Of a DNA stretch of 64,000 nucleotides, positions 1 through 64,000 are shown piece after piece. Position numbers and translations under genes: made by a program. The number at the start of each line of letters is the position of its first letter. Position 1 is the stretch's first letter. The DNA is from an uncultured Croceitalea sp. (lineage in GTDB: Bacteria > Bacteroidota > Bacteroidia > Flavobacteriales > Flavobacteriaceae): assembly GCA_947503285.1 (NCBI GenBank), contig CANNDD010000001.1, positions 496,001 to 560,000 on the forward strand. The letters are read 5' to 3'. Below the pieces are notes generated by a model that had not been told where the DNA came from, made no database searches, and saw nothing but the letters and a program-made list of their open reading frames with translations.

Positions 1-463
1 CCCAACCGAGCGCTATGGAATTGAATGCTACGCCAGAATGGATATTGAGCTTAATGGTGCGACCCATAATGCCAATAAAGCGCTTTAAAGATTCCTTGAC
101 GGTAGCCGTACTGGTTTCAAAATAGGTTATTTCTCGAAATGCCTTAAAGTTCCAAGACAACATCGCTGCCATAAAAAGTATGACTGTTGCCAAGAAAATT
201 CGATTGTCCATCACATCAAAAATAGCCTCATAGAAAGCAAATTTTGTTGGGTTTACAAACGAGCCTATGAGCATCACTATGCAAATGACCAAAGACAGGC
301 TACCCAATGAAAACTTGAAATACATCACTCGTTTTATTTTGGCCAATACCGATTTTGAATCTTTTTTGATGGATTTTTCAACCACAAATCCGTCCATTCG
401 TTCTTTTGAGATGGTGTCATCCACCACCACGTCCCAAACTGATTTTAATTCCAGTAGTTCCAT
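1..463 (-). CDS. Membrane protein downstream of ECF sigma factor (partial, C-terminus outside window)
   Basis: The minus-strand reading frame begins at an ATG at 463, one base after the sigma-factor stop codon, and stays open for 154 codons to the window edge. It starts MELLELKSVWDVVVDD. It has an N-terminal charged stretch of about 45 residues, then hydrophobic segments near residues 50-70 and 90-107. I do not recognise a named domain. Being the last gene in an operon behind an ECF-type sigma factor, with a cytosolic N-terminus followed by membrane spans, it could be an anti-sigma or sensor partner. That role is inferred from position only. Confidence 0.7.
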   Translation of the reverse strand, partial: MELLELKSVWDVVVDDTISKERMDGFVVEKSIKKDSKSVLAKIKRVMYFKFSLGSLSLVICIVMLIGSFVNPTKFAFYEAIFDVMDNRIFLATVILFMAAMLSWNFKAFREITYFETSTATVKESLKRFIGIMGRTIKLNIHSGVAFNSIALGW

Positions 464-464
464 C

Positions 465-965
465 TTAGTTTTTCTTTACTGTTTTTGACAATTTCGTTTT
501 TATACGGTTCATTTTTACGCGAACATAGTTTTGTGTAATCCCTACTATATCCGCTATCTCTTCATTTGATTTTTCTTCCAAATGCAACATCACTATGGCC
601 TTTTCAACTTTGTTCAAACCTGAAATAGCCATATGCATCAATTTTAATTTTTCATCGATAGCCTCAGATTTTTGCTCTACCGAAGCATCTTTAAATTGAT
701 TGGTCTGAAAAAAGAGTTGTTGTTTCTTCTTGGTCTTTCGTAAATCCTGAATGGCCACATTAATGGCCACACGGTACATCCAAGTAGAAAATTTGGAATC
801 CCCTTTAAAGGATGGGTAAGATTTCCAGAGCTGTATCAGTATTTCCTGGAATAGATCTTTCCGATGCTCTTCATTGTCACAGTACATCCTACATACTTTA
901 TGGATGATACCCTGTGATTCTTCTATCCGTTTGGAAAATTCTATTTCAAGTTGTTCGTTGCCCAA
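465..965 (-). CDS. ECF-like RNA polymerase sigma factor
   Basis: This 166-residue protein has the two-domain layout of extracytoplasmic-function sigma factors. Region 2 lies at about residues 15-80, with the typical DLFQEILIQLWKSYPSF and FSTWMYRVAINVA stretches. Region 4 lies at about 108-160, with a helix-turn-helix around EEKSNEEIADIVGITQNYVR. It would direct RNA polymerase to a specific promoter set. It starts 4 bases after the DUF6090 stop and is followed one base later by a membrane-protein gene, so the three are almost certainly co-transcribed. The target genes cannot be read from the window. Confidence 0.93.
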   Translation of the reverse strand: MGNEQLEIEFSKRIEESQGIIHKVCRMYCDNEEHRKDLFQEILIQLWKSYPSFKGDSKFSTWMYRVAINVAIQDLRKTKKKQQLFFQTNQFKDASVEQKSEAIDEKLKLMHMAISGLNKVEKAIVMLHLEEKSNEEIADIVGITQNYVRVKMNRIKTKLSKTVKKN

Positions 966-969
966 TAGA

Positions 970-1707
970 TTATTCGGTTTGTTTGTTCAGTCGTTTTTGC
1001 AAAGCGGTCGTCTCCTCACTCAAGGTTCCATAAAGTCTTTCTTGAAAATCGTACAGTTTTAAACTTTCGGCAAGGGTATTGTTGAGTACCAAAAATTGAT
1101 CTGAGTCTAAATTATTTCGCCAATTTGCAACTGACCGATGTTGTTTGTCGGAATATCCGTTCAAGTGCAATAAATCGGTGTTCTTTTTAAGTTCTAAATC
1201 GTATCGTGCTATGTTCTCGATAGTCTGGGTTTCATAAGTAAAATAACGTTCCTGAAGATTTTTCAATTTAAGGATGGCCTCCTTTATATTTTTTGGAAAC
1301 AAGGAAAGATTACCCGTGGCAATAAGGTCTTCAATGGTGTAAGTACCTGTGTAGAAAGCACTCTTGGATGTGTTGACACTATCCAATCGTTCAAGCAGAA
1401 TCGTTGTTTCCGGATTTTCAATATTATAGTAATCTAAATAGTAATTAATCGATTTTCGCTTTCGCGAAAGCGATTCCTTTGATTTGTTCAGATTGATGAT
1501 GTCTTGTTGCAATTCTTGCGTAAGACTTGTTAGGTAGGCATCTAAAAGAGCATCACGTTTTTTCTGCTCGTTACTATTATTGATGGCAACCGCAATTAGG
1601 ATTCCGATAACGACCAATAAGATTTCGCCTATGGCGTAAAGCAGGTATTTACCTATTCTATTCTTGCCCAAGTGTTGACGCCGTATCTTCTTGAATAACT
1701 GAATCAT
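970..1707 (-). CDS. DUF6090 family membrane protein
   Basis: This 245-residue protein opens with a basic segment and one membrane helix (about residues 22-42, YLLYAIGEILLVVIGILIAV), followed by NNSNEQKK and a long charged helical domain. The opening pattern RRQHLGKNRIGKYLLYAIGE is characteristic of DUF6090 proteins, which are abundant in Flavobacteriia and of unknown function. It is the first gene of the operon with the ECF sigma factor, which hints that it may be part of the signal path feeding that sigma factor. No catalytic motif is visible. Confidence 0.85.
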   Translation of the reverse strand: MIQLFKKIRRQHLGKNRIGKYLLYAIGEILLVVIGILIAVAINNSNEQKKRDALLDAYLTSLTQELQQDIINLNKSKESLSRKRKSINYYLDYYNIENPETTILLERLDSVNTSKSAFYTGTYTIEDLIATGNLSLFPKNIKEAILKLKNLQERYFTYETQTIENIARYDLELKKNTDLLHLNGYSDKQHRSVANWRNNLDSDQFLVLNNTLAESLKLYDFQERLYGTLSEETTALQKRLNKQTE

Positions 1708-1872
1708 AGTATAGGGATTGGTTTAAGTAACCCCTTAATATGTTAAAAAATTCAGTTAATAATTACATTTTTGGTTGAATATTTTTTCATCATTATCTAC
1801 TTTCATAAGTAGTCGTGTTTATGTGTATGTGTCCAAGAAATTTATAGTGAAGCGCTTTCTCCTGAAATGTAG

Positions 1873-1897
1873 TCCTTTGACTGCGCTCAGGACAGGC
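1873..1897. repeat. Degraded copy of the dispersed GACTGCGCTC repeat
   Basis: The sequence TTTGACTGCGCTCAGGAC matches, with small changes, the arm TTTCGACTGCGCTCAAGGAG at 25294-25313 and the weaker copy at 9283-9300. Only one arm of the inverted repeat is clear here. It lies in non-coding DNA. Confidence 0.6.
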
Positions 1898-2028
1898 TTT
1901 TTTTGAAAAATGAAAGGGAATGTTCAGAGAGGATTATGGATTAAATGGTACTCTAAAATAAAGATTAGCAATCCATCTTATTAATATAAAATCTCACAAA
2001 TATCAATTAAGTTCTTGAAAATATCGAA

Positions 2029-2049
2029 ATGTTGTACCTATGTTGTACC
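2029..2049. repeat. Tandem repeat, two copies of ATGTTGTACC
   Basis: Two exact 10-base copies start at 2029 and 2040 (period 11) just beyond the tRNA-Leu terminator. Function unknown. It could be the scar or recognition site of an element that once inserted at the tRNA gene. Confidence 0.6.
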
Positions 2050-2050
2050 C

Positions 2051-2083
2051 AAACAAAAAAAGCTTCCTGTTTCCAGGAAGCTT
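2051..2083 (-). terminator. Rho-independent terminator of tRNA-Leu
   Basis: A perfect 10-bp stem (AAGCTTCCTG at 2060-2069 with CAGGAAGCTT at 2074-2083) with a 4-base loop is followed, on the minus strand, by a T-run (complement of 2051-2060). It lies 8 bases past the 3' end of the tRNA, so it most likely ends the tRNA transcript. Confidence 0.85.
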
Positions 2084-2091
2084 TTCTTTCG

Positions 2092-2173
2092 TGCGGGCGG
2101 AGAGACTCGAACTCTCACACCTTGCGGCACTAGATCCTAAGTCTAGCGTGTCTACCAATTCCACCACGCCCGC
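2092..2173 (-). tRNA. tRNA-Leu (anticodon TAG)
   Basis: The minus strand folds as a class II tRNA of 82 nt. The acceptor stem pairs GCGGGCG with CGCCCGC and is followed by discriminator A. The D-arm contains GGTAGACAC. The anticodon stem pairs CTAGA with TCTAG around the loop CTTAGGA (anticodon TAG). There is a long variable arm and the T-arm sequence GAGTTCGAGTCTC. CCA is not encoded. It decodes the leucine codon CUA. Confidence 0.97.
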
Positions 2174-2207
2174 TTTTCCAATATTTTAAGAACTTTTATT
2201 TGGGTTA

Positions 2208-2259
2208 ATCCTAAGTCGCGCGCGCCTACCTCCCAACGCTTCGGGACCACCACGCCCGC
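2208..2259 (-). pseudogene. tRNA-Leu 5'-half remnant with a 16-base insertion
   Basis: The minus strand from 2259 repeats the start of the neighbouring tRNA-Leu: GCGGGCGTGGTGG is identical. A 16-base hairpin-like segment (TCCCGAAGCGTTGGGA, 2231-2246) then replaces AATT. Next come GGTAG, a diverged stretch, and GACTTAGGAT from the anticodon arm. No 3' half follows. It sits 34 bases upstream of the intact tRNA, in the same orientation, and cannot form a tRNA. Confidence 0.8.
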
Positions 2260-2402
2260 ATAGGCCAAATAATTATTGGGATGCAAATATAATTCAATTT
2301 CTGTATTGTGAAATAGCAAAATTGAATATTTCGATTTACATACTGATAATTTCCATTTCTTACCACACGTTTCGTAATTTTAAGCCACTTTTAAAATATA
2401 CC

Positions 2403-3791
2403 ATGGATACCATCAAAAACTATATCCCAGAGAATAAAGAGCGTTTTTTGAATGAACTTATCGAATTGCTGAGATTGCCCTCAATAAGTGCAGATCCCGC
2501 TTATGCCAAAGATATAATTCGAACTGCGGAGTTGGTAGAAAAGGCATTGCAGGAGGCTGGTTGTGACACTACCGAAATCTGCGAAACAAAGGGATATCCC
2601 GTGGTGTACGGCGAAAAGATAATCGACCCTAAACTTCCCACCATTTTGGTTTACGGGCATTATGATGTGCAACCCCCCGACCCGATGGATTTGTGGACCT
2701 CACCCCCTTTTGAACCAGTCATCAAAAAAACGGACTTGCATCCCGAAGGGGCAATTTTTGCCCGTGGTGCCTGTGATGATAAAGGGCAAATGTACATGCA
2801 CGTCAAAGCTGCGGAGTTTATGATCAAAAACAATACACTGCCCTGTAATGTCAAATTCATGATCGAAGGCGAAGAAGAGGTGGGCAGTGATAGCTTGGCC
2901 GATTTTCTAGAGGACAACAAAGAAAAGTTGGCCAATGACATCATCCTTATTTCTGATACTGGCATGATTGCTAATGATGTTCCTTCCATTACTACCGGCC
3001 TTCGCGGTTTGAGTTATGTTGAAGTAGAGGTCACCGGCCCTAATAGGGACCTGCATTCCGGTATTTATGGTGGTGCCGTGCCCAACCCGATTAATGTACT
3101 CAGCAAAATGATTGCATCGTTGCATGACGAGAACAACCATATTACCATTCCTGATTTTTATGATAAGGTCGAAGTTGTTTCTGAGGCCGAACGTGCCGAA
3201 ATGGCCAAAGCTCCTTTTAATTTGGAAGAGTACAAAGCGGCATTGGATATTGGCGATGTCCAAGGTGAAAAAGGATATAGTACATCAGAACGGTACTCCA
3301 TTCGCCCCACCTTGGATGTCAACGGAATTTGGGGTGGTTATACCGGTGAAGGGGCGAAAACCGTAATCGCCAGCAAGGCCTATGCCAAAATCTCGATGCG
3401 TTTGGTACCCCATCAGGATCCCGATGAAATAACCGAGTTGTTCACCAAGCATTTTGAGGCCATTGCACCTAAAAGTGTAAAAGTGAAGGTAACCCCGCAT
3501 CACGGTGGACTGCCTTATGTGACCAACATAGAGAGTACCGGTTATAAAGCAGCGGCCAAAGCATATGAGACTACGTTTGGCAAAACACCCATACCTGAAC
3601 GCACTGGGGGGAGCATTCCGATCGTTGCCTTATTCGAACAGGTCTTGGGCAGCAAAACCATTCTAATGGGGTTCGGACTGGATAGTGATGCCATACACTC
3701 CCCTAACGAACATTTTGGGGTTTGGAATTACTTAAAAGGTATTGAGACCATTCCGTATTTCTATAAATATTTTACTGAGATGAGCTCTTAG
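2403..3791 (+). CDS. M20 family metallodipeptidase
   Basis: This protein of about 462 residues is counted from the ATG at 2403 (MDTIKNYIPE). The frame extends upstream to 2322, but those residues are an unlikely hydrophobic stretch. It matches cytosolic M20 dipeptidases: the zinc motif YGHYDVQPP near residues 84-92 (H86, D88), a bridging aspartate in RGACDDKGQ near 121-129, the catalytic glutamate pair in EGEEEVGS near 155-162, an inserted dimerisation domain, and a late metal histidine in DAIHSPNE. It should hydrolyse dipeptides or short peptides. It stands alone, divergent from the tRNA-Leu gene. Confidence 0.92.
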   Translation: MDTIKNYIPENKERFLNELIELLRLPSISADPAYAKDIIRTAELVEKALQEAGCDTTEICETKGYPVVYGEKIIDPKLPTILVYGHYDVQPPDPMDLWTSPPFEPVIKKTDLHPEGAIFARGACDDKGQMYMHVKAAEFMIKNNTLPCNVKFMIEGEEEVGSDSLADFLEDNKEKLANDIILISDTGMIANDVPSITTGLRGLSYVEVEVTGPNRDLHSGIYGGAVPNPINVLSKMIASLHDENNHITIPDFYDKVEVVSEAERAEMAKAPFNLEEYKAALDIGDVQGEKGYSTSERYSIRPTLDVNGIWGGYTGEGAKTVIASKAYAKISMRLVPHQDPDEITELFTKHFEAIAPKSVKVKVTPHHGGLPYVTNIESTGYKAAAKAYETTFGKTPIPERTGGSIPIVALFEQVLGSKTILMGFGLDSDAIHSPNEHFGVWNYLKGIETIPYFYKYFTEMSS

Positions 3792-3916
3792 GGGATATGA
3801 GGGAAACGCTTTAAAAAATGGCTTTATCATGTTGTATGTTCATTGTTTTGTATTCATTTTAATGATACTTCAATTTTTAGTAGCGGCAACAAACTTCACC
3901 ATATTTTTACGAAGCC

Positions 3917-4507
3917 CTATTCGTTAAAAAGAATGTGACCACAGTGCAGGGAATCAATCTGCGGTGGCATGCTATAAAAAAGGTCTTGACCCTTTAAGAC
4001 AAGTTCAGCTCGGTTACCGCCCCTATCATTCCATTCGCCGGCCTTGGTCTGATAAAATATGGCCACAACATTGAAAATCGAATCTTCATTAGCAGCTAAC
4101 GTCCTTTCAAAAGAAGTCGCTTGATCAAATGACGTCAGTGCTGTTACGCCATAGTTTAATGAATTTCGCTTGTCAAGATTCATGGTATCCGGAAGCACAA
4201 ATAATTTCATGAAAGAATCGGGGGAATTGGGAATTGCAATGGAATCGGCAGAAAAATTGATTTTCAGTTCTAATGGATTGCCGGTTTCATTAATAACTCG
4301 GGTAAAGAATATTAAGTTACTGACATTAAAATATTTTTTTATTGGTCCCGAGTATGGCCCACCCTTTGGGAAGCTGTTCCGTATGACAACCCCATTGCTC
4401 GTCGTCTCGCTGTATATCCCTTGTGCCTTAACAAAAGAGCAAATGGATAAAAAGAATACTATGGTTAGGGTACATCTCATAATTTCTGTGTTTTGCCCGC
4501 TTTTCAT
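3917..4507 (-). CDS. Secreted hypothetical protein
   Basis: This 196-residue protein has an N-terminal signal peptide (MRCTLTIVFFLSICSFVKAQ). The ATG at 4480 immediately precedes this signal and is a strong alternative to the one at 4507. The mature part is mostly beta-type with no motif I recognise, and ends MPPQIDSLHCGHILFNE. It probably goes to the periplasm or beyond. It lies just downstream of the YceI gene on the same strand with a 54-base gap, so they may be co-transcribed. Confidence 0.7.
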   Translation of the reverse strand: MKSGQNTEIMRCTLTIVFFLSICSFVKAQGIYSETTSNGVVIRNSFPKGGPYSGPIKKYFNVSNLIFFTRVINETGNPLELKINFSADSIAIPNSPDSFMKLFVLPDTMNLDKRNSLNYGVTALTSFDQATSFERTLAANEDSIFNVVAIFYQTKAGEWNDRGGNRAELVLKGQDLFYSMPPQIDSLHCGHILFNE

Positions 4508-4561
4508 AATCTCAAAAATATAGGGTAAGCAAACCTTTTTAAAGTCACTACATACCTTTCT

Positions 4562-5146
4562 TTAATTACTTTTTGTAATTACAACAACCTCAAACTCAAT
4601 CGCATCAGAAATGGTTTCATCTTTTAAACTTTTTAGTAAACTTTTAGATTGATAATTTACGTTCCATCTTGTTCTGTCAATGATAAACTTTGCCGTCATC
4701 ACTGTGCTATTGTTCTGATGCCGTAATGTGGCCTCGTATACTATTGGTTTGGTTACGTTCTTGATGGTAAGATTCGCATCAATGCGTAAATTCAGACTAT
4801 CAGAATAGGTTACGTTGGTCATTTCCAACCTAGCAATAGGGTATTTTTCAACATGGAAAAAATCTTCATTCTTAAGGTGCCATACCAACCCCTTATTGTA
4901 CTCTCCATCCGTATTTAAAATAGAATTCATATCAATTTCAAACCGCCCCCCTGATAAAGAATCGGCATCTTTAATGAGTACCCCATTCTTAAACTTAACG
5001 GTGCCATAGTGTTCGTTAAAACTAAAAAGGTTGGAACCTGCCCACTTTATAAGACTTTTACTGGTATCAATTTGAATTTGGTTTTGTGCTTTTACGATCG
5101 TTATGGCATAAAGACCGATAAAGATTAAGAGTATATTGTTTTTCAT
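4562..5146 (-). CDS. YceI family periplasmic lipid-binding-like protein
   Basis: This 194-residue protein has a signal peptide (MKNNILLIFIGLYAITIVKA). It has the YceI features: an N-terminal DTSKSLIKWAGSN strand, HLKNEDFFHVEKYPIA near residues 90-105, and a C-terminal FIIDRTRWNVNYQS followed by ISDAIEFEVVV. YceI proteins are lipocalin-like barrels that bind isoprenoid-type lipids, often in stress responses. The gene is divergent from a membrane-anchored winged-helix regulator across 116 bases, which suggests control by that neighbour. That link is inference. Confidence 0.9.
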   Translation of the reverse strand: MKNNILLIFIGLYAITIVKAQNQIQIDTSKSLIKWAGSNLFSFNEHYGTVKFKNGVLIKDADSLSGGRFEIDMNSILNTDGEYNKGLVWHLKNEDFFHVEKYPIARLEMTNVTYSDSLNLRIDANLTIKNVTKPIVYEATLRHQNNSTVMTAKFIIDRTRWNVNYQSKSLLKSLKDETISDAIEFEVVVITKSN

Positions 5147-5262
5147 AATGACATTTAATTTCTTTCAAAACTATTCGAGTACCCTGTCACCCATGTCAAA
5201 AAAGTGCAAAACAAATGTCAAAAGTTGTTACTCTTTGATTAATTGAATATGATTGCAATGGT

Positions 5263-6126
5263 ATGATGAAACCGAAAATAGTAGTTCTAAGTTTTTTACC
5301 GGTCTTAGCTTTTTTTGCACTGTTCGTTTTCGAAGGTTCGCCCAAGAACCAAAATTTTCCTGAACGGGTGAAAATTGCCTTAAGGGATGCCGGTAATCGC
5401 TTACTGCTTGCAGACAATGATTCCACTTCATTGATATTGCCAGTAATCGCTTTGGATAAAAGCACTTTTGAACTATCTTTTGAAAATAGTTTGGCCATCT
5501 TACCAGATAGCTTGGTTGGCATAATCGACGATGCTCTTAAAGCTTCGAGCATACCGAGCACCTATATTGTTGAAGTTATGGAAACCAAAAGCGGAGAGAC
5601 CGCTTATAGTTTTGAAAGCAAAAAAAATAAATGGGAGAACATCGTTCCCTGTATTGGTCGACACCTACCCACCAATGAGTATAAAATAAAAATCATTTTC
5701 ACCCATGCGCAATCAACCCTAGAATTAAAGCGGAATACACTGCTTTCACTCGTTGCCCTAGGATTCTTAGGATTAGGACTGGCCTATTGGAAAAAAGGGA
5801 AATCAAGTGTTTACATAAAGGAGGATACGCAATTTTCAAAAATAGGGGATTATCGATTTTATAAAGATCAGAACAAACTCATAAAGGGCAATACGACTAT
5901 TGTATTTACTGCAAAAGAATGCGAATTATTTTCCATATTTGCAGAAGGGCCCAATCAAATAATTAAGCGTGATCTTCTTATCAAAAAGGTCTGGGAAGAT
6001 CATGGAATAGTCGTCGGCCGAAGTCTGGACACCTTTATTTCAAGAATAAGAAAAAAGTTTGCGGGTGACGATTCCATAAACATTGTTACGGTGCACGGAG
6101 TAGGGTACAAACTTGAGACTCCATAA
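5263..6126 (+). CDS. Membrane-anchored one-component regulator with C-terminal winged helix
   Basis: This 287-residue protein has a membrane helix at about residues 5-24, a periplasmic domain of about 140 residues, a second membrane helix near 165-182 (LLSLVALGFLGLGLAYW), and an OmpR/PhoB-type DNA-binding domain in the last 100 residues (FTAKECELFSIFAEGPN, VWEDHGIVVGRSLDTFISRIRKK, VHGVGYKLE). It lacks receiver and kinase domains, so it would sense outside the membrane and bind DNA directly. The layout is ToxR-like in logic but inverted in domain order. It is divergent from the YceI gene and may regulate it. Confidence 0.85.
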   Translation: MMKPKIVVLSFLPVLAFFALFVFEGSPKNQNFPERVKIALRDAGNRLLLADNDSTSLILPVIALDKSTFELSFENSLAILPDSLVGIIDDALKASSIPSTYIVEVMETKSGETAYSFESKKNKWENIVPCIGRHLPTNEYKIKIIFTHAQSTLELKRNTLLSLVALGFLGLGLAYWKKGKSSVYIKEDTQFSKIGDYRFYKDQNKLIKGNTTIVFTAKECELFSIFAEGPNQIIKRDLLIKKVWEDHGIVVGRSLDTFISRIRKKFAGDDSINIVTVHGVGYKLETP

Positions 6127-6243
6127 GTATTTGCACGATTAAGAAAATAAAATCTAGTTGCAGTATCGCTGTAAGGGTTTAATCCTGAGCTAAAAAATCG
6201 AAAAAGTTCACCCTAAAAATAAAAACTACGGCAATTTTTAATC

Positions 6244-6257
6244 TCTACATTTGTAGA
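6244..6257 (+). promoter_or_regulatory. BlaI-type operator 1 overlapping a -7 box
   Basis: A perfect palindrome, TCTACA-TT-TGTAGA. It contains TACATTTG (6246-6253), an exact match to the Bacteroidota -7 consensus TAnnTTTG, upstream of the BlaI-like gene at 6322. The TACA/TGTA core resembles known BlaI/MecI operators. Confidence 0.75.
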
Positions 6258-6271
6258 ATTAAAATATTTAT

Positions 6272-6285
6272 TCTATGTTTGTAGA
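6272..6285 (+). promoter_or_regulatory. BlaI-type operator 2 overlapping a second -7 box
   Basis: An imperfect palindrome, TCTATG-TT-TGTAGA, centred 28 bases from operator 1. It contains TATGTTTG (6274-6281), again fitting TAnnTTTG. It lies 37 bases before the regulator start codon. Repressor binding at both sites would block either promoter. Confidence 0.7.
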
Positions 6286-6321
6286 ACAATCCCGAACCCT
6301 CGGGGACTAATATTGTAGCAT

Positions 6322-6708
6322 ATGCAACTCTCGAAATCAGAAGAAGAACTCATGAATATTTTGTGGAAGCTGAAAAAAGCCTTCATGAAAGATTTGTTGG
6401 ATGGATATAAAAATCCCAAACCAGCTACAACAACCGTAGCGACTTTGTTAAAGCGAATGACCGATAAAGGGTTTGTGGCTTATAAAAGTTTTGGTCGCTC
6501 ACGTGAGTATTATCCTTTGGTCAAAAAAAAGGATTACTTCTCGAAACACGTTAACGGACTCATCAAGAACTTCTTTAATGACAGTGCAAGTCAATTTGCT
6601 TCTTTCTTTACCCAAGAAACCAATTTGAACAAGGCTGAACTTGAAGCACTTAAAAAATTAATTGATAAGGAAATCGAAAATCTGCCTGATGGCAAGGAAG
6701 GGAAATAA
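6322..6708 (+). CDS. BlaI/MecI/CopY family transcriptional repressor (copy 1)
   Basis: This 128-residue protein has an N-terminal winged helix (LSKSEEELMNILWKLKKAFM, recognition region PATTTVATLLKRMTDKG, wing SREYYPLVKKKDY) and a C-terminal helical dimerisation part. Proteins of this family repress their own operon until a BlaR1-like membrane protease triggers their cleavage. Two palindromic operators lie directly upstream (6244-6285). The BlaR1-like gene begins 2 bases after its stop codon. Its recognition helix differs from that of the second copy near 49.1-49.4 kb, fitting the different operators. Confidence 0.92.
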   Translation: MQLSKSEEELMNILWKLKKAFMKDLLDGYKNPKPATTTVATLLKRMTDKGFVAYKSFGRSREYYPLVKKKDYFSKHVNGLIKNFFNDSASQFASFFTQETNLNKAELEALKKLIDKEIENLPDGKEGK

Positions 6709-6710
6709 CC

Positions 6711-9143
6711 ATGGAAATCTATCTTTTAAAATCCGCTGCTTGTATGGCCATCTTGTTGGCCTTTTACAAGGTATTTCTCGAAAAAGAACAGATGCATGTC
6801 TTTAAACGGTTTTTTCTTTTGGGGGCAGTGATCATAGCCTTGGTCATACCATCGCTGGTCTTTGTTGAATACATTCCCATTGCGGCTACAACCCTACAAG
6901 AACCGTTAGTCATAAATATACCGCCAAATGGGCAACTGCTTGAAGAACCCATTGCCGTAACCGATATGGACACCATCAATTGGTCGTTACTATTCTTGAC
7001 CCTTTATGGGTTTGGCGTATTGGGCTTTGGTTTTCGATTTGTCAAAAACCTAACCCAAATTATTAGGCGTATTCGTATCAATCCGAAGTTGAGACAGCTT
7101 TTTAGTGTAAAGGTCTTGCTGTCGGAAAAAATGCCCCCGCATACTTTCTTTAAGTACATCTTTTTGAACAAATCCAATTTTGAGGCCGAAAATATTCCGA
7201 AAGAGGTTTTGCTACATGAAGAAACACACGCGAAGCAGCTGCATACCTTGGATGTATTATTCATAGAACTTTTACAAGTAATCCTCTGGTTCAACCCCCT
7301 AATTTTCTTGTTTAAAAAAAGCATCAAATTAAACCATGAGTTTTTAGCTGATCAAGCCGTCATAGAAAAAGGCGCACCCCAGAGCAATTATCAGAATACA
7401 TTGCTCTCATACATATCAAATGAAAGTCTACAAAAATATCAGTCAATGGGCATGGCAAGTGCCCTAAATTATTCATCAATCAAAAAACGATTTATCATCA
7501 TGAAAAAAAGAACATCGAAAAGAGCAGTTTTACTGCGCAGCATTTTAGTATTGCCGCTATTGGCACTTTTACTTTATGGATTTAGTGAAACCAAATTTAT
7601 CGAAGTGCAAACCACCAAAACGGAAATTTCAAGCATTCCTAATTCCAAAAAAGCGAGTGTTGAACAAATTACTACATACAATTCATTGGCAAAAAAATAC
7701 AATGCCATTCCAATGGGGCAAAGAATAATTCCATTAAACGAATTACGGACGTTGGAATATAGCTATGCCCAAATGACTCCCGAACAGCGCGAAAACGCGG
7801 AGCCTTTTCCTGAATGTCAAACGGCTGAACCTATTGACATTCATATTGATGGCCATGGTAATATGCTGGTGAACGGAAAAGAGGTCACCCTTGAAGGGCT
7901 ACCGGACTCCTTGTCAAAAATAAATAGCGGATTGTCTAAAACGGCACGTGAGAAAAAAATAAGTGCCCGTATCCATGTCGAATCAACCACCGATAAAAAG
8001 ATGGTCAAACAGGTCGAAGCCATGCTCATTGACTATGGGGTTGCCACGCTCAATATCGTCGGGCCAAAAAAAGGAGCGACAATCCCTCAAGAAGGTGCTT
8101 CTCGAAAACTCATGTCAGAATACGACGCATTGGCTAAAAAATACAATGCAATGGACCGTAACCATATGCGGATTCTCAAAAATGACGTGGAACGTTTGGA
8201 ATATATCTATAGTCTGATGTCAGATAAACAAAAAGTCGATGCCGAGCCTTTTCCAGATTTTCCCGAACCTCCACCTGCACCAAAGGCCCTAAAACCTGCT
8301 GAAGCTCCAGCGCCAGTTCAAAGTACGAGAGTACTAAAGGGTGAAGTAAGTGCTGTTGCCCCACCAAATGCAAAGGCTCCAAAAGCAATCAAGGGGGAGG
8401 TCAATAACATTCCGGTTCCGCCCCTACCTCCAGAGCCAAAAGCACCTCTTGACCATATTATCGAAATGGCCAAAAAAGGGGCTACCTTCTTCTATGAGGA
8501 TAAAAAGATTTCTTCAGACAAAGCAATAGAATTGCTTAAAAAGAATGAAAGTCTGAATATTTCAACCACAAAAAGTCAGTCTAAAAATCCGCAAGTTCGA
8601 ATATCTAAAAAGCCCATTAAAATCAAAAAATCATCAGCTTCAAGAAGTTCGATTGAAACGGGAAACATTACCGTAAATGGTAAAGAACTTTTTTATAGCA
8701 CGAGAAATGGAAGTACCAGTTACTTTAATGAAACAGGGAACCAGGTTGATAGGCAAGGAAGACTATTATCTGAGAACCAGAAAGAGAACCCAACTTTCTA
8801 TTTTAACGGAACTAAAATTTCTTCTTCAATAGCACATCAACTATTAAAAACAAATAGGTCAATACAGGTAACGACCAAAAATTATACGGAAGATGAATAT
8901 GCCATAGTATTGACCGATTTAAGCAAAGTTTCTTCTGCTCAAAATCATAATAAAAATGACAATCCAAACTCGGTTATTGACCTTACCGATATGATAGCTC
9001 AAGATGCCTTATTTTTCTATAATGATGAACCCATCTCAGCGGAAAAGGCATTGTGGCTGACCAAGAACACCTATATTGAAAGAGTAAATACCATAGGATC
9101 CAAAAAGGGAAAAACTAAGGTCTATTTATGGGAAAAAGCATGA
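6711..9143 (+). CDS. BlaR1/M56 family membrane metalloprotease with repeat-rich periplasmic tail
   Basis: This 810-residue protein has membrane helices near residues 5-22, 36-53 and 91-110, then the M56 zinc site HEETH (169-173) with a downstream glutamate in NHEFLADQ (about E210), and a further membrane helix near 278-295. The C-terminal half of about 500 residues is unusual. It has two copies of a YxxLAKKYNA...AEPFP unit (about 322-367 and 470-515), a proline-rich linker, and three related FFY/FYF...IS...A units (about 590, 695 and 765). The family senses envelope signals and activates BlaI cleavage. The tail presumably senses or contacts periplasmic partners (inference). Confidence 0.85.
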   Translation: MEIYLLKSAACMAILLAFYKVFLEKEQMHVFKRFFLLGAVIIALVIPSLVFVEYIPIAATTLQEPLVINIPPNGQLLEEPIAVTDMDTINWSLLFLTLYGFGVLGFGFRFVKNLTQIIRRIRINPKLRQLFSVKVLLSEKMPPHTFFKYIFLNKSNFEAENIPKEVLLHEETHAKQLHTLDVLFIELLQVILWFNPLIFLFKKSIKLNHEFLADQAVIEKGAPQSNYQNTLLSYISNESLQKYQSMGMASALNYSSIKKRFIIMKKRTSKRAVLLRSILVLPLLALLLYGFSETKFIEVQTTKTEISSIPNSKKASVEQITTYNSLAKKYNAIPMGQRIIPLNELRTLEYSYAQMTPEQRENAEPFPECQTAEPIDIHIDGHGNMLVNGKEVTLEGLPDSLSKINSGLSKTAREKKISARIHVESTTDKKMVKQVEAMLIDYGVATLNIVGPKKGATIPQEGASRKLMSEYDALAKKYNAMDRNHMRILKNDVERLEYIYSLMSDKQKVDAEPFPDFPEPPPAPKALKPAEAPAPVQSTRVLKGEVSAVAPPNAKAPKAIKGEVNNIPVPPLPPEPKAPLDHIIEMAKKGATFFYEDKKISSDKAIELLKKNESLNISTTKSQSKNPQVRISKKPIKIKKSSASRSSIETGNITVNGKELFYSTRNGSTSYFNETGNQVDRQGRLLSENQKENPTFYFNGTKISSSIAHQLLKTNRSIQVTTKNYTEDEYAIVLTDLSKVSSAQNHNKNDNPNSVIDLTDMIAQDALFFYNDEPISAEKALWLTKNTYIERVNTIGSKKGKTKVYLWEKA

Positions 9144-9187
9144 GAATTACTTAACACCAAAGGTAGCCTTCGCCATAAATCACTGTT

Positions 9188-9212
9188 AAAGCCTTCAAAT
9201 TGAGGGCTTTTT
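9188..9212 (+). terminator. Terminator of the first BlaI/BlaR1 operon
   Basis: A 10-bp stem (AAAGCCTTCA at 9188-9197 with TGAGGGCTTT at 9201-9210, one wobble) with a 3-base loop and trailing T residues, 45 bases after the BlaR1 stop codon. Confidence 0.75.
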
Positions 9213-9254
9213 CTGTAACAAATCATTGGAAATTACGTTCTATAAACATTGTTA

Positions 9255-9305
9255 GTTCGAGCGAAGTCAAGAACCAATGAGATTTCAACTGTGCTCAAGG
9301 TGACA
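9255..9305. repeat. Diverged copy of the dispersed GAGCGCAGTC/GACTGCGCTC inverted repeat
   Basis: The arms TTCGAGCGAAGTCAAG and TTTCAACTGTGCTCAAGG match the clean copy at 25266-25306 with a few substitutions. The copy lies between the BlaR1 terminator and the DUF4407 gene. Confidence 0.6.
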
Positions 9306-9342
9306 AAGAGAACAAATTCATCAAACCAAAACGAACACTATC

Positions 9343-10443
9343 ATGTTACAACGATTCTTTATCTTCTGTTCAGGAGCCGACACCGATATTCTTTCAACTT
9401 GTTCAAATGGGGAACGCAATAAATATGCGGGGATAGGCGCAACCGTATTTTTTACCGCGGTTATGGCCTTTATCGCCAGTGGCTATGCATTATACACTGT
9501 TTTTGACAATATTTTCACCTCTATTTTCTTCGGATTTATCTGGGGCCTACTCATTTTCAATCTTGATCGATATATTGTATCTACAATTAAGAAAAAAGAT
9601 AGCTTCAAAAGTGAATTCATACAGGCTGCCCCACGAATAATTTTGGCCATCATCATTGCCATCGTTATCGCCAAACCTTTAGAGATGAAAATTTTTGAAA
9701 AGGAAATCAATCAGGTGTTGTTGGAAGAAAAAAATGCAATGACATTGGAAAATAAGGAACAATTGGCATTACAGTATACTCCGAAAATTGAGGCCATCAA
9801 TCAAGAAATAGGCACTCTAAAAAATGAGATTGTTGCAAAAGAAGCTGAAACAAATGCTTTATATGATACCTACATTTCAGAAGCAGAAGGCACAGCGGGT
9901 ACAGGGTTATTGGGCAAAGGCCCCGTGTATGAAGAAAAACGTGAAAAACATGACGCTTATCTTGCAGAACTACAACAATTGAAAATGACCAATGCTGAAA
10001 AAATTGCGGCATTAGAGAGCCAAATAGCTACTCTAAATAAAGATTACGATCAGGCCGTATCAGGCTCACAACCCATTATAGATGGCTTTGATGGGCTCAT
10101 GGCCCGTATCAATGCCTTGAATAAACTACCTTGGCTACCCTCATTTTTCATTTTCCTACTTTTTCTTGCCATAGAGACCGCACCTATTATTGCCAAGCTA
10201 TTGGCCCCTAAAGGGGAATACGATTATAAGGTGGAGGAAGCCGAAAGTGTTGTTGCCACATGGGTCACGCAAAAAGTAACACAACGTAAACTGCTGATGT
10301 CGACCGATGCCGTTATGAACCAAGAAATTTATGAGGATATCAAATCTGAAGAAGAACTATATCGCTACAAAAAAGAAAAGGCCGAAGAGCTATTGCGTCT
10401 ACAGGCAGACTCTTTTCACAACACGCAAATAAAGGGACTTTAG
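9343..10443 (+). CDS. DUF4407 domain membrane protein
   Basis: This 366-residue protein has membrane helices at about residues 33-50, 58-73, 90-106 and 264-285. A charged coiled-coil region (about 113-245) is held between the third and fourth helices. The stretch FGFIWGLLIFNLDRYIVSTI is characteristic of DUF4407 proteins, whose function is unknown. A C-terminal charged helix follows. It appears to be a single gene. Its stop codon overlaps the stop of rfbD, on the opposite strand, by 4 bases. Confidence 0.88.
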   Translation: MLQRFFIFCSGADTDILSTCSNGERNKYAGIGATVFFTAVMAFIASGYALYTVFDNIFTSIFFGFIWGLLIFNLDRYIVSTIKKKDSFKSEFIQAAPRIILAIIIAIVIAKPLEMKIFEKEINQVLLEEKNAMTLENKEQLALQYTPKIEAINQEIGTLKNEIVAKEAETNALYDTYISEAEGTAGTGLLGKGPVYEEKREKHDAYLAELQQLKMTNAEKIAALESQIATLNKDYDQAVSGSQPIIDGFDGLMARINALNKLPWLPSFFIFLLFLAIETAPIIAKLLAPKGEYDYKVEEAESVVATWVTQKVTQRKLLMSTDAVMNQEIYEDIKSEEELYRYKKEKAEELLRLQADSFHNTQIKGL

Positions 10444-11306
10444 GCCTTCATTTCAGCGTAAGCTTTTATCGCGAGTTTAAGGCTATCATGCCAGTGCGGA
10501 ATTTCAATTCCGAAGGTTTGCTTGATCTTTGATTTATCAAGCACACTGAACTTAGGCCTAGCTGCCGGCGTAGGGTATTCCGAAGATAGAATTGGTTTCA
10601 GGTTTATGGTAATGCCATATTCATCAAAGATTGCCTTGGCGAAATCATACCAACTGGCCACACCTTCATTACTATAATTATAGATACCGTAATCAATGCT
10701 ATGCGCTTTGATCATCTGAATTATCATTTTCGCCAAATCTTTCGCATATGTTGGGGTACCGACCTGATCATAGACCACCGATAATTCATCACGCTCTGAA
10801 CCTAAACGAACCATAGTTTTCATAAAGTTGGTATTGAACTCAGAATACAACCATGATGTTCGAATGATAAAATGCTCTTTGAGGTTATTGATAATAGCAC
10901 GTTCCCCTTTGTATTTGGTATCGCCATAAAAACCGATTGGTCTGGCAATGTCCTCTTCTTTATAGGGCTCGTTGGAATAGCCGTCAAAAACGAAATCAGT
11001 TGAGATATGTATCAATACCGTTTTGCTTTCATGACAACCCAATGCCAAATTCCTTGCTCCGGTAATATTTACCAAACGTGCCAAATCTGTATTTGATTCC
11101 GCTTTATCCACATTGGTAAACGCCGCACAATTGATGCAATAGGCATAGTCATTCACGGTCAACTCGTGATACACCGATTCGTAGTTGGTGATATCCAATT
11201 CAGATGATGATCTAAAAACAACATTAAGGCCATTGTTTTTGTTCGCCGTTAGCGCTTTAAACGTATGGCCCAATTGACCTGAAGCCCCAGTTACAAGAAT
11301 ATTCAT
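10440..11306 (-). CDS. rfbD: dTDP-4-dehydrorhamnose reductase
   Basis: This 288-residue extended-SDR-type reductase catalyses the NADPH-dependent last step to dTDP-L-rhamnose. The nucleotide-binding loop is VTGASGQLGHTF (about residues 5-16). The catalytic pattern is YGDTKYKGE, followed by the family signature RTSWLYSEFNTNFMKTM. It is the last gene of the rfbBACD operon, 17 bases after rfbC. Its stop overlaps that of the convergent DUF4407 gene. Confidence 0.95.
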   Translation of the reverse strand: MNILVTGASGQLGHTFKALTANKNNGLNVVFRSSSELDITNYESVYHELTVNDYAYCINCAAFTNVDKAESNTDLARLVNITGARNLALGCHESKTVLIHISTDFVFDGYSNEPYKEEDIARPIGFYGDTKYKGERAIINNLKEHFIIRTSWLYSEFNTNFMKTMVRLGSERDELSVVYDQVGTPTYAKDLAKMIIQMIKAHSIDYGIYNYSNEGVASWYDFAKAIFDEYGITINLKPILSSEYPTPAARPKFSVLDKSKIKQTFGIEIPHWHDSLKLAIKAYAEMKA

Positions 11307-11323
11307 TGATTGCGTTTACCTAT

Positions 11324-11878
11324 TTATAGTTGACCTACTACCAATTTATCAAAAGTGGGAAGCAGTTTGTCTTTTTTGGATATGATCAATTGCGAATCCT
11401 CTAAAATCCAATCAATATCAAACTCCGAATCATTGTACAAAACTCCTCCTTCAGAGGCTTTATTGTAGAAATTGTCACATTTATAGAAAAAAGTAGCAGT
11501 TTCGCTTAAAGTTACAAAACCATGTGCGCACCCCCTAGGAATAAACATTTGTTTATGATTTTCAGCGGAAAGTCTCGTTCGCACGACCTTACCAAAAGTC
11601 GGGGAATCTGGTCTGATGTCAACGGCGACATCCAAAACCTCTCCTGTAACGACCCGTACCAGTTTAGCCTGGGCATGTTCCCCATATTGAAAATGAAGCC
11701 CACGAAGAACCCCCTTTGAAGAGAAGGATTGATTGTCTTGCACAAAAGTCGTTCTAGAGCCGGTCAGGTCTTCAAACTTTTCTTGATTGTAACTTTCAAA
11801 AAAATAGCCCCTTTCATCCTCAAAAACCGTTGGTTCGAGAACGAAACATCCATCGATTTCAGTATGCTTTAATTTCAT
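11324..11878 (-). CDS. rfbC: dTDP-4-dehydrorhamnose 3,5-epimerase
   Basis: This 184-residue cupin-fold epimerase converts dTDP-4-keto-6-deoxyglucose to the L-sugar. The substrate-binding start [12 protein letters not shown] (about residues 21-32), the catalytic histidine in RGLHFQ (H62) and the motif [14 protein letters not shown] are all present. The length is normal. Its start overlaps the rfbA stop by 4 bases, indicating translational coupling within the rhamnose operon. Confidence 0.96.
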
Positions 11879-12732
11879 AATGCTTCCAATAAACTTTTAC
11901 TATAGCCACTTTTCGTCAAAGGCTGTGCTATCTTCTTGAATTGATTCTTTGTAATATAGCCCATTTTATATGCAGATGATTCAATAGCCCCAATTTTTAA
12001 TCCCTGTCGTTCTTCAATCACCTGAACAAACTGTGAAGCCTGCATCAATGAGGCAAAAGTACCGGTATCGAGCCAGGCTGTACCCCTATCCATAATACTC
12101 ACTTTCAATTTCCCCCGTTTGAGGTACTCTTGGTTGATATCAGTGATTTCCAATTCACCCCGCGGACTGGGTTTGATGTTTTTGGCAATCTCAACCACGT
12201 CATTATCATAAAAATAAATACCCGGAACGGCATAATTGGATTTTGGATATTTCGGTTTTTCCTCTATTGATATGACCTGTCCCCCTTCGTCGAACTCAAC
12301 GACACCGTAACGTTCAGGGTCGTTTACGTGATAAGCATAGATAATTCCACCATCTGGGTCATTGTTGGCCTGCAATAGGTTTTCCAAGCCTGTTCCATAA
12401 AAAATGTTATCCCCTAGAACCAGGGCAACTTTATCGTTTCCTATAAATTCTTCCCCAATGATAAAGGCTTCTGCCAAACCATTTGGTTCTGCTTGCACGG
12501 CATATTCAAATCGGCACCCATATTTTCTACCGTCACCCAATAATTTTTTGAATAGTGGTAGGTCATGTGGGGTGGATATGATCAAGATTTCCCAGATTCC
12601 AGACTCCAATAAAGTTGAAAGTGGATAATAGATCATGGGTTTATCGTACACCGGCATTAGTTGCTTGCTTACTGCCAATGTTATAGGGTGTAATCGGGTT
12701 CCAGAGCCCCCGGCCAATATAATTCCTTTCAA
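11875..12732 (-). CDS. rfbA: Glucose-1-phosphate thymidylyltransferase
   Basis: This 285-residue nucleotidyltransferase makes dTDP-glucose from glucose-1-phosphate and dTTP, the entry step of the rhamnose pathway. The N-terminal [20 protein letters not shown] signature, VLGDNIFYG and [20 protein letters not shown] are all in place. The 165-base gap to rfbB upstream contains a 7-bp inverted repeat (GAGAACG at 12780-12786 with CGTTCTC at 12800-12806). A separate promoter or an attenuating structure there is possible. Confidence 0.97.
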
Positions 12733-12897
12733 ACGTTTAAATTTTAGTAATTAATCAATAAAAAATAAATTATAAAACTGAGAACGTATGTAAACGCTGC
12801 GTTCTCGCATCAAAAATTTTAAACCTTGCCTATTACAAAGAAATGTTTAAAATTTCTTAATGCTCGTTTCATATATTTATGTGCTTTGGATTGGCCA

Positions 12898-13935
12898 TTA
12901 CGCCAAACTTGAATTTTTATTTTCTACGTACCTGTTGATATACCAATCTATGGTCTTTTCAATGCCGGTCTCAAAATTTTCATCAGCTTCCCAGCCCAGA
13001 TCATTTTCAATTTTCGTCGCATCTATGGCATACCTGAAATCGTGGCCAGCTCGGTCTTTGACATAGGTAATTAAATCTTCGTATGATTTTTCATCCTTTC
13101 GAGGATGTTTTTTATCCAAAATAGCACAAACGGTCTTTGCGATATAAAGGTTATTGCGTTCATTACGACCGCCTATATTATAGGTTTCCCCAGAAATTCC
13201 TTTTTCATATGCCAAGGCAATGCCTTTGCAATGATCCAATACATACAACCAATCACGAATGTTTGAACCGTCACCATAGATAGGTATGGGTTCTTTTGCC
13301 AAGGCTTTTCGAATAATGGTGGGAATCAATTTTTCATCATGTTGTTTTGGCCCGTAATTGTTTGAGCAATTTGTAGTGACCACATTCATACCGAAAGTAT
13401 GGTGGTAACTTCTAACAATAAAATCAGAGGATGCTTTTGAGGCACTATATGGGCTATTCGGGGCATAGGGCGTTGTTTCCATAAACAATCCTTCCTTGCC
13501 TAAAGTACCATAAACCTCATCAGTGGATACATGATGAAAACGTGACGTTTTATATGCTTCTTTGTAAATGCCAGGACCGACCATCCAATGTTTTTTAGCA
13601 ACGTCAATTAGATTGAACGTACCAATGATATTGGTCTGCATAAACGCATCAGGATTTGTAATCGAATTATCGACATGTGATTCAGCCGCAAAATGGATAA
13701 CGCCTTTGATGTCATACTGCTCGAATATTCCCTCTATCAGTTTTCTGTCACAGATATCGCCTTCAACGAATGTATAACGCTTATGCGATGCCACCTCATT
13801 TAAATTATCTAGATTACCGGCATAGGTCAATGCATCAATATTTACCAAATGGATATCAGGATGACCATTCAGAAAATAAGGCACAAAATTGGAACCTATA
13901 AAACCCGCCCCGCCGGTTATTAATATATATGTCAT
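12898..13935 (-). CDS. rfbB: dTDP-glucose 4,6-dehydratase
   Basis: This 345-residue extended SDR oxidises and dehydrates dTDP-glucose. The NAD loop GGAGFIGSNF lies at residues 8-17, the hallmark TDE at 138-140 (VSTDEVYG), and the catalytic Tyr163/Lys167 in YSASK. It heads the rhamnose operon. Upstream on the minus strand are a TATATTTA box (13966-13973) and a CTTTCACAAC motif (14003-14012), in the same arrangement as at other polysaccharide promoters in the window. Confidence 0.97.
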   Translation of the reverse strand: MTYILITGGAGFIGSNFVPYFLNGHPDIHLVNIDALTYAGNLDNLNEVASHKRYTFVEGDICDRKLIEGIFEQYDIKGVIHFAAESHVDNSITNPDAFMQTNIIGTFNLIDVAKKHWMVGPGIYKEAYKTSRFHHVSTDEVYGTLGKEGLFMETTPYAPNSPYSASKASSDFIVRSYHHTFGMNVVTTNCSNNYGPKQHDEKLIPTIIRKALAKEPIPIYGDGSNIRDWLYVLDHCKGIALAYEKGISGETYNIGGRNERNNLYIAKTVCAILDKKHPRKDEKSYEDLITYVKDRAGHDFRYAIDATKIENDLGWEADENFETGIEKTIDWYINRYVENKNSSLA

Positions 13936-14002
13936 TACTATTTAAGTTTTACACTTCTTATTTTGTAAATATAATCCTACAATTTATTTCGAATCAATTT
14001 AT

Positions 14003-14012
14003 GTTGTGAAAG
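14003..14012 (-). promoter_or_regulatory. Shared upstream motif, rfbB promoter
   Basis: The minus strand reads CTTTCACAAC, 29 bases before a TATATTTA box (13966-13973) and about 68 bases before the rfbB start. The same motif and spacing occur before ugd, the 33.7-kb operon and the H-NOX gene. Confidence 0.55.
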
Positions 14013-14157
14013 TTGGATTTTTGGTGGTACAACTCATTAAGATATACTTTTCGCCTTTAGAAAGCCAATGAATTAACATATCCATAAAACCACTACCAGT
14101 CAATTCGTATTATACCTGAAAACTTTTTCTTACTTTAGTAAGTATAGAATTAGATAA

Positions 14158-15294
14158 ATGACAGCGCAAATTACCGAAAAACCCTATATACTCGCAGTTG
14201 ATGATGAGCAATTAAATCTGGAACTACTGCGCTTTATCCTAGAACGGAACAATTATGAATATAAGGGTACGAGCGATGACGATTATTTTTTTGAACTGCT
14301 GCAACAACAGGTTCCCGACCTAATTTTATTGGATGTTATCATGCCAAGAATCGAAGGTTTTGAACTCTGTCAAAAATTAAAGAGCATTCCTGAATACAAA
14401 AATATTCCCGTCATATTCTTAACCGGTAAGGTAAATATAAAAGATAAGGTAAAGGGGTTCGAAGTCGGCGGTGTTGATTACGTCACCAAACCTTTTAATG
14501 AACAAGAACTCATTGCCCGTATACAGACACACGTAGAACTTATTCGCGCTAAAAATCAAATTGAGTTACAAGCTGAAAACCTAAGACAATCGAACATTTT
14601 AAAAGATCGGATGTTCTCCATCATCGGTCATGACCTACGATCACCTTTAAGTGCTGCAAAATTAAAGATGGATTTTATCATGCGGGGTATTATTGACCCT
14701 AAGTCTGACGAGTTTCTTGATGGTACGGTATATGAGCTTTTAAAGACCATGGATGAGGCCTTGAACCTGCTCCAAAACTTGTTGGGCTGGGCAAAATCAG
14801 AAAGTAATCAAATACAGATCATACCCGAAAATCTTGATGTTTTTGATTTGGTAGAACAGACTTTCCGCTTATTGAAATTGGGCAGCGAACATAAAAAAAT
14901 CAATTTGGTCAATAATGTACCAAAAGACACTATGGTCTATGCAGACATGAACACGGTCAAAACCGTTCTAAGAAACTTACTTTCGAACGCCATCAAGTTT
15001 ACACCTGTTGATGGTTTGATTCAAGTAAACTCAAACACTGAGAATGGTCGTTTGACCATTGAGGTAGAAGATAACGGTCAAGGAATACCAAAAGAAGATA
15101 TTGGCAAAATTCTCAACCCGAATGAGCATTTTAGCAAGCTTGGCACTGAAAAAGAACCTGGCACTGGTTTAGGATTGATACTATGTCAAAACTTTGTGCA
15201 TAAGAATGGGGGAACCTTGAATATCAGAAGTGAGGTTGGTAAAGGAAGTGTTTTTTACTTTGACTTGCCCATCCATACAAAACAACTTGCTTAA
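14158..15294 (+). CDS. Receiver-histidine kinase hybrid
   Basis: This 378-residue soluble protein has an N-terminal receiver domain (acidic pair in AVDDEQ, phospho-acceptor D59 in LLDVIMP, lysine in KPFN near 111), a short coiled linker, HisKA with H158 in FSIIGHDLRSPLS, and an HATPase domain with NLLSNAIKF, DNGQGIP and GTGLGL boxes. Receiver-first kinases usually take phosphate from another kinase to alter their own activity. It is the only plus-strand gene inside the polysaccharide locus, divergent from rfbB, and its stop overlaps the GT2 stop by 4 bases. A role in controlling polysaccharide synthesis is likely by position. Confidence 0.92.
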   Translation: MTAQITEKPYILAVDDEQLNLELLRFILERNNYEYKGTSDDDYFFELLQQQVPDLILLDVIMPRIEGFELCQKLKSIPEYKNIPVIFLTGKVNIKDKVKGFEVGGVDYVTKPFNEQELIARIQTHVELIRAKNQIELQAENLRQSNILKDRMFSIIGHDLRSPLSAAKLKMDFIMRGIIDPKSDEFLDGTVYELLKTMDEALNLLQNLLGWAKSESNQIQIIPENLDVFDLVEQTFRLLKLGSEHKKINLVNNVPKDTMVYADMNTVKTVLRNLLSNAIKFTPVDGLIQVNSNTENGRLTIEVEDNGQGIPKEDIGKILNPNEHFSKLGTEKEPGTGLGLILCQNFVHKNGGTLNIRSEVGKGSVFYFDLPIHTKQLA

Positions 15295-16502
15295 GCAACG
15301 GCCTCAGTCGTGGTTCCACCTCGTTTTGCACGTTCCCAATTTACCGATTGCTTTCCTTTTAAATAACGGGCAAACCCTAAGAAAACCGATAGGTTCATAA
15401 TAAAAAAGTAGTATGGAATGAACAGTACCTTAAGTCGAATCTGTTTGTTCTCTAAAAACCAACCTAAAAGGGCTGCTGCATAAAAAAGTACCTGTCCCCA
15501 AAACAATACACTAAAAACTCCAAAAGAGAACAAACCTTCGTTTTGGGCCAGAACAAAGTTTAAAGGAATCAAAAGCAATAATAACAAAGGGGTCAACGTC
15601 CACCGTAGCACCCGATGCGAAATATATTGAAATGATAAGGTTCCATATTTAAAAAAGTTCAAAAGAGGTGCCAGTCGTATGACCGACTGAATTCCTCCTG
15701 CTGAAATCCTGACCTTACGTTTTAATTCTTCCTTTACATTGGCAGAAGCGCTTTCAATGGCATATGCTTCTGGATTGTATTGAATCGTTTTTCCTTTCAT
15801 CGCTACCCGAAGTGAGATCATAAAGTCGTCTAAAAGTGTATCTTTTTCGACTTCTTGCCAAAGCTCGGTTCTGATGGCAAACAATTCGCCTGCCGCACCT
15901 ACCACGGAATACAGCTCTGCATCCCATTTTTTAAGTTGTGATTCATAACGCCAGTACATGCCTTCACCGGCACCAGCAGCACTATCCGCATCTTTTGAAT
16001 AAATGCGTTTTTCACCTGAGACACATCCTACTTTTGGGTTTCTAAAAAGACGGACTATCTCTTTAATCGCATCTTTTCCTAAACTGGTGTTGCCATCAGA
16101 AAAAATGACTATTGGGGTTTTAACATAGTGCATCCCCCTATTCATAGCAGCAATTTTACCGTTTCGCTCTGGCTGATGTAAAACACCTAGGTTTTCATAT
16201 TCTTTCAATAACTCTGGTGTACCATCATCAGAACCATCGGTCACCCATAACTGGGTTACTTTTTCTTGTGGGTAATTCAAACTCTTTGAGTTTGCCACTT
16301 TTTCATGTAGGTAGTCTTTTTCATTATAAGCAGCTACAAACAGTGTTACTTCCGGTTCATAATCTTCATTGCCCTCAAAAGGTTTTGCCCAACCTAAAAG
16401 CCTTCGCACTTTAATAATACCGAAGAGTAAAATTCCGTACCCTAAATACGAATAGAATATGATGAACAAGGCCAACCAGAAAATTATCTTTAAAGTCTCC
16501 AT
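15291..16502 (-). CDS. Membrane glycosyltransferase family 2
   Basis: This 403-residue processive-type GT2 has an N-terminal membrane helix (about residues 5-27), a GT-A domain with VAAYNEKDYL, the UDP-binding TDGSDDGT, a FSDGNT (DxD-like) site and a DDFMIS motif, and then three or four C-terminal membrane helices (about 295-375). It would add sugars at the inner face of the membrane. It is the last gene of the ugd operon, 18 bases after the acyltransferase. Confidence 0.9.
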   Translation of the reverse strand: METLKIIFWLALFIIFYSYLGYGILLFGIIKVRRLLGWAKPFEGNEDYEPEVTLFVAAYNEKDYLHEKVANSKSLNYPQEKVTQLWVTDGSDDGTPELLKEYENLGVLHQPERNGKIAAMNRGMHYVKTPIVIFSDGNTSLGKDAIKEIVRLFRNPKVGCVSGEKRIYSKDADSAAGAGEGMYWRYESQLKKWDAELYSVVGAAGELFAIRTELWQEVEKDTLLDDFMISLRVAMKGKTIQYNPEAYAIESASANVKEELKRKVRISAGGIQSVIRLAPLLNFFKYGTLSFQYISHRVLRWTLTPLLLLLLIPLNFVLAQNEGLFSFGVFSVLFWGQVLFYAAALLGWFLENKQIRLKVLFIPYYFFIMNLSVFLGFARYLKGKQSVNWERAKRGGTTTEAVA

Positions 16503-16520
16503 ACTAGTATATCTTATATT

Positions 16521-17159
16521 TTAGACCGTAACGGCCTGTTTCTTTTTTACGGATTCCCACGCACCGGTATGATGGTTGAATTGTTTGATAACCCTTGCCG
16601 GATTGCCAACCGCAACCGAATAGGGCGGAATATCTTTTGTCACCACACTGCCCGCACCGATTTGACATCGCTTACCGATGGTCACACCGGCCAGCACCAC
16701 TGAATTGGCGCCTATATGGGCGTCATCTTCAATAACGGTCGGTCGTACATCCAACGCCTGATCACTTGAGTTTTTAGAGCCATCGGCATAGCCATGGTTA
16801 AAACCGGAAACGAAAACATGCTGGCCCAGGCCAGACCCGTTTCCCATAGTTACGGGACCTATGACCACACTACCAATGCCCACACGTACCCTATCACCTA
16901 AAATCACATCACCTGAACCATTGTTGACGGTACAAAAAGACTCTATGGTGGTAAGCTCCCCTATCTCAAATCGTTTCCATGGAAAAACATCGATACGGCT
17001 ATTTCTTCTGATTGTGGCACCCTTTCCCTTTTTATGTTTCAGCGGATTTAAAAACCAACGGACCCATAACCGTGGACGGGGGTTTCGTTTCGGAGCGATT
17101 AACCTCAACGCCAATTGTTTTGTCTTTGCATTTGATTTTATGCGATGTACTATGCCCAT
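16521..17159 (-). CDS. Hexapeptide-repeat acyltransferase
   Basis: This 212-residue protein is built mainly of left-handed beta-helix hexapeptide repeats ([47 protein letters not shown]) and ends with the family signature [13 protein letters not shown]. Such enzymes O-acetylate sugars or polysaccharide repeat units. A catalytic-type histidine is present in FVSGFNHGY. Its place between glycosyltransferases suggests it decorates the polymer made here; acetyl is the most likely group. Confidence 0.9.
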
Positions 17160-17169
17160 AACCTGATGT

Positions 17170-18375
17170 TTAAGCGGACTGCCGTTTTACTTTTAAAATA
17201 CAATTGTAGATTTCATTGACGTTGTTCTCCCAACTATGCGACAACCCAAACTGTTTTCGTTTTACCTCTAGTTCCGGTGTATTTTCAACCAAGGCCTTTT
17301 CAATAAGTTGCACATACCCTTCAGGTGTTTCTCCCAAATAGGTATATTCTTCAAAATACTCCATGGCCTTGGTAGCGGAGGCTACTGTTGGTTTGCCCAT
17401 TGCCAAGTACTCATCAATTTTTCTAGGATAATTGCCCATGGTGGCATCATTGATCAATTGCGGATTTATGGCAACATCAAAACCTTTGATATAATTGGGT
17501 AGTTCAGAAGCATCACGACTACCTAAAAAGTGTACATTGCTGATTTTATGTAATTCTGAGGCACCGAATTTTTCGTCTTCTGGCCCGACCAAAACAATAC
17601 TCCATTCAGGTCGGGATTTTGCAATATGGACCAAAATTTCAATACTCAATCTTCGACTGCTCAAAAACCCTACATACCCAATAATTGGTTTTGAGATCGC
17701 TTTTAATTCCGCTGGAACTTTTATCTCACGTATCGCATCATTGAAAAGTGAGGTATCGCAACCTTGACCTACCATATACGAATGCTCGGTAAATTGCTGG
17801 CCATATTCGGTATACAGGGTCGAATTGTTCACTACGCAATCGGCATGCTCAATTAATTTGGGCTCTAGACGTACCCCATTTTTCTTCCAATAGGGGTTTT
17901 TAGTCAAATAATCACGCATGTAATACACGTAAAAAGAGGGCTTTAGAAATTCTTTGATGTATTGGCCCAAAAACATCGAACTATCATTAAAAATTATGTA
18001 TTCGTTGAAGTCCAATCTTTTGAGGGCATCATCAACATCAGTACAAAAACGTTTTGCATTGACCTTGTTCAGACTATCGAACAAAAACTTGTTTTTTATG
18101 AAATTGATGGATTCCGTCTGTGTTTTGGGATAGAGGTTCCAGAAGTTATCCGCTAGCTGCACCAAATCATCTTGTTGCCCTTTTTGAATACGTATTCGTT
18201 TTTTGATTTTTTCGGTGTGCCTTTCACGATATCTAGAAACCCTATCCATTGGCGGATTGACATAAAGCACCCTATTGTGTTTCGCAAACTCCGTCGCAAT
18301 GTTTTTGCAATTGCTTCCAATCTCGATATCCCATGCCTGAATACCCATTACAATGATGTCTTTTCCCTTTATCAT
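17170..18375 (-). CDS. Glycosyltransferase, GT-B fold (GT1/GT4-like)
   Basis: This 401-residue protein has a diverged N-terminal half ([29 protein letters not shown]) and a C-terminal GT-B nucleotide-sugar domain ([58 protein letters not shown]). The exact donor and acceptor cannot be read. It overlaps the upstream glycosyltransferase gene by 4 bases, so it is coupled within the ugd operon. Confidence 0.88.
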
Positions 18376-19535
18376 ACCGATGTTTTATTTAGATCTTCAT
18401 ACACATCGTTGTAGAGTGCCAATACATTTTCGGCCATTGCCCTCCATGAAAATTTCTGGGCTCGCAAAATGCCTTTTTCTGACAGTAATGTCGCTAGCAT
18501 TTGATCTTCTACCAAGGTTTTCATAGCATTGGCAATTTCTTTCGGATTAAAGGGATCTATGATCAAGGCCGCTTCTTCTCCGGCAATTTCAGGCATTGAT
18601 GAGGTATTTGATGTTATGACGGGCACCCCACAGGCCATCCCTTCTAAAATGGGAATCCCAAAACTCTCACGTAATGAAGGATATAAAAAGACTGCACATT
18701 GGCTTATGATCGCGGGCAATTCTTCATTGGGCACATAGCCCAACAAATGAATCGACTTACGCAATTCAGGTTGACCAAGGGCTACAAGGATTCTTTGTAG
18801 CTCGTCTTCGTCATAATCCAACATCACCAATTGGTATTGGTTCGGATACGATTCATTGAAATGTGCAAAAGCCCTTAGCACGCCTACGGTATTCTTCTTC
18901 GGATCCGTGTTGCCTAAAAAGAAGAAATAGTTATCGGGCAACTTAAATTCAGTACTGACCGCAGTAAGTTTTTTTGTATTGGTGACTTTTTTAAAATGCT
19001 CGCCTACCCCATTATAAATGGCCTGCAACCGGTCGTCTTTAAATCCGAAATATTTATTGATACGATGTTTTTCGTAGTTGGACACCGTAATTACCTTTTT
19101 ACTCTTTTTTATGACGGGAGGCACAAAATACCTGCGGTACATATTACCAAATTTTTGGTACCAGGTACCTTCTTTTTTGAAAATACTGATACTCTCTAAA
19201 TAGATAATATCGTGTAAAGTGGTCACCAAAGGAACCTTTGAGAAAATTGGGCCTGTATTACTCGTGCAATGCAGAACATCACACCCTTCTTTCTTGGCCG
19301 CTCTGGGCAGTGCCCACTGTTCCCAACCGGGATATCCGAATTTTGAGGTGAGCTCAACAATCTTGAAATTCGATGCCATAGGAATACAGCCATCGTCTTC
19401 ATCGGGCTTTACAAAAACCACGTACTCGTTTTTCGTATCGATTCGTTGTAGGTTTTTGATCAGCTCTAAGGCCACCATGTCCATACCGTGCTTCTTTTTT
19501 CTAAAAAGCCGTTGTCCTTCAATTCCTATTCTCAT
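18372..19535 (-). CDS. Glycosyltransferase family 4
   Basis: This 387-residue GT-B enzyme starts MRIGIEGQRLFRKKKHGMD. The C-terminal domain carries FFLGNTDPKKNTVGVLRAF and the retaining GT4 nucleotide-sugar motif FLYPSLRESFGIPILEGMACGVPVI (the ESFGIPILE acid-base region). It is expected to transfer a hexose or rhamnose in repeat-unit assembly. It lies 11 bases after the preceding GT2 and overlaps the next gene by 4 bases. Confidence 0.93.
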   Translation of the reverse strand: MRIGIEGQRLFRKKKHGMDMVALELIKNLQRIDTKNEYVVFVKPDEDDGCIPMASNFKIVELTSKFGYPGWEQWALPRAAKKEGCDVLHCTSNTGPIFSKVPLVTTLHDIIYLESISIFKKEGTWYQKFGNMYRRYFVPPVIKKSKKVITVSNYEKHRINKYFGFKDDRLQAIYNGVGEHFKKVTNTKKLTAVSTEFKLPDNYFFFLGNTDPKKNTVGVLRAFAHFNESYPNQYQLVMLDYDEDELQRILVALGQPELRKSIHLLGYVPNEELPAIISQCAVFLYPSLRESFGIPILEGMACGVPVITSNTSSMPEIAGEEAALIIDPFNPKEIANAMKTLVEDQMLATLLSEKGILRAQKFSWRAMAENVLALYNDVYEDLNKTSV

Positions 19536-19546
19536 GAATTAGTATA

Positions 19547-20755
19547 TTATTGACCGCTTAAGGTTCCGTGTTGGGTATGAATGAATTTCTTGTTTGCCCC
19601 TTTCAGCTTGAATAAAGACAGTAACATCAATACAAAAGCTTTTGGTAAGGTCAATAGGGCATTTAAAGTAGCCCTACCATAGAATTTTTTAGGTATTGCA
19701 AATACGAATGCTAGCACTGTCAACAACGAGGTCACATACCAAAACACCGAAGGAACGACCAAAAGGGATTCTGAAAAGAGCAAGTCATTACCTAGGTAAA
19801 CCACGGTTAAGATACCTACCAGACCAAGTAAAAGTATTCTTGGCGGTGAGACCATTTGGTAGACCTTATCGGCAAAATCAATATTGCCTTTCAACACAAG
19901 TGCTTTGATTCCGGCAATAACGTACCGCCTAAAATAGATGAATTGAGCCGACAACCATCTTTTACGCTGGTTCGAGAATACGTCTGACTTTTGAACCTTC
20001 TCATCAAGAACCAAGGCATCGTGCAGGTATTCGATCTTTGTGCTGGCCTTTAATAATTTTAATTCCAATTCTTTGTCAAATCCGCCTACGGCATTTACAT
20101 TGGCCATGGTCGTCTTGAAAAAATGGTAATCGAAGGCCATACCCGAGCCGATCAACGCTGAAGAAAGGCCTAAAACACGATGTCCCTTTCTAAAAATATG
20201 ATTGTTTACTTCTTCACTAATGGCATCTAAAATGGCAAAGGGGGTATTGGTGTTTTTTGCGACACGATGTCCTTGAACGACTTTATAGCCTTTATTGAAG
20301 GCATCGTTTACCCGCTCAATAAAATCAAACTCCATAATATTGTCGGCATCAAGTATCAAAGCAACATGGTATTGGTCTCCGATAACGTCCATTGCCTTAT
20401 TCAAGGCTTTGGATTTCGTGCTTTTCTCAAAAGATACCTCAATCAATCGAATGGGTAATTTTTTCAATTTTTGAAGGGTACTTTCTTGAAAGGAATCGGC
20501 TATGATGACCACTTCAAACAATTCTTCAGGGTAACTCTGTTCTAACGCGCGACGCGCTACCTCGACGATTACATTATCCTCTTTGTAGCCAGGAATAAGT
20601 ACGGCGAACTTCCTTTTTTTATTGATAATGGTTTCCTTTTTTTTCGCAGAAAAAAGACCAAAAAAGGAAAAAACAAAAACATAGATGGATGCAAAACCAA
20701 AATAGGTCATCAAAGCAATTTCCATTCCATTGATCAAATATTTTACTACATCCAT
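19547..20755 (-). CDS. Membrane glycosyltransferase family 2
   Basis: This 402-residue GT2 has an N-terminal membrane helix (about residues 15-38). The catalytic domain has VLIPGYKEDNVI, a DADN (DxD) metal site near 135 and a QRKRW (QxxRW) motif near 260, followed by three or four membrane helices. The QxxRW box points to a processive, cellulose- or hyaluronan-synthase-like architecture. It sits 21 bases downstream of the UDP-glucuronate decarboxylase gene. Confidence 0.92.
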   Translation of the reverse strand: MDVVKYLINGMEIALMTYFGFASIYVFVFSFFGLFSAKKKETIINKKRKFAVLIPGYKEDNVIVEVARRALEQSYPEELFEVVIIADSFQESTLQKLKKLPIRLIEVSFEKSTKSKALNKAMDVIGDQYHVALILDADNIMEFDFIERVNDAFNKGYKVVQGHRVAKNTNTPFAILDAISEEVNNHIFRKGHRVLGLSSALIGSGMAFDYHFFKTTMANVNAVGGFDKELELKLLKASTKIEYLHDALVLDEKVQKSDVFSNQRKRWLSAQFIYFRRYVIAGIKALVLKGNIDFADKVYQMVSPPRILLLGLVGILTVVYLGNDLLFSESLLVVPSVFWYVTSLLTVLAFVFAIPKKFYGRATLNALLTLPKAFVLMLLSLFKLKGANKKFIHTQHGTLSGQ

Positions 20756-20776
20756 CTTTGCTAATTCAAATTAAAA

Positions 20777-21745
20777 CTATAGCCTAACCAATTCTTTTAT
20801 AGACTTATCTTGTAAGGTGCTATCAAAATATGCGATGGTCTTTTCAAGACCTGTTCGCAAATCGACACTAGGTTTCCAATCCTTTAATTTTTCTTTTGCC
20901 AAAGTGATATCCGGCTTGCGTTGCATGGGATCATCAGAAGGTAAGGGCAAGTGGACAATCTTAGATTTAGACCCTGTTAAATCAATTATATTTTGGGCAA
21001 GCTCTAACATGGTGAACTCCCCCGGATTACCAATGTTGATAGGGCCAATGAACCCATCTTCGGTATCCATCATCTTGATCATACCATCTACCAGGTCACT
21101 TACATATTGAAAACTTCTTGTCTGCGTACCATCACCAAATACGGTAATGTCTTGGCCTTGTAAAGCCTGCATGATAAAGTTAGAGACCACACGACCATCA
21201 TCAGGTTCCATTCTGGGCCCATAAGTATTAAAGATTCGAATAATCTTTACCAAAACATTGTTGGATTCATGGTAATTGACGAACAATGATTCGGCACATC
21301 GTTTACCTTCATCATAACAAGAACGAATACCAATAGGGTTCACATGACCCCAATAGTTCTCAGGTTGCGGATGTACTTCAGGATCACCATAAACCTCACT
21401 GGTGGACGCCTGTAAAATTTTGGCGTTGATTCTTTTTGCCAAGCCCAACATATTGATGGCACCCAAAACGGAAGTCTTTATCGTTTTAATGGGATTGTGT
21501 TGATAATGCACTGGAGAAGCCGGGCATGCAAGATTGTAAATCTCATCAACCTCAATAAAATAGGGCATCGTCACATCATGTCGTATCAATTCAAAGTAGG
21601 GGTTGTCCATCAAGTGTATGATCTTACCCTTTCTGCCAGTAAAATAATTATCCATGCAGATCACTTCGTTCCCTTCTTTCAGAAGGCGATCACACAAATG
21701 CGATCCCACGAAGCCCGCACCACCGGTTACCAATATTCTTTTCAT
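20777..21745 (-). CDS. UDP-glucuronate decarboxylase (UDP-xylose synthase)
   Basis: This 322-residue extended SDR is counted from the ATG at 21745 ([17 protein letters not shown]). A longer frame runs back into ugd but adds no conserved sequence. The NAD loop is at residues 7-17. [18 protein letters not shown] and the catalytic Tyr144/Lys148 in SCYDEGKR are specific features of UDP-xylose synthases. The enzyme converts UDP-glucuronate, supplied by the gene just upstream, to UDP-xylose. The two genes are 19 bases apart. Confidence 0.93.
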
Positions 21746-21764
21746 GTTTTTTCTTTGAAAAAGT

Positions 21765-23111
21765 TTATACTTGGGCAGTTGCTGTTGTATTGACTGCTTC
21801 ACGCCCAATGCTGTAATAACCGAAGCCGATTTCTTCCATCTCTTCGGGATCATATATATTTCTACCGTCGAAAATGGTGTGGCCATTCATCAGCTTTTCC
21901 AAAATCCTGAAGTTCGGCATTCTAAACTCTGACCATTCGGTCACTACGATCAATGCGTCAGCATCGATACAGGCATCGTATTCATCTTTGGCATATTCAA
22001 TGGTATCGCCTAAAATGCGCTCTGCCTCTTCCATAGCCACCGGATCATATGCACGTATATTTGCACCCATCGCCTTGAGTTGTTCAATGATCACTAGAGA
22101 AGGTGCTTCCCTCATATCATCGGTTTTTGGTTTAAAGGCCAAGCCCCATAGTCCAAACTGCTTCCCTTTTAGGTTTTCACCAAAGTGTTTTTTGATTTTT
22201 TCGACCAAAGTGGTCTTTTGACGGTAGTTTACGGCCTCGACAGCTTTTAAAACCTCTAGGGAATGGCCGTATTCATCTGCCGTTCTTACCAGGGCCTGAA
22301 CATCTTTAGGAAAACAACTGCCTCCATAGCCCGTACCGGGATAAATAAACTTATTACCGATCCTGGTATCAGAACCGATACCCTTACGGACCAAGTCAAC
22401 ATTGGCACCCACCAATTCACATAAGTTGGCGATATCGTTCATGAAACTGATTTTAGTCGCCAACATGGAATTGGCAGCGTATTTGGTCATTTCAGAAGAG
22501 AAGATGTCCATAAATAATAACGGATGACCGTTCATTAAAAATGGTTTATACAAACGCTTCATTACTTTTTCAGCTCGCTTGCTTTCGATACCGACAACAA
22601 TGCGGTCGGGCTTTAAAAAATCATCAACCGCACTGCCCTCTTTCAAAAACTCTGGATTGGATGCCACATCAAACGGAATTCTAATCCCACGTTTGACCAG
22701 TTCTTCTTCAACAGCGGCCTTAACCTTAAAAGAGGTACCTACGGGAACCGTACTCTTGGTAATGATGACTTTGTAGTCTTCCATATGTTGCCCAATCTCA
22801 CGGGCCACACCCAATACATATTTTAAATCAGCACTACCATCTTCATCTGGCGGGGTACCGACAGCAATGAATACCGCGTCGCAATCTTTTATCGCTTTTT
22901 CCAAACTTGTCGTAAAAGAAATTCTACCTTTATCAATGTTACGTTCTAAAAGGGTATCTAAACCAGGTTCATAAATGGGCACTTCCCCATTTCGAAGCAT
23001 GGCTACCTTCTTCTTATCGATATCAACACATACTACGTTGATTCCTGTTTCTGCAAAACAAGTACCGGTCACTAGACCAACATACCCCGTTCCAATTACT
23101 GCAATATTCAT
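21765..23111 (-). CDS. ugd: UDP-glucose 6-dehydrogenase
   Basis: This 448-residue enzyme oxidises UDP-glucose twice to UDP-glucuronate. The N-terminal NAD fold is [16 protein letters not shown], the middle domain has [20 protein letters not shown], and the catalytic cysteine lies in YGGSCFPKD near residue 262, with a C-terminal UDP-binding domain. It heads the operon ugd - UDP-xylose synthase - GT2 - GT4 - GT-B - acyltransferase - GT2. Its upstream region carries the shared GTTTGACAAC motif twice, 21 bases apart. Confidence 0.96.
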
Positions 23112-23176
23112 TTATTAAAGCTTTTTCGTTATATTTTTGTAAATATTATCTTACAATTTTAAGATTGAAAAATATT

Positions 23177-23205
23177 GTTGTCAAACGATATATAATCGTT
23201 GTCAA
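23177..23205 (-). promoter_or_regulatory. Shared upstream motif, two copies 21 bp apart, ugd promoter
   Basis: The plus strand carries GTTGTCAA at 23177-23184 and again at 23198-23205, exactly 21 bases apart. Read on the minus strand, the proximal copy is GTTTGACAAC, 29 bases before an AATATTTA box (23140-23147) and 66 bases before the ugd start. The 21-base direct-repeat spacing is typical of LytTR-domain regulators. Confidence 0.6.
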
Positions 23206-23226
23206 TCATGGGTTTCCCCTATTTTT

Positions 23227-25191
23227 TTAGCGTTGGTACCAATCAAGGCTCTCTACGCCTCCTGAATTTGCCCAGTTTATAAATCGTGGGTACTGCAGGG
23301 TAATGGGAACTGATTCTGGCGGGGTGTCAAAGCCCTCATAGATATTCAGGGCCCACGGCAAATTGGTCGCCGTTTTATAATAACGCCCTATCGAAGCATC
23401 TGAAAAGTCATCTTGAGTACCTAAGTAACCCGCCTTGCTCGTTGGTGGCAAGTCTGGAAGATGTACTTCACGCGCCCTATCGCCATTAGAGATTAAGAAC
23501 GTATTGAAAGGAATCTCACCCAAAACCGATTCACTGACCGGTGAATTGAGTTCGACATTGATGTTTACGGTAGTGCCCTTTAAATCAAAAGCATCACCGA
23601 CCACGAGTATCACCGCTTCGTTGGTTCCCGTACCTGTTTCGGTACCATTTGCGGCCACGGTTTCAAAACCCCCATTCAAAATTTGGCCGTCTACACTGGC
23701 AACAATACTTGGGTCTATCGGAAGGACAAATCCGAACCCATTGTGCAAGGCTCCACCAATCTCTTCAATCGTAAAGGTGGCATCAATTGCAGTGACCATA
23801 TTATCGCCGTTTGCAATCAGGTTAAAGGCATAATCCAACGCGAGATCGTTAAAGTCATAGTCGCCCTGACTTGGCCATAAATCTTCATAAACCAATTTTC
23901 CCGTTGAATTTACAGATGGCGAAAAATTGCTGAATGCCTTATTGGGATCAAAAGGAAAATCATCCAACTCATCATTGATTCCGTCACCATCAGCATCGGT
24001 CGCCGCTTGTATTTGGGCCAAATTACCTACTTGAATGGCATCTACGGGATTCGACTTTGCATAAAATACGGCATCGTTAAAATCATCGTCCGTAGGCCCA
24101 TCCCTAAATAGATCTTCAAAACCCAGCAAGGTCAATTCCCTACCTTCATCATACAGAAGCACCATATGGTTTCTTCTTTCTGGGGTAGCTTCAGGATTGA
24201 AATCAGGGTTTGAATAGTACACACCATTACCATCTTGCACATCACCCCAAGCCCATCCGTTTGCGGCTAAAAACCAAGAAACGACCGTGTTTGCCGGAAA
24301 TCTACCTAAGTACACACGATCACCCGGTATTAAGCCTCCCCCTGAATATTGCATGGATACATTCGGAAATATGACATAATGGGGATCTATTTCATCGGTT
24401 GATGCCGGTTCTTGACCTATAGGATGGGAGTAATAACCCAAAACATTGCGATACCCGGCCCCCTCTGATACAAAAGTTACCCAAACATCAGCTTCCTTTG
24501 TAATGATTAAACTAGTTTCTTTACCCGCTAAGTAATCGGGATTCGTTACGGGAATTCCACCCGGCACGTTTTCAGGCAGGGAAGCATTGATATCATCCAA
24601 TAAGTTTTGCTCAATGACATCTTGAAAAGCAAGATTATCGGGTACGCCCCAAAAATCAAAGGTATCAATGAAAGTATAGTTGTCCACATTCCGCGATGGC
24701 AAAATCGTTCTTTTAGGGTTTATTTTAGATTTTCCCGAACTACCTTGCCGCTCATAAAAGGGCCTATAGTCAAATGCAATGGTATTCGTTTCAACAGGCA
24801 GGCGCACATTGTCAATAAGACCAATGTAGTTAGAGAACAAGAGTAGACTGTCCGTTCTTGAACTTAAGGTAAACGCTTTCTTATAATGCCCGCCATCATC
24901 AAAAGTGCCCTTACCGATCAAAGTACTATCCTGCGCCCCTATTTTGCTGTAAAGGGTAAATACCGCACCCTTAAGGTTTGAAGGCACATCCAATTCAAGG
25001 GTTACGTCTTTACTGGTCGCATAATCGAACTCAGCTGAAACATTCAATGCATTTAGAGGGTCACTGGAGTCGACATCATCGGTGCCACCCATACTATCAT
25101 CGGTTAAATTTTGGTCGAGATCATTTTCATTTACGCATCCAATAATGGCAAATGCTAAAAAGACCACATACATTAATTTAAAAGTCTTCAT
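23227..25191 (-). CDS. LruC domain lipoprotein
   Basis: This 654-residue protein is counted from the ATG at 25191. A lipoprotein signal (MKTFKLMYVVFLAFAIIGC) precedes an acidic linker. Longer frames start inside a dispersed repeat and are not credible. A DUF4114-like segment (LTLLGFEDLFRDGPTDDDFNDAVF) precedes a DADGDGINDELDDFP calcium-binding-type spacer and the C-terminal LruC domain (VYEDLWPSQGDYDFNDLALDY through the terminal LDWYQR). LruC proteins are surface or secreted proteins of unclear function. Lying alone between two polysaccharide operons, it may anchor or organise the polymer (inference). Confidence 0.85.
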   Translation of the reverse strand: MKTFKLMYVVFLAFAIIGCVNENDLDQNLTDDSMGGTDDVDSSDPLNALNVSAEFDYATSKDVTLELDVPSNLKGAVFTLYSKIGAQDSTLIGKGTFDDGGHYKKAFTLSSRTDSLLLFSNYIGLIDNVRLPVETNTIAFDYRPFYERQGSSGKSKINPKRTILPSRNVDNYTFIDTFDFWGVPDNLAFQDVIEQNLLDDINASLPENVPGGIPVTNPDYLAGKETSLIITKEADVWVTFVSEGAGYRNVLGYYSHPIGQEPASTDEIDPHYVIFPNVSMQYSGGGLIPGDRVYLGRFPANTVVSWFLAANGWAWGDVQDGNGVYYSNPDFNPEATPERRNHMVLLYDEGRELTLLGFEDLFRDGPTDDDFNDAVFYAKSNPVDAIQVGNLAQIQAATDADGDGINDELDDFPFDPNKAFSNFSPSVNSTGKLVYEDLWPSQGDYDFNDLALDYAFNLIANGDNMVTAIDATFTIEEIGGALHNGFGFVLPIDPSIVASVDGQILNGGFETVAANGTETGTGTNEAVILVVGDAFDLKGTTVNINVELNSPVSESVLGEIPFNTFLISNGDRAREVHLPDLPPTSKAGYLGTQDDFSDASIGRYYKTATNLPWALNIYEGFDTPPESVPITLQYPRFINWANSGGVESLDWYQR

Positions 25192-25254
25192 GGTTTTGGG
25201 GAATTTAATATTAGGTTTTAAGGATTTCACTTGATTATACAAGCGGTAAATCTT

Positions 25255-25262
25255 GTTGTCAT
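25255..25262 (-). promoter_or_regulatory. Possible shared upstream motif, LruC gene
   Basis: GTTGTCAT on the plus strand (ATGACAAC on the minus strand), 64 bases before the LruC lipoprotein start, a similar distance to the motif copies before ugd and rfbB. I cannot see a good -7 box at the matching distance, and a dispersed repeat begins directly upstream. It is weaker than the other copies. Confidence 0.35.
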
Positions 25263-25265
25263 ATC

Positions 25266-25313
25266 GAGCGCAGTCAAGATGTTTTGCCAGCCTTTCGACT
25301 GCGCTCAAGGAGA
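25266..25313. repeat. Dispersed inverted repeat, clean copy
   Basis: GAGCGCAGTC (25266-25275) pairs perfectly with GACTGCGCTC (25297-25306), separated by 21 bases and followed by AAGGAGAC. Weaker copies occur at 1873-1897 and 9255-9305. Such short inverted repeats look like a REP-type intergenic family. Confidence 0.7.
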
Positions 25314-25370
25314 CAAAAACTGAATTTCAAACATTTTTCTTAGCTACTGGCATAATTACAGCTATACAGA

Positions 25371-26273
25371 TTAGGTTTTAAGGATTTTATGGTTTGACAG
25401 GTTCCACATAACGGCTTTCCATAAAGCATTTAAATGTTGAAACTGTCTTTTAAAAAGAAAGGTCACCGTATTCTTCGGAATTGATATAAAAGTTTGGAAC
25501 AATAGGCTCACAAACAGTTGAAAGGGTCTGAAATTACGTCTCGCAAAAACGATTCGATTCCTGGCAATATAATAGGTCTTTAACGGGCTGAATTTGCCCG
25601 TTGACAACGATTCTTTATGTAGGATATATGATTTGGGCTGATAATAGATTTTGTACCCGGCGCGTTTGATCATTTCTGCCCAATCGTGCTCTTCGTAGTA
25701 CAAAAAATATACTTCCGTCATCATCCCAACTTCTTCCACCACCCTTTTAGGAACCATCATTGCCGCCCCATGTATGGATTCGGTCTCCCCCGCCTTATCA
25801 AATGAGCCATCGTCTTTGTGATGATACCCAATACTGTTGTTTCGAATGGTCCATTGGTTCATAGGGGTATACCCCGCATATTGAATCAATGTGGGGTCCC
25901 AATGAAACTTGATCTTGGGGCTCACCATACCAATAGTATCATCTTTTTGCAGCGTTTCGACCAAGGGCCCTATAAAATTTTCGGGTACTATCGTATCGTT
26001 ATTGATGAAAAGTAAGTAATCGCCTTTGGCAACCTTGACACCGAGGTTATTGCCCCCAGCAAAGCCTAGATTTTCTTTACTCTTGATCAAGTTTATTTCT
26101 GGAAAATGTGACTTGAGCACATCAGGATCGTCATCGGGTGATGCATTATCCACTACAATTACCTCAACATTTTTATACGATAGAAACTGTAATGATTCCA
26201 ACATCGCCAGCGTCACAGATGACTCATTGTAATTAATGGTTATGATGGAGACCAAGGGTTGATTTGCTTTCAT
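25371..26273 (-). CDS. Glycosyltransferase family 2 (rhamnosyltransferase-like)
   Basis: This 300-residue non-processive GT2 carries VSIITINYNESSVTL, VVDNASPDDDP, GFAGGNNLGVKVAKGDYLLFINNDT (DxD-type site) and a late YEEHDWAEMIKRAGYKIYY. These are the features of WbbL-like rhamnosyltransferases that use dTDP-L-rhamnose, which the rfb operon supplies. It is the last gene of the core assembly operon, 10 bases after the polymerase gene. Confidence 0.92.
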   Translation of the reverse strand: MKANQPLVSIITINYNESSVTLAMLESLQFLSYKNVEVIVVDNASPDDDPDVLKSHFPEINLIKSKENLGFAGGNNLGVKVAKGDYLLFINNDTIVPENFIGPLVETLQKDDTIGMVSPKIKFHWDPTLIQYAGYTPMNQWTIRNNSIGYHHKDDGSFDKAGETESIHGAAMMVPKRVVEEVGMMTEVYFLYYEEHDWAEMIKRAGYKIYYQPKSYILHKESLSTGKFSPLKTYYIARNRIVFARRNFRPFQLFVSLLFQTFISIPKNTVTFLFKRQFQHLNALWKAVMWNLSNHKILKT

Positions 26274-26283
26274 TTGTTTGAAT

Positions 26284-27783
26284 TTATGCTGGTACGATAT
26301 CGTTTAGCTTTTCTGTTGTCGGTCCACTTTTCGGTTCGCCTTTAGCAGCCCTTATTTTTCTGTCCATTTGTGGTGCGATAAACATGAATACCATACCCGT
26401 ATACATTAAAATACAAGTTGGAAACTGCCCAAATACCCCGTTGCCATAAGATGCGCCCATAATACCGAACATGCCACACACCAAAGCCGCTATTTGCCCC
26501 TTAAGCCAATCATCGCGTACTTTGAACATTACATTGTAGGCACCGGTGATGAGTACAAAAAATAAAATGAAGAGATGCAGGTATAATCCGACGATTCCCG
26601 TATCGGCCCAAATGGCGACGAACCAACTGTCAGTGGCGGTATTGGCCAAAAATGTGTTGGGGGTAAAACGTTGCCCCCAGTTACCTGTTGAACCGATACC
26701 GCCACCAAAAGGTCTTGATGCTAAATAGGTCGATAACTTCCTTTGGTTTGCCAACCGTACTTGTAACGAGGCATCATTAGGGTCAAACGCAGTTCGCATT
26801 CTGCGCACCTGTGCATTATTGTTCAGTATGGTGGTATGTGCAAAAAAGACATACACTCCTATTCCCATAATGGCCCCTGCAACCAAAATAGGTATGTTTT
26901 TTCTCAAGATCAAGAACATGATTCCGCCCGCTGCAGGAACGGCGATGGCACCACGTGTACCTGAAATCAGCATACCGTAGAGGCCGGCCAAGGAGACTAT
27001 AATACAGAATATTCGGAATTTCCTGCTTTTCGCAAATAAGGCCAAAACACCAAAGACGACCCCGGCGTGACCCTGGGATGCCCCAAACTGGCCGGCATCG
27101 GAATAGAATGAGAAAATACGCAATTTACCAAAAAGCACATGGGTCAATGCGCCCCCATTATCCAGCCATTTTTGTTCAAATGGGTCAACCCCGAAAAACA
27201 GTTGTTGACAACCCTTTAAGGTTCCTAAAAAGGACATGACCCCCCAAATGATCAAAAAAATCTTTAGATCTTTTGGTTTATTATAAATGATAAAAAGTAG
27301 GGGCACGATCATCCATTGGTACAATGCCAAGCCGCGCATGGCGTAAAACCAGGCTTCAATACTGGCGGCTTCGGGGTTTACGGCTTGAAAAAGGGCATAA
27401 CCGAACCAAATGGTCACCAATAGACTTAATTGGGATTTTGCCCGACTCCAGGGAATCTTGATCTTGAAAGCCTTAAAGAACAAGGCCAGATACATTAAGA
27501 ACAGCAACCCATCAATCAGCAAACCCCAGGTCATGGGCACATATCTACCGAGGCCCAAGATTAGAAAATTTAAAACAAAAATGGTCATCAGCCCAATTTT
27601 GGGCTTAACGAATAAGACCCCTAAATAGACCACTGCTATGGGTAGGATAATTATGGCCATACCTACGACCAGTCCTTTTGAGGCTGTTAAGTGCGCGCAC
27701 GCTATACAGAGCGATAGAAATATCGCAATGGGCAATGGTTCCCTAAGGCGATCTGTTCCATATGTTTTGTGAAATGGATTCAT
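26284..27783 (-). CDS. O-antigen ligase/polymerase family (Wzy-like) membrane protein
   Basis: This 499-residue protein has about ten to twelve predicted membrane helices. A large periplasmic loop contains a Wzy_C/WaaL-type region (LISGTRGAIAVPAAGGIMFL, and RPFGGGIGSTGNWGQRF near residues 355-371). Between flippase and glycosyltransferase genes it is best read as the repeat-unit polymerase. Ligase activity is the alternative. It overlaps the flippase gene by 4 bases. Confidence 0.88.
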   Translation of the reverse strand: MNPFHKTYGTDRLREPLPIAIFLSLCIACAHLTASKGLVVGMAIIILPIAVVYLGVLFVKPKIGLMTIFVLNFLILGLGRYVPMTWGLLIDGLLFLMYLALFFKAFKIKIPWSRAKSQLSLLVTIWFGYALFQAVNPEAASIEAWFYAMRGLALYQWMIVPLLFIIYNKPKDLKIFLIIWGVMSFLGTLKGCQQLFFGVDPFEQKWLDNGGALTHVLFGKLRIFSFYSDAGQFGASQGHAGVVFGVLALFAKSRKFRIFCIIVSLAGLYGMLISGTRGAIAVPAAGGIMFLILRKNIPILVAGAIMGIGVYVFFAHTTILNNNAQVRRMRTAFDPNDASLQVRLANQRKLSTYLASRPFGGGIGSTGNWGQRFTPNTFLANTATDSWFVAIWADTGIVGLYLHLFILFFVLITGAYNVMFKVRDDWLKGQIAALVCGMFGIMGASYGNGVFGQFPTCILMYTGMVFMFIAPQMDRKIRAAKGEPKSGPTTEKLNDIVPA

Positions 27784-29126
27784 CGGCCGATATAGGTGTT
27801 TAAATTTTTGAAAAAGAAAATTCCTTCAGGTAAAATCTGTTTTGATTCTATTTGAATCTCTTTTCTTAAAAAATAGAACCCCAGAAAAATTCCTAATACC
27901 GTAAAGAAAACGGTACCCAACGCCACTACCACTAGGCTCTCAAATACGAATACGGCGAGTACATCGACCAAAATATTGGCCACTGTCATACATATGACTT
28001 TATAAAGGTTCAATTTGGGCCTATTTATACTATCCAACAAAACCCCGGTAAAGCGGTCAACCGGCAATAAAAGTGTATACACCGTAAATACCCTAAAAAC
28101 CAATGTCAACAAGGGTAAAGAATCGGAATAGGCCTTTCCCCCTAAAATCAATATCAAGTCTTCTGCCAATACGAAACAGCCTATTGCTACCGGAACGAAC
28201 AACAATGTGATCGCACCTGAGTAAGCATAGAAAACCTTTCGAACACCATCTAAATCGCCTTCAATAGCTTTTTTGGACATTCGCGGATAGGCGGTCATCG
28301 TAAAACTTCGTAAGGGAATACCTAATAAATCGGTAAGTTTCAATGGAATTGCATACATGGCGATGCCAGTTGACCCCAAAACCGGACTTAGCCCAATTAT
28401 CAAGGTATCGGCACTTTTCAGTAAGCTTGACCCTATAAGCGTACCCATGGAGTATTTGCCAAAATTGATCAACTCCTTTTCGGTTTTTCTGTCTGCCTTG
28501 TTTAAAAAAAATAGGCCATCCCATTTTTTGAAGGTACACCACAAGCTCGAAATAAGGTTGACGGCAAGATTGACCCAAACCAGCTCCAACAGCCCTAAAT
28601 GAAACCAAAATCCGTTTAAAACCAAGAAGACTACAAACAAGCCGATGTTGGCCAATCGAACCAGCATCATACGGTTAAAGTTCTGCTCCGCTTGAAACAG
28701 TGCCGAAGCATTGTTCCAACCCAAATTACAAAAGGCCAAAATGGGATACCATCTTAAAAAGAGTTCGTATCCCTGCGTTATTTGAAACTCGACAACATGT
28801 ACTATCGCCATGGTCGACCAACAAAAAATCGTCAGAATTACAAGTAATATGAGGTTGATCCTACATGAGGATCCCAATAATCTTTTAAAGGCTTTTTTAT
28901 CAGCGCCCGACAACAACCGAACGACGGAAGTTCGGGTCAGGCCGAATCGTAACAGGTCAAGAAACGTAGCCAATGTGATAAAAAGCACCCAATCACCAAA
29001 TTGGGGTTTGCTTAGCTGCCGGGTAAGCAACATAAAACTAACAAGGCCAAGAAATGCGATAACCACATTGGTCAACAATGAGGATATGTTCTTTTCTTTT
29101 CCAATATTTTTCAGTTTACGTATCAT
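27780..29126 (-). CDS. Polysaccharide flippase (Wzx-like)
   Basis: This 448-residue MOP-superfamily membrane protein has about twelve predicted helices. It shows the N-terminal pattern LLTNVVIAFLGLVSFMLLTRQLSKPQFGDWVLF, typical of oligosaccharide flippases, and a central SADTLIIGLSPVLGSTGIAMY. It would move the lipid-linked repeat unit across the inner membrane. It overlaps both neighbours (Wzy-like and Wzc-like) by 4 bases. Confidence 0.92.
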   Translation of the reverse strand: MIRKLKNIGKEKNISSLLTNVVIAFLGLVSFMLLTRQLSKPQFGDWVLFITLATFLDLLRFGLTRTSVVRLLSGADKKAFKRLLGSSCRINLILLVILTIFCWSTMAIVHVVEFQITQGYELFLRWYPILAFCNLGWNNASALFQAEQNFNRMMLVRLANIGLFVVFLVLNGFWFHLGLLELVWVNLAVNLISSLWCTFKKWDGLFFLNKADRKTEKELINFGKYSMGTLIGSSLLKSADTLIIGLSPVLGSTGIAMYAIPLKLTDLLGIPLRSFTMTAYPRMSKKAIEGDLDGVRKVFYAYSGAITLLFVPVAIGCFVLAEDLILILGGKAYSDSLPLLTLVFRVFTVYTLLLPVDRFTGVLLDSINRPKLNLYKVICMTVANILVDVLAVFVFESLVVVALGTVFFTVLGIFLGFYFLRKEIQIESKQILPEGIFFFKNLNTYIGR

Positions 29127-31357
29127 TTTGCCACCGCTTTTTTAGTGAAGAACCTAAACTGAACGATTTGTTTTATCCATTTTCGAATCAACGACCTCTT
29201 CTTAGGAAGGTCACCCACCACCGTTTCCATTTCCAATACCTTGACCCCATTTAGTATGATAGTCGGTTCTGGACCTGTGGTCGCTTCGTTGAAAAGCGCC
29301 AAAGAATTTTTGTCCGCTTCACCCCAAGCCCTATTGGCCCTGGTAATCAAAAAAGTATAGTCCATGGTAGACGCCAACTTTACAGGGAACGGATTTTTGA
29401 TGATACTGGGTAGTTCAAGGATTACGAAATCAAAATAACCAAAGTCCGTAATCGCCTTATCACCATCCAACTCTTCGACCGTCGAAATTTTGTACAGTTG
29501 ATCACTCACCCCGTATAACAACTTTTGATAATACGGTCCTTCCAGATTCAAGTCATAGTCATCATAGGTTACGTGTAGCGTTTTGTATTCCAATTCACAA
29601 AGTTTGGCTATCAAGTGTTGACAGATGAACGTCTTGCCTTCCGCATCTTGGGTAGAAAAGAACATATTCACCACTGGTCTATCATCTTTCTCTTTTTTGA
29701 ACTGGTTTAAAATGATATTACGCGAAATAGCATTGATGGCCTTATTCTTCAGGTATTCAAAGTCTATCTTATTGCTTTTCTCATTGATTACGGGAAAAAT
29801 CGAGGACACTTTCAAACCAATTTTATCTTCTGCCCTAGCTGCCGTATTCAGGTTGCCATCTAAAAACTCTAAGACCAATACCGTAAATGTGACCAAAATA
29901 AAACCGGCCATACCTGCAACGATGACCAGCAGCATACGCTTACTGGGCTTTGGGTTTATTGGAAAAAAAGGAACTTCAATGAGTTTCAAATTCGATTTCA
30001 ACTCTACGTTCTGTTGGCGAAGTTTAGCTAGGCCAAGGCTATGCAACAAACTAAGGTATTCCCTTTCGGCAATATCGATCTTGCGCTCTAGTCGTTTCAT
30101 GGTAGCCCCTAAAGGAGAGAAAACTTGATATAATTTTTCAAACTCAAGTCGTTTTTCATCCATGACCTTTAACTGTGCCTTTGTACCTTCAAATGCCACG
30201 GTATTCTCTAACCAATCACTTAAAATATCTGTTGAAGCAAGTGTTTTTTCGTCATAATCGGTACTGTACAACTGGTCGACGCGTTGTGAGAGGTCTGCTT
30301 CTAGTTCGGCCGCTTTTTGCTGCAGCGCGACCACATCTTTTGCATTCTGCACCTGTTTTACTGAATCGGTTTCGACACCCAATGTTTTCATTGAGATCTC
30401 AAAATTCACATCGGCCAATTTGTTTCTGAGCGACAAAATCCCTTCACTTGACAACCGCTTCTTCTCATGTGTCTTTAACTTTGATTCCAATGACTTCAAA
30501 ACGGCTTTTGCCGCATAGTGTGCTATATGCACCTTTTGATATTCCAATTCAAAGTGCTCTTTCTCTGATGCGATATGTTTGGTTTGTTCGTAGTAATTGA
30601 TGATGTTGTGTGTTCTATTAAAATCCAACAATTCATCTTCAGCTGAACGAAGATGTTTGGTAGACGTATTGAGCTGCCCTTCAAAATACTTTACCACTGC
30701 ATCTGATTGATTTACTTTGATATCGGCATTAAGCTTTACGAAAACCTCTGCAAGAATCAACAAGGTATTTTGACAAATGGCGGGATCTTCGGACTCAAAT
30801 TCAATATCCACGAAATCACTACTCAATATTCTACGGACACTGATTCTACCTATGATTTTTTCAATACTGTAATCAGGATGCTTTAGATTGATCAACTCAT
30901 AAATAAAATTCGAATGGTTTGATTCTTTCAACCTTTTGAAATTTTCAAAGGTCTTTTCGATATCTCCTTTTACGGAAAGTGCCTTAACATCATCTGGTAC
31001 GATTTCCATAAGGTCATCGTACTTTTCCCTTGAGATAATCTTCGTGTCCGCACTATCGAGTGACATATGCTGTGAAAAAAGCTTAAGACCAACCGTTTCA
31101 ATCGTAGTTCTTGCCTTGATAAGGTTCAAAAGGTTGTCATAGGCCGTATTGGTTGCCCTAAAATCCAGTTTTGTATTATCGAGCTCTATTGTTGAGCCGG
31201 AAGCAATGCCAGTATAGACCCTGGCTTTTGAGTTAAATACCTTAGGTTGGTCTTGGGTAAGGTAAAACACCAACGATGCCAATAGTATGGGCACCAAGAG
31301 CAGCAAAGCGATATGCCTTAATAAAAGCCGTACAAAAAAGAGTAGGTTAAATTTCAT
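29123..31357 (-). CDS. Wzc-like polysaccharide co-polymerase with degenerate ATPase domain
   Basis: This 744-residue protein has a first membrane helix near residues 15-34, a large coiled-coil periplasmic Wzz-type region, a second helix near 473-497, and a cytosolic BY-kinase-like domain. STQDAEGKT (about 567-574) resembles a Walker A motif. The Walker A' region reads THVTYDD-like (LHVTYDDYDLN), and the Walker B position reads FDFVILELPS, lacking the usual aspartate. The C-terminus (FRFFTKKAVAK) has no tyrosine cluster. It should set chain length and link to export, probably without tyrosine autokinase activity. Confidence 0.88.
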   Translation of the reverse strand: MKFNLLFFVRLLLRHIALLLLVPILLASLVFYLTQDQPKVFNSKARVYTGIASGSTIELDNTKLDFRATNTAYDNLLNLIKARTTIETVGLKLFSQHMSLDSADTKIISREKYDDLMEIVPDDVKALSVKGDIEKTFENFKRLKESNHSNFIYELINLKHPDYSIEKIIGRISVRRILSSDFVDIEFESEDPAICQNTLLILAEVFVKLNADIKVNQSDAVVKYFEGQLNTSTKHLRSAEDELLDFNRTHNIINYYEQTKHIASEKEHFELEYQKVHIAHYAAKAVLKSLESKLKTHEKKRLSSEGILSLRNKLADVNFEISMKTLGVETDSVKQVQNAKDVVALQQKAAELEADLSQRVDQLYSTDYDEKTLASTDILSDWLENTVAFEGTKAQLKVMDEKRLEFEKLYQVFSPLGATMKRLERKIDIAEREYLSLLHSLGLAKLRQQNVELKSNLKLIEVPFFPINPKPSKRMLLVIVAGMAGFILVTFTVLVLEFLDGNLNTAARAEDKIGLKVSSIFPVINEKSNKIDFEYLKNKAINAISRNIILNQFKKEKDDRPVVNMFFSTQDAEGKTFICQHLIAKLCELEYKTLHVTYDDYDLNLEGPYYQKLLYGVSDQLYKISTVEELDGDKAITDFGYFDFVILELPSIIKNPFPVKLASTMDYTFLITRANRAWGEADKNSLALFNEATTGPEPTIILNGVKVLEMETVVGDLPKKRSLIRKWIKQIVQFRFFTKKAVAK

Positions 31358-31359
31358 CT

Positions 31360-32103
31360 TTATATCCTAAACTTAGTACCGACGATTCCCTCAAGGGCGG
31401 TAATGGCCAGCAAATATTCGGATCGTTGAAACTCAAATGTTTTCAATGATTGATTCAACATCTGCTGTAATCTGGTATATTCCGTAACATCAATCGCCCC
31501 ATTTGTAAAATTTTTATCAGCGTTTACAGATTGTACCTTATAGGTTTCTACTACTGAACTGGCCACTACCAACATTCGATGCGCCCTAATGACTTCATGA
31601 TATTTTTGGGCCACGAACATTTCGAGTTCACGAACGGCAAATTCTTTTTCATATTTAGCACGTTCCACTTCGGCTTTTGAGGTCTTTACCTCAATCTTCC
31701 TATTGAAAATGGCGTGCAGGGGCATTTTCATCGATACCCCAAGATTGTAACGGCTTTGTTCGGTCGTAAATAAGGTCTGACTTGCATCGGGTACCCCAGC
31801 GATCTGGGCATTGCTCAAATTATCGAAAACCCCATAGCCATAAGAAGCGTCCAGATAAATGCTGTTCAACCATGACCTGCCTACACTTTTGACGCGACCC
31901 TCCCAGTACTTTGCATCGGCATCAAAATATTTCAACCTTGGTGAATGCTGTTTGGCCATGGATACCAAGCTATCTAAGGGCGGTAGTTTTTCAGTAATGT
32001 CATTTTTCTGAAGACTTTTTGACACAAAATCATCCAATGATTGCGCCAATAATATTTGGGTGCCCAAAGCAAATAGTAATAGGGGGATAATACGTAAATG
32101 CAT
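31360..32103 (-). CDS. Half-length TolC-family outer membrane protein
   Basis: This 247-residue protein is counted from the ATG at 32103, 2 bases past the sugar-transferase stop. The start has a signal peptide (MHLRIIPLLLFALGTQILLAQ). The sequence SPRLKYFDADAKYWEGRVKS and the long helices with YHEVIRAHRML and TEYTRLQQMLNQSLKTFE resemble one TolC/OEP repeat, while full TolC proteins have two and about 420-490 residues. It may form a larger oligomer or be an adaptor for polymer export in place of a Wza protein, which is absent here. Confidence 0.8.
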   Translation of the reverse strand: MHLRIIPLLLFALGTQILLAQSLDDFVSKSLQKNDITEKLPPLDSLVSMAKQHSPRLKYFDADAKYWEGRVKSVGRSWLNSIYLDASYGYGVFDNLSNAQIAGVPDASQTLFTTEQSRYNLGVSMKMPLHAIFNRKIEVKTSKAEVERAKYEKEFAVRELEMFVAQKYHEVIRAHRMLVVASSVVETYKVQSVNADKNFTNGAIDVTEYTRLQQMLNQSLKTFEFQRSEYLLAITALEGIVGTKFRI

Positions 32104-32105
32104 TC

Positions 32106-33332
32106 TTAAACATTTTCTTTTTGAAAAACAGCTTTGAACGTTCTTAGGATAATCCACATATCAATTAAGAAGGCATATTTGCTATTGGCATATTTTACAT
32201 ACTTGACATCAAGTTGTTTTCTTTCTTCGGGTGACATTTTTGAAGATCTACCACGCGCCTCTACTTGCCAAAGGCCGGTAATTCCGGCTGGGCCGTTAAA
32301 ACGCTCCGTCCACTCATCGGTAGTCAACATTTCAGCTTCATAAAGGGGTAATGGCCGATTACCTACAATCGACATATCGCCTTTCAGAACATTGATCAGC
32401 TGAGGCAACTCATCAATACTGAGCTTTCTAATGATCTTGCCCACCTTGGTAATACGTGGGTCATTGTCAAATTTTATAAAAGCGCTTTTTGCGCTTTCCT
32501 TTCTTTTTTGATTATGTGCTATCTCATCTACCTCAGCATCATCACTGATAAGCACGGTACCTTGAATCTTTTTCTCACCCGCATCACTTGCGATTTGCCC
32601 TGAATCATCTTCATGCACATACTGGTTTAAATGTTCAAACTCTTTCAAGCGTTTATCTGCATCAGGGTACATTGAACGCAACTTTAAGAAATTGAATATC
32701 CTATAGCCTGTACCGACCCTTTTGGAGATATAGTACACCTTACCTTTTGATTCTAATCGAATCGCCAGAATGACAAGTAACAAAAACGGGGATGCCAGTA
32801 ACAATACGGAACCTGCCAACAATAGGTCAAAGCTCCGTTTCCAGAAACCAATCTTATACTTCTTTAACTGGGCGTTACTGGATTGGATTTTCTGCTTACG
32901 TAAGTTTAGCTTTAATTCTTTTAAAAAGTCAATGCGCTCTAAAAGACGATCAAAACGAACGGGATGGGCGAAGAAATCATCAAATCCATTCTCAATGGCC
33001 AGAAGTTTTTCTTCTTTGGTCAGTTTTTTCCCCAAAAGCAAAAACGGTATTTTCTGTGCCGGATCGAACGTTTTTTCTATGTAGCGCTTAAGTTCCAACA
33101 ATTCTTGCCGCGGTATACCGTGTTCACACAAAAACGCATCCACTGCATTACCTACATTGATCCATTGGCCCTTTTTGAATTCGGCATTAGTGTGCAACCA
33201 CTTAATGGCCTCAACCGTAGTAACGGTTGAATGTACGTTGACCCTATCGGTTTCACGATGGAACTCTTCGGCCAAACGCTTGTTGGCCCCTATGTATAGC
33301 ACTTGGGTTTTCTTTTGGGTTAAGACCTCCAT
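32106..33332 (-). CDS. Initiating sugar transferase fused to a receiver-like domain
   Basis: This 408-residue protein ends in a bacterial sugar transferase domain: membrane helix near residues 168-192, FLKLRSMYPDAD, SIDELPQLINVLKGDMSIVG, and GITGLWQVEARGR. It would attach the first sugar phosphate to undecaprenyl phosphate. Residues 1-145 do not match the usual WcaJ membrane region. They look like a pseudo-receiver, ending in LLAIENGFDDFFAHPVRFDRLLERI, which parallels LRLGADDYMVKPFNPEELLIRV of the neighbouring response regulator. The acidic pair and phospho-aspartate are missing. An acidic insertion lies near 232-285. Confidence 0.9.
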   Translation of the reverse strand: MEVLTQKKTQVLYIGANKRLAEEFHRETDRVNVHSTVTTVEAIKWLHTNAEFKKGQWINVGNAVDAFLCEHGIPRQELLELKRYIEKTFDPAQKIPFLLLGKKLTKEEKLLAIENGFDDFFAHPVRFDRLLERIDFLKELKLNLRKQKIQSSNAQLKKYKIGFWKRSFDLLLAGSVLLLASPFLLLVILAIRLESKGKVYYISKRVGTGYRIFNFLKLRSMYPDADKRLKEFEHLNQYVHEDDSGQIASDAGEKKIQGTVLISDDAEVDEIAHNQKRKESAKSAFIKFDNDPRITKVGKIIRKLSIDELPQLINVLKGDMSIVGNRPLPLYEAEMLTTDEWTERFNGPAGITGLWQVEARGRSSKMSPEERKQLDVKYVKYANSKYAFLIDMWIILRTFKAVFQKENV

Positions 33333-33333
33333 A

Positions 33334-33699
33334 CTAACTGCGGATTAACAGTTTGTCTACTCTTATGAGTAATTCTTCAGGATTAAATGGTTTCACCATA
33401 TAATCGTCCGCTCCAAGTCGCAGACACTCCACCCTATCGGCTGAACTATCCCTGCAGCTTAATACGATTATTGGGATATCGGAAAAAAGTCCGGTTCCCT
33501 TTATTTGTTTGATCAGTTCAAAACCATCCATTTCAGGCATTTCGAGATCTGTAATGATCAAATCAGGTATATTGCCTTCTTGCAACCATGAAATGGCCGA
33601 CAAGCCATTCTCCATAGTGGTTACATTATGTGATTGTCCTAGAAACTGTGCGACCAATTCACTCAAAGACTGCTTGTCATCAACTACCAATATTTTCAT
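33334..33699 (-). CDS. Single-domain response regulator
   Basis: This 121-residue CheY-like receiver has the acidic pair in VVDDKQ (D7, D8), phospho-acceptor D51 in ITDLEMP, and the conserved lysine in VKPFNPEE, with no output domain. It is the first gene of the core polysaccharide operon and one base upstream of the sugar transferase that carries a receiver-like domain. Direct protein-protein control of the transferase is an attractive guess. Its promoter carries the shared motif (33766-33794) and a TACTTTTC box (33729-33736). Confidence 0.93.
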   Translation of the reverse strand: MKILVVDDKQSLSELVAQFLGQSHNVTTMENGLSAISWLQEGNIPDLIITDLEMPEMDGFELIKQIKGTGLFSDIPIIVLSCRDSSADRVECLRLGADDYMVKPFNPEELLIRVDKLLIRS

Positions 33700-33765
33700 A
33701 ATTTCTGTTTTGTAGTATTATTAGAAACGAAAAGTAGGATTAATATTACTTTTAATGAATTGATT

Positions 33766-33794
33766 GTTGTCAAACAAGAGCTAAGTGTTGTAAT
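33766..33794 (-). promoter_or_regulatory. Shared upstream motif, two half-sites 21 bp apart, core polysaccharide operon
   Basis: GTTGTCAA at 33766-33773 and GTTGTAAT at 33787-33794 lie 21 bases apart. On the minus strand the proximal copy is GTTTGACAACAAT, identical over 13 bases to the ugd copy, 29 bases before a TACTTTTC box and 67 bases before the response-regulator start. Confidence 0.6.
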
Positions 33795-33980
33795 TACAAT
33801 AGATCTGTATGTAGTATTTTTCTTAATGAATTCTATCCCTCAATAACAGTGTCATGCAATTGTCTTGAAAGTAGGTTTAGATCGTTCAAATAGCTTCCGT
33901 ATTCTTCTTAAAAAATAAAAGAGACAATCTGGGTATGCCAAGTATCGATTTCAACGGAATTTTAAGTACAAGACCACAAA

Positions 33981-34008
33981 AAAAGCACAAGATGGATCTT
34001 GTGCTTTT
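33981..34008 (-). terminator. Terminator after the STAS gene
   Basis: A perfect 13-bp stem (AAAAGCACAAGAT at 33981-33993 with ATCTTGTGCTTTT at 33996-34008) and a 2-base gap in the tip, flanked by A-rich and T-rich ends. It lies 22 bases past the STAS stop codon and separates the signalling cluster from the polysaccharide operon. Confidence 0.88.
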
Positions 34009-34030
34009 ATAATTTTCAAGGTAATGGGTA

Positions 34031-34333
34031 TTACACGCGATCGGAACTTAGGATGTAATCGGTCTTAGTAGTATTCATTACTTCCGAAATTTCTTTGTTC
34101 TGTCTTCCTACTATGGCCAGCACTTTATGATTGGCAGCCACTTGTTTATACAATTTTTCAAAAAACAGGGCAACACTTGAATCCATAACAGTAACCTTTT
34201 CTAAACTGATTACCATTTCATCGGTTACCTCTAAAGCCGACTCAAAATAAACTTTCAAAGCCCCTAAATTCTGCGAAGTAAGCTCTCCGATCACTTCAAA
34301 TATTCCTTTATCCTCTTTTATTTCCAATGCCAT
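34031..34333 (-). CDS. STAS domain protein (anti-sigma factor antagonist-like)
   Basis: This 100-residue single STAS domain starts with EIKEDKGIFEVIGELTSQN and has the central signature ISLEKVTVMDSSVALFF. The serines S52/S53 sit where SpoIIAA-type proteins are phosphorylated. It could be a phospho-switch bound by a kinase or sigma regulator, but no RsbW-like kinase is visible nearby. It is the last gene of the signalling cluster, 51 bases after the LytTR regulator, and is followed by a strong terminator. Confidence 0.85.
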   Translation of the reverse strand: MALEIKEDKGIFEVIGELTSQNLGALKVYFESALEVTDEMVISLEKVTVMDSSVALFFEKLYKQVAANHKVLAIVGRQNKEISEVMNTTKTDYILSSDRV

Positions 34334-34384
34334 TTGACAGCTATTTTAGATTAAATATGTTATTTCTTATAATGTTTAGATCAT

Positions 34385-35098
34385 TTACAAAAGATTCAAC
34401 CGTTGCATAAGACTGGGCCTATTCGAACGACTTATGGGGATGACATTTCGTTCAATCAAAACACTATTGTCTTGAATATCAATAATCTTAGTATAATTTA
34501 TGATGTATGACCGATGAATCTGCATAAATAGCGATTGCGGCAATTTTTCCCTAATCTTTTTTAATGTGGAATGCACCCTATAAAACGATTCGGTAGTTTT
34601 GATCTCTATATAATCGCCTTTGGCTTCAATCAATAGTATATCCTTGAATTTTAGTTTTATCAACCGCCTATCAATATTGATGTATAAATGGTCTTCTTTG
34701 GGTACTGCACCAACACCTTCGCGTTCTTCATCAGTCACTGGCGCGTATTCGGTATGTTGAAGTTTCACCATTGTTTTTTGAAAACGCCCATGGGTAATCG
34801 GTTTGACCAAATAATCTACAATAAAGGGATAACTATAAGCGGCTATCGCGAAATTCGTATCCGACGTTGTCAATACGATTCGTGGAGGGGTTTGTAAGGT
34901 TTCAATGAAATCAAACCCCGTCAACATGGGCATATGAATATCCAAAAATATAACGTCGACCTGGTGATGTGGCAAAAACTTCAATGCTTCCACGGCATTT
35001 GAAAACTGGCCAATGACTTTTAAGTCTTCACACGATTCACAAAGTTCGGCAACGATTGCCCTCGCGGTCAATTCATCGTCTATGATTATACAGTTCAC
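34385..35098 (-). CDS. LytTR-family response regulator
   Basis: This 237-residue protein has a receiver domain (IIDDE near residues 5-9, phospho-acceptor D53 in FLDIHMP, KPI near 98) and a C-terminal LytTR DNA-binding domain (DILLIEAKGDYIEIKTT, FMQIHRSYIINYTKI, IPISRSNRP). LytTR proteins bind pairs of short direct repeats about 21 bases apart. It is the only DNA-binding output in this signalling cluster and follows the Hpt gene by one base. The 21-base repeats before ugd and the 33.7-kb operon are candidate targets. Confidence 0.94.
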   Translation of the reverse strand: MNCIIIDDELTARAIVAELCESCEDLKVIGQFSNAVEALKFLPHHQVDVIFLDIHMPMLTGFDFIETLQTPPRIVLTTSDTNFAIAAYSYPFIVDYLVKPITHGRFQKTMVKLQHTEYAPVTDEEREGVGAVPKEDHLYINIDRRLIKLKFKDILLIEAKGDYIEIKTTESFYRVHSTLKKIREKLPQSLFMQIHRSYIINYTKIIDIQDNSVLIERNVIPISRSNRPSLMQRLNLL

Positions 35099-35099
35099 T

Positions 35100-35423
35100 T
35101 TATGCGATTTTTAATATAAATTCCTCTACCGTTGTCAATACATCCATAAACTCATCTTTGAGTTTGGTATCACCGTACTTCAAGTCTTCTTCATATTTTA
35201 TGGCCAATTTGTACGCACCGTTCAGCCCCAAAATACCTAACTTGTGTTTTATTTTGTGTACTACCTTGGCAGACTCTTCCAGTTCTTGTTCTTGAAGTAG
35301 TCTGGTGTAGTCTTTTTTTTCGTTCGGAAATTCGGCCTGTATGATGGATAGGAATTTCTTTTCGAATTCTTCGTTCCCTCCCGCAATCTCCTTGATATAG
35401 TTCAAATTTGGTTTCTCACCCAT
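35100..35423 (-). CDS. Hpt domain phosphotransfer protein
   Basis: This 107-residue helical protein has the phosphorelay histidine at H56 in SAKVVHKIKHKLGILGL, which fits the Hpt pattern. It would shuttle phosphate between the histidine kinases and receivers of this cluster. It overlaps the upstream kinase gene by one base and precedes the LytTR regulator by one base, supporting a kinase - Hpt - LytTR relay. Confidence 0.88.
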   Translation of the reverse strand: MGEKPNLNYIKEIAGGNEEFEKKFLSIIQAEFPNEKKDYTRLLQEQELEESAKVVHKIKHKLGILGLNGAYKLAIKYEEDLKYGDTKLKDEFMDVLTTVEEFILKIA

Positions 35424-36475
35424 TAGATTTTCGTTTTTATTGTAAAAAAGAATGTGGTACCCATACCTTCTTCTGAAGAAAGCCAGATATCCCCTTTGTA
35501 ATAGTTGATTATTTTTTTGACCAATGCCAATCCGATTCCAGTCGCATTCGCATCATTTTCCAATTTCTTGAACATATTGAAAATACCGGCCTGTAGGTGT
35601 ACCGGAATTCCCTTGCCATTATCTTTGACACTGAACAGCCATTTGTCTTCTTGTTCCGCTGCACTAATGACAATAAAGCCTTCTTTCTCTGCTTCAAGTG
35701 CCGTAACGGCATTGGTTAGTAAATTTTTAAAGAGCTGTTCTATTCTATACTTGCCCGTATATAAAATCGGTAATCTGTCCTTTATTACAATTTTAATATG
35801 ATTTGGCACATAAATCGTTTGGTCAATTTCTTTGATTAATAAATTCAAATCCACTTTGGCTATTTTCTCTTCTAAAGAATCAATGGTAGCATGTTTCAGA
35901 ATGCCATCTATTAAACTGTCCATTTTAGATAGATTTTGAAAAATGAGATCAAAGTTCTTCTTGTTATCATTTTCCAATTTATTCGGGGCATCTTCAAGAA
36001 CCCAACTGACCAAGGAATGAATATTTCGAATTGGCGATTTCAAATCATGCGAAACCATGTGTGCATAATTGTTCAGTGATTCGTTTTGCTGCTCAAGGTT
36101 TTTAAGAAGATGGTCTTTCTCGGCCGTAATCTCAACGATTTTATTCGTTTGATTTTCAATATTCTCCACTAATCTTTGAGGGTCAAAACCAAGTGACCCA
36201 CGTTCCATGGTATTCGTCTTACTTTCCATAAATGCAACAGCTTTACTCAAGGCCTCAAGTACTTTGCGCTGGCTCTCGGTCTCTATATTCAACCTTTTAT
36301 TGGCCTCATAAAGTTCTTTTGAGCTCAATGATGTGGCATGCTGGATCATCTCAAGCTTATCATCATAGTCTGAATACGAATTGGCTATCGATTCAAAGAA
36401 GACATCGAGGCCCTTATGATTTTGCAGATCTTTGGGCAAATACTTTTTTATTTGACGTTCGAGCAGAGAGTGCAT
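35423..36475 (-). CDS. Soluble sensor histidine kinase (FIST-associated)
   Basis: This 350-residue protein has no membrane helix. An N-terminal region with long coiled helices (about residues 40-145) leads to HisKA with H153 in MVSHDLKSPIRN and HATPase boxes NLLTNAV, DNGKGIP and GIGLALVKK. It starts directly after the FIST gene stop, with no gap. FIST/NosP proteins commonly act through a co-encoded soluble kinase, so this is probably the kinase controlled by the FIST protein. Confidence 0.93.
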   Translation of the reverse strand: MHSLLERQIKKYLPKDLQNHKGLDVFFESIANSYSDYDDKLEMIQHATSLSSKELYEANKRLNIETESQRKVLEALSKAVAFMESKTNTMERGSLGFDPQRLVENIENQTNKIVEITAEKDHLLKNLEQQNESLNNYAHMVSHDLKSPIRNIHSLVSWVLEDAPNKLENDNKKNFDLIFQNLSKMDSLIDGILKHATIDSLEEKIAKVDLNLLIKEIDQTIYVPNHIKIVIKDRLPILYTGKYRIEQLFKNLLTNAVTALEAEKEGFIVISAAEQEDKWLFSVKDNGKGIPVHLQAGIFNMFKKLENDANATGIGLALVKKIINYYKGDIWLSSEEGMGTTFFFTIKTKI

Positions 36476-37603
36476 TTATTCGCTGAGTAATGTTAAGGTC
36501 ATGGTTTGATTATGTAATTGGCATTCATTTTTGCCCGCAAAAGGGGCCATTTCCCCATAAGAGTAAAATCCGGTAATCTTAGCTTGATTGCCTATGACCT
36601 CTTTTACTTCTTCTATTTCTTCTTCAGTGCGCTGGGCCAACACTAATTTTCTTCCCACGCAACTTACCAATATGGCCAATTGAGGGCTATTTTTGCGGTT
36701 CATCATCGCAAATTCCGCCGCATTTGATGCTCCTTGCGCGATATCACCCGTGGTAGACATCATTAGTTGCACCTTTGAATTTACAGGAACATCCCCTGCT
36801 AAAATCATCGAATTTGCTTCTTCATCAATATTCAAAATAGTTCGTACCAAAGATTCCGCACCTTCATGTTCTTGAACGGTCAATGGGTATAACAATGCGG
36901 CTTTGGGCAGCTCTTTCGCTTTTTCACCCAAATAGGTTTTATAGAGATCCAAAGCTGGTTTTCCATCGATTTCATACAGCACGTTCCCAATTGATTTGGT
37001 AATTGTCCTTTCAGGACCAAAAGAAGTCCAACCCCCATAATTCGCATACGAAACCTCCAATTGGCTTCCATAGAAACCAATGGCAATTACCTCGCCTTGT
37101 TTCGGATTTTCATTGTATGAGGTCAACGTTTTTTCAAAACGTGCCCCATCACCACATAGTCCACCGGTTATTGATGCTTTGAACTCTTCATCAGATTCCA
37201 GCCCTTCAATGAGACCACTTCCATTTACAAAGCTGCCATCAGAAACAACAAACAAATGACAGAGATCTTCCTTTTCAAATTGATCTGCTATGGCCCGACC
37301 CATTTTCTTGATGTCTACATAATCTGCCACGTTCTCATTGACTATTTTAAATTTCGTTTTCTCGAATTCAATAGCGGTCAATGTAATGGTCCCCTCAAAA
37401 ACATTGGTCTCCAAAATTTCACCCGAAGTGGAACCAAAAACAAGTTCCCCGTCAGGATACAGCTCACGTATCTCGATATAAATGGTATCTGATTCGAGAA
37501 TATACCGGTCTGCAAAGATCAATACCAATGGTTTTACCAATTTTTCATTTTGACGGAAGGTCCACTCACCATCTTTAGTTCTTATCGCCTGATTTACTTT
37601 CAT
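36476..37603 (-). CDS. FIST domain sensor protein (NosP-like)
   Basis: This 375-residue soluble protein has FIST_N (about residues 28-200, with GSTSGEI and ITGGLCGDGARFEKT) and FIST_C (about 215-360, ending GFYSYGEMAPFAGKNECQLH then NQTMTLTLL). FIST proteins are ligand sensors. Some, named NosP, bind heme and sense nitric oxide and regulate histidine kinases. Histidines are present at CHLF, EHEG and LHNQT, so heme binding is possible but not shown. It sits between the four-PAS kinase and its likely partner kinase. Confidence 0.92.
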   Translation of the reverse strand: MKVNQAIRTKDGEWTFRQNEKLVKPLVLIFADRYILESDTIYIEIRELYPDGELVFGSTSGEILETNVFEGTITLTAIEFEKTKFKIVNENVADYVDIKKMGRAIADQFEKEDLCHLFVVSDGSFVNGSGLIEGLESDEEFKASITGGLCGDGARFEKTLTSYNENPKQGEVIAIGFYGSQLEVSYANYGGWTSFGPERTITKSIGNVLYEIDGKPALDLYKTYLGEKAKELPKAALLYPLTVQEHEGAESLVRTILNIDEEANSMILAGDVPVNSKVQLMMSTTGDIAQGASNAAEFAMMNRKNSPQLAILVSCVGRKLVLAQRTEEEIEEVKEVIGNQAKITGFYSYGEMAPFAGKNECQLHNQTMTLTLLSE

Positions 37604-37618
37604 GATTTCTTCAATGAT

Positions 37619-39979
37619 TTATTTTTTTAAGGTGAAATAGAATATGGTTCCCTTGCCTATTTCACTTTCTAACCATACCGATCCGTGATACAGGTCTATA
37701 ATTTTTTTAACTATTGACAATCCGATACCCGTAGACCTTTCATTGTTACCAATGGATTGAAAAATCTTGAATATTTTTTCATGGTATTCCTTCGGTATTC
37801 CGACACCATTATCTTTTACACTGAATTGCCAATGGGTGGGTGTTTCTTTACTTTCAATTTCGACAAGGCCTTCTTTCTTATCAATATTGACTACGGCATT
37901 GCTCAAAAAGTTTTGAAACAATTGATGGATTTTGGTTTTGTCGGCTATAATGATGGGGAGTTTACCCACTATCTTGATTTGAACATGTTCAGGTATGAAT
38001 ATGATTTCGGATATCTCGTTTATGACCTTATTGACATCGACTTCTTTATGATCTAAAGTATCGCTATTGACCGTTGAATATTTTAGTATGCCCGTAATCA
38101 ATTTGTCCATCCCCTCTACTTTTTCGAGCATCATTTTTAAATTATACCGACCACTTTCGTCCAATTGGTCTTTATAGTCATCATACAACCATGTCGCTAA
38201 GGCGCTAACACTGCGTAATGGTGATTTTAAATCGTGTGAGACAATGTGTGCGTACTCTTGAAGTCCCTTATTGCTTTCTTCAAGCTCATTGACCAATTGT
38301 TGCTTTTGTTGCTCGAGTTCTTTTTGTTTTGTGATATCAAGATGTACCCCAATAGACCCATTTACTTTACCAAATTCATCATATTTGGGTGCCCCACTGA
38401 TAAGCCAATGTCTTTTTTCGCCGTTATGCAGTTTTACCTCAATCTCGTATGAATCGGATTCATTTCTTCGTCGTTTTTCAAATTGTGCCTTGATTTTATC
38501 TAGGTTTGCCTCATCCAATCCCATCACCTTCAATACATCTTTACCCATAAGATCCTCAGCATTGATGTCAATCATCTCTGAATATCTGTTATTGACCAAT
38601 AGAATCTCACCTTCTGCATTGATCTCGACCAAACCGAGGTTCATATTGGCGATGATGCTGCCGTATTTCTCTTTTTGTATCTCAAGATTCTTTCTGTAGT
38701 TCTTTCTAAGGGTCACATCACTATAGCTCCAGAGGTGCCCTTTATACACATCATCGATTATCAAAGGAATGTAATCCAATTCAAAGGTGCGGCCATCGAC
38801 CAATTCAAGTTCATCGGATAGTACCAACTCTTTTTTGTTGAGTATATGGTTGATCCTCTTTATAATGTAATCGGGGTCGACGAAAAGTTCTTTGTACTTA
38901 TTCAAATACTTTCTACAATCCAAGCCCTTTAACTTCTGGGGAGATAGCGGAATTGCAAAAAGGTCACAGAATTTTTGATTGGTCAAGATCATTTTCCTGT
39001 TTTCATCTTCAAGCAGGATTCCGTTTTGGAAATTTCGTATCAAGGTGGTCAACCGCTGTTCAGAGGCCCTTATCTTTTCTTCCGATATTTTATCGTTGGT
39101 AATATCCTCAATCATGGCAACCTTGTAATCAATGCCACCGTGTTCGTTACGTAAAGTGTTCACTGAGGTTTTACCGTATATAGAGGTTCCATCTTTTTTA
39201 TGGAACTTTCTTATGATCGAGAACCTGTCTGATTCACCTCTTTCATTATCATCCAACAAATCCCTGTACAGGCTGACATCTTCTATGGTTGAAATGGCAT
39301 CTATGCTTAGTTTCTTCAATTCTGCCTCTGTATAGCCCAAAAGCTCGATAAAGGCATTGTTCGCCTTTACGATTTTGTCTTGCTCTATCAAAAGAATACC
39401 TAGTGATGAGTTTTCGACTATAATATCCTGTTGTTGTTTTTGCTGTTCTAAAAGCTCTTTGATCTCAATCTCGCGTGTAATATCACGAATGACACCTTGT
39501 GCTGCTATCGGGCTCCCTTCTTCATCGTAGATAAGGCTGGCATTTATGTTCACAAACCGATCACCATTATGTTGTGTTCGTATTTGAACATTGTAATTTT
39601 TGAGAATACCTACCTGTAAAAGGGTTTTAAAAGATTCAGCGGTGTACTCTAAATAATCTTCGTGTACCAATTCTGATAAGGTGATGTCTTCTTTGGTATG
39701 ATCATAACCCAGAAACTCTTTTGCGCTTGTGTTCATATTGACAACCTTGGTTGTCATATCCATAACCACATAAGGGTCAATGATATTAACGAAGGCCCCG
39801 TCAATTTTTGAATCGTCTTTGCTCAGCAAGGCCTCCAATCTTCCATTGGCCTCTTTCAAGTGCAGTGAGGCATCGTATAGCTCTTTAGACTTACTTTCAA
39901 GCAAACGTTCTGCCTCTTTACGCGCTTTTTTTTCACGTGATAGTGCGCGGTGCAATATTGAGATATCCACTTTATCCAT
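37619..39979 (-). CDS. Four-PAS sensor histidine kinase
   Basis: This kinase of about 786 residues is counted from the ATG at 39979 (MDKVDISILHRALSREKKAR). This start overlaps the H-NOX stop in ATGGATAA, while a frame starting at 40018 would overlap more. A basic coiled coil is followed by four PAS domains (approximate starts 60, 180, 310 and 430), HisKA with the histidine near 581 in HIVSHDLKSPLR, and HATPase boxes NFLSNAV, DNGVGIP and GIGLSIVKK. There are no membrane helices. It is the likely kinase partner of the H-NOX protein. Confidence 0.93.
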   Translation of the reverse strand: MDKVDISILHRALSREKKARKEAERLLESKSKELYDASLHLKEANGRLEALLSKDDSKIDGAFVNIIDPYVVMDMTTKVVNMNTSAKEFLGYDHTKEDITLSELVHEDYLEYTAESFKTLLQVGILKNYNVQIRTQHNGDRFVNINASLIYDEEGSPIAAQGVIRDITREIEIKELLEQQKQQQDIIVENSSLGILLIEQDKIVKANNAFIELLGYTEAELKKLSIDAISTIEDVSLYRDLLDDNERGESDRFSIIRKFHKKDGTSIYGKTSVNTLRNEHGGIDYKVAMIEDITNDKISEEKIRASEQRLTTLIRNFQNGILLEDENRKMILTNQKFCDLFAIPLSPQKLKGLDCRKYLNKYKELFVDPDYIIKRINHILNKKELVLSDELELVDGRTFELDYIPLIIDDVYKGHLWSYSDVTLRKNYRKNLEIQKEKYGSIIANMNLGLVEINAEGEILLVNNRYSEMIDINAEDLMGKDVLKVMGLDEANLDKIKAQFEKRRRNESDSYEIEVKLHNGEKRHWLISGAPKYDEFGKVNGSIGVHLDITKQKELEQQKQQLVNELEESNKGLQEYAHIVSHDLKSPLRSVSALATWLYDDYKDQLDESGRYNLKMMLEKVEGMDKLITGILKYSTVNSDTLDHKEVDVNKVINEISEIIFIPEHVQIKIVGKLPIIIADKTKIHQLFQNFLSNAVVNIDKKEGLVEIESKETPTHWQFSVKDNGVGIPKEYHEKIFKIFQSIGNNERSTGIGLSIVKKIIDLYHGSVWLESEIGKGTIFYFTLKK

Positions 39980-40514
39980 TTTGAACAATTGCAAATTGCA
40001 CTTCAGTTCCGGCTTCATTCAACAGTTCGTAATCTACCGTAACGGTATTACCAAAATATTCGAAGGTCTTATTGATAAGTCCATTTGCCAGTGCATAAAG
40101 CCCCCTTGATGAGCTATAGATCATTACCAGTGATGTTTCTGTTTTTTCAAGGATCTTGAAATTGGGTAGTTCTGCGTCTGGATATAATTTTTTTACGTGA
40201 ATATGAATATGGTCTTCAATGGCATAAATAAGTGCTAGGGGATTTTTATAGGCACGTACCACCTCGGGGTGTGCCTTACACAATCCATCAAAAAGATAAT
40301 ACCCGAAAGAATATAATAAATCGTTTATCGGCATCTTTGAGGTTTCACTCAGACAAGTAAGTAAAGACACCATCTCATTAAAATCATAAGTGCCTACCGC
40401 AGTATATGCGCCTTCTGATTCAAGCGTCGAATTTTCGATAATGGAATCCACCACCTCCAATCCGAAAGTAGTTTCGACCATTTCTAAAAATTCAGTAAAC
40501 ACAATTCCTTTCAT
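39972..40514 (-). CDS. H-NOX (heme NO/O2-binding) protein
   Basis: This 180-residue protein has the H-NOX fold signature MKGIVFTEFLEMVETTFG, a proximal heme histidine in the DHIHIHVKKLYPDAELPNF stretch (best candidate H104), and the diagnostic YxSxR motif as Y133-S135-R137 in YSSSRGLYALANGL, which holds the heme propionates. H-NOX proteins bind nitric oxide and switch a partner kinase. It overlaps the kinase gene by 8 bases. Its promoter has a TACTTTTA box and the shared TTTCACAAC motif. Confidence 0.94.
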   Translation of the reverse strand: MKGIVFTEFLEMVETTFGLEVVDSIIENSTLESEGAYTAVGTYDFNEMVSLLTCLSETSKMPINDLLYSFGYYLFDGLCKAHPEVVRAYKNPLALIYAIEDHIHIHVKKLYPDAELPNFKILEKTETSLVMIYSSSRGLYALANGLINKTFEYFGNTVTVDYELLNEAGTEVQFAIVQNG

Positions 40515-40570
40515 AATACAGAATATTATGATTTAAAAGTAAGAATTGGACTACTTTGCTAAAAAATAAT

Positions 40571-40580
40571 GTTGTGAAAT
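40571..40580 (-). promoter_or_regulatory. Shared upstream motif, H-NOX promoter
   Basis: The minus strand reads ATTTCACAAC, 29 bases before TACTTTTA (40534-40541), which is nearly identical to the TACTTTTC box of the core polysaccharide operon at the same spacing. The distance to the start codon is shorter (57 bases), so the fixed spacing is to the box and not to the ATG. Confidence 0.55.
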
Positions 40581-40591
40581 GCCAATTTTAG

Positions 40592-40990
40592 TTAGGCTTT
40601 GATAAGTTCACTTATCTCCCAATAATCGAATACGCGTTTTAGTTTAAACTCGTAATCCTCATATTTTAAAGGCTTTATAATATAACCGGCAATACCAATT
40701 TCAAAACACTTCAATAAATCGACCCGATTTTCTGATGTGGTCAAAATTATGGTTGGCAAATATTTGAAACGCGGATTTGCTTTTAGAACACCTAAGAATT
40801 CTATACCGCTCATTCGGGGCATATTCAAGTCAAGTAAAATGATATCTGGTAAATTACCTTCGTTTAAGATGGCTAAGGCTTCTTCACCGTTTTTGGCTTC
40901 GATAATATTGTGTTTTGATTCGAACTTTGAAATTGCACGTTGCATTTTCATTGATTCAATCATATCATCTTCTATAAACAATACATTCAC
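40592..40990 (-). CDS. Single-domain response regulator
   Basis: This 132-residue CheY/Rcp1-like receiver has the acidic pair in FIEDDM (D8, D9), phospho-acceptor D54 in LLDLNMP, and the lysine in IIKPLKYED. There is no output domain. It precedes the H-NOX gene by 77 bases on the same strand. It may receive phosphate from the PAS kinase and act by protein contact. Having its own promoter is possible, since the H-NOX gene also shows one. Confidence 0.92.
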   Translation of the reverse strand: MNVLFIEDDMIESMKMQRAISKFESKHNIIEAKNGEEALAILNEGNLPDIILLDLNMPRMSGIEFLGVLKANPRFKYLPTIILTTSENRVDLLKCFEIGIAGYIIKPLKYEDYEFKLKRVFDYWEISELIKA

Positions 40991-41140
40991 GATTCAACAC
41001 TTTTTACAGATTACAAAATTGCTACAAATAGAAAAAACAAAACAGTTGGGGGAGATGAATTGTATTTTACCTTCGATTAATGGCAAAAAGGTATCGATGA
41101 AATTAGTAAAAAAATTCTTACATAGGCAATCGATTTTTGA

Positions 41141-41503
41141 TTAATTGACTTTATCCCGTAATTCTTGCTGAAGTTTTTTAGAAAGTTTGGAAACGACCAA
41201 CTCATACGAATGATCTATCATTTTTTTTGTTATGGCGGGGTCTAGCTGTTCTATATAAATGGTATTCCAATGTTTTTTGCTCATATGATAACCCGGTATG
41301 ACAATCCCATCATATTCTTCACGAAGTTCAATGGCCCACTCTGGATCACATTTCAAATTGATTTGTGCAGGCACCCTTTCCAACGACAATAAGGCAAACA
41401 TTTTGTCCATGACCTTGAAGACCAAGGTATGTACATCAAAAGGAAACGTTTCGGTAACCCCTTTTTTCGTTATGCAATACGACCTAATTTCTTCAACATT
41501 CAT
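41141..41503 (-). CDS. MmcQ/YjbR family protein
   Basis: This 120-residue protein has the CyaY-like YjbR fold signature: MNVEEIRSYCITKKGVTETFPFD, VFKVMDKMFALLSLE, LKCDPE and a C-terminal GYHMSKKHWNTIYIEQLD. The family is described as DNA-binding-like but its role is unclear. It is the last gene of a tightly packed operon. Its start overlaps the Dabb gene stop by 4 bases. Confidence 0.92.
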   Translation of the reverse strand: MNVEEIRSYCITKKGVTETFPFDVHTLVFKVMDKMFALLSLERVPAQINLKCDPEWAIELREEYDGIVIPGYHMSKKHWNTIYIEQLDPAITKKMIDHSYELVVSKLSKKLQQELRDKVN

Positions 41504-41904
41504 TGGTTTATGCCATTGGAGTCATAGACAATCACCTTGTCCCATAAATCTTTGCATTCTTCGATGAATATGAGATGGGCCTCTTCGTCTTGGTAGTGCT
41601 GCTGTGCCTCTGCAGATTCAAAAGTCACGATCAGTGAATAGGTGAAAGATCCATCCACGACATCTCTGGTAGCATTTGGTGGTGTCCCGATGAAATTGGT
41701 TTTGGCGTACTTCGAGTTCTTTAAGAACTTTTTCAACGATCTTTCAAAACGTTCCCTATTGTTTTGGTTTACCGGGTCTTTGAACCAAAAGTAAACCGTG
41801 TGTGCAAATGCGGGGTCAAAATTTTTCATTTCGTTATGATCTTGGGCCATCGTACTTAAACTTATACCTACAAGTAAAAATGTACAAATAATATTTCTCA
41901 TCAT
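41500..41904 (-). CDS. Dabb (stress-responsive A/B barrel) family secreted protein
   Basis: This 134-residue protein has a signal peptide (MMRNIICTFLLVGISLSTMAQ) and one dimeric A/B barrel domain: FAHTVYFWFKDPVNQNNRERFERSLKKFL, then FTYSLIVTFESAEAQQHYQDEEAHLIF. The fold is known from stress-induced proteins and some cyclases. The enzymatic role here is unknown. It overlaps the MmcQ/YjbR gene by 4 bases and lies one base after the DUF4230 gene. Confidence 0.88.
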   Translation of the reverse strand: MMRNIICTFLLVGISLSTMAQDHNEMKNFDPAFAHTVYFWFKDPVNQNNRERFERSLKKFLKNSKYAKTNFIGTPPNATRDVVDGSFTYSLIVTFESAEAQQHYQDEEAHLIFIEECKDLWDKVIVYDSNGINQ

Positions 41905-41905
41905 T

Positions 41906-42529
41906 TTAATTTTCTAAAAATTGTTTTTCCCTATTGGTGATTTCCAGCGCAGAATAGTCAAGTTTCCACCCGATGGTCTCCACTATCTTCTCGATTAAGA
42001 GTACAGCATCCAATGCTTCTTTTTGAGCCGTTTCGATCAAACCACTTTCAGGGATTTTTTCCCTGATATGTTCTTTTGCTTTTTGGTTCAGCTGTGTAAG
42101 ATCATCTGGCGAAAATGAATTGAACAATCCGTTCTTGATATCATAAAACTGAATGTCAGGTTCAATGGACAGTATTTCAGGTTCTGGAAACGCTGCCAAT
42201 ATGATTTTTCTTTGTTCCTTATCTGCACTTATCCGTAACTTTTTAAGATCATACCCTATCTGAGCCTTGGCATTTATGACCACCAGAGCTTTTTTCTTGC
42301 TACTTAAAATGTTCATAAACCCGTCTTTGATGTTCTCATATCGGTATATTTCGGCAAAATCCCCTTCTACCGAGACCAGTTTGCATACACTTTTGATCTT
42401 ATCAAGAATTACGGTGGATTGGTGCTCGGTCAGTTCGCGCCTTCTTTTTTTCGTGAACATGCCGTAGACCCAATACATTAGTATTGCCCCTAAGATCAAT
42501 CCTAAAAAAGCTTCTATCAAACTATCCAT
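41906..42529 (-). CDS. DUF4230 family protein
   Basis: This 207-residue protein has one N-terminal membrane helix (about residues 8-24), then a basic patch (KKRRRE) and a domain with KIKSVCKLVSVEGDFAEIYRYEN, KALVVINAKAQIGYDL and LIETAQKEALDAVLLIEKIV. These features match DUF4230, of unknown function. The start overlaps the DUF4260 gene end by 8 bases. Confidence 0.85.
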   Translation of the reverse strand: MDSLIEAFLGLILGAILMYWVYGMFTKKRRRELTEHQSTVILDKIKSVCKLVSVEGDFAEIYRYENIKDGFMNILSSKKKALVVINAKAQIGYDLKKLRISADKEQRKIILAAFPEPEILSIEPDIQFYDIKNGLFNSFSPDDLTQLNQKAKEHIREKIPESGLIETAQKEALDAVLLIEKIVETIGWKLDYSALEITNREKQFLEN

Positions 42530-42887
42530 TTTTCTTGCCTATCTCACCCAAATGCGTAAACCTAAATCCTTTTTGGTACTTCAAACCATACCCGAAAATC
42601 CTATCCATAGCACAATGGGAAAATAAAATAATTCCTGTTAGTTGCAAAATAGGGGACTTCAATGAAACCCCAACCAGATAAAACAAGATCGCTAGACCCC
42701 TATGATGGAAAAGATTATAGGTTATTGCCCCTATCTTATTTCCAAAAGCATAGCCCAACATACCGATATCAGGCGCCAAGAGTAGTGCAAAAAACCACCA
42801 CCAGGCCAACTCCATTTTCATAAATAAAAAAAAGCCCAGCAAAAATAACAGCGCCTCTTCCAATTTCAATATTACCTTCATGATCAA
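42522..42887 (-). CDS. DUF4260 family membrane protein
   Basis: This 121-residue membrane protein has about three helices and the motif APDIGMLGYAFGNKIGAITYNLFHH, plus a late HCAMDRIFGYGLKY, as in DUF4260 proteins. Function unknown. It is translationally coupled to the cyclase gene upstream (4-base overlap) and the DUF4230 gene downstream. Confidence 0.85.
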   Translation of the reverse strand: MIMKVILKLEEALLFLLGFFLFMKMELAWWWFFALLLAPDIGMLGYAFGNKIGAITYNLFHHRGLAILFYLVGVSLKSPILQLTGIILFSHCAMDRIFGYGLKYQKGFRFTHLGEIGKKNG

Positions 42888-43630
42888 ATAATTTTATACA
42901 ATATTGGTCTACTTGGGCTGGCATCATTTTCAAAAGGGGCCACCTGCAAGTTCAAAAAATAAGTGCCGTCTTCAATGGTATTGGCGACATAAACGAATTC
43001 GGTAATCGTTGCATTCAGACGTAAGTTGCCTTCGGTATTCCAAAAGGCATTATGCCCCCGAAGTGCACCTTCATCTTGTTCCCTATCCACCGATGGCAGA
43101 TCGATCAATAAATGCTCCACATTTTTTTCCCTTAAAAAGATGACCGCTTCTTCTAAGAGATAGGGTGGATTCGTATGCGAATATTGCCTGCTTTTTTTTG
43201 AGTCCAAGTTTGGTAGGGTACGAATCACTACAGCCTTCCTTTTTTTATTCCCAAGGGCGTATTGCAGCTGCTTTTTCGAAACTACGAAATCATCATCCAG
43301 CTTTTCAGGCACCACGGTGACCAATTCGGCCAAGAAGAAGAATTTCCTCAGGTTTTGATTGACGGAATGGCAAGCTTCAGTGATATGACCGGCACATTCG
43401 GTATGGGTGACATGCGAATGCGGATTGAACCATATGTTATTAAAATTTACTGAAGACCCTTCTGAGACCTGACCAATAAAACCATCCTCTACATGTGGCT
43501 CAATTTTGGGATGCCCCAGGTACCATGCATTAACGTTATTAATGGCACCGGTCATTGCTATGGAGATATCCAACGGTTTAGAGAGATCGATTTTATAGTT
43601 TCTCGAATTGTATTTTATCGTTGCCTGCAT
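42884..43630 (-). CDS. Cyclase family protein (kynurenine formamidase-like hydrolase)
   Basis: This 248-residue protein resembles the metal-dependent cyclase/formamidase family. The metal site NPHSHVTHTECAGH (about residues 71-84) resembles the family motif HxGTHxDxPxH with substitutions. LLIDLPSVDREQDEG and HNAFW follow later. The substrate is unknown. Formamide or lactone hydrolysis is likely. It starts 2 bases after the hemW stop codon. Confidence 0.82.
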   Translation of the reverse strand: MQATIKYNSRNYKIDLSKPLDISIAMTGAINNVNAWYLGHPKIEPHVEDGFIGQVSEGSSVNFNNIWFNPHSHVTHTECAGHITEACHSVNQNLRKFFFLAELVTVVPEKLDDDFVVSKKQLQYALGNKKRKAVVIRTLPNLDSKKSRQYSHTNPPYLLEEAVIFLREKNVEHLLIDLPSVDREQDEGALRGHNAFWNTEGNLRLNATITEFVYVANTIEDGTYFLNLQVAPFENDASPSRPILYKII

Positions 43631-43632
43631 GA

Positions 43633-44796
43633 TTACAAATTAAGCATAAAAAGGTCTGCCGCTATACCGTCGGCCAAGAACTTTCCTTTCTTTGTGGTCA
43701 ATAGGTTTCCGTTATCCAAATAAAGCAAATGTTCCTGAACGTACTTTTCGGCCTGTAGCCTTAGATATTCTTCATACTTTTCACCAAACTCGGCCGCTAT
43801 CCTAGAGAATGAAACCCCCCAAATGGTTCGCAACCCGGTCATTATATATTCATTGTACTTGTCGGTTTTGGACAAAACCTCAACCTCCATTGGAAGTTTT
43901 CCGTCGGATATGGCTTTGATGTAGTTCGAATTGTTATTGATGTTCCAACCCCTTCTATCCCCGTCAAAAGAATGTGCTGAAGGCCCAATACCCAAATATT
44001 TTTTCTGCTGCCAATACGCCGAATTGTTCTTTGAAAAATACCCAGGTCTTGCAAAATTTGAAATTTCGTAACCAGCATATCCCATTGAAGTCAACGTCTC
44101 ATTTAAGATATTGAAATGTTCTTGGGCAACTTCATCCCTTACTGGTGCTATCAATCCTTTTTCAACGAACTTGGCCAATGCTGTTTTAGGCTCCACGGTA
44201 AGTGCATAGCTAGAGATGTGCGGTATTTTAAATGATAAGGCTTTCTCAATATTGGACTTCCAGCGTTCATTTGACATATTGGGAATACCATAGATCAAAT
44301 CGATTGAAATATTATTAAAACGCTTTTTCGCTTCGCGGATACATAACTCGGCCTCGAGGGCATTGTGTGCCCTGTTCATAAGCTTTAAATCTTCTTCGTA
44401 AAAAGATTGGATTCCGATACTTAATCGGTTTATAGGACCTTGGGCCAATTCATTGATCTTACTTTCAGAAAGGTCATCGGGGTTTGCTTCTAGCGTTATC
44501 TCTGCATCTGGCACTACCTCATAGTTTTCATAAATGGTATGGACCAGTTTTAGAATCTCAGATGTATTTAAAACGGAAGGGGTACCCCCGCCAAAATAAA
44601 TGGTCTCCACCACCTCTTCTGAAAACTCCGCTTTTCTGAGCACCAACTCTTTTGAAAGGGCTTCAAGCATTTCCACCTTTTTTTTCAAATTGGTCGAAAA
44701 ATGAAAGTCACAATAATGGCAGGCTTGCTTGCAAAAAGGAATGTGGATGTATAGGCCCCCTCCGCCCCCAGAGGGGGAACGCTCTTCTTTGCTCAT
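43633..44796 (-). CDS. hemW: HemW-type radical SAM protein (heme chaperone)
   Basis: This 387-residue radical SAM enzyme has the cluster-binding motif CKQACHYC (C21, C25, C28), then YFGGGTPSVL and the HemW-type GIGPSAHSF. HemW is a heme chaperone once annotated as oxygen-independent coproporphyrinogen oxidase. Family members normally begin right before GLYIHIPF. Here the first 13 residues (MSKEERSPSGGGG) are encoded by a G/C-rich repeat that seems to have entered the start of the gene. Confidence 0.94.
   Translation of the reverse strand: MSKEERSPSGGGGGLYIHIPFCKQACHYCDFHFSTNLKKKVEMLEALSKELVLRKAEFSEEVVETIYFGGGTPSVLNTSEILKLVHTIYENYEVVPDAEITLEANPDDLSESKINELAQGPINRLSIGIQSFYEEDLKLMNRAHNALEAELCIREAKKRFNNISIDLIYGIPNMSNERWKSNIEKALSFKIPHISSYALTVEPKTALAKFVEKGLIAPVRDEVAQEHFNILNETLTSMGYAGYEISNFARPGYFSKNNSAYWQQKKYLGIGPSAHSFDGDRRGWNINNNSNYIKAISDGKLPMEVEVLSKTDKYNEYIMTGLRTIWGVSFSRIAAEFGEKYEEYLRLQAEKYVQEHLLYLDNGNLLTTKKGKFLADGIAADLFMLNL
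44751..44780 (-). repeat. G/C-rich repeat inside the hemW start
   Basis: The minus strand reads TTCCCCCTCTGGGGGCGG followed by AGGGGGCCTAT. It matches the plus-strand copy at 44872-44898 in the ruvC 3' end (about 22 of 27 positions). It encodes the extra glycine-rich N-terminus of HemW. Confidence 0.7.
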
Positions 44797-44827
44797 AATT
44801 TTAGGCAGTTTTTCAACACTTGAAACA

Positions 44828-45430
44828 CTAAGACTTCTTTTTCCTTAAATCTACTACCGCAGTATTTTTTACTCCCCCTTTGGGGGTTGGGGGGCTATTC
44901 TGCTTTACAAAAGCCGCCCAACCGGAATATGATTTACCGACCACAACCTTGCCCTCATTGTAAAAATGACAGACGGCAGCGGCCAAGCCATCGGTACTAT
45001 CCAAATTTTTAGGCAATGTCTTCAGGTCCAGCATTCCTTGTAACATTTTGGCAACCTGTTCTTTACTGGCGTTTCCATTACCTGTAATGGCCATTTTGAT
45101 TTTCTTCGGAAGGTATTCCGTTATCGGTATTTGTCGCGACAGACCTGCAGCCATCGCAACGCCTTGGGCACGACCCAACTTGAGCATGGACTGTACATTT
45201 TTACCATAAAATGGTGCCTCTATGGCAATCTCATCAGGATGGTAGGTGTCGATCAATTCAATGGTACGTTCAAAAATCAGCTTCAACTTGGTATAGGGAT
45301 CATCGTATTTTTTAAGGAGCAACTCGTTCATTTGAACAAATTGCATTTGTTTATTGATAACCTTTATGATACCAAAACCCATGATTGTGGTACCAGGATC
45401 AATCCCTAATATGATTTTCTCTGTTGCCAA
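44828..45430 (-). CDS. ruvC: Holliday junction resolvase RuvC
   Basis: This 200-residue nuclease cuts Holliday junctions during recombination with RuvAB. The catalytic acids are D11 (LGIDPGT), E71 (IAIEAPFYG), D144 and D147 (LDSTDGLAAAVCH). The family usually ends near residue 170-185. Here a C-terminal extension (NSPPTPKGGVKNTAVV) is encoded by a G/C-rich repeat. It lies one base after the TonB-like lipoprotein gene and 31 bases before hemW. Confidence 0.96.
   Translation of the reverse strand: MATEKIILGIDPGTTIMGFGIIKVINKQMQFVQMNELLLKKYDDPYTKLKLIFERTIELIDTYHPDEIAIEAPFYGKNVQSMLKLGRAQGVAMAAGLSRQIPITEYLPKKIKMAITGNGNASKEQVAKMLQGMLDLKTLPKNLDSTDGLAAAVCHFYNEGKVVVGKSYSGWAAFVKQNSPPTPKGGVKNTAVVDLRKKKS
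44872..44898 (+). repeat. G/C-rich repeat inside the ruvC 3' end
   Basis: CTCCCCCTTTGGGGG followed by TTGGGGGGCTAT. It forms a CCCCC-TTT-GGGGG hairpin and is an inverted-orientation partner of the copy in the hemW start, about 90 bases away. It encodes part of the atypical RuvC C-terminus. Confidence 0.7.
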
Positions 45431-45431
45431 A

Positions 45432-45914
45432 TCAGTTGTTTGTGTTTAAAACCAGTGGTAGTCGAAATTTCATACTTACGGGAATACCCCTTTTTATTGC
45501 GGGAGCTACCGTCGTCAATTCTTTTAAACGATTTGAAACTTCTTCATTAAAATTCGGAATCAATTCGTTGATCCTTTCATTTTCCCCTATTTTATCCAAA
45601 GTAATGAAACCATGCTCATCCACCTTAAAATCAATATACAGCGTCTCGTCAACCGTTTCTAGAACTTCAAATTTCGCATCTGAAAAAGCGTTGGTAAAAT
45701 ATTGGAGCATGGTTTGTTGAAAACAGTCTCGCTGCTCATATTTGCTTACGCCCTCATCACAATTCTCAAAAAGCGGGTATGTATCGACATCGTTCCAATC
45801 AATGGTCATCAACGCTTTATTCACCTGATTCTCAGTGCGAACTTCCTTTGATTGGAATAGCTCGCAAGAGCAAAAGAAAAATACTAGAAGTAAAGGGGTT
45901 ACCTTTTTGATCAC
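45432..45914 (-). CDS. TonB-like C-terminal domain lipoprotein
   Basis: This 160-residue protein has a lipoprotein signal (MIKKVTPLLLVFFFCSC). The mature part has the pattern FENC...DCFQQTML followed by YIDFKVDEHGFITL and a PVSMKFRLPL end. This resembles the TonB-type tail of the BlaR1-like protein at 47.2-49.1 kb (FPGCENAT...ACFQEGI, VVFQITKGG). It has no TonB membrane anchor, so energy coupling is not implied. It heads the ruvC-hemW operon. Function unknown. Confidence 0.75.
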   Translation of the reverse strand: MIKKVTPLLLVFFFCSCELFQSKEVRTENQVNKALMTIDWNDVDTYPLFENCDEGVSKYEQRDCFQQTMLQYFTNAFSDAKFEVLETVDETLYIDFKVDEHGFITLDKIGENERINELIPNFNEEVSNRLKELTTVAPAIKRGIPVSMKFRLPLVLNTNN

Positions 45915-46084
45915 AGCCCAAAGAATTTGGCTGAAATTACGATTTTTAGGATAAACAAATACAAACTAAAATACAAACCCAAACCTCAAATACAAACACA
46001 AAGTTCAAGCATAAGGATCAAATTAAAAACAAAACGAAAACAGGGCGTGACCGAAGTTAAGGCCTGTACCTCGTACTTTTCGCA

Positions 46085-47227
46085 TCAGTCTTTGCCAAAA
46101 TGAATTTCCTCTTTCAGTTCAGTGACTCGCTTTCGGGCACGTTCTTTAAGAAAGGGCATTACCTTATCATAATCAGTCAAGAATTTTTCATAGTGGGCCA
46201 ATTTGAGTTTTGGGTCTTTATAATATTCATCGCCCAAAATACAGATCTGCCAATAGTGGAGTTGATTGGTTTTATTTTCTTCCCAAGCCCTAGTATAATA
46301 GTCCAATGATTTTTTAAGCTCCCCATTTAATCGGGCAATACGTCCTAAATTGCGGTATTCATTGTCAAATATATATTGGCGTTCTTCTATGGATTTCAAA
46401 AAATAGGTTTCCGCACTATCCAATTGCTGCTCTTGCAAATATACTTGGGCCAATCCCAAATAGGCGTCCGCTTGATAATCTGAGATTCCACCCAATTGTT
46501 TGTATGCTTCTTTGGCCTCTTTGTATTTCCATCTATTGGCAAGGGAATACCCTAACTTTCTATAGATAAAAGGCTTCTTCTCACCCAATTCCAATAGTCT
46601 TTCAAACAACGAAGCAGCAATTTCATATTCCCCGACATCAAATTTTACCAGTGCTTTCAAGTTCATAAGGGCGACATCATTGGGTGCGGTTTCTAAACCC
46701 AAATCAATGGTCTTTAAAGCATTTTGAGGTTCTTCTACGCTTACATAATACTTCCCTAACAAATAGATGCTTCGCAAATGGGTACTATCAATGGCAATGG
46801 CCTTTTGAAGTGCTTTATTACCCTTATCGTAATCAAGTGTTGCCTGCAAAGCCTTACCCAAATAGTAAAAGAACTCTGGATTTTTTCTAGTGGCCTCCAT
46901 AAGGCGTTTAAACAATGAAATTGACATTGTATATTGCTTGGTTTTATCATAGAGTTTTCCCAATTCAAATTGGGCCAATATGTTCTCTGGATATTTTTTC
47001 ACCAAGCCTTCGTACTGGGCAATTGCCTTTTCATTGTTGTTTTGTGCCGCATAGGCCCTAGCGATTTGAAGATTGGCTTTTTCATTTCCAATTTCTGCAT
47101 AGACATTGATAGCCTTGGTATAATCACCCGTAAGATATAGGCTGTCTGCCATAGCAAAAGCGGAAGACTGGGCTTCGACTTTCGCCAATAGGAATCCTAA
47201 AAGAACTACTAAACTTAACTGCTTCAA
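46085..47227 (-). CDS. Periplasmic TPR repeat protein
   Basis: This 380-residue protein has a signal peptide (MKQLSLVVLLGFLLAKVEAQ) and about eight tetratricopeptide units covering nearly the whole mature chain (for example YTKAINVYAEIGNEKANLQIA, NILAQFELGKLYDKTKQYTM, DYDKGNKALQKAIAIDSTHL). TPR arrays act as protein-binding scaffolds. It follows the BlaR1-TonB gene by 6 bases, so it is the third gene of the second BlaI/BlaR1 operon and may be an effector or partner of that sensor. Confidence 0.9.
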   Translation of the reverse strand: MKQLSLVVLLGFLLAKVEAQSSAFAMADSLYLTGDYTKAINVYAEIGNEKANLQIARAYAAQNNNEKAIAQYEGLVKKYPENILAQFELGKLYDKTKQYTMSISLFKRLMEATRKNPEFFYYLGKALQATLDYDKGNKALQKAIAIDSTHLRSIYLLGKYYVSVEEPQNALKTIDLGLETAPNDVALMNLKALVKFDVGEYEIAASLFERLLELGEKKPFIYRKLGYSLANRWKYKEAKEAYKQLGGISDYQADAYLGLAQVYLQEQQLDSAETYFLKSIEERQYIFDNEYRNLGRIARLNGELKKSLDYYTRAWEENKTNQLHYWQICILGDEYYKDPKLKLAHYEKFLTDYDKVMPFLKERARKRVTELKEEIHFGKD

Positions 47228-47233
47228 CTCAAT

Positions 47234-49087
47234 TTACTGTTTTTTAAGGTTACTATCCCTGCCATTTGCTAGCACAAAGTTTACAGGTATTGAAAAAGGT
47301 ACGCTCACCGACGTTCCATCTTGTCTACCCGGTTCCATTTTTGGCAATCTCTTGATGATACGTTCCACTTCATTTTCCAACAACTCGTGCGGACCCCTTT
47401 TTCTGATATTGGCAACCAAGCCACCTTTAGTAATCTGAAAGACTACATTTACCCTGCCTTGAACGCCTTGTTCTTGAGCTTCTAGCGGATAATTAAAGTG
47501 TTTCTTGATATGTTGTTGTATCCCTTCTTGAAAACAGGCACGTTTATCGGTTGCGTTTTCGCAACCTGGAAAAATTGGGACTTCGTCTACAACGGCAAAA
47601 GGTACCGGTTTATCTTGAACAGAAACATTGATAAGTCCAGGGTAACCATTAATGTCTTTTTTTGCAACGACATTAGTAATCAAAAACCCGTGGGTATCAT
47701 CACTAACGAATACTATTCTTTTTTTATTCGCAACAGTACCCAGATAGCCATTCAAACGATTGATTTCTTCTTCCGTGAAATCGGTAACATTGCCTACTGT
47801 CATAAATTCACCCGGACCTAAATTCTTATCTTTCTTTACTACTTTTCGAATATTGTACTGGTAATTGGAAGTTAAGGTCATTACATCGGTATCCAATAAT
47901 TGAAATGCCTTTTTTCTATCGATATAATTGTGGTAAAGTGCGGTACTGGGTATAGGGAATGTTGAAAGAAATTCTCTTTCATCAGATTCCAAGCCATTCT
48001 GTATCTTTAGGGCTAACATGGAATTTCTTGTGTAAATTAAATTGGTAAAGAATTCTTCTTTAGATGAAATTTCGTTTACTCGATTTACTTTATCACTGAG
48101 TTTAGCATGCTCTTGAAAAAATGCTTGCGAATCTTTAATGATTTCGTATTCCGCCTCAATCTTGGCAATTAATGCCACATCACTTGCTGAAATTTCTCCA
48201 TTTTGTACTTCTTCAATAGCATTTACTTCCTGCTCACAAGAAGTATATACCAACATCCCCAATACCACGGGTAACAGCAATAAATATTTTAATTGAAATA
48301 CCTTTTTTGATTTTGATTTGCTTAACATGACGATTCGTTTTTTGATTAATGATTTTTTAAAAAATTGATTAATGAAACTGATATGTTGAGTTTCAAAAAC
48401 TTCGGACAAAAGCATTTGATATTGTTCTTTTTTGTCGGTTTTGGCCACTTGCGCATCAGCGATAAATTCATGCAATTCCGCCATTCTTGACTGATACACA
48501 TAGGTTAAAGGGTTGAACCAAAATACGATGCGCATCAATTCGAAAAACAAGAGATCAAAAGAGTGGTACTGCCGTATATGCACCAACTCGTGGGCCAAAA
48601 TGCTCTCCTCTTTTTCTTTGGAAATATGATCACCCATAAAAACATGTCTAAAAAAAGAAAAGGCCAGTTCACTTTGGGCGATTATTACTTTTGTGAATTG
48701 AGGGTAATATTGTTTTTGACCTCGTCGTTTTAGGCTATCAATTTTTAACAATTTGATTATGAACAGCAGACTTGCAATTAAAATTCCGATTCCAAAAGCC
48801 CATTCATACCAAGTCAAAGAAGACCAAAATCGGGCTTCATCCACCACAAGATCCACTTCAGGAGTGTACCATTCGTAAAATGCTGTTGGATAAACTGCAT
48901 ATTCAGTAGGTAAGGTCGTGCTAAAAGCTTCAATTTTAATCCACGGCAATACCAAAGAGACGACATAGGTTATTAATAAATAGGCGCGGTTCCATTGAAA
49001 AAAGGTTTCTCTTTTCAAGAAGAGGTCATACACCAGCAAAAATGCCAGCTGAAACATAACTATTTCCAAAACGTAAGTAATCATCAC
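47234..49087 (-). CDS. BlaR1/M56 metalloprotease fused to a TonB-type C-terminal domain
   Basis: This 617-residue protein has membrane helices near residues 5-22, 36-50 and 97-113. The M56 zinc site is HELVH (166-170) with downstream LHEFIADAQ (E207). A further helix lies near 268-285 and ends in a TSC motif. A periplasmic linker follows, and a C-terminal TonB domain (about 530-610: FPGCENAT, YPLEAQEQGVQGRVNVVFQI). It should sense an envelope signal and inactivate the BlaI repressor encoded just upstream (4-base overlap). The TonB part suggests contact with outer-membrane receptors. Confidence 0.9.
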   Translation of the reverse strand: MMITYVLEIVMFQLAFLLVYDLFLKRETFFQWNRAYLLITYVVSLVLPWIKIEAFSTTLPTEYAVYPTAFYEWYTPEVDLVVDEARFWSSLTWYEWAFGIGILIASLLFIIKLLKIDSLKRRGQKQYYPQFTKVIIAQSELAFSFFRHVFMGDHISKEKEESILAHELVHIRQYHSFDLLFFELMRIVFWFNPLTYVYQSRMAELHEFIADAQVAKTDKKEQYQMLLSEVFETQHISFINQFFKKSLIKKRIVMLSKSKSKKVFQLKYLLLLPVVLGMLVYTSCEQEVNAIEEVQNGEISASDVALIAKIEAEYEIIKDSQAFFQEHAKLSDKVNRVNEISSKEEFFTNLIYTRNSMLALKIQNGLESDEREFLSTFPIPSTALYHNYIDRKKAFQLLDTDVMTLTSNYQYNIRKVVKKDKNLGPGEFMTVGNVTDFTEEEINRLNGYLGTVANKKRIVFVSDDTHGFLITNVVAKKDINGYPGLINVSVQDKPVPFAVVDEVPIFPGCENATDKRACFQEGIQQHIKKHFNYPLEAQEQGVQGRVNVVFQITKGGLVANIRKRGPHELLENEVERIIKRLPKMEPGRQDGTSVSVPFSIPVNFVLANGRDSNLKKQ

Positions 49088-49443
49088 TCTTCTTCTTTAA
49101 TACGTTTCATAATTTCTTCTAATTCTTGTAGACTGATATCATTTTTCTTCATAAAAAAGGAGACCATACTTTGAAAAGAACCCTGAAAATAGCCATCCAC
49201 CAGTTTGTTCAAACTTTGGTTGCTATATTCCGATTTTTTGACCAACGGAAAATAGATATGGCCCTTCCCTACTTTTTCATGATCCACAAAGCCCTTGTCC
49301 TCTAATATTCTTACAATCGTTGATACGGTATTGTAGGCAGGTTTTGGTTCGGGCAACTGGTCAATGAGTGCTGCTACGTTAGCTTTTTCGAGTTTCCAGA
49401 GTTGTTGCATAACTTCTTCCTCCGCTTTTGTCAATCGTTTCAT
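49084..49443 (-). CDS. BlaI/MecI/CopY family transcriptional repressor (copy 2)
   Basis: This 119-residue winged-helix repressor (LTKAEEEVMQQLWKLEKANV, recognition region PAYNTVSTIVRILEDKG, wing GHIYFPLVKKSEY) has a helical C-terminus. Its operon includes the BlaR1-TonB and TPR genes. Three palindromes of the form AACTAA-N4-TTAGTT lie immediately upstream, the nearest only 2 bases before the start codon. A TATATTTG -7 box lies between sites 1 and 2. The repressor therefore very likely controls its own operon. Confidence 0.94.
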   Translation of the reverse strand: MKRLTKAEEEVMQQLWKLEKANVAALIDQLPEPKPAYNTVSTIVRILEDKGFVDHEKVGKGHIYFPLVKKSEYSNQSLNKLVDGYFQGSFQSMVSFFMKKNDISLQELEEIMKRIKEEE

Positions 49444-49445
49444 TC

Positions 49446-49461
49446 AACTAAGTTTTTAGTT
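49446..49461 (-). promoter_or_regulatory. BlaI copy-2 operator, site 1
   Basis: AACTAA-GTTT-TTAGTT, a 6-bp perfect inverted repeat over a 4-base spacer. It sits between the predicted transcription start and the start codon at 49443, where bound repressor would also mask the ribosome-binding region. Confidence 0.75.
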
Positions 49462-49470
49462 TTAAGAACT

Positions 49471-49493
49471 CAAATATAACTAAAATTTTAGTT
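49471..49493 (-). promoter_or_regulatory. BlaI copy-2 operator, site 2, with -7 box
   Basis: The operator AACTAA-AATT-TTAGTT (49478-49493) touches a TATATTTG box on the minus strand (49471-49478), an exact TAnnTTTG match. Repressor here would occupy the promoter spacer. Confidence 0.75.
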
Positions 49494-49495
49494 TA

Positions 49496-49511
49496 AACTA
49501 ATTTCTTAGTT
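49496..49511 (-). promoter_or_regulatory. BlaI copy-2 operator, site 3
   Basis: AACTAA-TTTC-TTAGTT, centred 18 bases from site 2 and 50 bases from site 1. It covers the expected -33 region of the promoter. Confidence 0.72.
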
Positions 49512-49585
49512 GTAAATGTTTCAATCTTTGGTCGCCGTATGTAACAAAAGCCCCATAAATTTGTCTAACCAATAGAAAACTTAAT

Positions 49586-50092
49586 ATGGACATCGTTTTA
49601 CTCATTTTGGGCTTTTTATGTATGCTTATCGGTATTTTGGGTAGTTTTTTGCCCGTTCTGCCCGGCCCACCCATTAGTTGGATAGGCTTATTACTCCTTC
49701 ACTCGACCAAAGCAGTGCCTGACAATTGGTGGTTTTTGGGTATCACCTTGTTTTTTGCGGTTTTTATTACGGTAATGGATTATGTGATACCCGCAATGGG
49801 TACGAAGAAATTTGGCGGTAGTAAAGCAGGCATATGGGGCAGTATTATCGGTCTGGTCATTGGTTTATTCTTACCGATACCAGGTGGAATTATCATTGGG
49901 GCGTTTTTAGGGGCATTTGTCGGGGAACTCACCCAGAATACGGACCAAAAATCAGCCTTAAAAGCGGCTTTTGGCTCATTTTTGGGCTTTTTGACCGGAA
50001 CCTTTATGAAGTTTCTGGTCACTGTGATTTATGCCGGACTTTTCATTTGGAAGGCCATTGAATACGGGGTTGAACTCTTCACTTTCAGTTGA
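49586..50092 (+). CDS. DUF456 family membrane protein
   Basis: This 168-residue membrane protein has about five helices rich in glycine. It shows the DUF456 pattern FLCMLIGILGSFLPVLPGPP, a YVIPAMGTKKFGGSKAG segment and repeated GxxxG-type stretches (IPGGIIIGAFLGAFVGEL). Function unknown. It is monocistronic and divergent from the second BlaI operon. Confidence 0.9.
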   Translation: MDIVLLILGFLCMLIGILGSFLPVLPGPPISWIGLLLLHSTKAVPDNWWFLGITLFFAVFITVMDYVIPAMGTKKFGGSKAGIWGSIIGLVIGLFLPIPGGIIIGAFLGAFVGELTQNTDQKSALKAAFGSFLGFLTGTFMKFLVTVIYAGLFIWKAIEYGVELFTFS

Positions 50093-50133
50093 TTCTGGTA
50101 ATAGCAGCCTTTTGATTTTGATTGGACACTATA

Positions 50134-50688
50134 TTATTCCAACCACACCACTTTATCTTCTATAGGTTGGCGTACCCCCGTTTCCGGCGCTTCATCATAA
50201 TAGCCCATATAGAAAAAGCCCAAACATTTTTCCCCTTCGTTCAAATCAAAAAAGACATCCATGTATTTTATAAGACCCGGTGAACTCCAATAACTACCGA
50301 TACCCATTTCGGTACAGCAAAGCCACATATTTTGAACTGCCATTGCAGTTGCTGCAACCTCTTCCCATTCCGGCAGACTTTCATTAGGGTCACGCTGCAT
50401 ACAAATAGCAATCACCGCAGCAGCCTTTGACGGATTGTCCAATAACTTTTTGATTTTTAATTTCTTGGGTTTCGCTTCAACCTCTTGATATTTGTTTGCC
50501 AAAAAAGTACCTAAGGCTTCTTTGGAATTCCCCTGTAGTACCTTAAATCGCCATGGCTCCGTTTTTTTGTGGTTTGGTGCCCAATTGGCTGCCTCTAAAA
50601 TCTTCTCCAATGCTTCTTTTGAAATGGGTTTCGCATTATATTGGACAGGAAAAATAGAACGTCTTTTTCGTATTAATTCTAAAATCAT
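50134..50688 (-). CDS. Nitroreductase family protein
   Basis: This 184-residue flavoprotein begins with the FMN-binding RKRRSIFPVQYNAKPIS. AANWAPNHKKTEPWRFKVL and GIGSYWSSPGLIKY are typical of nitroreductases that use NAD(P)H to reduce quinones or nitro compounds. The physiological substrate is unknown. It stands alone between the DUF456 and LysR genes. Confidence 0.93.
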   Translation of the reverse strand: MILELIRKRRSIFPVQYNAKPISKEALEKILEAANWAPNHKKTEPWRFKVLQGNSKEALGTFLANKYQEVEAKPKKLKIKKLLDNPSKAAAVIAICMQRDPNESLPEWEEVAATAMAVQNMWLCCTEMGIGSYWSSPGLIKYMDVFFDLNEGEKCLGFFYMGYYDEAPETGVRQPIEDKVVWLE

Positions 50689-50786
50689 AATTTCTTTAAT
50701 AATTGCCCCTATGGCATTCTCTTATATTCTTTTTTCAAAAAAGCAGCTATGCCCTCATAAGTAAAATCTAAAATACAATACCAGAG

Positions 50787-51680
50787 TCAATTTTTATGGC
50801 CCAACAACAAATCTAAACAAGGTTTTAACACAGGGTTCCGGTTATCAGCTTTCCAAACTACTGATAAAACTGCTCTTTGAGGCACTTTTTTTAATTCGAT
50901 AAATCGAACCTCCATATCAAATCCGTGTTGTAACGCAGTAGGTACAATGGCAATTCCCAGTCCATTTTCAACCAATTTAAAGATGGTGTGCGCATGTACC
51001 GATTTATGCGAGACTTTTGGGGTAAATCCGGCATCTTCGCAAATGCTCACCACAGTATCAAAATACAACGGACTGTATTCTTGTGAAAAGAGAATAAAAT
51101 CTTCGTTTGCAAATGATGACATATTTTTAAAGGAAGTGGACCTTACTATATGATTCTTAGGAAGCACTACGGAAAACGTATCTTCAAAAACAGGATGCAA
51201 TTCTAGGGGATTTGGTACTCGTTTCAAACGAACAAAACCAATATCTAAACGATCTCTCAATAATGCACTGACCTGTGCATTATTTGACAATTCTTCAAGC
51301 GTTGTATGTACATTGGGATGACGCTCTTTTAACCGAACCAACAATTTCGGAATTACCCGTTGCATCGCAGAACCCAAAAAACCTATCCTCAGTTCCCCTA
51401 AATGACCAGCCCCAATCTGCTTTAATTGTTTTTTAGTTTGCTCCAAATGATTCAATAAAAACTCCACCTCGCCTTTGAGATAAACTCCGGCAGCAGTCAA
51501 ACGCACTCTCTTCTTATCCCTTAAAAACAATGGCGTTTGTAATACTTCCTCCAACCGTTTGATTTGGGTACTCAGTCCGGGTTGTGAAATAAACAGTTTT
51601 TCTGCTGCCCGTCTAAAGTGTAGTTCTTCGGCGACAGCCAAAAAATAATGCAGATGACGTAATTCAATTTGATAATTCAT
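50787..51680 (-). CDS. LysR family transcriptional regulator, divergent from hut genes
   Basis: This protein of about 297 residues is counted from the ATG at 51680 (MNYQIELRHLHYFLAVAEEL). The frame also allows a TTG at 51689, but LysR proteins normally begin as given. The helix-turn-helix lies in residues 15-60 (HFRRAAEKLFISQPGLSTQIKRLEE), followed by a two-lobed ligand domain. Its divergence from hutH across about 80 bases, with a palindrome over its own start codon, suggests it controls itself and the hut operon. The inducer is presumably a histidine-pathway compound. Confidence 0.92.
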   Translation of the reverse strand: MNYQIELRHLHYFLAVAEELHFRRAAEKLFISQPGLSTQIKRLEEVLQTPLFLRDKKRVRLTAAGVYLKGEVEFLLNHLEQTKKQLKQIGAGHLGELRIGFLGSAMQRVIPKLLVRLKERHPNVHTTLEELSNNAQVSALLRDRLDIGFVRLKRVPNPLELHPVFEDTFSVVLPKNHIVRSTSFKNMSSFANEDFILFSQEYSPLYFDTVVSICEDAGFTPKVSHKSVHAHTIFKLVENGLGIAIVPTALQHGFDMEVRFIELKKVPQRAVLSVVWKADNRNPVLKPCLDLLLGHKN

Positions 51681-51689
51681 AATTATCAA
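51669..51689. promoter_or_regulatory. Palindrome over the LysR start codon, candidate operator
   Basis: TTGATAATT-CAT-AATTATCAA is a perfect 9-bp inverted repeat centred on the LysR start codon. It contains a T-N11-A core as in LysR sites. A related GTTATCA half-site lies at 51714-51720, towards hutH. Confidence 0.5.
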
Positions 51690-51761
51690 TTATTACAAAT
51701 ATTAGTATTACCAGTTATCAAAAATAGGTTTTAATTTTAATTATCCTAAACCATATACAAT

Positions 51762-53339
51762 ATGCCCAAGCAACTTGATTTTTTATGGGGTGAAGACCAT
51801 TTGACGGCCCGTAAGGCCATCCACATTGGCAAAGGCACTCTTAGGGCAGTGCTATCTGATACCACCAAGAAAAAAGTTCAGAAAAGCGCCCAAGCAGTAG
51901 CGACCATCGTTGAAAAAGGCCAGCCGGTTTATGGTATAAATACCGGATTTGGTCCGCTTTGCACTACCAAAATATCCAAAGAAGAAACAAAACTGTTGCA
52001 GACCAACATTTTACAAAGTCATAGTGTTGGTGTTGGTGAACCGATTTCAGAAGATATCGCCAAACTGATGCTCATATTAAAAGTACATGCTTTGGCAAAA
52101 GGATTTTCTGGTATTCGATTGGAAACCTTGGAGCGCATCATTTGGCACATCGAACATCATGCGATTCCTGTCGTGCCATCCCAGGGTTCCGTTGGTGCTT
52201 CTGGAGATCTAGCACCACTTTCGCACCTATTTTTACCCCTATTGGGTTTAGGTAAAGTGGTCTATAACGGACGAGTAATGACCACTCAGAATCTTTTTGG
52301 GCAAATGAACCTAAAACCCCTCGATTTAGGTCCGAAAGAGGGACTCGCCCTTATCAACGGCACACAATTCATTGCTGCCCATGCCGTCAAAGTTGTAGTC
52401 AAACTGCGTAACTGCTTGAAGCATGCCGACATTATCGGTGCCATGATGCTTGAAGGCCTACAAGGCTCTATGAAACCTTTTTATGAAGAACTTCATCACC
52501 AACGCCCGTTTAAAGGCAATCAACATGTGGCGGCACGGATTCGCACCTTGCTTAAAAGTTCAGAAATTTTGGAGGCCCATATCGATTGTGAACGGGTTCA
52601 AGACCCCTATTCTTTGCGGTGTATGCCGCAGGTACATGGTGCCTCAAGAAATACGTGGTTGCATTTGAAAGAACTGCTCGAAGTTGAACTGAACTCTGTA
52701 ACGGACAATCCGATTATCATCAATGAAGAATTGACCATAAGTGGCGGTAATTTTCATGGCCAGCCTTTGGCCATGGCTTTGGATTATGCTACTGTAGCAG
52801 CGGCAGAACTTGGCAACATTTCTGACCGACGTATTTATTTGGCATTGGAAGGCAATAGTCCTGGAGTACCCAAACTTTTAATGGAAAATACGGGAATCAA
52901 TTCAGGTTACATGATCTTGCAGTATACAACCGCTGCGCTTGCCAGCGAAAATAAAAGTCTTTGCTTTCCAGCAAGTGCTGATAGCATTCCCACCTCATTG
53001 GGGCAAGAAGATCATGTAAGTATGGGCAGCATTAGTAGTCGAAAAGCCCTGCAGGTCTTAAATAATGTTGAGAAAATCTTGGCCATTGAGTTATTGACAG
53101 CTGCACAGGCTTTTGAATATCGAAAGCCTTTAAAATCAGGAATATTGTTGGATGTGATACATCGACACCTTCGCACCAAAGTACCTTTTGCAGCCAAAGA
53201 CCGTGTTTTTGCAGATGACATAGAAGTCGCCATCGGTATCATCAAAAATTCGGAAATTATTGCCTTGGTCGATAAAACGATGCAAACCCATGATCTGAAA
53301 TGGAACGCCCCTTACGAACAGGAATTTGAACGATACTAA
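51762..53339 (+). CDS. hutH: Histidine ammonia-lyase
   Basis: This 525-residue enzyme removes ammonia from L-histidine to give urocanate, the first step of histidine breakdown. The Ala146-Ser147-Gly148 triad in GSVGASGDLAPLSHL forms the MIO cofactor. The YGINTGFG (57-64) and SVTDNPII motifs are present. It is the first gene of the hutHIUG operon, with hutI starting one base after its stop codon. Confidence 0.97.
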   Translation: MPKQLDFLWGEDHLTARKAIHIGKGTLRAVLSDTTKKKVQKSAQAVATIVEKGQPVYGINTGFGPLCTTKISKEETKLLQTNILQSHSVGVGEPISEDIAKLMLILKVHALAKGFSGIRLETLERIIWHIEHHAIPVVPSQGSVGASGDLAPLSHLFLPLLGLGKVVYNGRVMTTQNLFGQMNLKPLDLGPKEGLALINGTQFIAAHAVKVVVKLRNCLKHADIIGAMMLEGLQGSMKPFYEELHHQRPFKGNQHVAARIRTLLKSSEILEAHIDCERVQDPYSLRCMPQVHGASRNTWLHLKELLEVELNSVTDNPIIINEELTISGGNFHGQPLAMALDYATVAAAELGNISDRRIYLALEGNSPGVPKLLMENTGINSGYMILQYTTAALASENKSLCFPASADSIPTSLGQEDHVSMGSISSRKALQVLNNVEKILAIELLTAAQAFEYRKPLKSGILLDVIHRHLRTKVPFAAKDRVFADDIEVAIGIIKNSEIIALVDKTMQTHDLKWNAPYEQEFERY

Positions 53340-53340
53340 A

Positions 53341-54576
53341 ATGAAGAATTTGAAATTGATAGGGCCTTTTACACAATTGCTTCCCATGACAGGGTTACCT
53401 ATAAAAGGCTCCTTACAAGATGAACAATTGACCATCATTGAAAATGGCGGAATATTGGTTTCTGAAGGAAAAATAATCAAGGTTGGTAGTTTTGAAGACT
53501 TAAAATCTGACACAGTTGCTATAGAGCGCATTGAAGGAGGACAAGTGTGCTTACCAGGATTTGTTGATGCCCATACCCATATTTGTTTTGGTGGTAGCCG
53601 AGCTAACGACTATGCCATGCGAAATACAGGTAGATCCTATTTGGAAATAGCAAAGGCCGGAGGCGGTATTTGGGATACCGTCACCCAAACCCGAAAAGCA
53701 GGTCAAGACGAATTGGTCAAAGGAATTGTGGCACGATGTCACAAACACCTGACAAACGGTATAACCACCCTTGAAGTTAAAAGTGGCTACGGGCTTTCAG
53801 TAGCAGAAGAACTAAAAATGCTCCGTGCCATTAAAAAAGGTAATAATGCTGTCATTCAAGACCTCATCCCCACATGTTTAGCAGCACATATGAAGCCTAA
53901 AGATTGGGCAGGTACCCCAACAACATATCTGGAGCATATTGCGAATGACCTGTTTCCTATACTGCACAAAGAAAACTTGACCCACCGCATTGATGCCTTT
54001 ATAGAAGAAAGTGCTTTTTCGAAAGAAGAGATTCGACCCTATTTTGAAAACGCCAAACAAAACGGATTTGATATTACGGTGCATGCAGACCAATTTACTA
54101 CGGATGGAAGTCAACTAGCGATAGAATTCAATGCGCTGAGTGCAGACCATTTAGAAGCAAGCACTTCGAAAGAAATCGCCTTATTGGCAAAAAGCAATGT
54201 TGTTGCGGTTGCATTACCAGGAGCGTCCATTGGCTTGGGATGCAACTTCACCCCAGCCCGTAAACTATTGGATGCCGGGGCAGCTGTAGCTATTGCTAGT
54301 GATCACAATCCTGGTTCTGCACCTATGGGTGATCTGTTGACCCAGGCTACGGTATTGGGATGCTTTGAAAAATTGGCCAATGCTGAAGTTTTGGCCGGCA
54401 TCACCTTTAGATCGGCAAAAGCGCTGAACTTGAAGGATAGGGGTATTTTGGAAAAAGGAAAAATGGCAGATTTTATATCCTTCCCTACGAATAACTATCA
54501 AGAAATCACCTATCATCAAGGGCAATTAAAGCCCAAGTGTATTTGGAAGAACGGGGTTAAAGTGGGTAATGGGTAA
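53341..54576 (+). CDS. hutI: Imidazolonepropionase
   Basis: This 411-residue enzyme is counted from the ATG at 53341. An upstream TTG in frame would overlap hutH. It is an amidohydrolase that opens imidazolone-5-propionate to formiminoglutamate. Metal ligands H78 and H80 lie in GFVDAHTHICFGG, with VHADQF, SADHLE and SDHNPGSAP later. The end of the gene runs into a TGGGTAA tandem repeat, which supplies its last residues and stop codon. Confidence 0.97.
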   Translation: MKNLKLIGPFTQLLPMTGLPIKGSLQDEQLTIIENGGILVSEGKIIKVGSFEDLKSDTVAIERIEGGQVCLPGFVDAHTHICFGGSRANDYAMRNTGRSYLEIAKAGGGIWDTVTQTRKAGQDELVKGIVARCHKHLTNGITTLEVKSGYGLSVAEELKMLRAIKKGNNAVIQDLIPTCLAAHMKPKDWAGTPTTYLEHIANDLFPILHKENLTHRIDAFIEESAFSKEEIRPYFENAKQNGFDITVHADQFTTDGSQLAIEFNALSADHLEASTSKEIALLAKSNVVAVALPGASIGLGCNFTPARKLLDAGAAVAIASDHNPGSAPMGDLLTQATVLGCFEKLANAEVLAGITFRSAKALNLKDRGILEKGKMADFISFPTNNYQEITYHQGQLKPKCIWKNGVKVGNG

Positions 54577-54595
54577 TGGGTAATGGGTAATGGGT
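54563..54595. repeat. TGGGTAA tandem repeat at the hutI-hutU junction
   Basis: Four exact copies of the 7-base unit TGGGTAA plus TGGGT, starting at 54563. The first two copies encode the end of hutI and its TAA stop. The rest lie in the 40-base gap before hutU. Confidence 0.9.
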
Positions 54596-54616
54596 GATAA
54601 TAATTAAAAAAATACA

Positions 54617-56632
54617 ATGCTAACAATGAGGCTCTCTTTCAAAAATGCTATAAAACAAGGAATTCCCAAAGAATTACCGCCACCAAGGCCCTATCCTAAA
54701 AATAGCAATCCTGCTCCCAAACGAAAGGATGTTTTAAGCACACAAGAAAAAAAATTGGCGCTAAAAAATGCCTTGCGTTATTTTCCAACAGCATGGCATG
54801 ACGAATTAGCAAATGAATTTGCCAATGAACTTAAGACCTATGGTCGCATCTATATGCATCGGTTCAAGCCGGAGTACGAAATATATGCAAGACCAATCAA
54901 TGAATACCCCGCCAAATTACAACAAGCAGCAGGTATCATGTTGATGATCCAAAACAACCTCGACCCCGCTGTAGCTCAACATCCTGAAGAACTGATTACC
55001 TATGGCGGCAATGGGGCCGTATTCCAGAACTGGGCACAGTACCTTCTGACCATGAAATACCTGTCTGAAATGACGGATGAACAAACGTTGCACATGTATT
55101 CAGGGCATCCTATGGGTTTGTTTCCTTCCTCAAAAGAGGCTCCTCGTGCGGTTGTCACTAATGGAATGATGATTCCTAATTACTCCAAACCCGATGATTG
55201 GGAAAAATTCAATGCCCTTGGGGTGACCCAATACGGACAGATGACGGCTGGCTCTTATATGTATATTGGTCCACAAGGTATTGTTCATGGTACTACCATC
55301 ACCGTAATGAATGCCTTTAGAAAAGTGTTGAAGAAGAATGATACACCCTATGGAAAAATTTTCTTGACAGCCGGATTGGGAGGTATGAGCGGTGCACAAC
55401 CTAAGGCGGGTACTATCGCAAAGTGTATCACCGTGTGCGCCGAAGTAAATCCTTCCGCTGCAAAAAAGCGACACGAACAAGGCTGGGTGGATGTTCTCGT
55501 AGATGATTTGGATACCTTGGTAAAACGGACCAAGAAAGCGGTAGTCAATAAAGAAGTGGTCTCCATAGCCTATATCGGAAATATAGTCGATGTTTGGGAA
55601 CGTTTTTTTGAGGAAAAAATAGCGGTTCACCTAGGTTCTGACCAGACCTCATTGCACAATCCTTGGGCGGGTGGCTACTATCCGGTCGGCCTATCCTGTG
55701 AAGAAGCTAATGCGCTCATGGTCGAAAATCCTAAAGCATTCAAACAAATAGTACAGGCCTCTTTACGGCGCCAGGTTGTTGCCATTAATAACCATACAGC
55801 CCAGGGGACTTACTTTTTTGATTATGGCAATGCTTTTTTGCTAGAAGCCTCACGTGCTGGAGCCGCAGTAATGGCCGAAAACCAAATTGATTTCAAGTAT
55901 CCCTCTTACGTTCAAGATATTCTCGGCCCGATGTGTTTTGATTATGGATTTGGCCCATTTAGATGGGTCTGTACGTCAGGCACCGCCAAAGATTTGTCAA
56001 AGACCGACCAAATCGCTGCAACAGTCCTAAATAAAATCAAAATAGGGGCGCCAAATGAAATTCAACAACAACTACAAGACAACATCACATGGATCACAGA
56101 GGCTGAACAACATCAATTGGTGGTAGGCTCTCAAGCAAGGATTTTATACGCGGATGCGGAAGGTCGCATAAAAATCGCTACGGCCTTTAATAAGGCCATT
56201 GCCAATGGCGAAATTTCTGCACCAGTTGTATTGGGTCGTGATCATCATGATGTGAGTGGTACCGATTCCCCCTATCGTGAAACGAGCAACATCTACGATG
56301 GTAGTAAATTCACCGCAGATATGGCCATTCACAATGTGATTGGCGACAGTTTTAGGGGCGCCACCTGGGTATCCATACACAATGGTGGCGGTGTTGGCTG
56401 GGGCGAGGTCATCAATGGTGGTTTTGGAATGTTATTGGATGGCACCGAAGAAGCCCATAAAAAGCTACAAAACATGCTTTTTTATGATGTGAACAACGGT
56501 ATTGCGAGACGTAGTTGGGCAAGAAATAAGGAAGCGATTTTCGCCATTAAACGGGAAATGGAACGTACGAAAAACCTAAAAGTCACTTTGCCTAATTTGG
56601 TAGATGACGCCCTTTTGGATAATTTGCTATAA
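54617..56632 (+). CDS. hutU: Urocanate hydratase
   Basis: This 671-residue NAD-dependent enzyme adds water to urocanate to form imidazolonepropionate. The start is at 54617 or at the second ATG at 54626. Signatures include YSGHPMGLFPS, TAGLGGMSGAQPKA, the NAD region and the active-site cysteine in GFGPFRWVCTSG, with a late SIHNGGGVGWGE. It is longer than the roughly 555-residue enzymes of many proteobacteria and fits the larger subtype (a length comparison from memory). Confidence 0.96.
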   Translation: MLTMRLSFKNAIKQGIPKELPPPRPYPKNSNPAPKRKDVLSTQEKKLALKNALRYFPTAWHDELANEFANELKTYGRIYMHRFKPEYEIYARPINEYPAKLQQAAGIMLMIQNNLDPAVAQHPEELITYGGNGAVFQNWAQYLLTMKYLSEMTDEQTLHMYSGHPMGLFPSSKEAPRAVVTNGMMIPNYSKPDDWEKFNALGVTQYGQMTAGSYMYIGPQGIVHGTTITVMNAFRKVLKKNDTPYGKIFLTAGLGGMSGAQPKAGTIAKCITVCAEVNPSAAKKRHEQGWVDVLVDDLDTLVKRTKKAVVNKEVVSIAYIGNIVDVWERFFEEKIAVHLGSDQTSLHNPWAGGYYPVGLSCEEANALMVENPKAFKQIVQASLRRQVVAINNHTAQGTYFFDYGNAFLLEASRAGAAVMAENQIDFKYPSYVQDILGPMCFDYGFGPFRWVCTSGTAKDLSKTDQIAATVLNKIKIGAPNEIQQQLQDNITWITEAEQHQLVVGSQARILYADAEGRIKIATAFNKAIANGEISAPVVLGRDHHDVSGTDSPYRETSNIYDGSKFTADMAIHNVIGDSFRGATWVSIHNGGGVGWGEVINGGFGMLLDGTEEAHKKLQNMLFYDVNNGIARRSWARNKEAIFAIKREMERTKNLKVTLPNLVDDALLDNLL

Positions 56633-56634
56633 GT

Positions 56635-57588
56635 ATGCAAAATTATACACCCCCAACAAGAGCTAATTGGATTGGCAGAAATTCAAGCGAAGTGCTTTAC
56701 TTGCATGAAAAAGTGCAATTGGTTCCGCTTTCAGAGCTTGAAAGCACCAAAAGTGCCTTCACTCTTTTAGGGTATGCTTGTGATGAAGGTGTTCATAGAA
56801 ACCAGGGACGCATTGGGGCAAAAAATGGTCCGGATGCGATTCGAAGAGTCTTGGCAAAAATGCCCAACCATTTAAATGAAACGACATCGTTAATCGATGT
56901 TGGCAATATCCATTGTAACGATGGACGATTGGAAGCCACACAAAAAACGCTTTCGAACACGGTCACTGAATTGCTACGGAAAAACAAACGCCCCATTCTT
57001 ATAGGCGGTGGCCATGATATAGCTTACGGACATTATAATGGAATAAAGAATCATCTTCTTAGCAAAAAGAAAAGACCATCAATAGGTATTATCAATTTTG
57101 ATGCGCATTTTGATTTGAGAAACGATGTCAACGGAGCCAGTTCAGGAACTCCTTTTTTTCAAATTGCAAATGAAAACGAACCATTTCATTATTTGTGCTT
57201 GGGCATTCGAAAAGATGCCAATGATAAAGTACTTTTCAAGACCGCACAAGAATTTGACGTTACTTTCGTAGACCGTAATACATTTCGCATTCAATTCTCA
57301 AAGGAAATCAATACTTGGATACGGGCATTCATGGAAAAAGTGGATCATATTTATGTTACCATTGACCTAGATGGTTTTTCTTCGGCATATGCCCCAGGGG
57401 TAAGTGCCCCGTCCCCGATGGGGTTTTCGCCTGATATTGTGTTGGAATCATTGGATACCATTATGGCCTCTAGCAAATTGATTAGCATTGATATTGCGGA
57501 ACTGAACCCAAAATACGATCTAGATGGTCGCACTGCGAAGCTTGCTGCCAGCCTATTGTACAGTATTATACATGCCGAGTATCGTTGA
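56635..57588 (+). CDS. hutG: Formimidoylglutamase
   Basis: This 317-residue ureohydrolase of the arginase family finishes histidine breakdown by releasing formamide from formiminoglutamate to give glutamate. The manganese ligands sit in GGGHDIAYG (H127), NFDAHFDLR (D156, H158, D160) and TIDLDGFSSAYAPGVSAPSP. It begins 2 bases after hutU and ends the operon. The agmatinase/arginase relatives differ at the specificity loops. The hut context decides the assignment. Confidence 0.94.
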   Translation: MQNYTPPTRANWIGRNSSEVLYLHEKVQLVPLSELESTKSAFTLLGYACDEGVHRNQGRIGAKNGPDAIRRVLAKMPNHLNETTSLIDVGNIHCNDGRLEATQKTLSNTVTELLRKNKRPILIGGGHDIAYGHYNGIKNHLLSKKKRPSIGIINFDAHFDLRNDVNGASSGTPFFQIANENEPFHYLCLGIRKDANDKVLFKTAQEFDVTFVDRNTFRIQFSKEINTWIRAFMEKVDHIYVTIDLDGFSSAYAPGVSAPSPMGFSPDIVLESLDTIMASSKLISIDIAELNPKYDLDGRTAKLAASLLYSIIHAEYR

Positions 57589-57590
57589 AC

Positions 57591-57615
57591 AAAAAAAGCC
57601 TCCCATAAGGAAAGC
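57591..57615 (-). terminator. Terminator of the ROK kinase gene
   Basis: On the minus strand a 7-bp stem with two G-T wobbles (complement of 57598-57604 and 57609-57615) and a 4-base loop is followed by seven T residues (complement of 57591-57597). It also lies directly after hutG. Confidence 0.65.
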
Positions 57616-57631
57616 CTTTCATTGGTTTGCA

Positions 57632-57669
57632 CTTTCTGTGCATCACCTGGTCTCAACAATGTTGAGACC
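57632..57669. other. Two adjacent hairpins in the convergent hutG-ROK gap
   Basis: A perfect 9-bp stem with a 3-base loop (GGTCTCAAC at 57649-57657, GTTGAGACC at 57661-57669) adjoins a TGCAC/GTGCA hairpin. It lies between the ROK stop and its terminator. It is probably a structured 3' region. A small RNA is possible. Confidence 0.5.
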
Positions 57670-57704
57670 CAACACAACGGTACAAAGATATAAAAGAATT
57701 TATT

Positions 57705-58661
57705 CTAATGCTGATTTTCCCAAATCAATGCTGCCGCACCGCAAATAGCGGCCGTCTTATCTTCCATTCCGGAGGAGATAAGCTTCACCTTACCTCTGTA
57801 GACCTCCAACAAAAACTCATTAAAATATTTTTCCAAGGGTTCTAAGATCCATTTTCCGCTATTGGTCAGCCCGCCCATCAAAACAAAAGCTTCAGGTTGG
57901 GTAAATGCGGTAAAATTGGCTAAAGCTTGCGCCATTATTTTAGCGGTATAATCAAATGCCTTGATGGCAATGACATCACCTTCTTCGGCAGCCTTGGTAA
58001 TGTCTTCACCGTGCAAATCATTATAGGCGATATTCCTGAACCGACTATCATCCATATATTTACTCTGCATATGCATTATCGTTCGTTTTAGGCCGGTTGC
58101 CGAAACATAGGCCTCCAATCCGCCCCGAACCCCAAGGCCAGTTAAACGCCCGTCACCTATAGTCATGTCGATATGGCCAAGCTCGCCTGCAAAGCCGTCG
58201 TAACCATCTATCAATTTGCCATTGGCCACAATTCCCGCTCCGAAACCGGTACCAAGGGTAATAACTATAAAATCGGTCATGTTTTGCCCACTTCCAAAGA
58301 GCATTTCGCCCAAAGCGCCCGCACTGGCATCATTCATAATACGCATGGGCATGGGCATCTTTTCCTTGAATTTTTCCAATAAGGGCACAGAACCCTTCCA
58401 AAGTAGATTAGCAGCATTTTCAATGGTGCCCCGTTTACTTGATGCATTGGGGGCCCCGATACCACATCCAATGATGTTAGGTTTAAGATCCAGTTCTGTA
58501 ATCAAATCATCAATACTTTGCTTTAGCTGATCAAGATAATCGCCCAAATCAGGATACTCCTTTGTTCTGAAGAAGGTTTGCACAGGGCAATTCCCCTTAT
58601 TATCGACCAATCCGATCTTGGTTTTGGTTCCGCCAATGTCAATTCCTATCGCTAAATCCAT
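57705..58661 (-). CDS. ROK family sugar kinase (zinc cysteines absent)
   Basis: This 318-residue protein has the phosphate loop AIGIDIGGTKTKIG, a NDASAGALGE segment, TLGTGFGAGIV, and the ROK aspartate/histidine region GELGHIDM near residue 160. Members usually continue with CxCGxxGCLE, which binds zinc. Here the stretch reads TGLGVRGGLEAY and holds no cysteine. It probably phosphorylates glucose, fructose or an amino sugar. It stands alone and is convergent with hutG. Confidence 0.88.
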   Translation of the reverse strand: MDLAIGIDIGGTKTKIGLVDNKGNCPVQTFFRTKEYPDLGDYLDQLKQSIDDLITELDLKPNIIGCGIGAPNASSKRGTIENAANLLWKGSVPLLEKFKEKMPMPMRIMNDASAGALGEMLFGSGQNMTDFIVITLGTGFGAGIVANGKLIDGYDGFAGELGHIDMTIGDGRLTGLGVRGGLEAYVSATGLKRTIMHMQSKYMDDSRFRNIAYNDLHGEDITKAAEEGDVIAIKAFDYTAKIMAQALANFTAFTQPEAFVLMGGLTNSGKWILEPLEKYFNEFLLEVYRGKVKLISSGMEDKTAAICGAAALIWENQH

Positions 58662-58696
58662 ACGTTTGTTGCTATACCTTTAAAAGTAAATATTTT

Positions 58697-58764
58697 ACCC
58701 AATAGTAGAAAATTAATGACCCATACCGGTCGGGTTAAATATAGTCGGCCTAAACCTATTGGGT
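58697..58764. repeat. Long-spaced inverted repeat before the GspM-like gene end
   Basis: ACCCAATAG (58697-58705) and CTATTGGGT (58756-58764) are perfect complements 50 bases apart. The gap also holds ACCC/GGGT elements. It lies between the ROK gene start and the end of the secretion operon. Confidence 0.45.
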
Positions 58765-58794
58765 TAACGTTATTAAAACTTTAATCTGAAAATA

Positions 58795-59307
58795 TCACTG
58801 TACGCTCTGGATCAAAACCCTTGAGGTAAGCGACTTTTTTCGAGTTCTAAAATCAGTCTCCTTTTTAAAATCAAGATGGGTTATGACACCAAACGTACCC
58901 CCTATTTCTATTTTGTGAAGTAATTTCATCATGTTGATAAAGTCTCCTTCTAAAGTAAAATCATACGAAACGTATTTTGCATCATCGCTTAGGAATAGGT
59001 GGGGTGTATTAAAGGTCTTTAATTTCAGTTGTCCTTTTTTTGATTCAGCGTTCAATGTTTTTAAAAAATTATTCTCTAAAGAAGTATCCGTCAAATTCAT
59101 GGTCTGCAATATGGAATCGTAATACACCTGTTTTTTAGAAATTACTTGAAACTGCAACGAAACGTCTTTGTTCAAAAAAGCTTCTTTTTCCAATGATCTA
59201 TACTGTTTGCGAAGCGTAAGGGTTTTTGATATCGCCGTAAGATAAGATATCAGAAAGAGCACAACTGCCCCGATGATCAATAGAAAAAAACGTCTTTTAC
59301 TATTCAT
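58795..59307 (-). CDS. GspM/PilO-like inner membrane protein
   Basis: This 170-residue protein has one N-terminal membrane helix (about residues 6-25), a coiled segment (LRKQYRSLEKEAFL) and a small C-terminal alpha/beta domain (YDFTLEGDFINMMKLLHKIE). This layout matches GspM or PilO. Sequence identity to the families is not obvious, so the call rests on size, topology and place after a GspL-like gene (8-base overlap). It would be part of the inner membrane platform. Confidence 0.7.
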   Translation of the reverse strand: MNSKRRFFLLIIGAVVLFLISYLTAISKTLTLRKQYRSLEKEAFLNKDVSLQFQVISKKQVYYDSILQTMNLTDTSLENNFLKTLNAESKKGQLKLKTFNTPHLFLSDDAKYVSYDFTLEGDFINMMKLLHKIEIGGTFGVITHLDFKKETDFRTRKKSLTSRVLIQSVQ

Positions 59308-60511
59308 TGACCGTGATTTTTAGACTGAAAATCGAACTGTTCTTACTCTTAAAACCGAACGATATCGTTTCAACTTGCGACACCCATTCAAAATCTTCAA
59401 GTATTACGATCCAATTTGAAAAGGCTTCCGTATCGTTGGTCTCTCCTGAAATATATATTTCATTGAAATCTTGTGCAATGGCCTCGTCCTTCTTTATGGG
59501 CTTGGAAATAGGTTGATAGACCAAATTTTCCAACAATACCGAATTTGGAATACTTTGGGCTATAGCATCCATAAAGAGCGTGCTTCTCGAATTATTGTTG
59601 GTGAGAATGGCTTCGACCCTTTTTTCTTTTGCAATGAGGCTTTCTTTTAATCCTATCAATTTTTCTTTGTTGGTGTTGTTTGAATTCAACTCCACTTCCA
59701 AATCATTGGATTTTGTATAATAATGATTGAACACTAAAAAATTGGCCAATAACAATACAAAGAAAAAAGCTACGATGGGCCACAACAGAACCTGAAAAGC
59801 CCTTGTGTACTTAAATTTTTCTTGTTGGGCGTTCAACACCCCGAGATAATTTTTTTTCGCACCTTGGTTCAGTAGATCAATAACGGCACCTAAACCTAGC
59901 AATTTGGTATGATCAACATGTAAACCATTGATTTCATAACCCGTTTTAGGGATTTTTCCTTTTTGAGGTTTAATAACAATGGTATCTTCAGATCTGCCTT
60001 TATCAATAACAAGTGTTTTGGTGGTGGTATGTATGGTATCCTCAACGAAATAGTCCAACAGGTTGGTCAACACCGAGAGCCCTATACTGTAGTTTACAAC
60101 ATGCAGTTTAGCACCTTCAAAGTTTTTTATAACAGCATCGATTTTAGCCTTTTCGACCAAAGCAAGATAGTGCTCTGCATGAAACGGGCTGATGTTATAA
60201 TAAAATCGTTCTATAACGATATTCGGAAAAACCTGTTCAATTAACGCAGTATCATTGTACTTGGCTTGGGCCGATACCATTTTATGAAGGACATCTTCGG
60301 TATTATAGCATAAGCAAATAGGTGTTTTGGCATCTAACCCGTCGACCACATCTTGCCAGTCAGTAAAGGTATGGCTCGTTGAAATGAGCAACTCGGTTTT
60401 TGATCGTTTTACCAATACCACCTCATAATTAAGGGTACCGTTATGCTCGAAAACCTCTATCCCATAGATTTTAGACCCTATATTCAAATACGTTTTAAGT
60501 TGCTTGAACAC
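59300..60511 (-). CDS. GspL-like (PilM-PilN fusion-like) inner membrane protein
   Basis: This 403-residue protein has a cytosolic N-terminal part of about 235 residues with an actin-like or PilM/GspL look (GSKIYGIEVFEHNG, TLVIDKGRSEDTIVI), one membrane helix near 246-268 (LLWPIVAFFFVLLLANFLVF), a coiled coil and a periplasmic ferredoxin-like domain typical of PilN/GspL (SIPNSVLLENL, IYISGETNDTEAFSNWI). It overlaps the secretin gene by one base and would link the ATPase to the periplasmic parts. Confidence 0.78.
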   Translation of the reverse strand: MFKQLKTYLNIGSKIYGIEVFEHNGTLNYEVVLVKRSKTELLISTSHTFTDWQDVVDGLDAKTPICLCYNTEDVLHKMVSAQAKYNDTALIEQVFPNIVIERFYYNISPFHAEHYLALVEKAKIDAVIKNFEGAKLHVVNYSIGLSVLTNLLDYFVEDTIHTTTKTLVIDKGRSEDTIVIKPQKGKIPKTGYEINGLHVDHTKLLGLGAVIDLLNQGAKKNYLGVLNAQQEKFKYTRAFQVLLWPIVAFFFVLLLANFLVFNHYYTKSNDLEVELNSNNTNKEKLIGLKESLIAKEKRVEAILTNNNSRSTLFMDAIAQSIPNSVLLENLVYQPISKPIKKDEAIAQDFNEIYISGETNDTEAFSNWIVILEDFEWVSQVETISFGFKSKNSSIFSLKITVNE

Positions 60512-62748
60512 TAGTATATTACGGTTGGTTTAATGAGGATGGTGAGTTTTTGTTTGCTGTCTTCCCTTCTTCTCTTGCTAAACAGCCATTTAATAACGGG
60601 TATTCTTGCCAAAAATGGCACACCGCTGCCCGAATCGTTTTTGACCTTTTCTTCCAACCCTCCTAAAACGGCGAGATCTTGGTTCTGCATTCTGATTATC
60701 GAACTAAACTCCCTAGAGGTCAGCCCTGGTGGGGCGTCTTCATCTATTCGTTCCCCGTTAAAGTCAGATTGGATGACATTGATATCCAAGGTAACCTGAC
60801 CGTTGCCCGATACCAAAGGTTTTATACTCACCGCCAGTTCAGCATCAATGGGTTGAAAATTTCGAATTTCCGATGAGGTAGGTATTTGGGATCCAAAAAA
60901 GTTTTGGCTGGTCACCACATAATAGGTGGTTTCACCGATAGAGAGGTTTGCTCGATGTCCGTTCAAGGTTGACAATTTCGGGGTAGAACGAATTTTAATA
61001 TTACCGTTCTGTTCCATCGCCTTTATGGTGGCGAAAAATTCGGGCACTACCTTACCGATATTAAAAGAACCAAAACCGTCAAAACCCCCGATAATCTTAT
61101 TGACCGTTTTAGCCCCAAGCGTCAAATCGGTTTCTGGAAAAACACTCCCCTGCGTTCTAACTTCCTCATCACCGATTCCCCAGCTAATACCTGTTTCCAC
61201 GGTTGCCGTTCTTCGAACCTCGATAAGCATCACCTCTATCAATACCACGGGTACGGGCCTATCGATTTCACCAATAAACTTTTTAAAACGATTGATTTTT
61301 GAGGCAGGCCCGCTTACCAAAAAACTATTGAGCTCAAAGTCTACCCTAATATCAAGATCTGAGGTGACCTCATCGGGCAGAATATTAACTATGGCTTCTG
61401 CAGTTGAAGCAAAATCACTACCAAATTGCGTGCTTTGGGTATTTATACTACGTGTATTATTGAGGTTATTGCGACCAAGACCGTTTTGATTATTCCCAAA
61501 ATTGCCTTGACCCTGAAAACCTCCGCCCAGATAATTGATATTACCCCCTACTGTTCTGCCCGCAGATCTGCCAAAACTATTGTTTTGCATGGGGTCTCCC
61601 AAAAGCTCAACAGAACGATGCATCATTTGCACCACCTCAAGTTTTCGAACACTTAATTGATCTTCCGTACCAAAAAAGTAAATGTCATTTTCCTTTTTGA
61701 AGGTAAATGCGGATGCCCTAGAACCAGTGCCTTGATTGTTCAATGCCGGGTTCGGATTTCTATTGTTTCTTACATTTTGGTTTGGTTGGTTGGTCTGCGG
61801 ATTCGGGGTTCTATCAATGGTTGACTTGCTCTCAAATATTTTCGTGAGTAGTTCATCATAATAGATTTGTTTGGCCTTGATACTGGCATTGCCTGCCTCA
61901 GAAAGTGGAGTGGCGGTATAAATATCTAAATCCAGGTCTAAACTAATCGCTTCAACTATCGTCGAAATAGGTGTATTTTGAAAATCGACGGTCAATATTC
62001 GCTTTATCGTATCAATCACCTGATAATTAAGATTATTACCAAAACCCCTATTGTTTCTTCGTGAATTCACATTAGCACCTTCTTCTGGTGCAATTCTATC
62101 AAACAAGTAAAAGCCATCCCGAGATTTCGAATAGATCAAATTGTTCGTATTGGCCAGTTTTTCCATGGCAAGATCAAAGGGAACATCCTTTATATAAAAT
62201 GTCAAGGGCATATTTTCCATTCCATTGTTGTGCAATAGGTTTTGACCAGAAACATCGATGATTTTTCTAAAGGCCTTCTCTAGATTATCATTGGTCAAAT
62301 CCATGGATATGGTGTTGTTCACCCCATCAAATGAAACTTGGATTTCTTTCTCGACAATTTTTTTAGGCGGGGGAACGTATTTTTTTATGGATAGGATACT
62401 CCCCGTAAAATCAATATCCAAATCATATTCTTTACACAGAAAGACCAATAAATCGGCAACCGCCACATCAGAGAAATTATTGACGATGTTTATGCCCTGA
62501 AGACTTGGGTCAACATTCAGGTTTAGTTTGTGTACATCGGCAACCGCCAACAAAAAATTAGATAGTGAAACACTACTTATGTTGATATCCAACTTCAGGT
62601 TTTCTGATAGTCCGGCATTTTCAACTGCCAATGCTTCAAGGTTGTTCTGAATATTCAAGATCCTATTTTGCTTGACAGCGGTATCGCTTTCTTGGGCGTA
62701 TCCAATACAAAGTGGTAATAGGAAAAGAAATAGTAGGATTTTCTTCAT
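60511..62748 (-). CDS. gspD: Type II/IV secretin (outer membrane channel)
   Basis: This 745-residue protein has a signal peptide (MKKILLFLFLLPLCIGYA), N-terminal N0/N1-type domains (about residues 45-270), an Asn/Gly-rich insertion (about 310-345 and 405-440), and the C-terminal secretin domain (VPVVLIEVMLIEVRRTATV, then LAVLGGLEEKVKNDSGSGVP and a KLTILIKPTVIY end). Secretins form the outer membrane ring of type II secretion or type IV pili. Both names (GspD, PilQ) are possible. It follows the ATPase gene by 4 bases. Confidence 0.9.
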   Translation of the reverse strand: MKKILLFLFLLPLCIGYAQESDTAVKQNRILNIQNNLEALAVENAGLSENLKLDINISSVSLSNFLLAVADVHKLNLNVDPSLQGINIVNNFSDVAVADLLVFLCKEYDLDIDFTGSILSIKKYVPPPKKIVEKEIQVSFDGVNNTISMDLTNDNLEKAFRKIIDVSGQNLLHNNGMENMPLTFYIKDVPFDLAMEKLANTNNLIYSKSRDGFYLFDRIAPEEGANVNSRRNNRGFGNNLNYQVIDTIKRILTVDFQNTPISTIVEAISLDLDLDIYTATPLSEAGNASIKAKQIYYDELLTKIFESKSTIDRTPNPQTNQPNQNVRNNRNPNPALNNQGTGSRASAFTFKKENDIYFFGTEDQLSVRKLEVVQMMHRSVELLGDPMQNNSFGRSAGRTVGGNINYLGGGFQGQGNFGNNQNGLGRNNLNNTRSINTQSTQFGSDFASTAEAIVNILPDEVTSDLDIRVDFELNSFLVSGPASKINRFKKFIGEIDRPVPVVLIEVMLIEVRRTATVETGISWGIGDEEVRTQGSVFPETDLTLGAKTVNKIIGGFDGFGSFNIGKVVPEFFATIKAMEQNGNIKIRSTPKLSTLNGHRANLSIGETTYYVVTSQNFFGSQIPTSSEIRNFQPIDAELAVSIKPLVSGNGQVTLDINVIQSDFNGERIDEDAPPGLTSREFSSIIRMQNQDLAVLGGLEEKVKNDSGSGVPFLARIPVIKWLFSKRRREDSKQKLTILIKPTVIY

Positions 62749-62752
62749 GGTT

Positions 62753-64000
62753 CTAGTTGGTTAGTAAGGCATATACTTCATCTATCGAGGTTACACCCCC
62801 TTTTATCATTCGCACTGCATTGTCTTGTAAGGTAATAATTTTATTATCTTTTAAGTAGGTATCTATTTCCAACGAATTGTTCTTGATCTCTTTGGTCAGC
62901 GTGTTTGTTATGGGCAGTATTTCATAAATGGCCTTTCGCCCTTTATAACCAGTATGATGGCATTTTGGACAACCGATCGGAATGAAATGATCGGTCAATT
63001 TTTCACTCGTATTAAAATTCTTTGGCAGTAGCTGTTCTGAAATCCGTTCTTGCTTCTTGCAGTTATCACATAATTTTCTGACCAATCTTTGGGCAACACT
63101 AAGATTAAGTGTACTTGCGATCAAAAAAGGGGGTACCCCCATATCTATCAATCTCGAAATAGTCGACCAAGCAGAATTGGTATGTATGGTAGAAAGTACC
63201 AAGTGGCCTGTCAGCGCTGCCCTAATCGCCATATTGGCCGTTTTCACATCACGTATCTCGCCAACCATAATCACATCGGGATCTTGCCGTAGAAAGGTTC
63301 GTAACGACGTGGCAAAGTCAAGACCAATATTTTCTTTCAATTGTACTTGATTAACACCTTCCAGTGTGTATTCAATAGGGTCTTCTATAGTCAAAATATT
63401 GGTCGTACTGTTGTTCAACAGTTTGAGTGTGGCATATAATGTCGTCGTTTTACCCGAACCGGTTGGCCCAGAAATCAAGACAATACCATTGGGCTTCTTT
63501 ATGCCCTCTTTATACGTGTTCAACTCAATGGTGTCAAACCCCAAACCCTCTAAACTGAGATCTTGTGTATTGCGATTGAGAATACGTAGCACAATTTTTT
63601 CACCAAATAAGGTTGGTAACGTTGACACCCTAATATCAAAATCGTCGCCGATCGACTTTAGGCTTATGCGGCCATCTTGTGGCAATCGTTTTTCAGCAAT
63701 ATCCAAATTTGCCTTAATTTTAATTTTATTGATGATTATCGGATATTCTTTTCTGTCTATAACAAACTGTTCGACCAGTTTACCATCTAAACGAAACCGC
63801 ACACGACATTCGTTCTCATAAGGTTCAAAATGGATATCGCTACTTCCGATTTCCTTCGCATTGATCAATATCTTATCCAAAAAATCCGCAGAGAAACTTA
63901 AGGCCTCTTTGTTTTGATCGGTTGCAATGCGATAGTTGGCGGTTAAAAAGTTCTGTAACTCCTCGGTACCCACTTTTTCTAAACATAGGTCATATCCCAT
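62753..64000 (-). CDS. gspE: GspE/PilB-type secretion ATPase (N-terminus outside window)
   Basis: At least 415 residues. The frame is open to the window edge. Although an ATG coincides with the edge, GYDLCLEKVGTEELQNFLTA looks like the end of the N1E domain, so the start is probably upstream. Walker A is SGPTGSGKTTTLYA, the Asp box is TIEDPIEYT, Walker B is DPDVIMVGEIRD, the His box is LSTIHTNSA, and a four-cysteine zinc site (CDNC...CPKC) is present. It powers pilus or pseudopilus assembly. Confidence 0.93.
   Translation of the reverse strand: MGYDLCLEKVGTEELQNFLTANYRIATDQNKEALSFSADFLDKILINAKEIGSSDIHFEPYENECRVRFRLDGKLVEQFVIDRKEYPIIINKIKIKANLDIAEKRLPQDGRISLKSIGDDFDIRVSTLPTLFGEKIVLRILNRNTQDLSLEGLGFDTIELNTYKEGIKKPNGIVLISGPTGSGKTTTLYATLKLLNNSTTNILTIEDPIEYTLEGVNQVQLKENIGLDFATSLRTFLRQDPDVIMVGEIRDVKTANMAIRAALTGHLVLSTIHTNSAWSTISRLIDMGVPPFLIASTLNLSVAQRLVRKLCDNCKKQERISEQLLPKNFNTSEKLTDHFIPIGCPKCHHTGYKGRKAIYEILPITNTLTKEIKNNSLEIDTYLKDNKIITLQDNAVRMIKGGVTSIDEVYALLTN

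Follow-up and report, generated by a model that had tools for sequence, protein, structure and literature searches.

An H-NOX and FIST gene cluster proposed to form a two-input phosphorelay in Flavobacteriaceae

The closest described relatives of the locus considered here are the H-NOX-HnoK-HnoB/C/D networks of Shewanella oneidensis and Vibrio cholerae. As proposed for our locus, H-NOX controls a kinase in these networks and a NosP (FIST) arm joins them; in the accounts available, however, their outputs are largely c-di-GMP enzymes, whereas here a LytTR regulator stands behind a lone receiver (RR1) and an Hpt protein in a genome free of GGDEF matches, and both sensors are encoded in one operon. 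The Legionella pneumophila hnox2 operon likewise combines H-NOX, a kinase and a lone CheY-like receiver, but the available text names no FIST gene in it and places NosP in a separate operon. A wiring of comparable shape is that of Spo0F-Spo0B-Spo0A, in which a lone receiver takes its input from several kinases and passes it through a phosphotransferase to a DNA-binding regulator; in our locus, by contrast, the sensors are separate heme-family proteins and the output domain is LytTR. The NosP-NahK/NosK-NarR/NosR operons also pair a FIST gene with an adjacent kinase that has no recognised sensory domain (PMC12570481), but their NosR/NarR proteins, as described in the excerpts available, carry c-di-GMP-type domains, and our FIST protein falls far under the NosP equivalog cut-off. 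In the sources at hand, work on how NO controls biofilms concerns Proteobacteria, where the control operates mostly via c-di-GMP. Finally, FIST lies near hnox in the published neighbourhood network of H-NOX group 1 (PMC8738867, section 10), a group that includes Cellulophaga (members in PMC7108781). That network is a statistic; the available part of the paper mentions neither LytTR, Hpt nor Bacteroidetes, and Flavobacterium appears solely in the title of a reference. No description of the two-sensor relay system was found in the accessible literature.

The window (the whole stretch of DNA analysed, 64,000 nucleotides from an uncultured Croceitalea sp.) contains at 34031-40990 eight ORFs, all on the minus strand:

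40592..40990 (-): RR1, stand-alone CheY-like receiver with D8, D9, D54 and K106 (Pfam Response_reg, 73 bits)
39972..40514 (-): H-NOX accessory sensor, 180 aa (Pfam HNOB, 125 bits, cut-off 25.5)
37619..40018 (-): HK1, PAS histidine kinase, 799 aa (Pfam PAS and HATPase_c; TIGR00229)
36476..37603 (-): FIST + FIST_C protein, 375 aa, first gene of the cassette described below (Pfam FIST 140 bits, FIST_C 122 bits)
35423..36475 (-): HK2, soluble kinase with H143, second cassette gene (HisKA/HATPase_c)
35100..35423 (-): Hpt, 107 aa, proposed phospho-histidine H56 (Pfam Hpt, 21.5 bits, below the cut-off of 24.6)
34385..35098 (-): LytTR response regulator with D53, the proposed output (LytTR 67 bits, Response_reg 64 bits)
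34031..34333 (-): STAS protein (Pfam STAS, 38.5 bits)

Every gene of the original prediction was recovered on the minus strand at its coordinates and with matching Pfam domains (that of Hpt below the cut-off), including the four-PAS kinase, since TIGR00229 gives four sensory_box stretches in HK1. The description of these genes as mostly overlapping was loose (gaps from RR1 to STAS, in order: 77, -47, 15, 0, -1, 1 and 51 nt), while the polysaccharide operon said to start some 330 bases past the cluster does indeed follow, with 331 nt to its first gene, RR2.

By its sequence, the first sensor belongs firmly to the H-NOX family. Its best matches among solved structures are 6bde/6bdd (E 4e-55), H104 aligns with the proximal heme histidine of other H-NOX proteins, and the claimed Y133-S135-R137 heme motif is present. 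Across loci these residues are highly conserved (H104 in 92/93, Y133 and S135 in 93/93, R137 in 88/93). The protein probably binds heme and NO, and one of the two sensors of the operon is very likely a nitric oxide sensor. Among the best 80 of 537 relatives, ten Flavobacterium loci have this slot filled by another H-NOX subfamily that retains the proximal histidine.

The second sensor has both the FIST and FIST_C domains and the FIST fold, which identify it as a FIST-family protein, and its gene adjoins that of HK2. There is not quite an even chance that, in a single relay, H-NOX alone senses NO and FIST some other signal (heme, a small ligand or redox state). The protein reaches 48 bits on the NCBIfam NosP equivalog model, far under the cut-off of 450, the scores of six further FISTs (two from similar clusters) lie at 51-98 bits, and the H-NOX relay genes stay in place where FIST is absent. 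A review, in the part available, counts the CdpA FIST of V. cholerae among heme sensors and regards NO binding by FIST proteins as tentative (PMC8846402). Against such a role, the characterised NosPs are described, again in an excerpt, as using heme to bind NO and exerting their effect on a neighbouring kinase (PMC12570481), and a near-universal histidine, H364 (66 of 69 aligned sequences), is at hand, albeit only as a candidate heme ligand. The loop carrying H364 is modelled at low confidence, and the histidine is absent from the divergent FISTs of two loci, L067 and L098. One review, as far as available, names no heme ligand for FIST, and a comparison with the sequences of solved structures gave no match at E up to 1.

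The combination had been thought unfamiliar in Flavobacteriia; it is instead widespread in the Flavobacteriaceae, and the FIST-hnox proximity was already published. The proposed survey, run on 299 genomes of the same family, placed H-NOX and FIST within 5 kb of each other in 58 of the 105 genomes with H-NOX. FIST lies downstream of H-NOX on the same strand in 57 of these 58 paired loci, and the order RR1-H-NOX-HK1-FIST-HK2-Hpt-LytTR is kept in 52. Since the whole seven-gene set recurs in order in so many of them, the cluster is not a product of chance; scattered gene order in related genomes had been named beforehand as the refuting outcome, and the order is conserved. LytTR is missing from the cluster in four paired loci (L071, L083, L086 and L095, the first also without Hpt) and in 4 of the 80 named loci scanned (the best 80 of 537 relatives). 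The STAS gene directly follows LytTR in only part of the loci and is best regarded as an adjacent accessory outside the seven-gene core. An extra kinase is inserted directly before Hpt in L272 and L282, among the best 80 of 537 relatives. A HemN/HemW-like gene was considered as a constant neighbour and is not part of the system, because it lies near only 36 of the 78 named loci with RR1 (again among the best 80 of 537). FIST matches away from H-NOX numbered 59, and 36 of these loci were annotated. In a phylum sample of 395 genomes that overlaps the family sample, HNOB occurs in 27 and FIST in 89; tables read by eye put FIST within 5 kb and on the same strand in 11 of the 27, one of them (G448) outside the family, gene order in this sample covering only the loci also in the family set.

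Annotation of 108 loci (excluding L211, a degraded H-NOX match with no model hit) left 93 with H-NOX, HK1, Hpt and LytTR; the other 15 are without at least one of these. Eight of the 108 combine H-NOX and a PAS kinase without Hpt or LytTR (L063, L123, L131, L146, L205-L208), L131, L146 and L208 lying near the end of the available sequence. The distribution of the FIST arm in the 93 is nearly all-or-none: 52 have FIST and HK2, 40 have neither, one (L209) has HK2 only and none has FIST only. To explain the presence or absence of this pair, the tree requires 15 changes, of which starred branches force at least 11, and pairwise distances of the pair agree with those of the core (r 0.93 in 50 loci, L067 and L098 being omitted; none of 2000 permutations was as high). 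A new observation here is that FIST and HK2 behave like a single unit of two genes, an optional cassette lying between HK1 and Hpt. Many flavobacteria carry one operon whose two sensors, each with a kinase of its own, seem to feed a shared chain.

The kinship of the two kinases bears on how they are wired. HK2 has no PAS match, and its structure model is of low confidence (pLDDT 70). The paralogue closest to it in this genome is HK1 (44%, 209 bits; the runner-up reaches 116 bits), the top match among 18 other genome places at E up to 1e-5; in their catalytic halves, the two are each other's nearest relatives in the genome. Their phospho-acceptor regions (that of HK1 contains H595, within HDLKSP) average 50% identity in 52 loci and 42% in the window's own pair, compared with 14-18% when set against 18 kinases encoded next to other FIST genes. 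Together with the conserved order and the joint gain and loss of FIST and HK2, this kinship bears out the view that both sensors and both kinases form one conserved unit. It would be rather surprising, in our estimate, if the operon held two separate two-component pathways, with one kinase acting on RR1 and the other directly on LytTR: the receivers of RR1 and LytTR, with RR2 next door, do allow separate partners, but the kinases are alike in both the catalytic halves and the phospho-acceptor regions, and RR1, Hpt and LytTR all persist in the 40 loci without the cassette. The kinase similarity could, nevertheless, reflect ancestry instead of a shared partner.

Kinases normally do not phosphorylate an Hpt protein directly, so RR1 would provide the required Asp step. 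The predicted relay from both kinases through Hpt to LytTR was incomplete in this respect, as it gave RR1 no role. The residues concerned are almost invariant in 90 aligned loci (RR1 D54 and K106, Hpt H56 and LytTR D53 in 90/90; Hpt H60 in 89/90), these counts being made without L143, L067 and L209, which the H-NOX counts include. With a probability of about 0.6, we regard the operon as a branched phosphorelay of four steps, in which two arms carry accessory sensors. In the first arm, H-NOX would regulate HK1; in the second, optional arm, FIST would regulate HK2. Both kinases would pass phosphate to D54 of RR1, from where it would move to H56 of Hpt and on to D53 of LytTR; this regulator would alter transcription. 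The genome (99.98% complete) gives no GGDEF match at E up to 0.001, a further point in favour of this reading. For this two-input relay, we infer the direction of phosphoflow, heme and NO binding and polysaccharide control.

The likeliest target of the relay would be the polysaccharide operon that directly follows the cluster in this genome's clade. Features of the window that bear on this are:

33765..33794 (-): direct repeat ATTACAACA-N12-TTGACAACA with a 21-bp period, candidate regulator site, 95 nt upstream of RR2
33334..33699 (-): RR2, a further lone receiver and first gene of the operon (Response_reg, 102 bits)
32106..33332 (-): polysaccharide-initiating-type sugar transferase with an N-terminal pseudo-receiver (Bac_transf, 177 bits)
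23176..23205 (-): another copy of this 21-bp-period repeat, lying 94 nt upstream of the next gene listed
21765-23111: UDP-glucose dehydrogenase-like gene, named from a homologue's Pfam match and phmmer

RR2 and the transferase are 1 nt apart, and the first 175 residues of the transferase (aligned relatives) match RR2 with an hhalign probability of 98.3, with Glu at the phospho-Asp position. The claimed link between relay and polysaccharide operon is found chiefly in one clade (23 of the 80 named loci, the best 80 of 537): the association is real, but clade-limited. We put at somewhat less than even the chance that the operon is a neighbour only and that the relay controls other genes. This transferase N-terminus occurs in just 6 of the 299 family genomes (E up to 1e-8); in all six, on the other hand, the transferase lies within 8 kb of H-NOX on the same strand. 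Surface or matrix genes of three kinds are likewise found in the 3.4 kb downstream flank of 67 of the 93 loci and the upstream flank of one, a comparison that is biased because the probes were chosen from downstream genes, and in which one weak match is all that supports three of the 67.

LytTR sites are spaced direct repeats. Among the best 80 of 537 relatives, 21 of the 23 EPS-linked named loci have, ahead of RR2, a repeat resembling that of the window. Across the genome, the window's repeat occurs at 38 places with up to two mismatches, versus 12 for a reversed control; the 11 places with up to one mismatch are all outside ORFs of 120 aa or more, seven having an ORF start within 500 nt downstream. 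The spacing control was mixed (27 hits at 21, 44 at 17, 13 at 24 and 10 at 18, in the best 80 of 537). With enrichment of the repeat defined as nine or more matches and twice the control, 31 of the 105 H-NOX genomes qualify, versus 19 of the 194 lacking H-NOX (Fisher p 3e-5, uncorrected for kinship). Because of the latter 19, which also favour a mere neighbour, we rejected the repeat as the relay's own LytTR site and do not assign it to the LytTR regulator of the window.

The branched relay may be part of a still wider scheme, which we think unlikely to hold in full: a common gas-to-matrix switch of the Flavobacteriaceae that is free of c-di-GMP. H-NOX and FIST would be two NO (or NO and heme) inputs meeting at RR1-Hpt-LytTR, the H-NOX slot could be refilled by another H-NOX subfamily, and the FIST-HK2 plug-in would have undergone many gains or losses; within the clade of this genome, the output might also act on polymer assembly via RR2 and the transferase-fused pseudo-receiver. 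A conserved two-arm operon without GGDEF in a large family would show the same sensor families wired to a transcription regulator, and relatives that naturally possess or lack the FIST arm offer ready pairs for asking why two heme-family sensors are kept.

Ten minus-strand genes of the window run from RR1, a lone receiver (starting at 40990), to a sugar transferase (ending at 32106). The other names denote the PAS kinase after H-NOX (HK1), the soluble kinase after FIST (HK2) and a second lone receiver (RR2).

Genes of the cluster, in order
RR1, H-NOX, HK1, FIST, HK2, Hpt, LytTR; minus strand; conserved core, the first seven of the ten genes
STAS, then RR2, then the sugar transferase; minus strand; after the core, the last three of the ten genes
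32106-33332; minus strand; sugar transferase with an N-terminal pseudo-receiver, 1 nt after RR2

The genome (4.34 Mb in 29 contigs) has a single match each to HNOB and FIST and five to Hpt at E<=1; a search of the genome for GGDEF gave no matches. Upstream of the cluster, at 43633-44796, lies a HemN/HemW-like radical SAM protein, presumably with a connection to heme; such a gene is also upstream in 36 of the 78 loci with RR1 among the best 80 of 537 relatives.

HNOB occurs in 105 of 299 genomes of the same family (109 matches), FIST in 87 (117 matches) and both in 68. A survey for H-NOX and FIST no more than 5 kb apart, as suggested with the original prediction, yielded 58 of these genomes, FIST being on the same strand and downstream of H-NOX in 57 of the 58 pairs. 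The 58 paired loci examined (57 from other genomes plus the window) represent 48 genera, judged by genus codes. Their gene order, expected to be conserved if the cluster is a functional unit, is kept rather than scattered: all seven core genes stand in order at 52 of the 58, counting one locus with LytTR 1.2 kb further on (L066), one with HK2 split into two ORFs (L110) and two with a divergent FIST (L067 and L098). LytTR is absent from the cluster in L083, L086 and L095, and both Hpt and LytTR from L071; L084 has a short FIST followed by nothing, and L063 a differing arrangement. The H-NOX to FIST spacings group near 1350, 1730, 2115 and 2505 nt and the HK1 lengths at about 400, 530, 660, 700, 790 and 826 aa, which we read as probable differences in PAS domain number. 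The two-arm set of relay genes is real and widely conserved. At L067 and L098 the conserved His is missing from FIST, whose sequence has diverged strongly (41 bits). In ten Flavobacterium loci (L274, L275, L277, L281-L284, L286, L289 and L290) the H-NOX slot holds another H-NOX subfamily, and an extra kinase is inserted immediately ahead of Hpt at L272:11166-12449 and L282:11102-12460.

The FIST-HK2 pair, between HK1 and Hpt, is an optional cassette. Adding the 51 H-NOX matches that have no FIST nearby, and dropping L211 (no model match), gave 108 annotated loci, 93 of which have H-NOX, HK1, Hpt and LytTR. Both cassette genes are present in 52 of these 93 and neither in 40; FIST never occurs alone, and HK2 does so once (L209), in a genome with 8% contamination. 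L205 and L206 have RR1, H-NOX and a PAS kinase with no Hpt or LytTR match despite kilobases of downstream sequence. On a quick tree of the five other core genes the cassette label requires 15 changes, at least 11 of them forced by starred branches; shuffled labels require 30.6 on average on the same tree. Because cassette and core pairwise distances agree (r 0.93, 50 cassette loci), we think that most changes would be cases where an old pair was lost, not a new one acquired. In G002 a FIST-HK2 pair lies elsewhere (L199) while the H-NOX locus (L135) has no cassette; likewise in G050 a kinase-FIST-HK2 set lies elsewhere (L198) while its H-NOX locus (L142) has none. Groups of 2-4 FIST genes with an adjoining kinase gene, away from H-NOX, are found at L161-L163 and L165-L173.

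In phosphorelays, phosphate usually moves from a kinase to a first receiver, on to an Hpt protein and then to a second receiver. All 90 aligned loci have D54 in RR1, H56 in Hpt and D53 in LytTR. HK1 is the best of the 18 other genomic matches to the catalytic half of HK2 at E<=1e-5 (44%, 209 bits), the next best reaching 33% and 116 bits. In their phospho-acceptor regions HK1 and HK2 share a mean identity of 50%, alike within and between the 52 loci (42% in the window itself); in comparison, their identity to 18 kinases adjoining other FIST genes is 14-18%. From the genes and residues we infer the relay itself, with its two arms.

Cellulophaga algicola is named as one example of H-NOX group 1 (PMC7108781), a group for which a published hnox gene-neighbourhood network already includes FIST (PMC8738867). 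Two-sensor networks with c-di-GMP outputs are already known. Searches on FIST domain, histidine kinase and Flavobacteri, and on nitric oxide, Flavobacteriaceae and H-NOX, found no papers. The system was likewise absent among the titles and abstract openings listed for H-NOX, NosP, phosphorelay and Hpt, among the matches listed for LytTR, Flavobacteri, nitric oxide, exopolysaccharide, FIST and H-NOX, and from titles and abstract openings on H-NOX with Bacteroidetes and histidine kinase, subscription journals being mostly outside reach. The sensor families themselves are not new; the wiring and the optional arm are, as far as our searches reach.

With respect to the polysaccharide link, a scan by FIST alignment, from which the best 80 of 537 relatives were taken, gave loci almost all from known Flavobacteriaceae genera, judged by title, 68 of the 80 having a canonical H-NOX. 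In 23 of the 80, mostly titled as Flagellimonas, Allomuricauda, Croceivirga or Croceitalea, RR2 and the transferase follow downstream. Five loci beyond this clade (L064, L076, L105, L120 and L179) have a related downstream polysaccharide locus. Within 3.4 kb downstream of the 93 loci, 37 have a T9SS-type surface protein, 14 a polysaccharide gene of the window's kind (L126, L129 and L157 resting on one weak match each), 16 another kind of polysaccharide locus and 26 none of the three. Such genes occur in the upstream flank of 1 of the 93, a contrast biased because the probes were picked among downstream genes. As the 80-locus scan and the family-genome loci partly overlap, their counts are not independent. 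The window's polysaccharide locus also includes a DUF4114/DUF4842 protein (23227-25308) and, at its far end on the opposite strand, a receiver-kinase hybrid (14158-15294); in other genomes DUF4114 is also found in sorting-tail proteins after LytTR.

A direct repeat of 21-bp period precedes RR2 in 21 of the 23 RR2-transferase loci among the best 80 of 537 relatives. A second lies in the window upstream of a UDP-glucose dehydrogenase-like gene; the repeat is not specific to this relay. Across L212-L291, the 80 scanned loci, the repeat unit has 44 matches at spacing 17, exceeding spacing 21.

The N-terminus of the transferase is a pseudo-receiver (hhalign probability 98.3 against RR2 and 96.3 against RR1), with Glu at the phospho-Asp position and His at the Lys position. 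It is found in 6 of the 299 family genomes (E<=1e-8), in all six with H-NOX less than 8 kb away on the same strand. Together, RR2 and the pseudo-receiver may exert direct control over polymer initiation.
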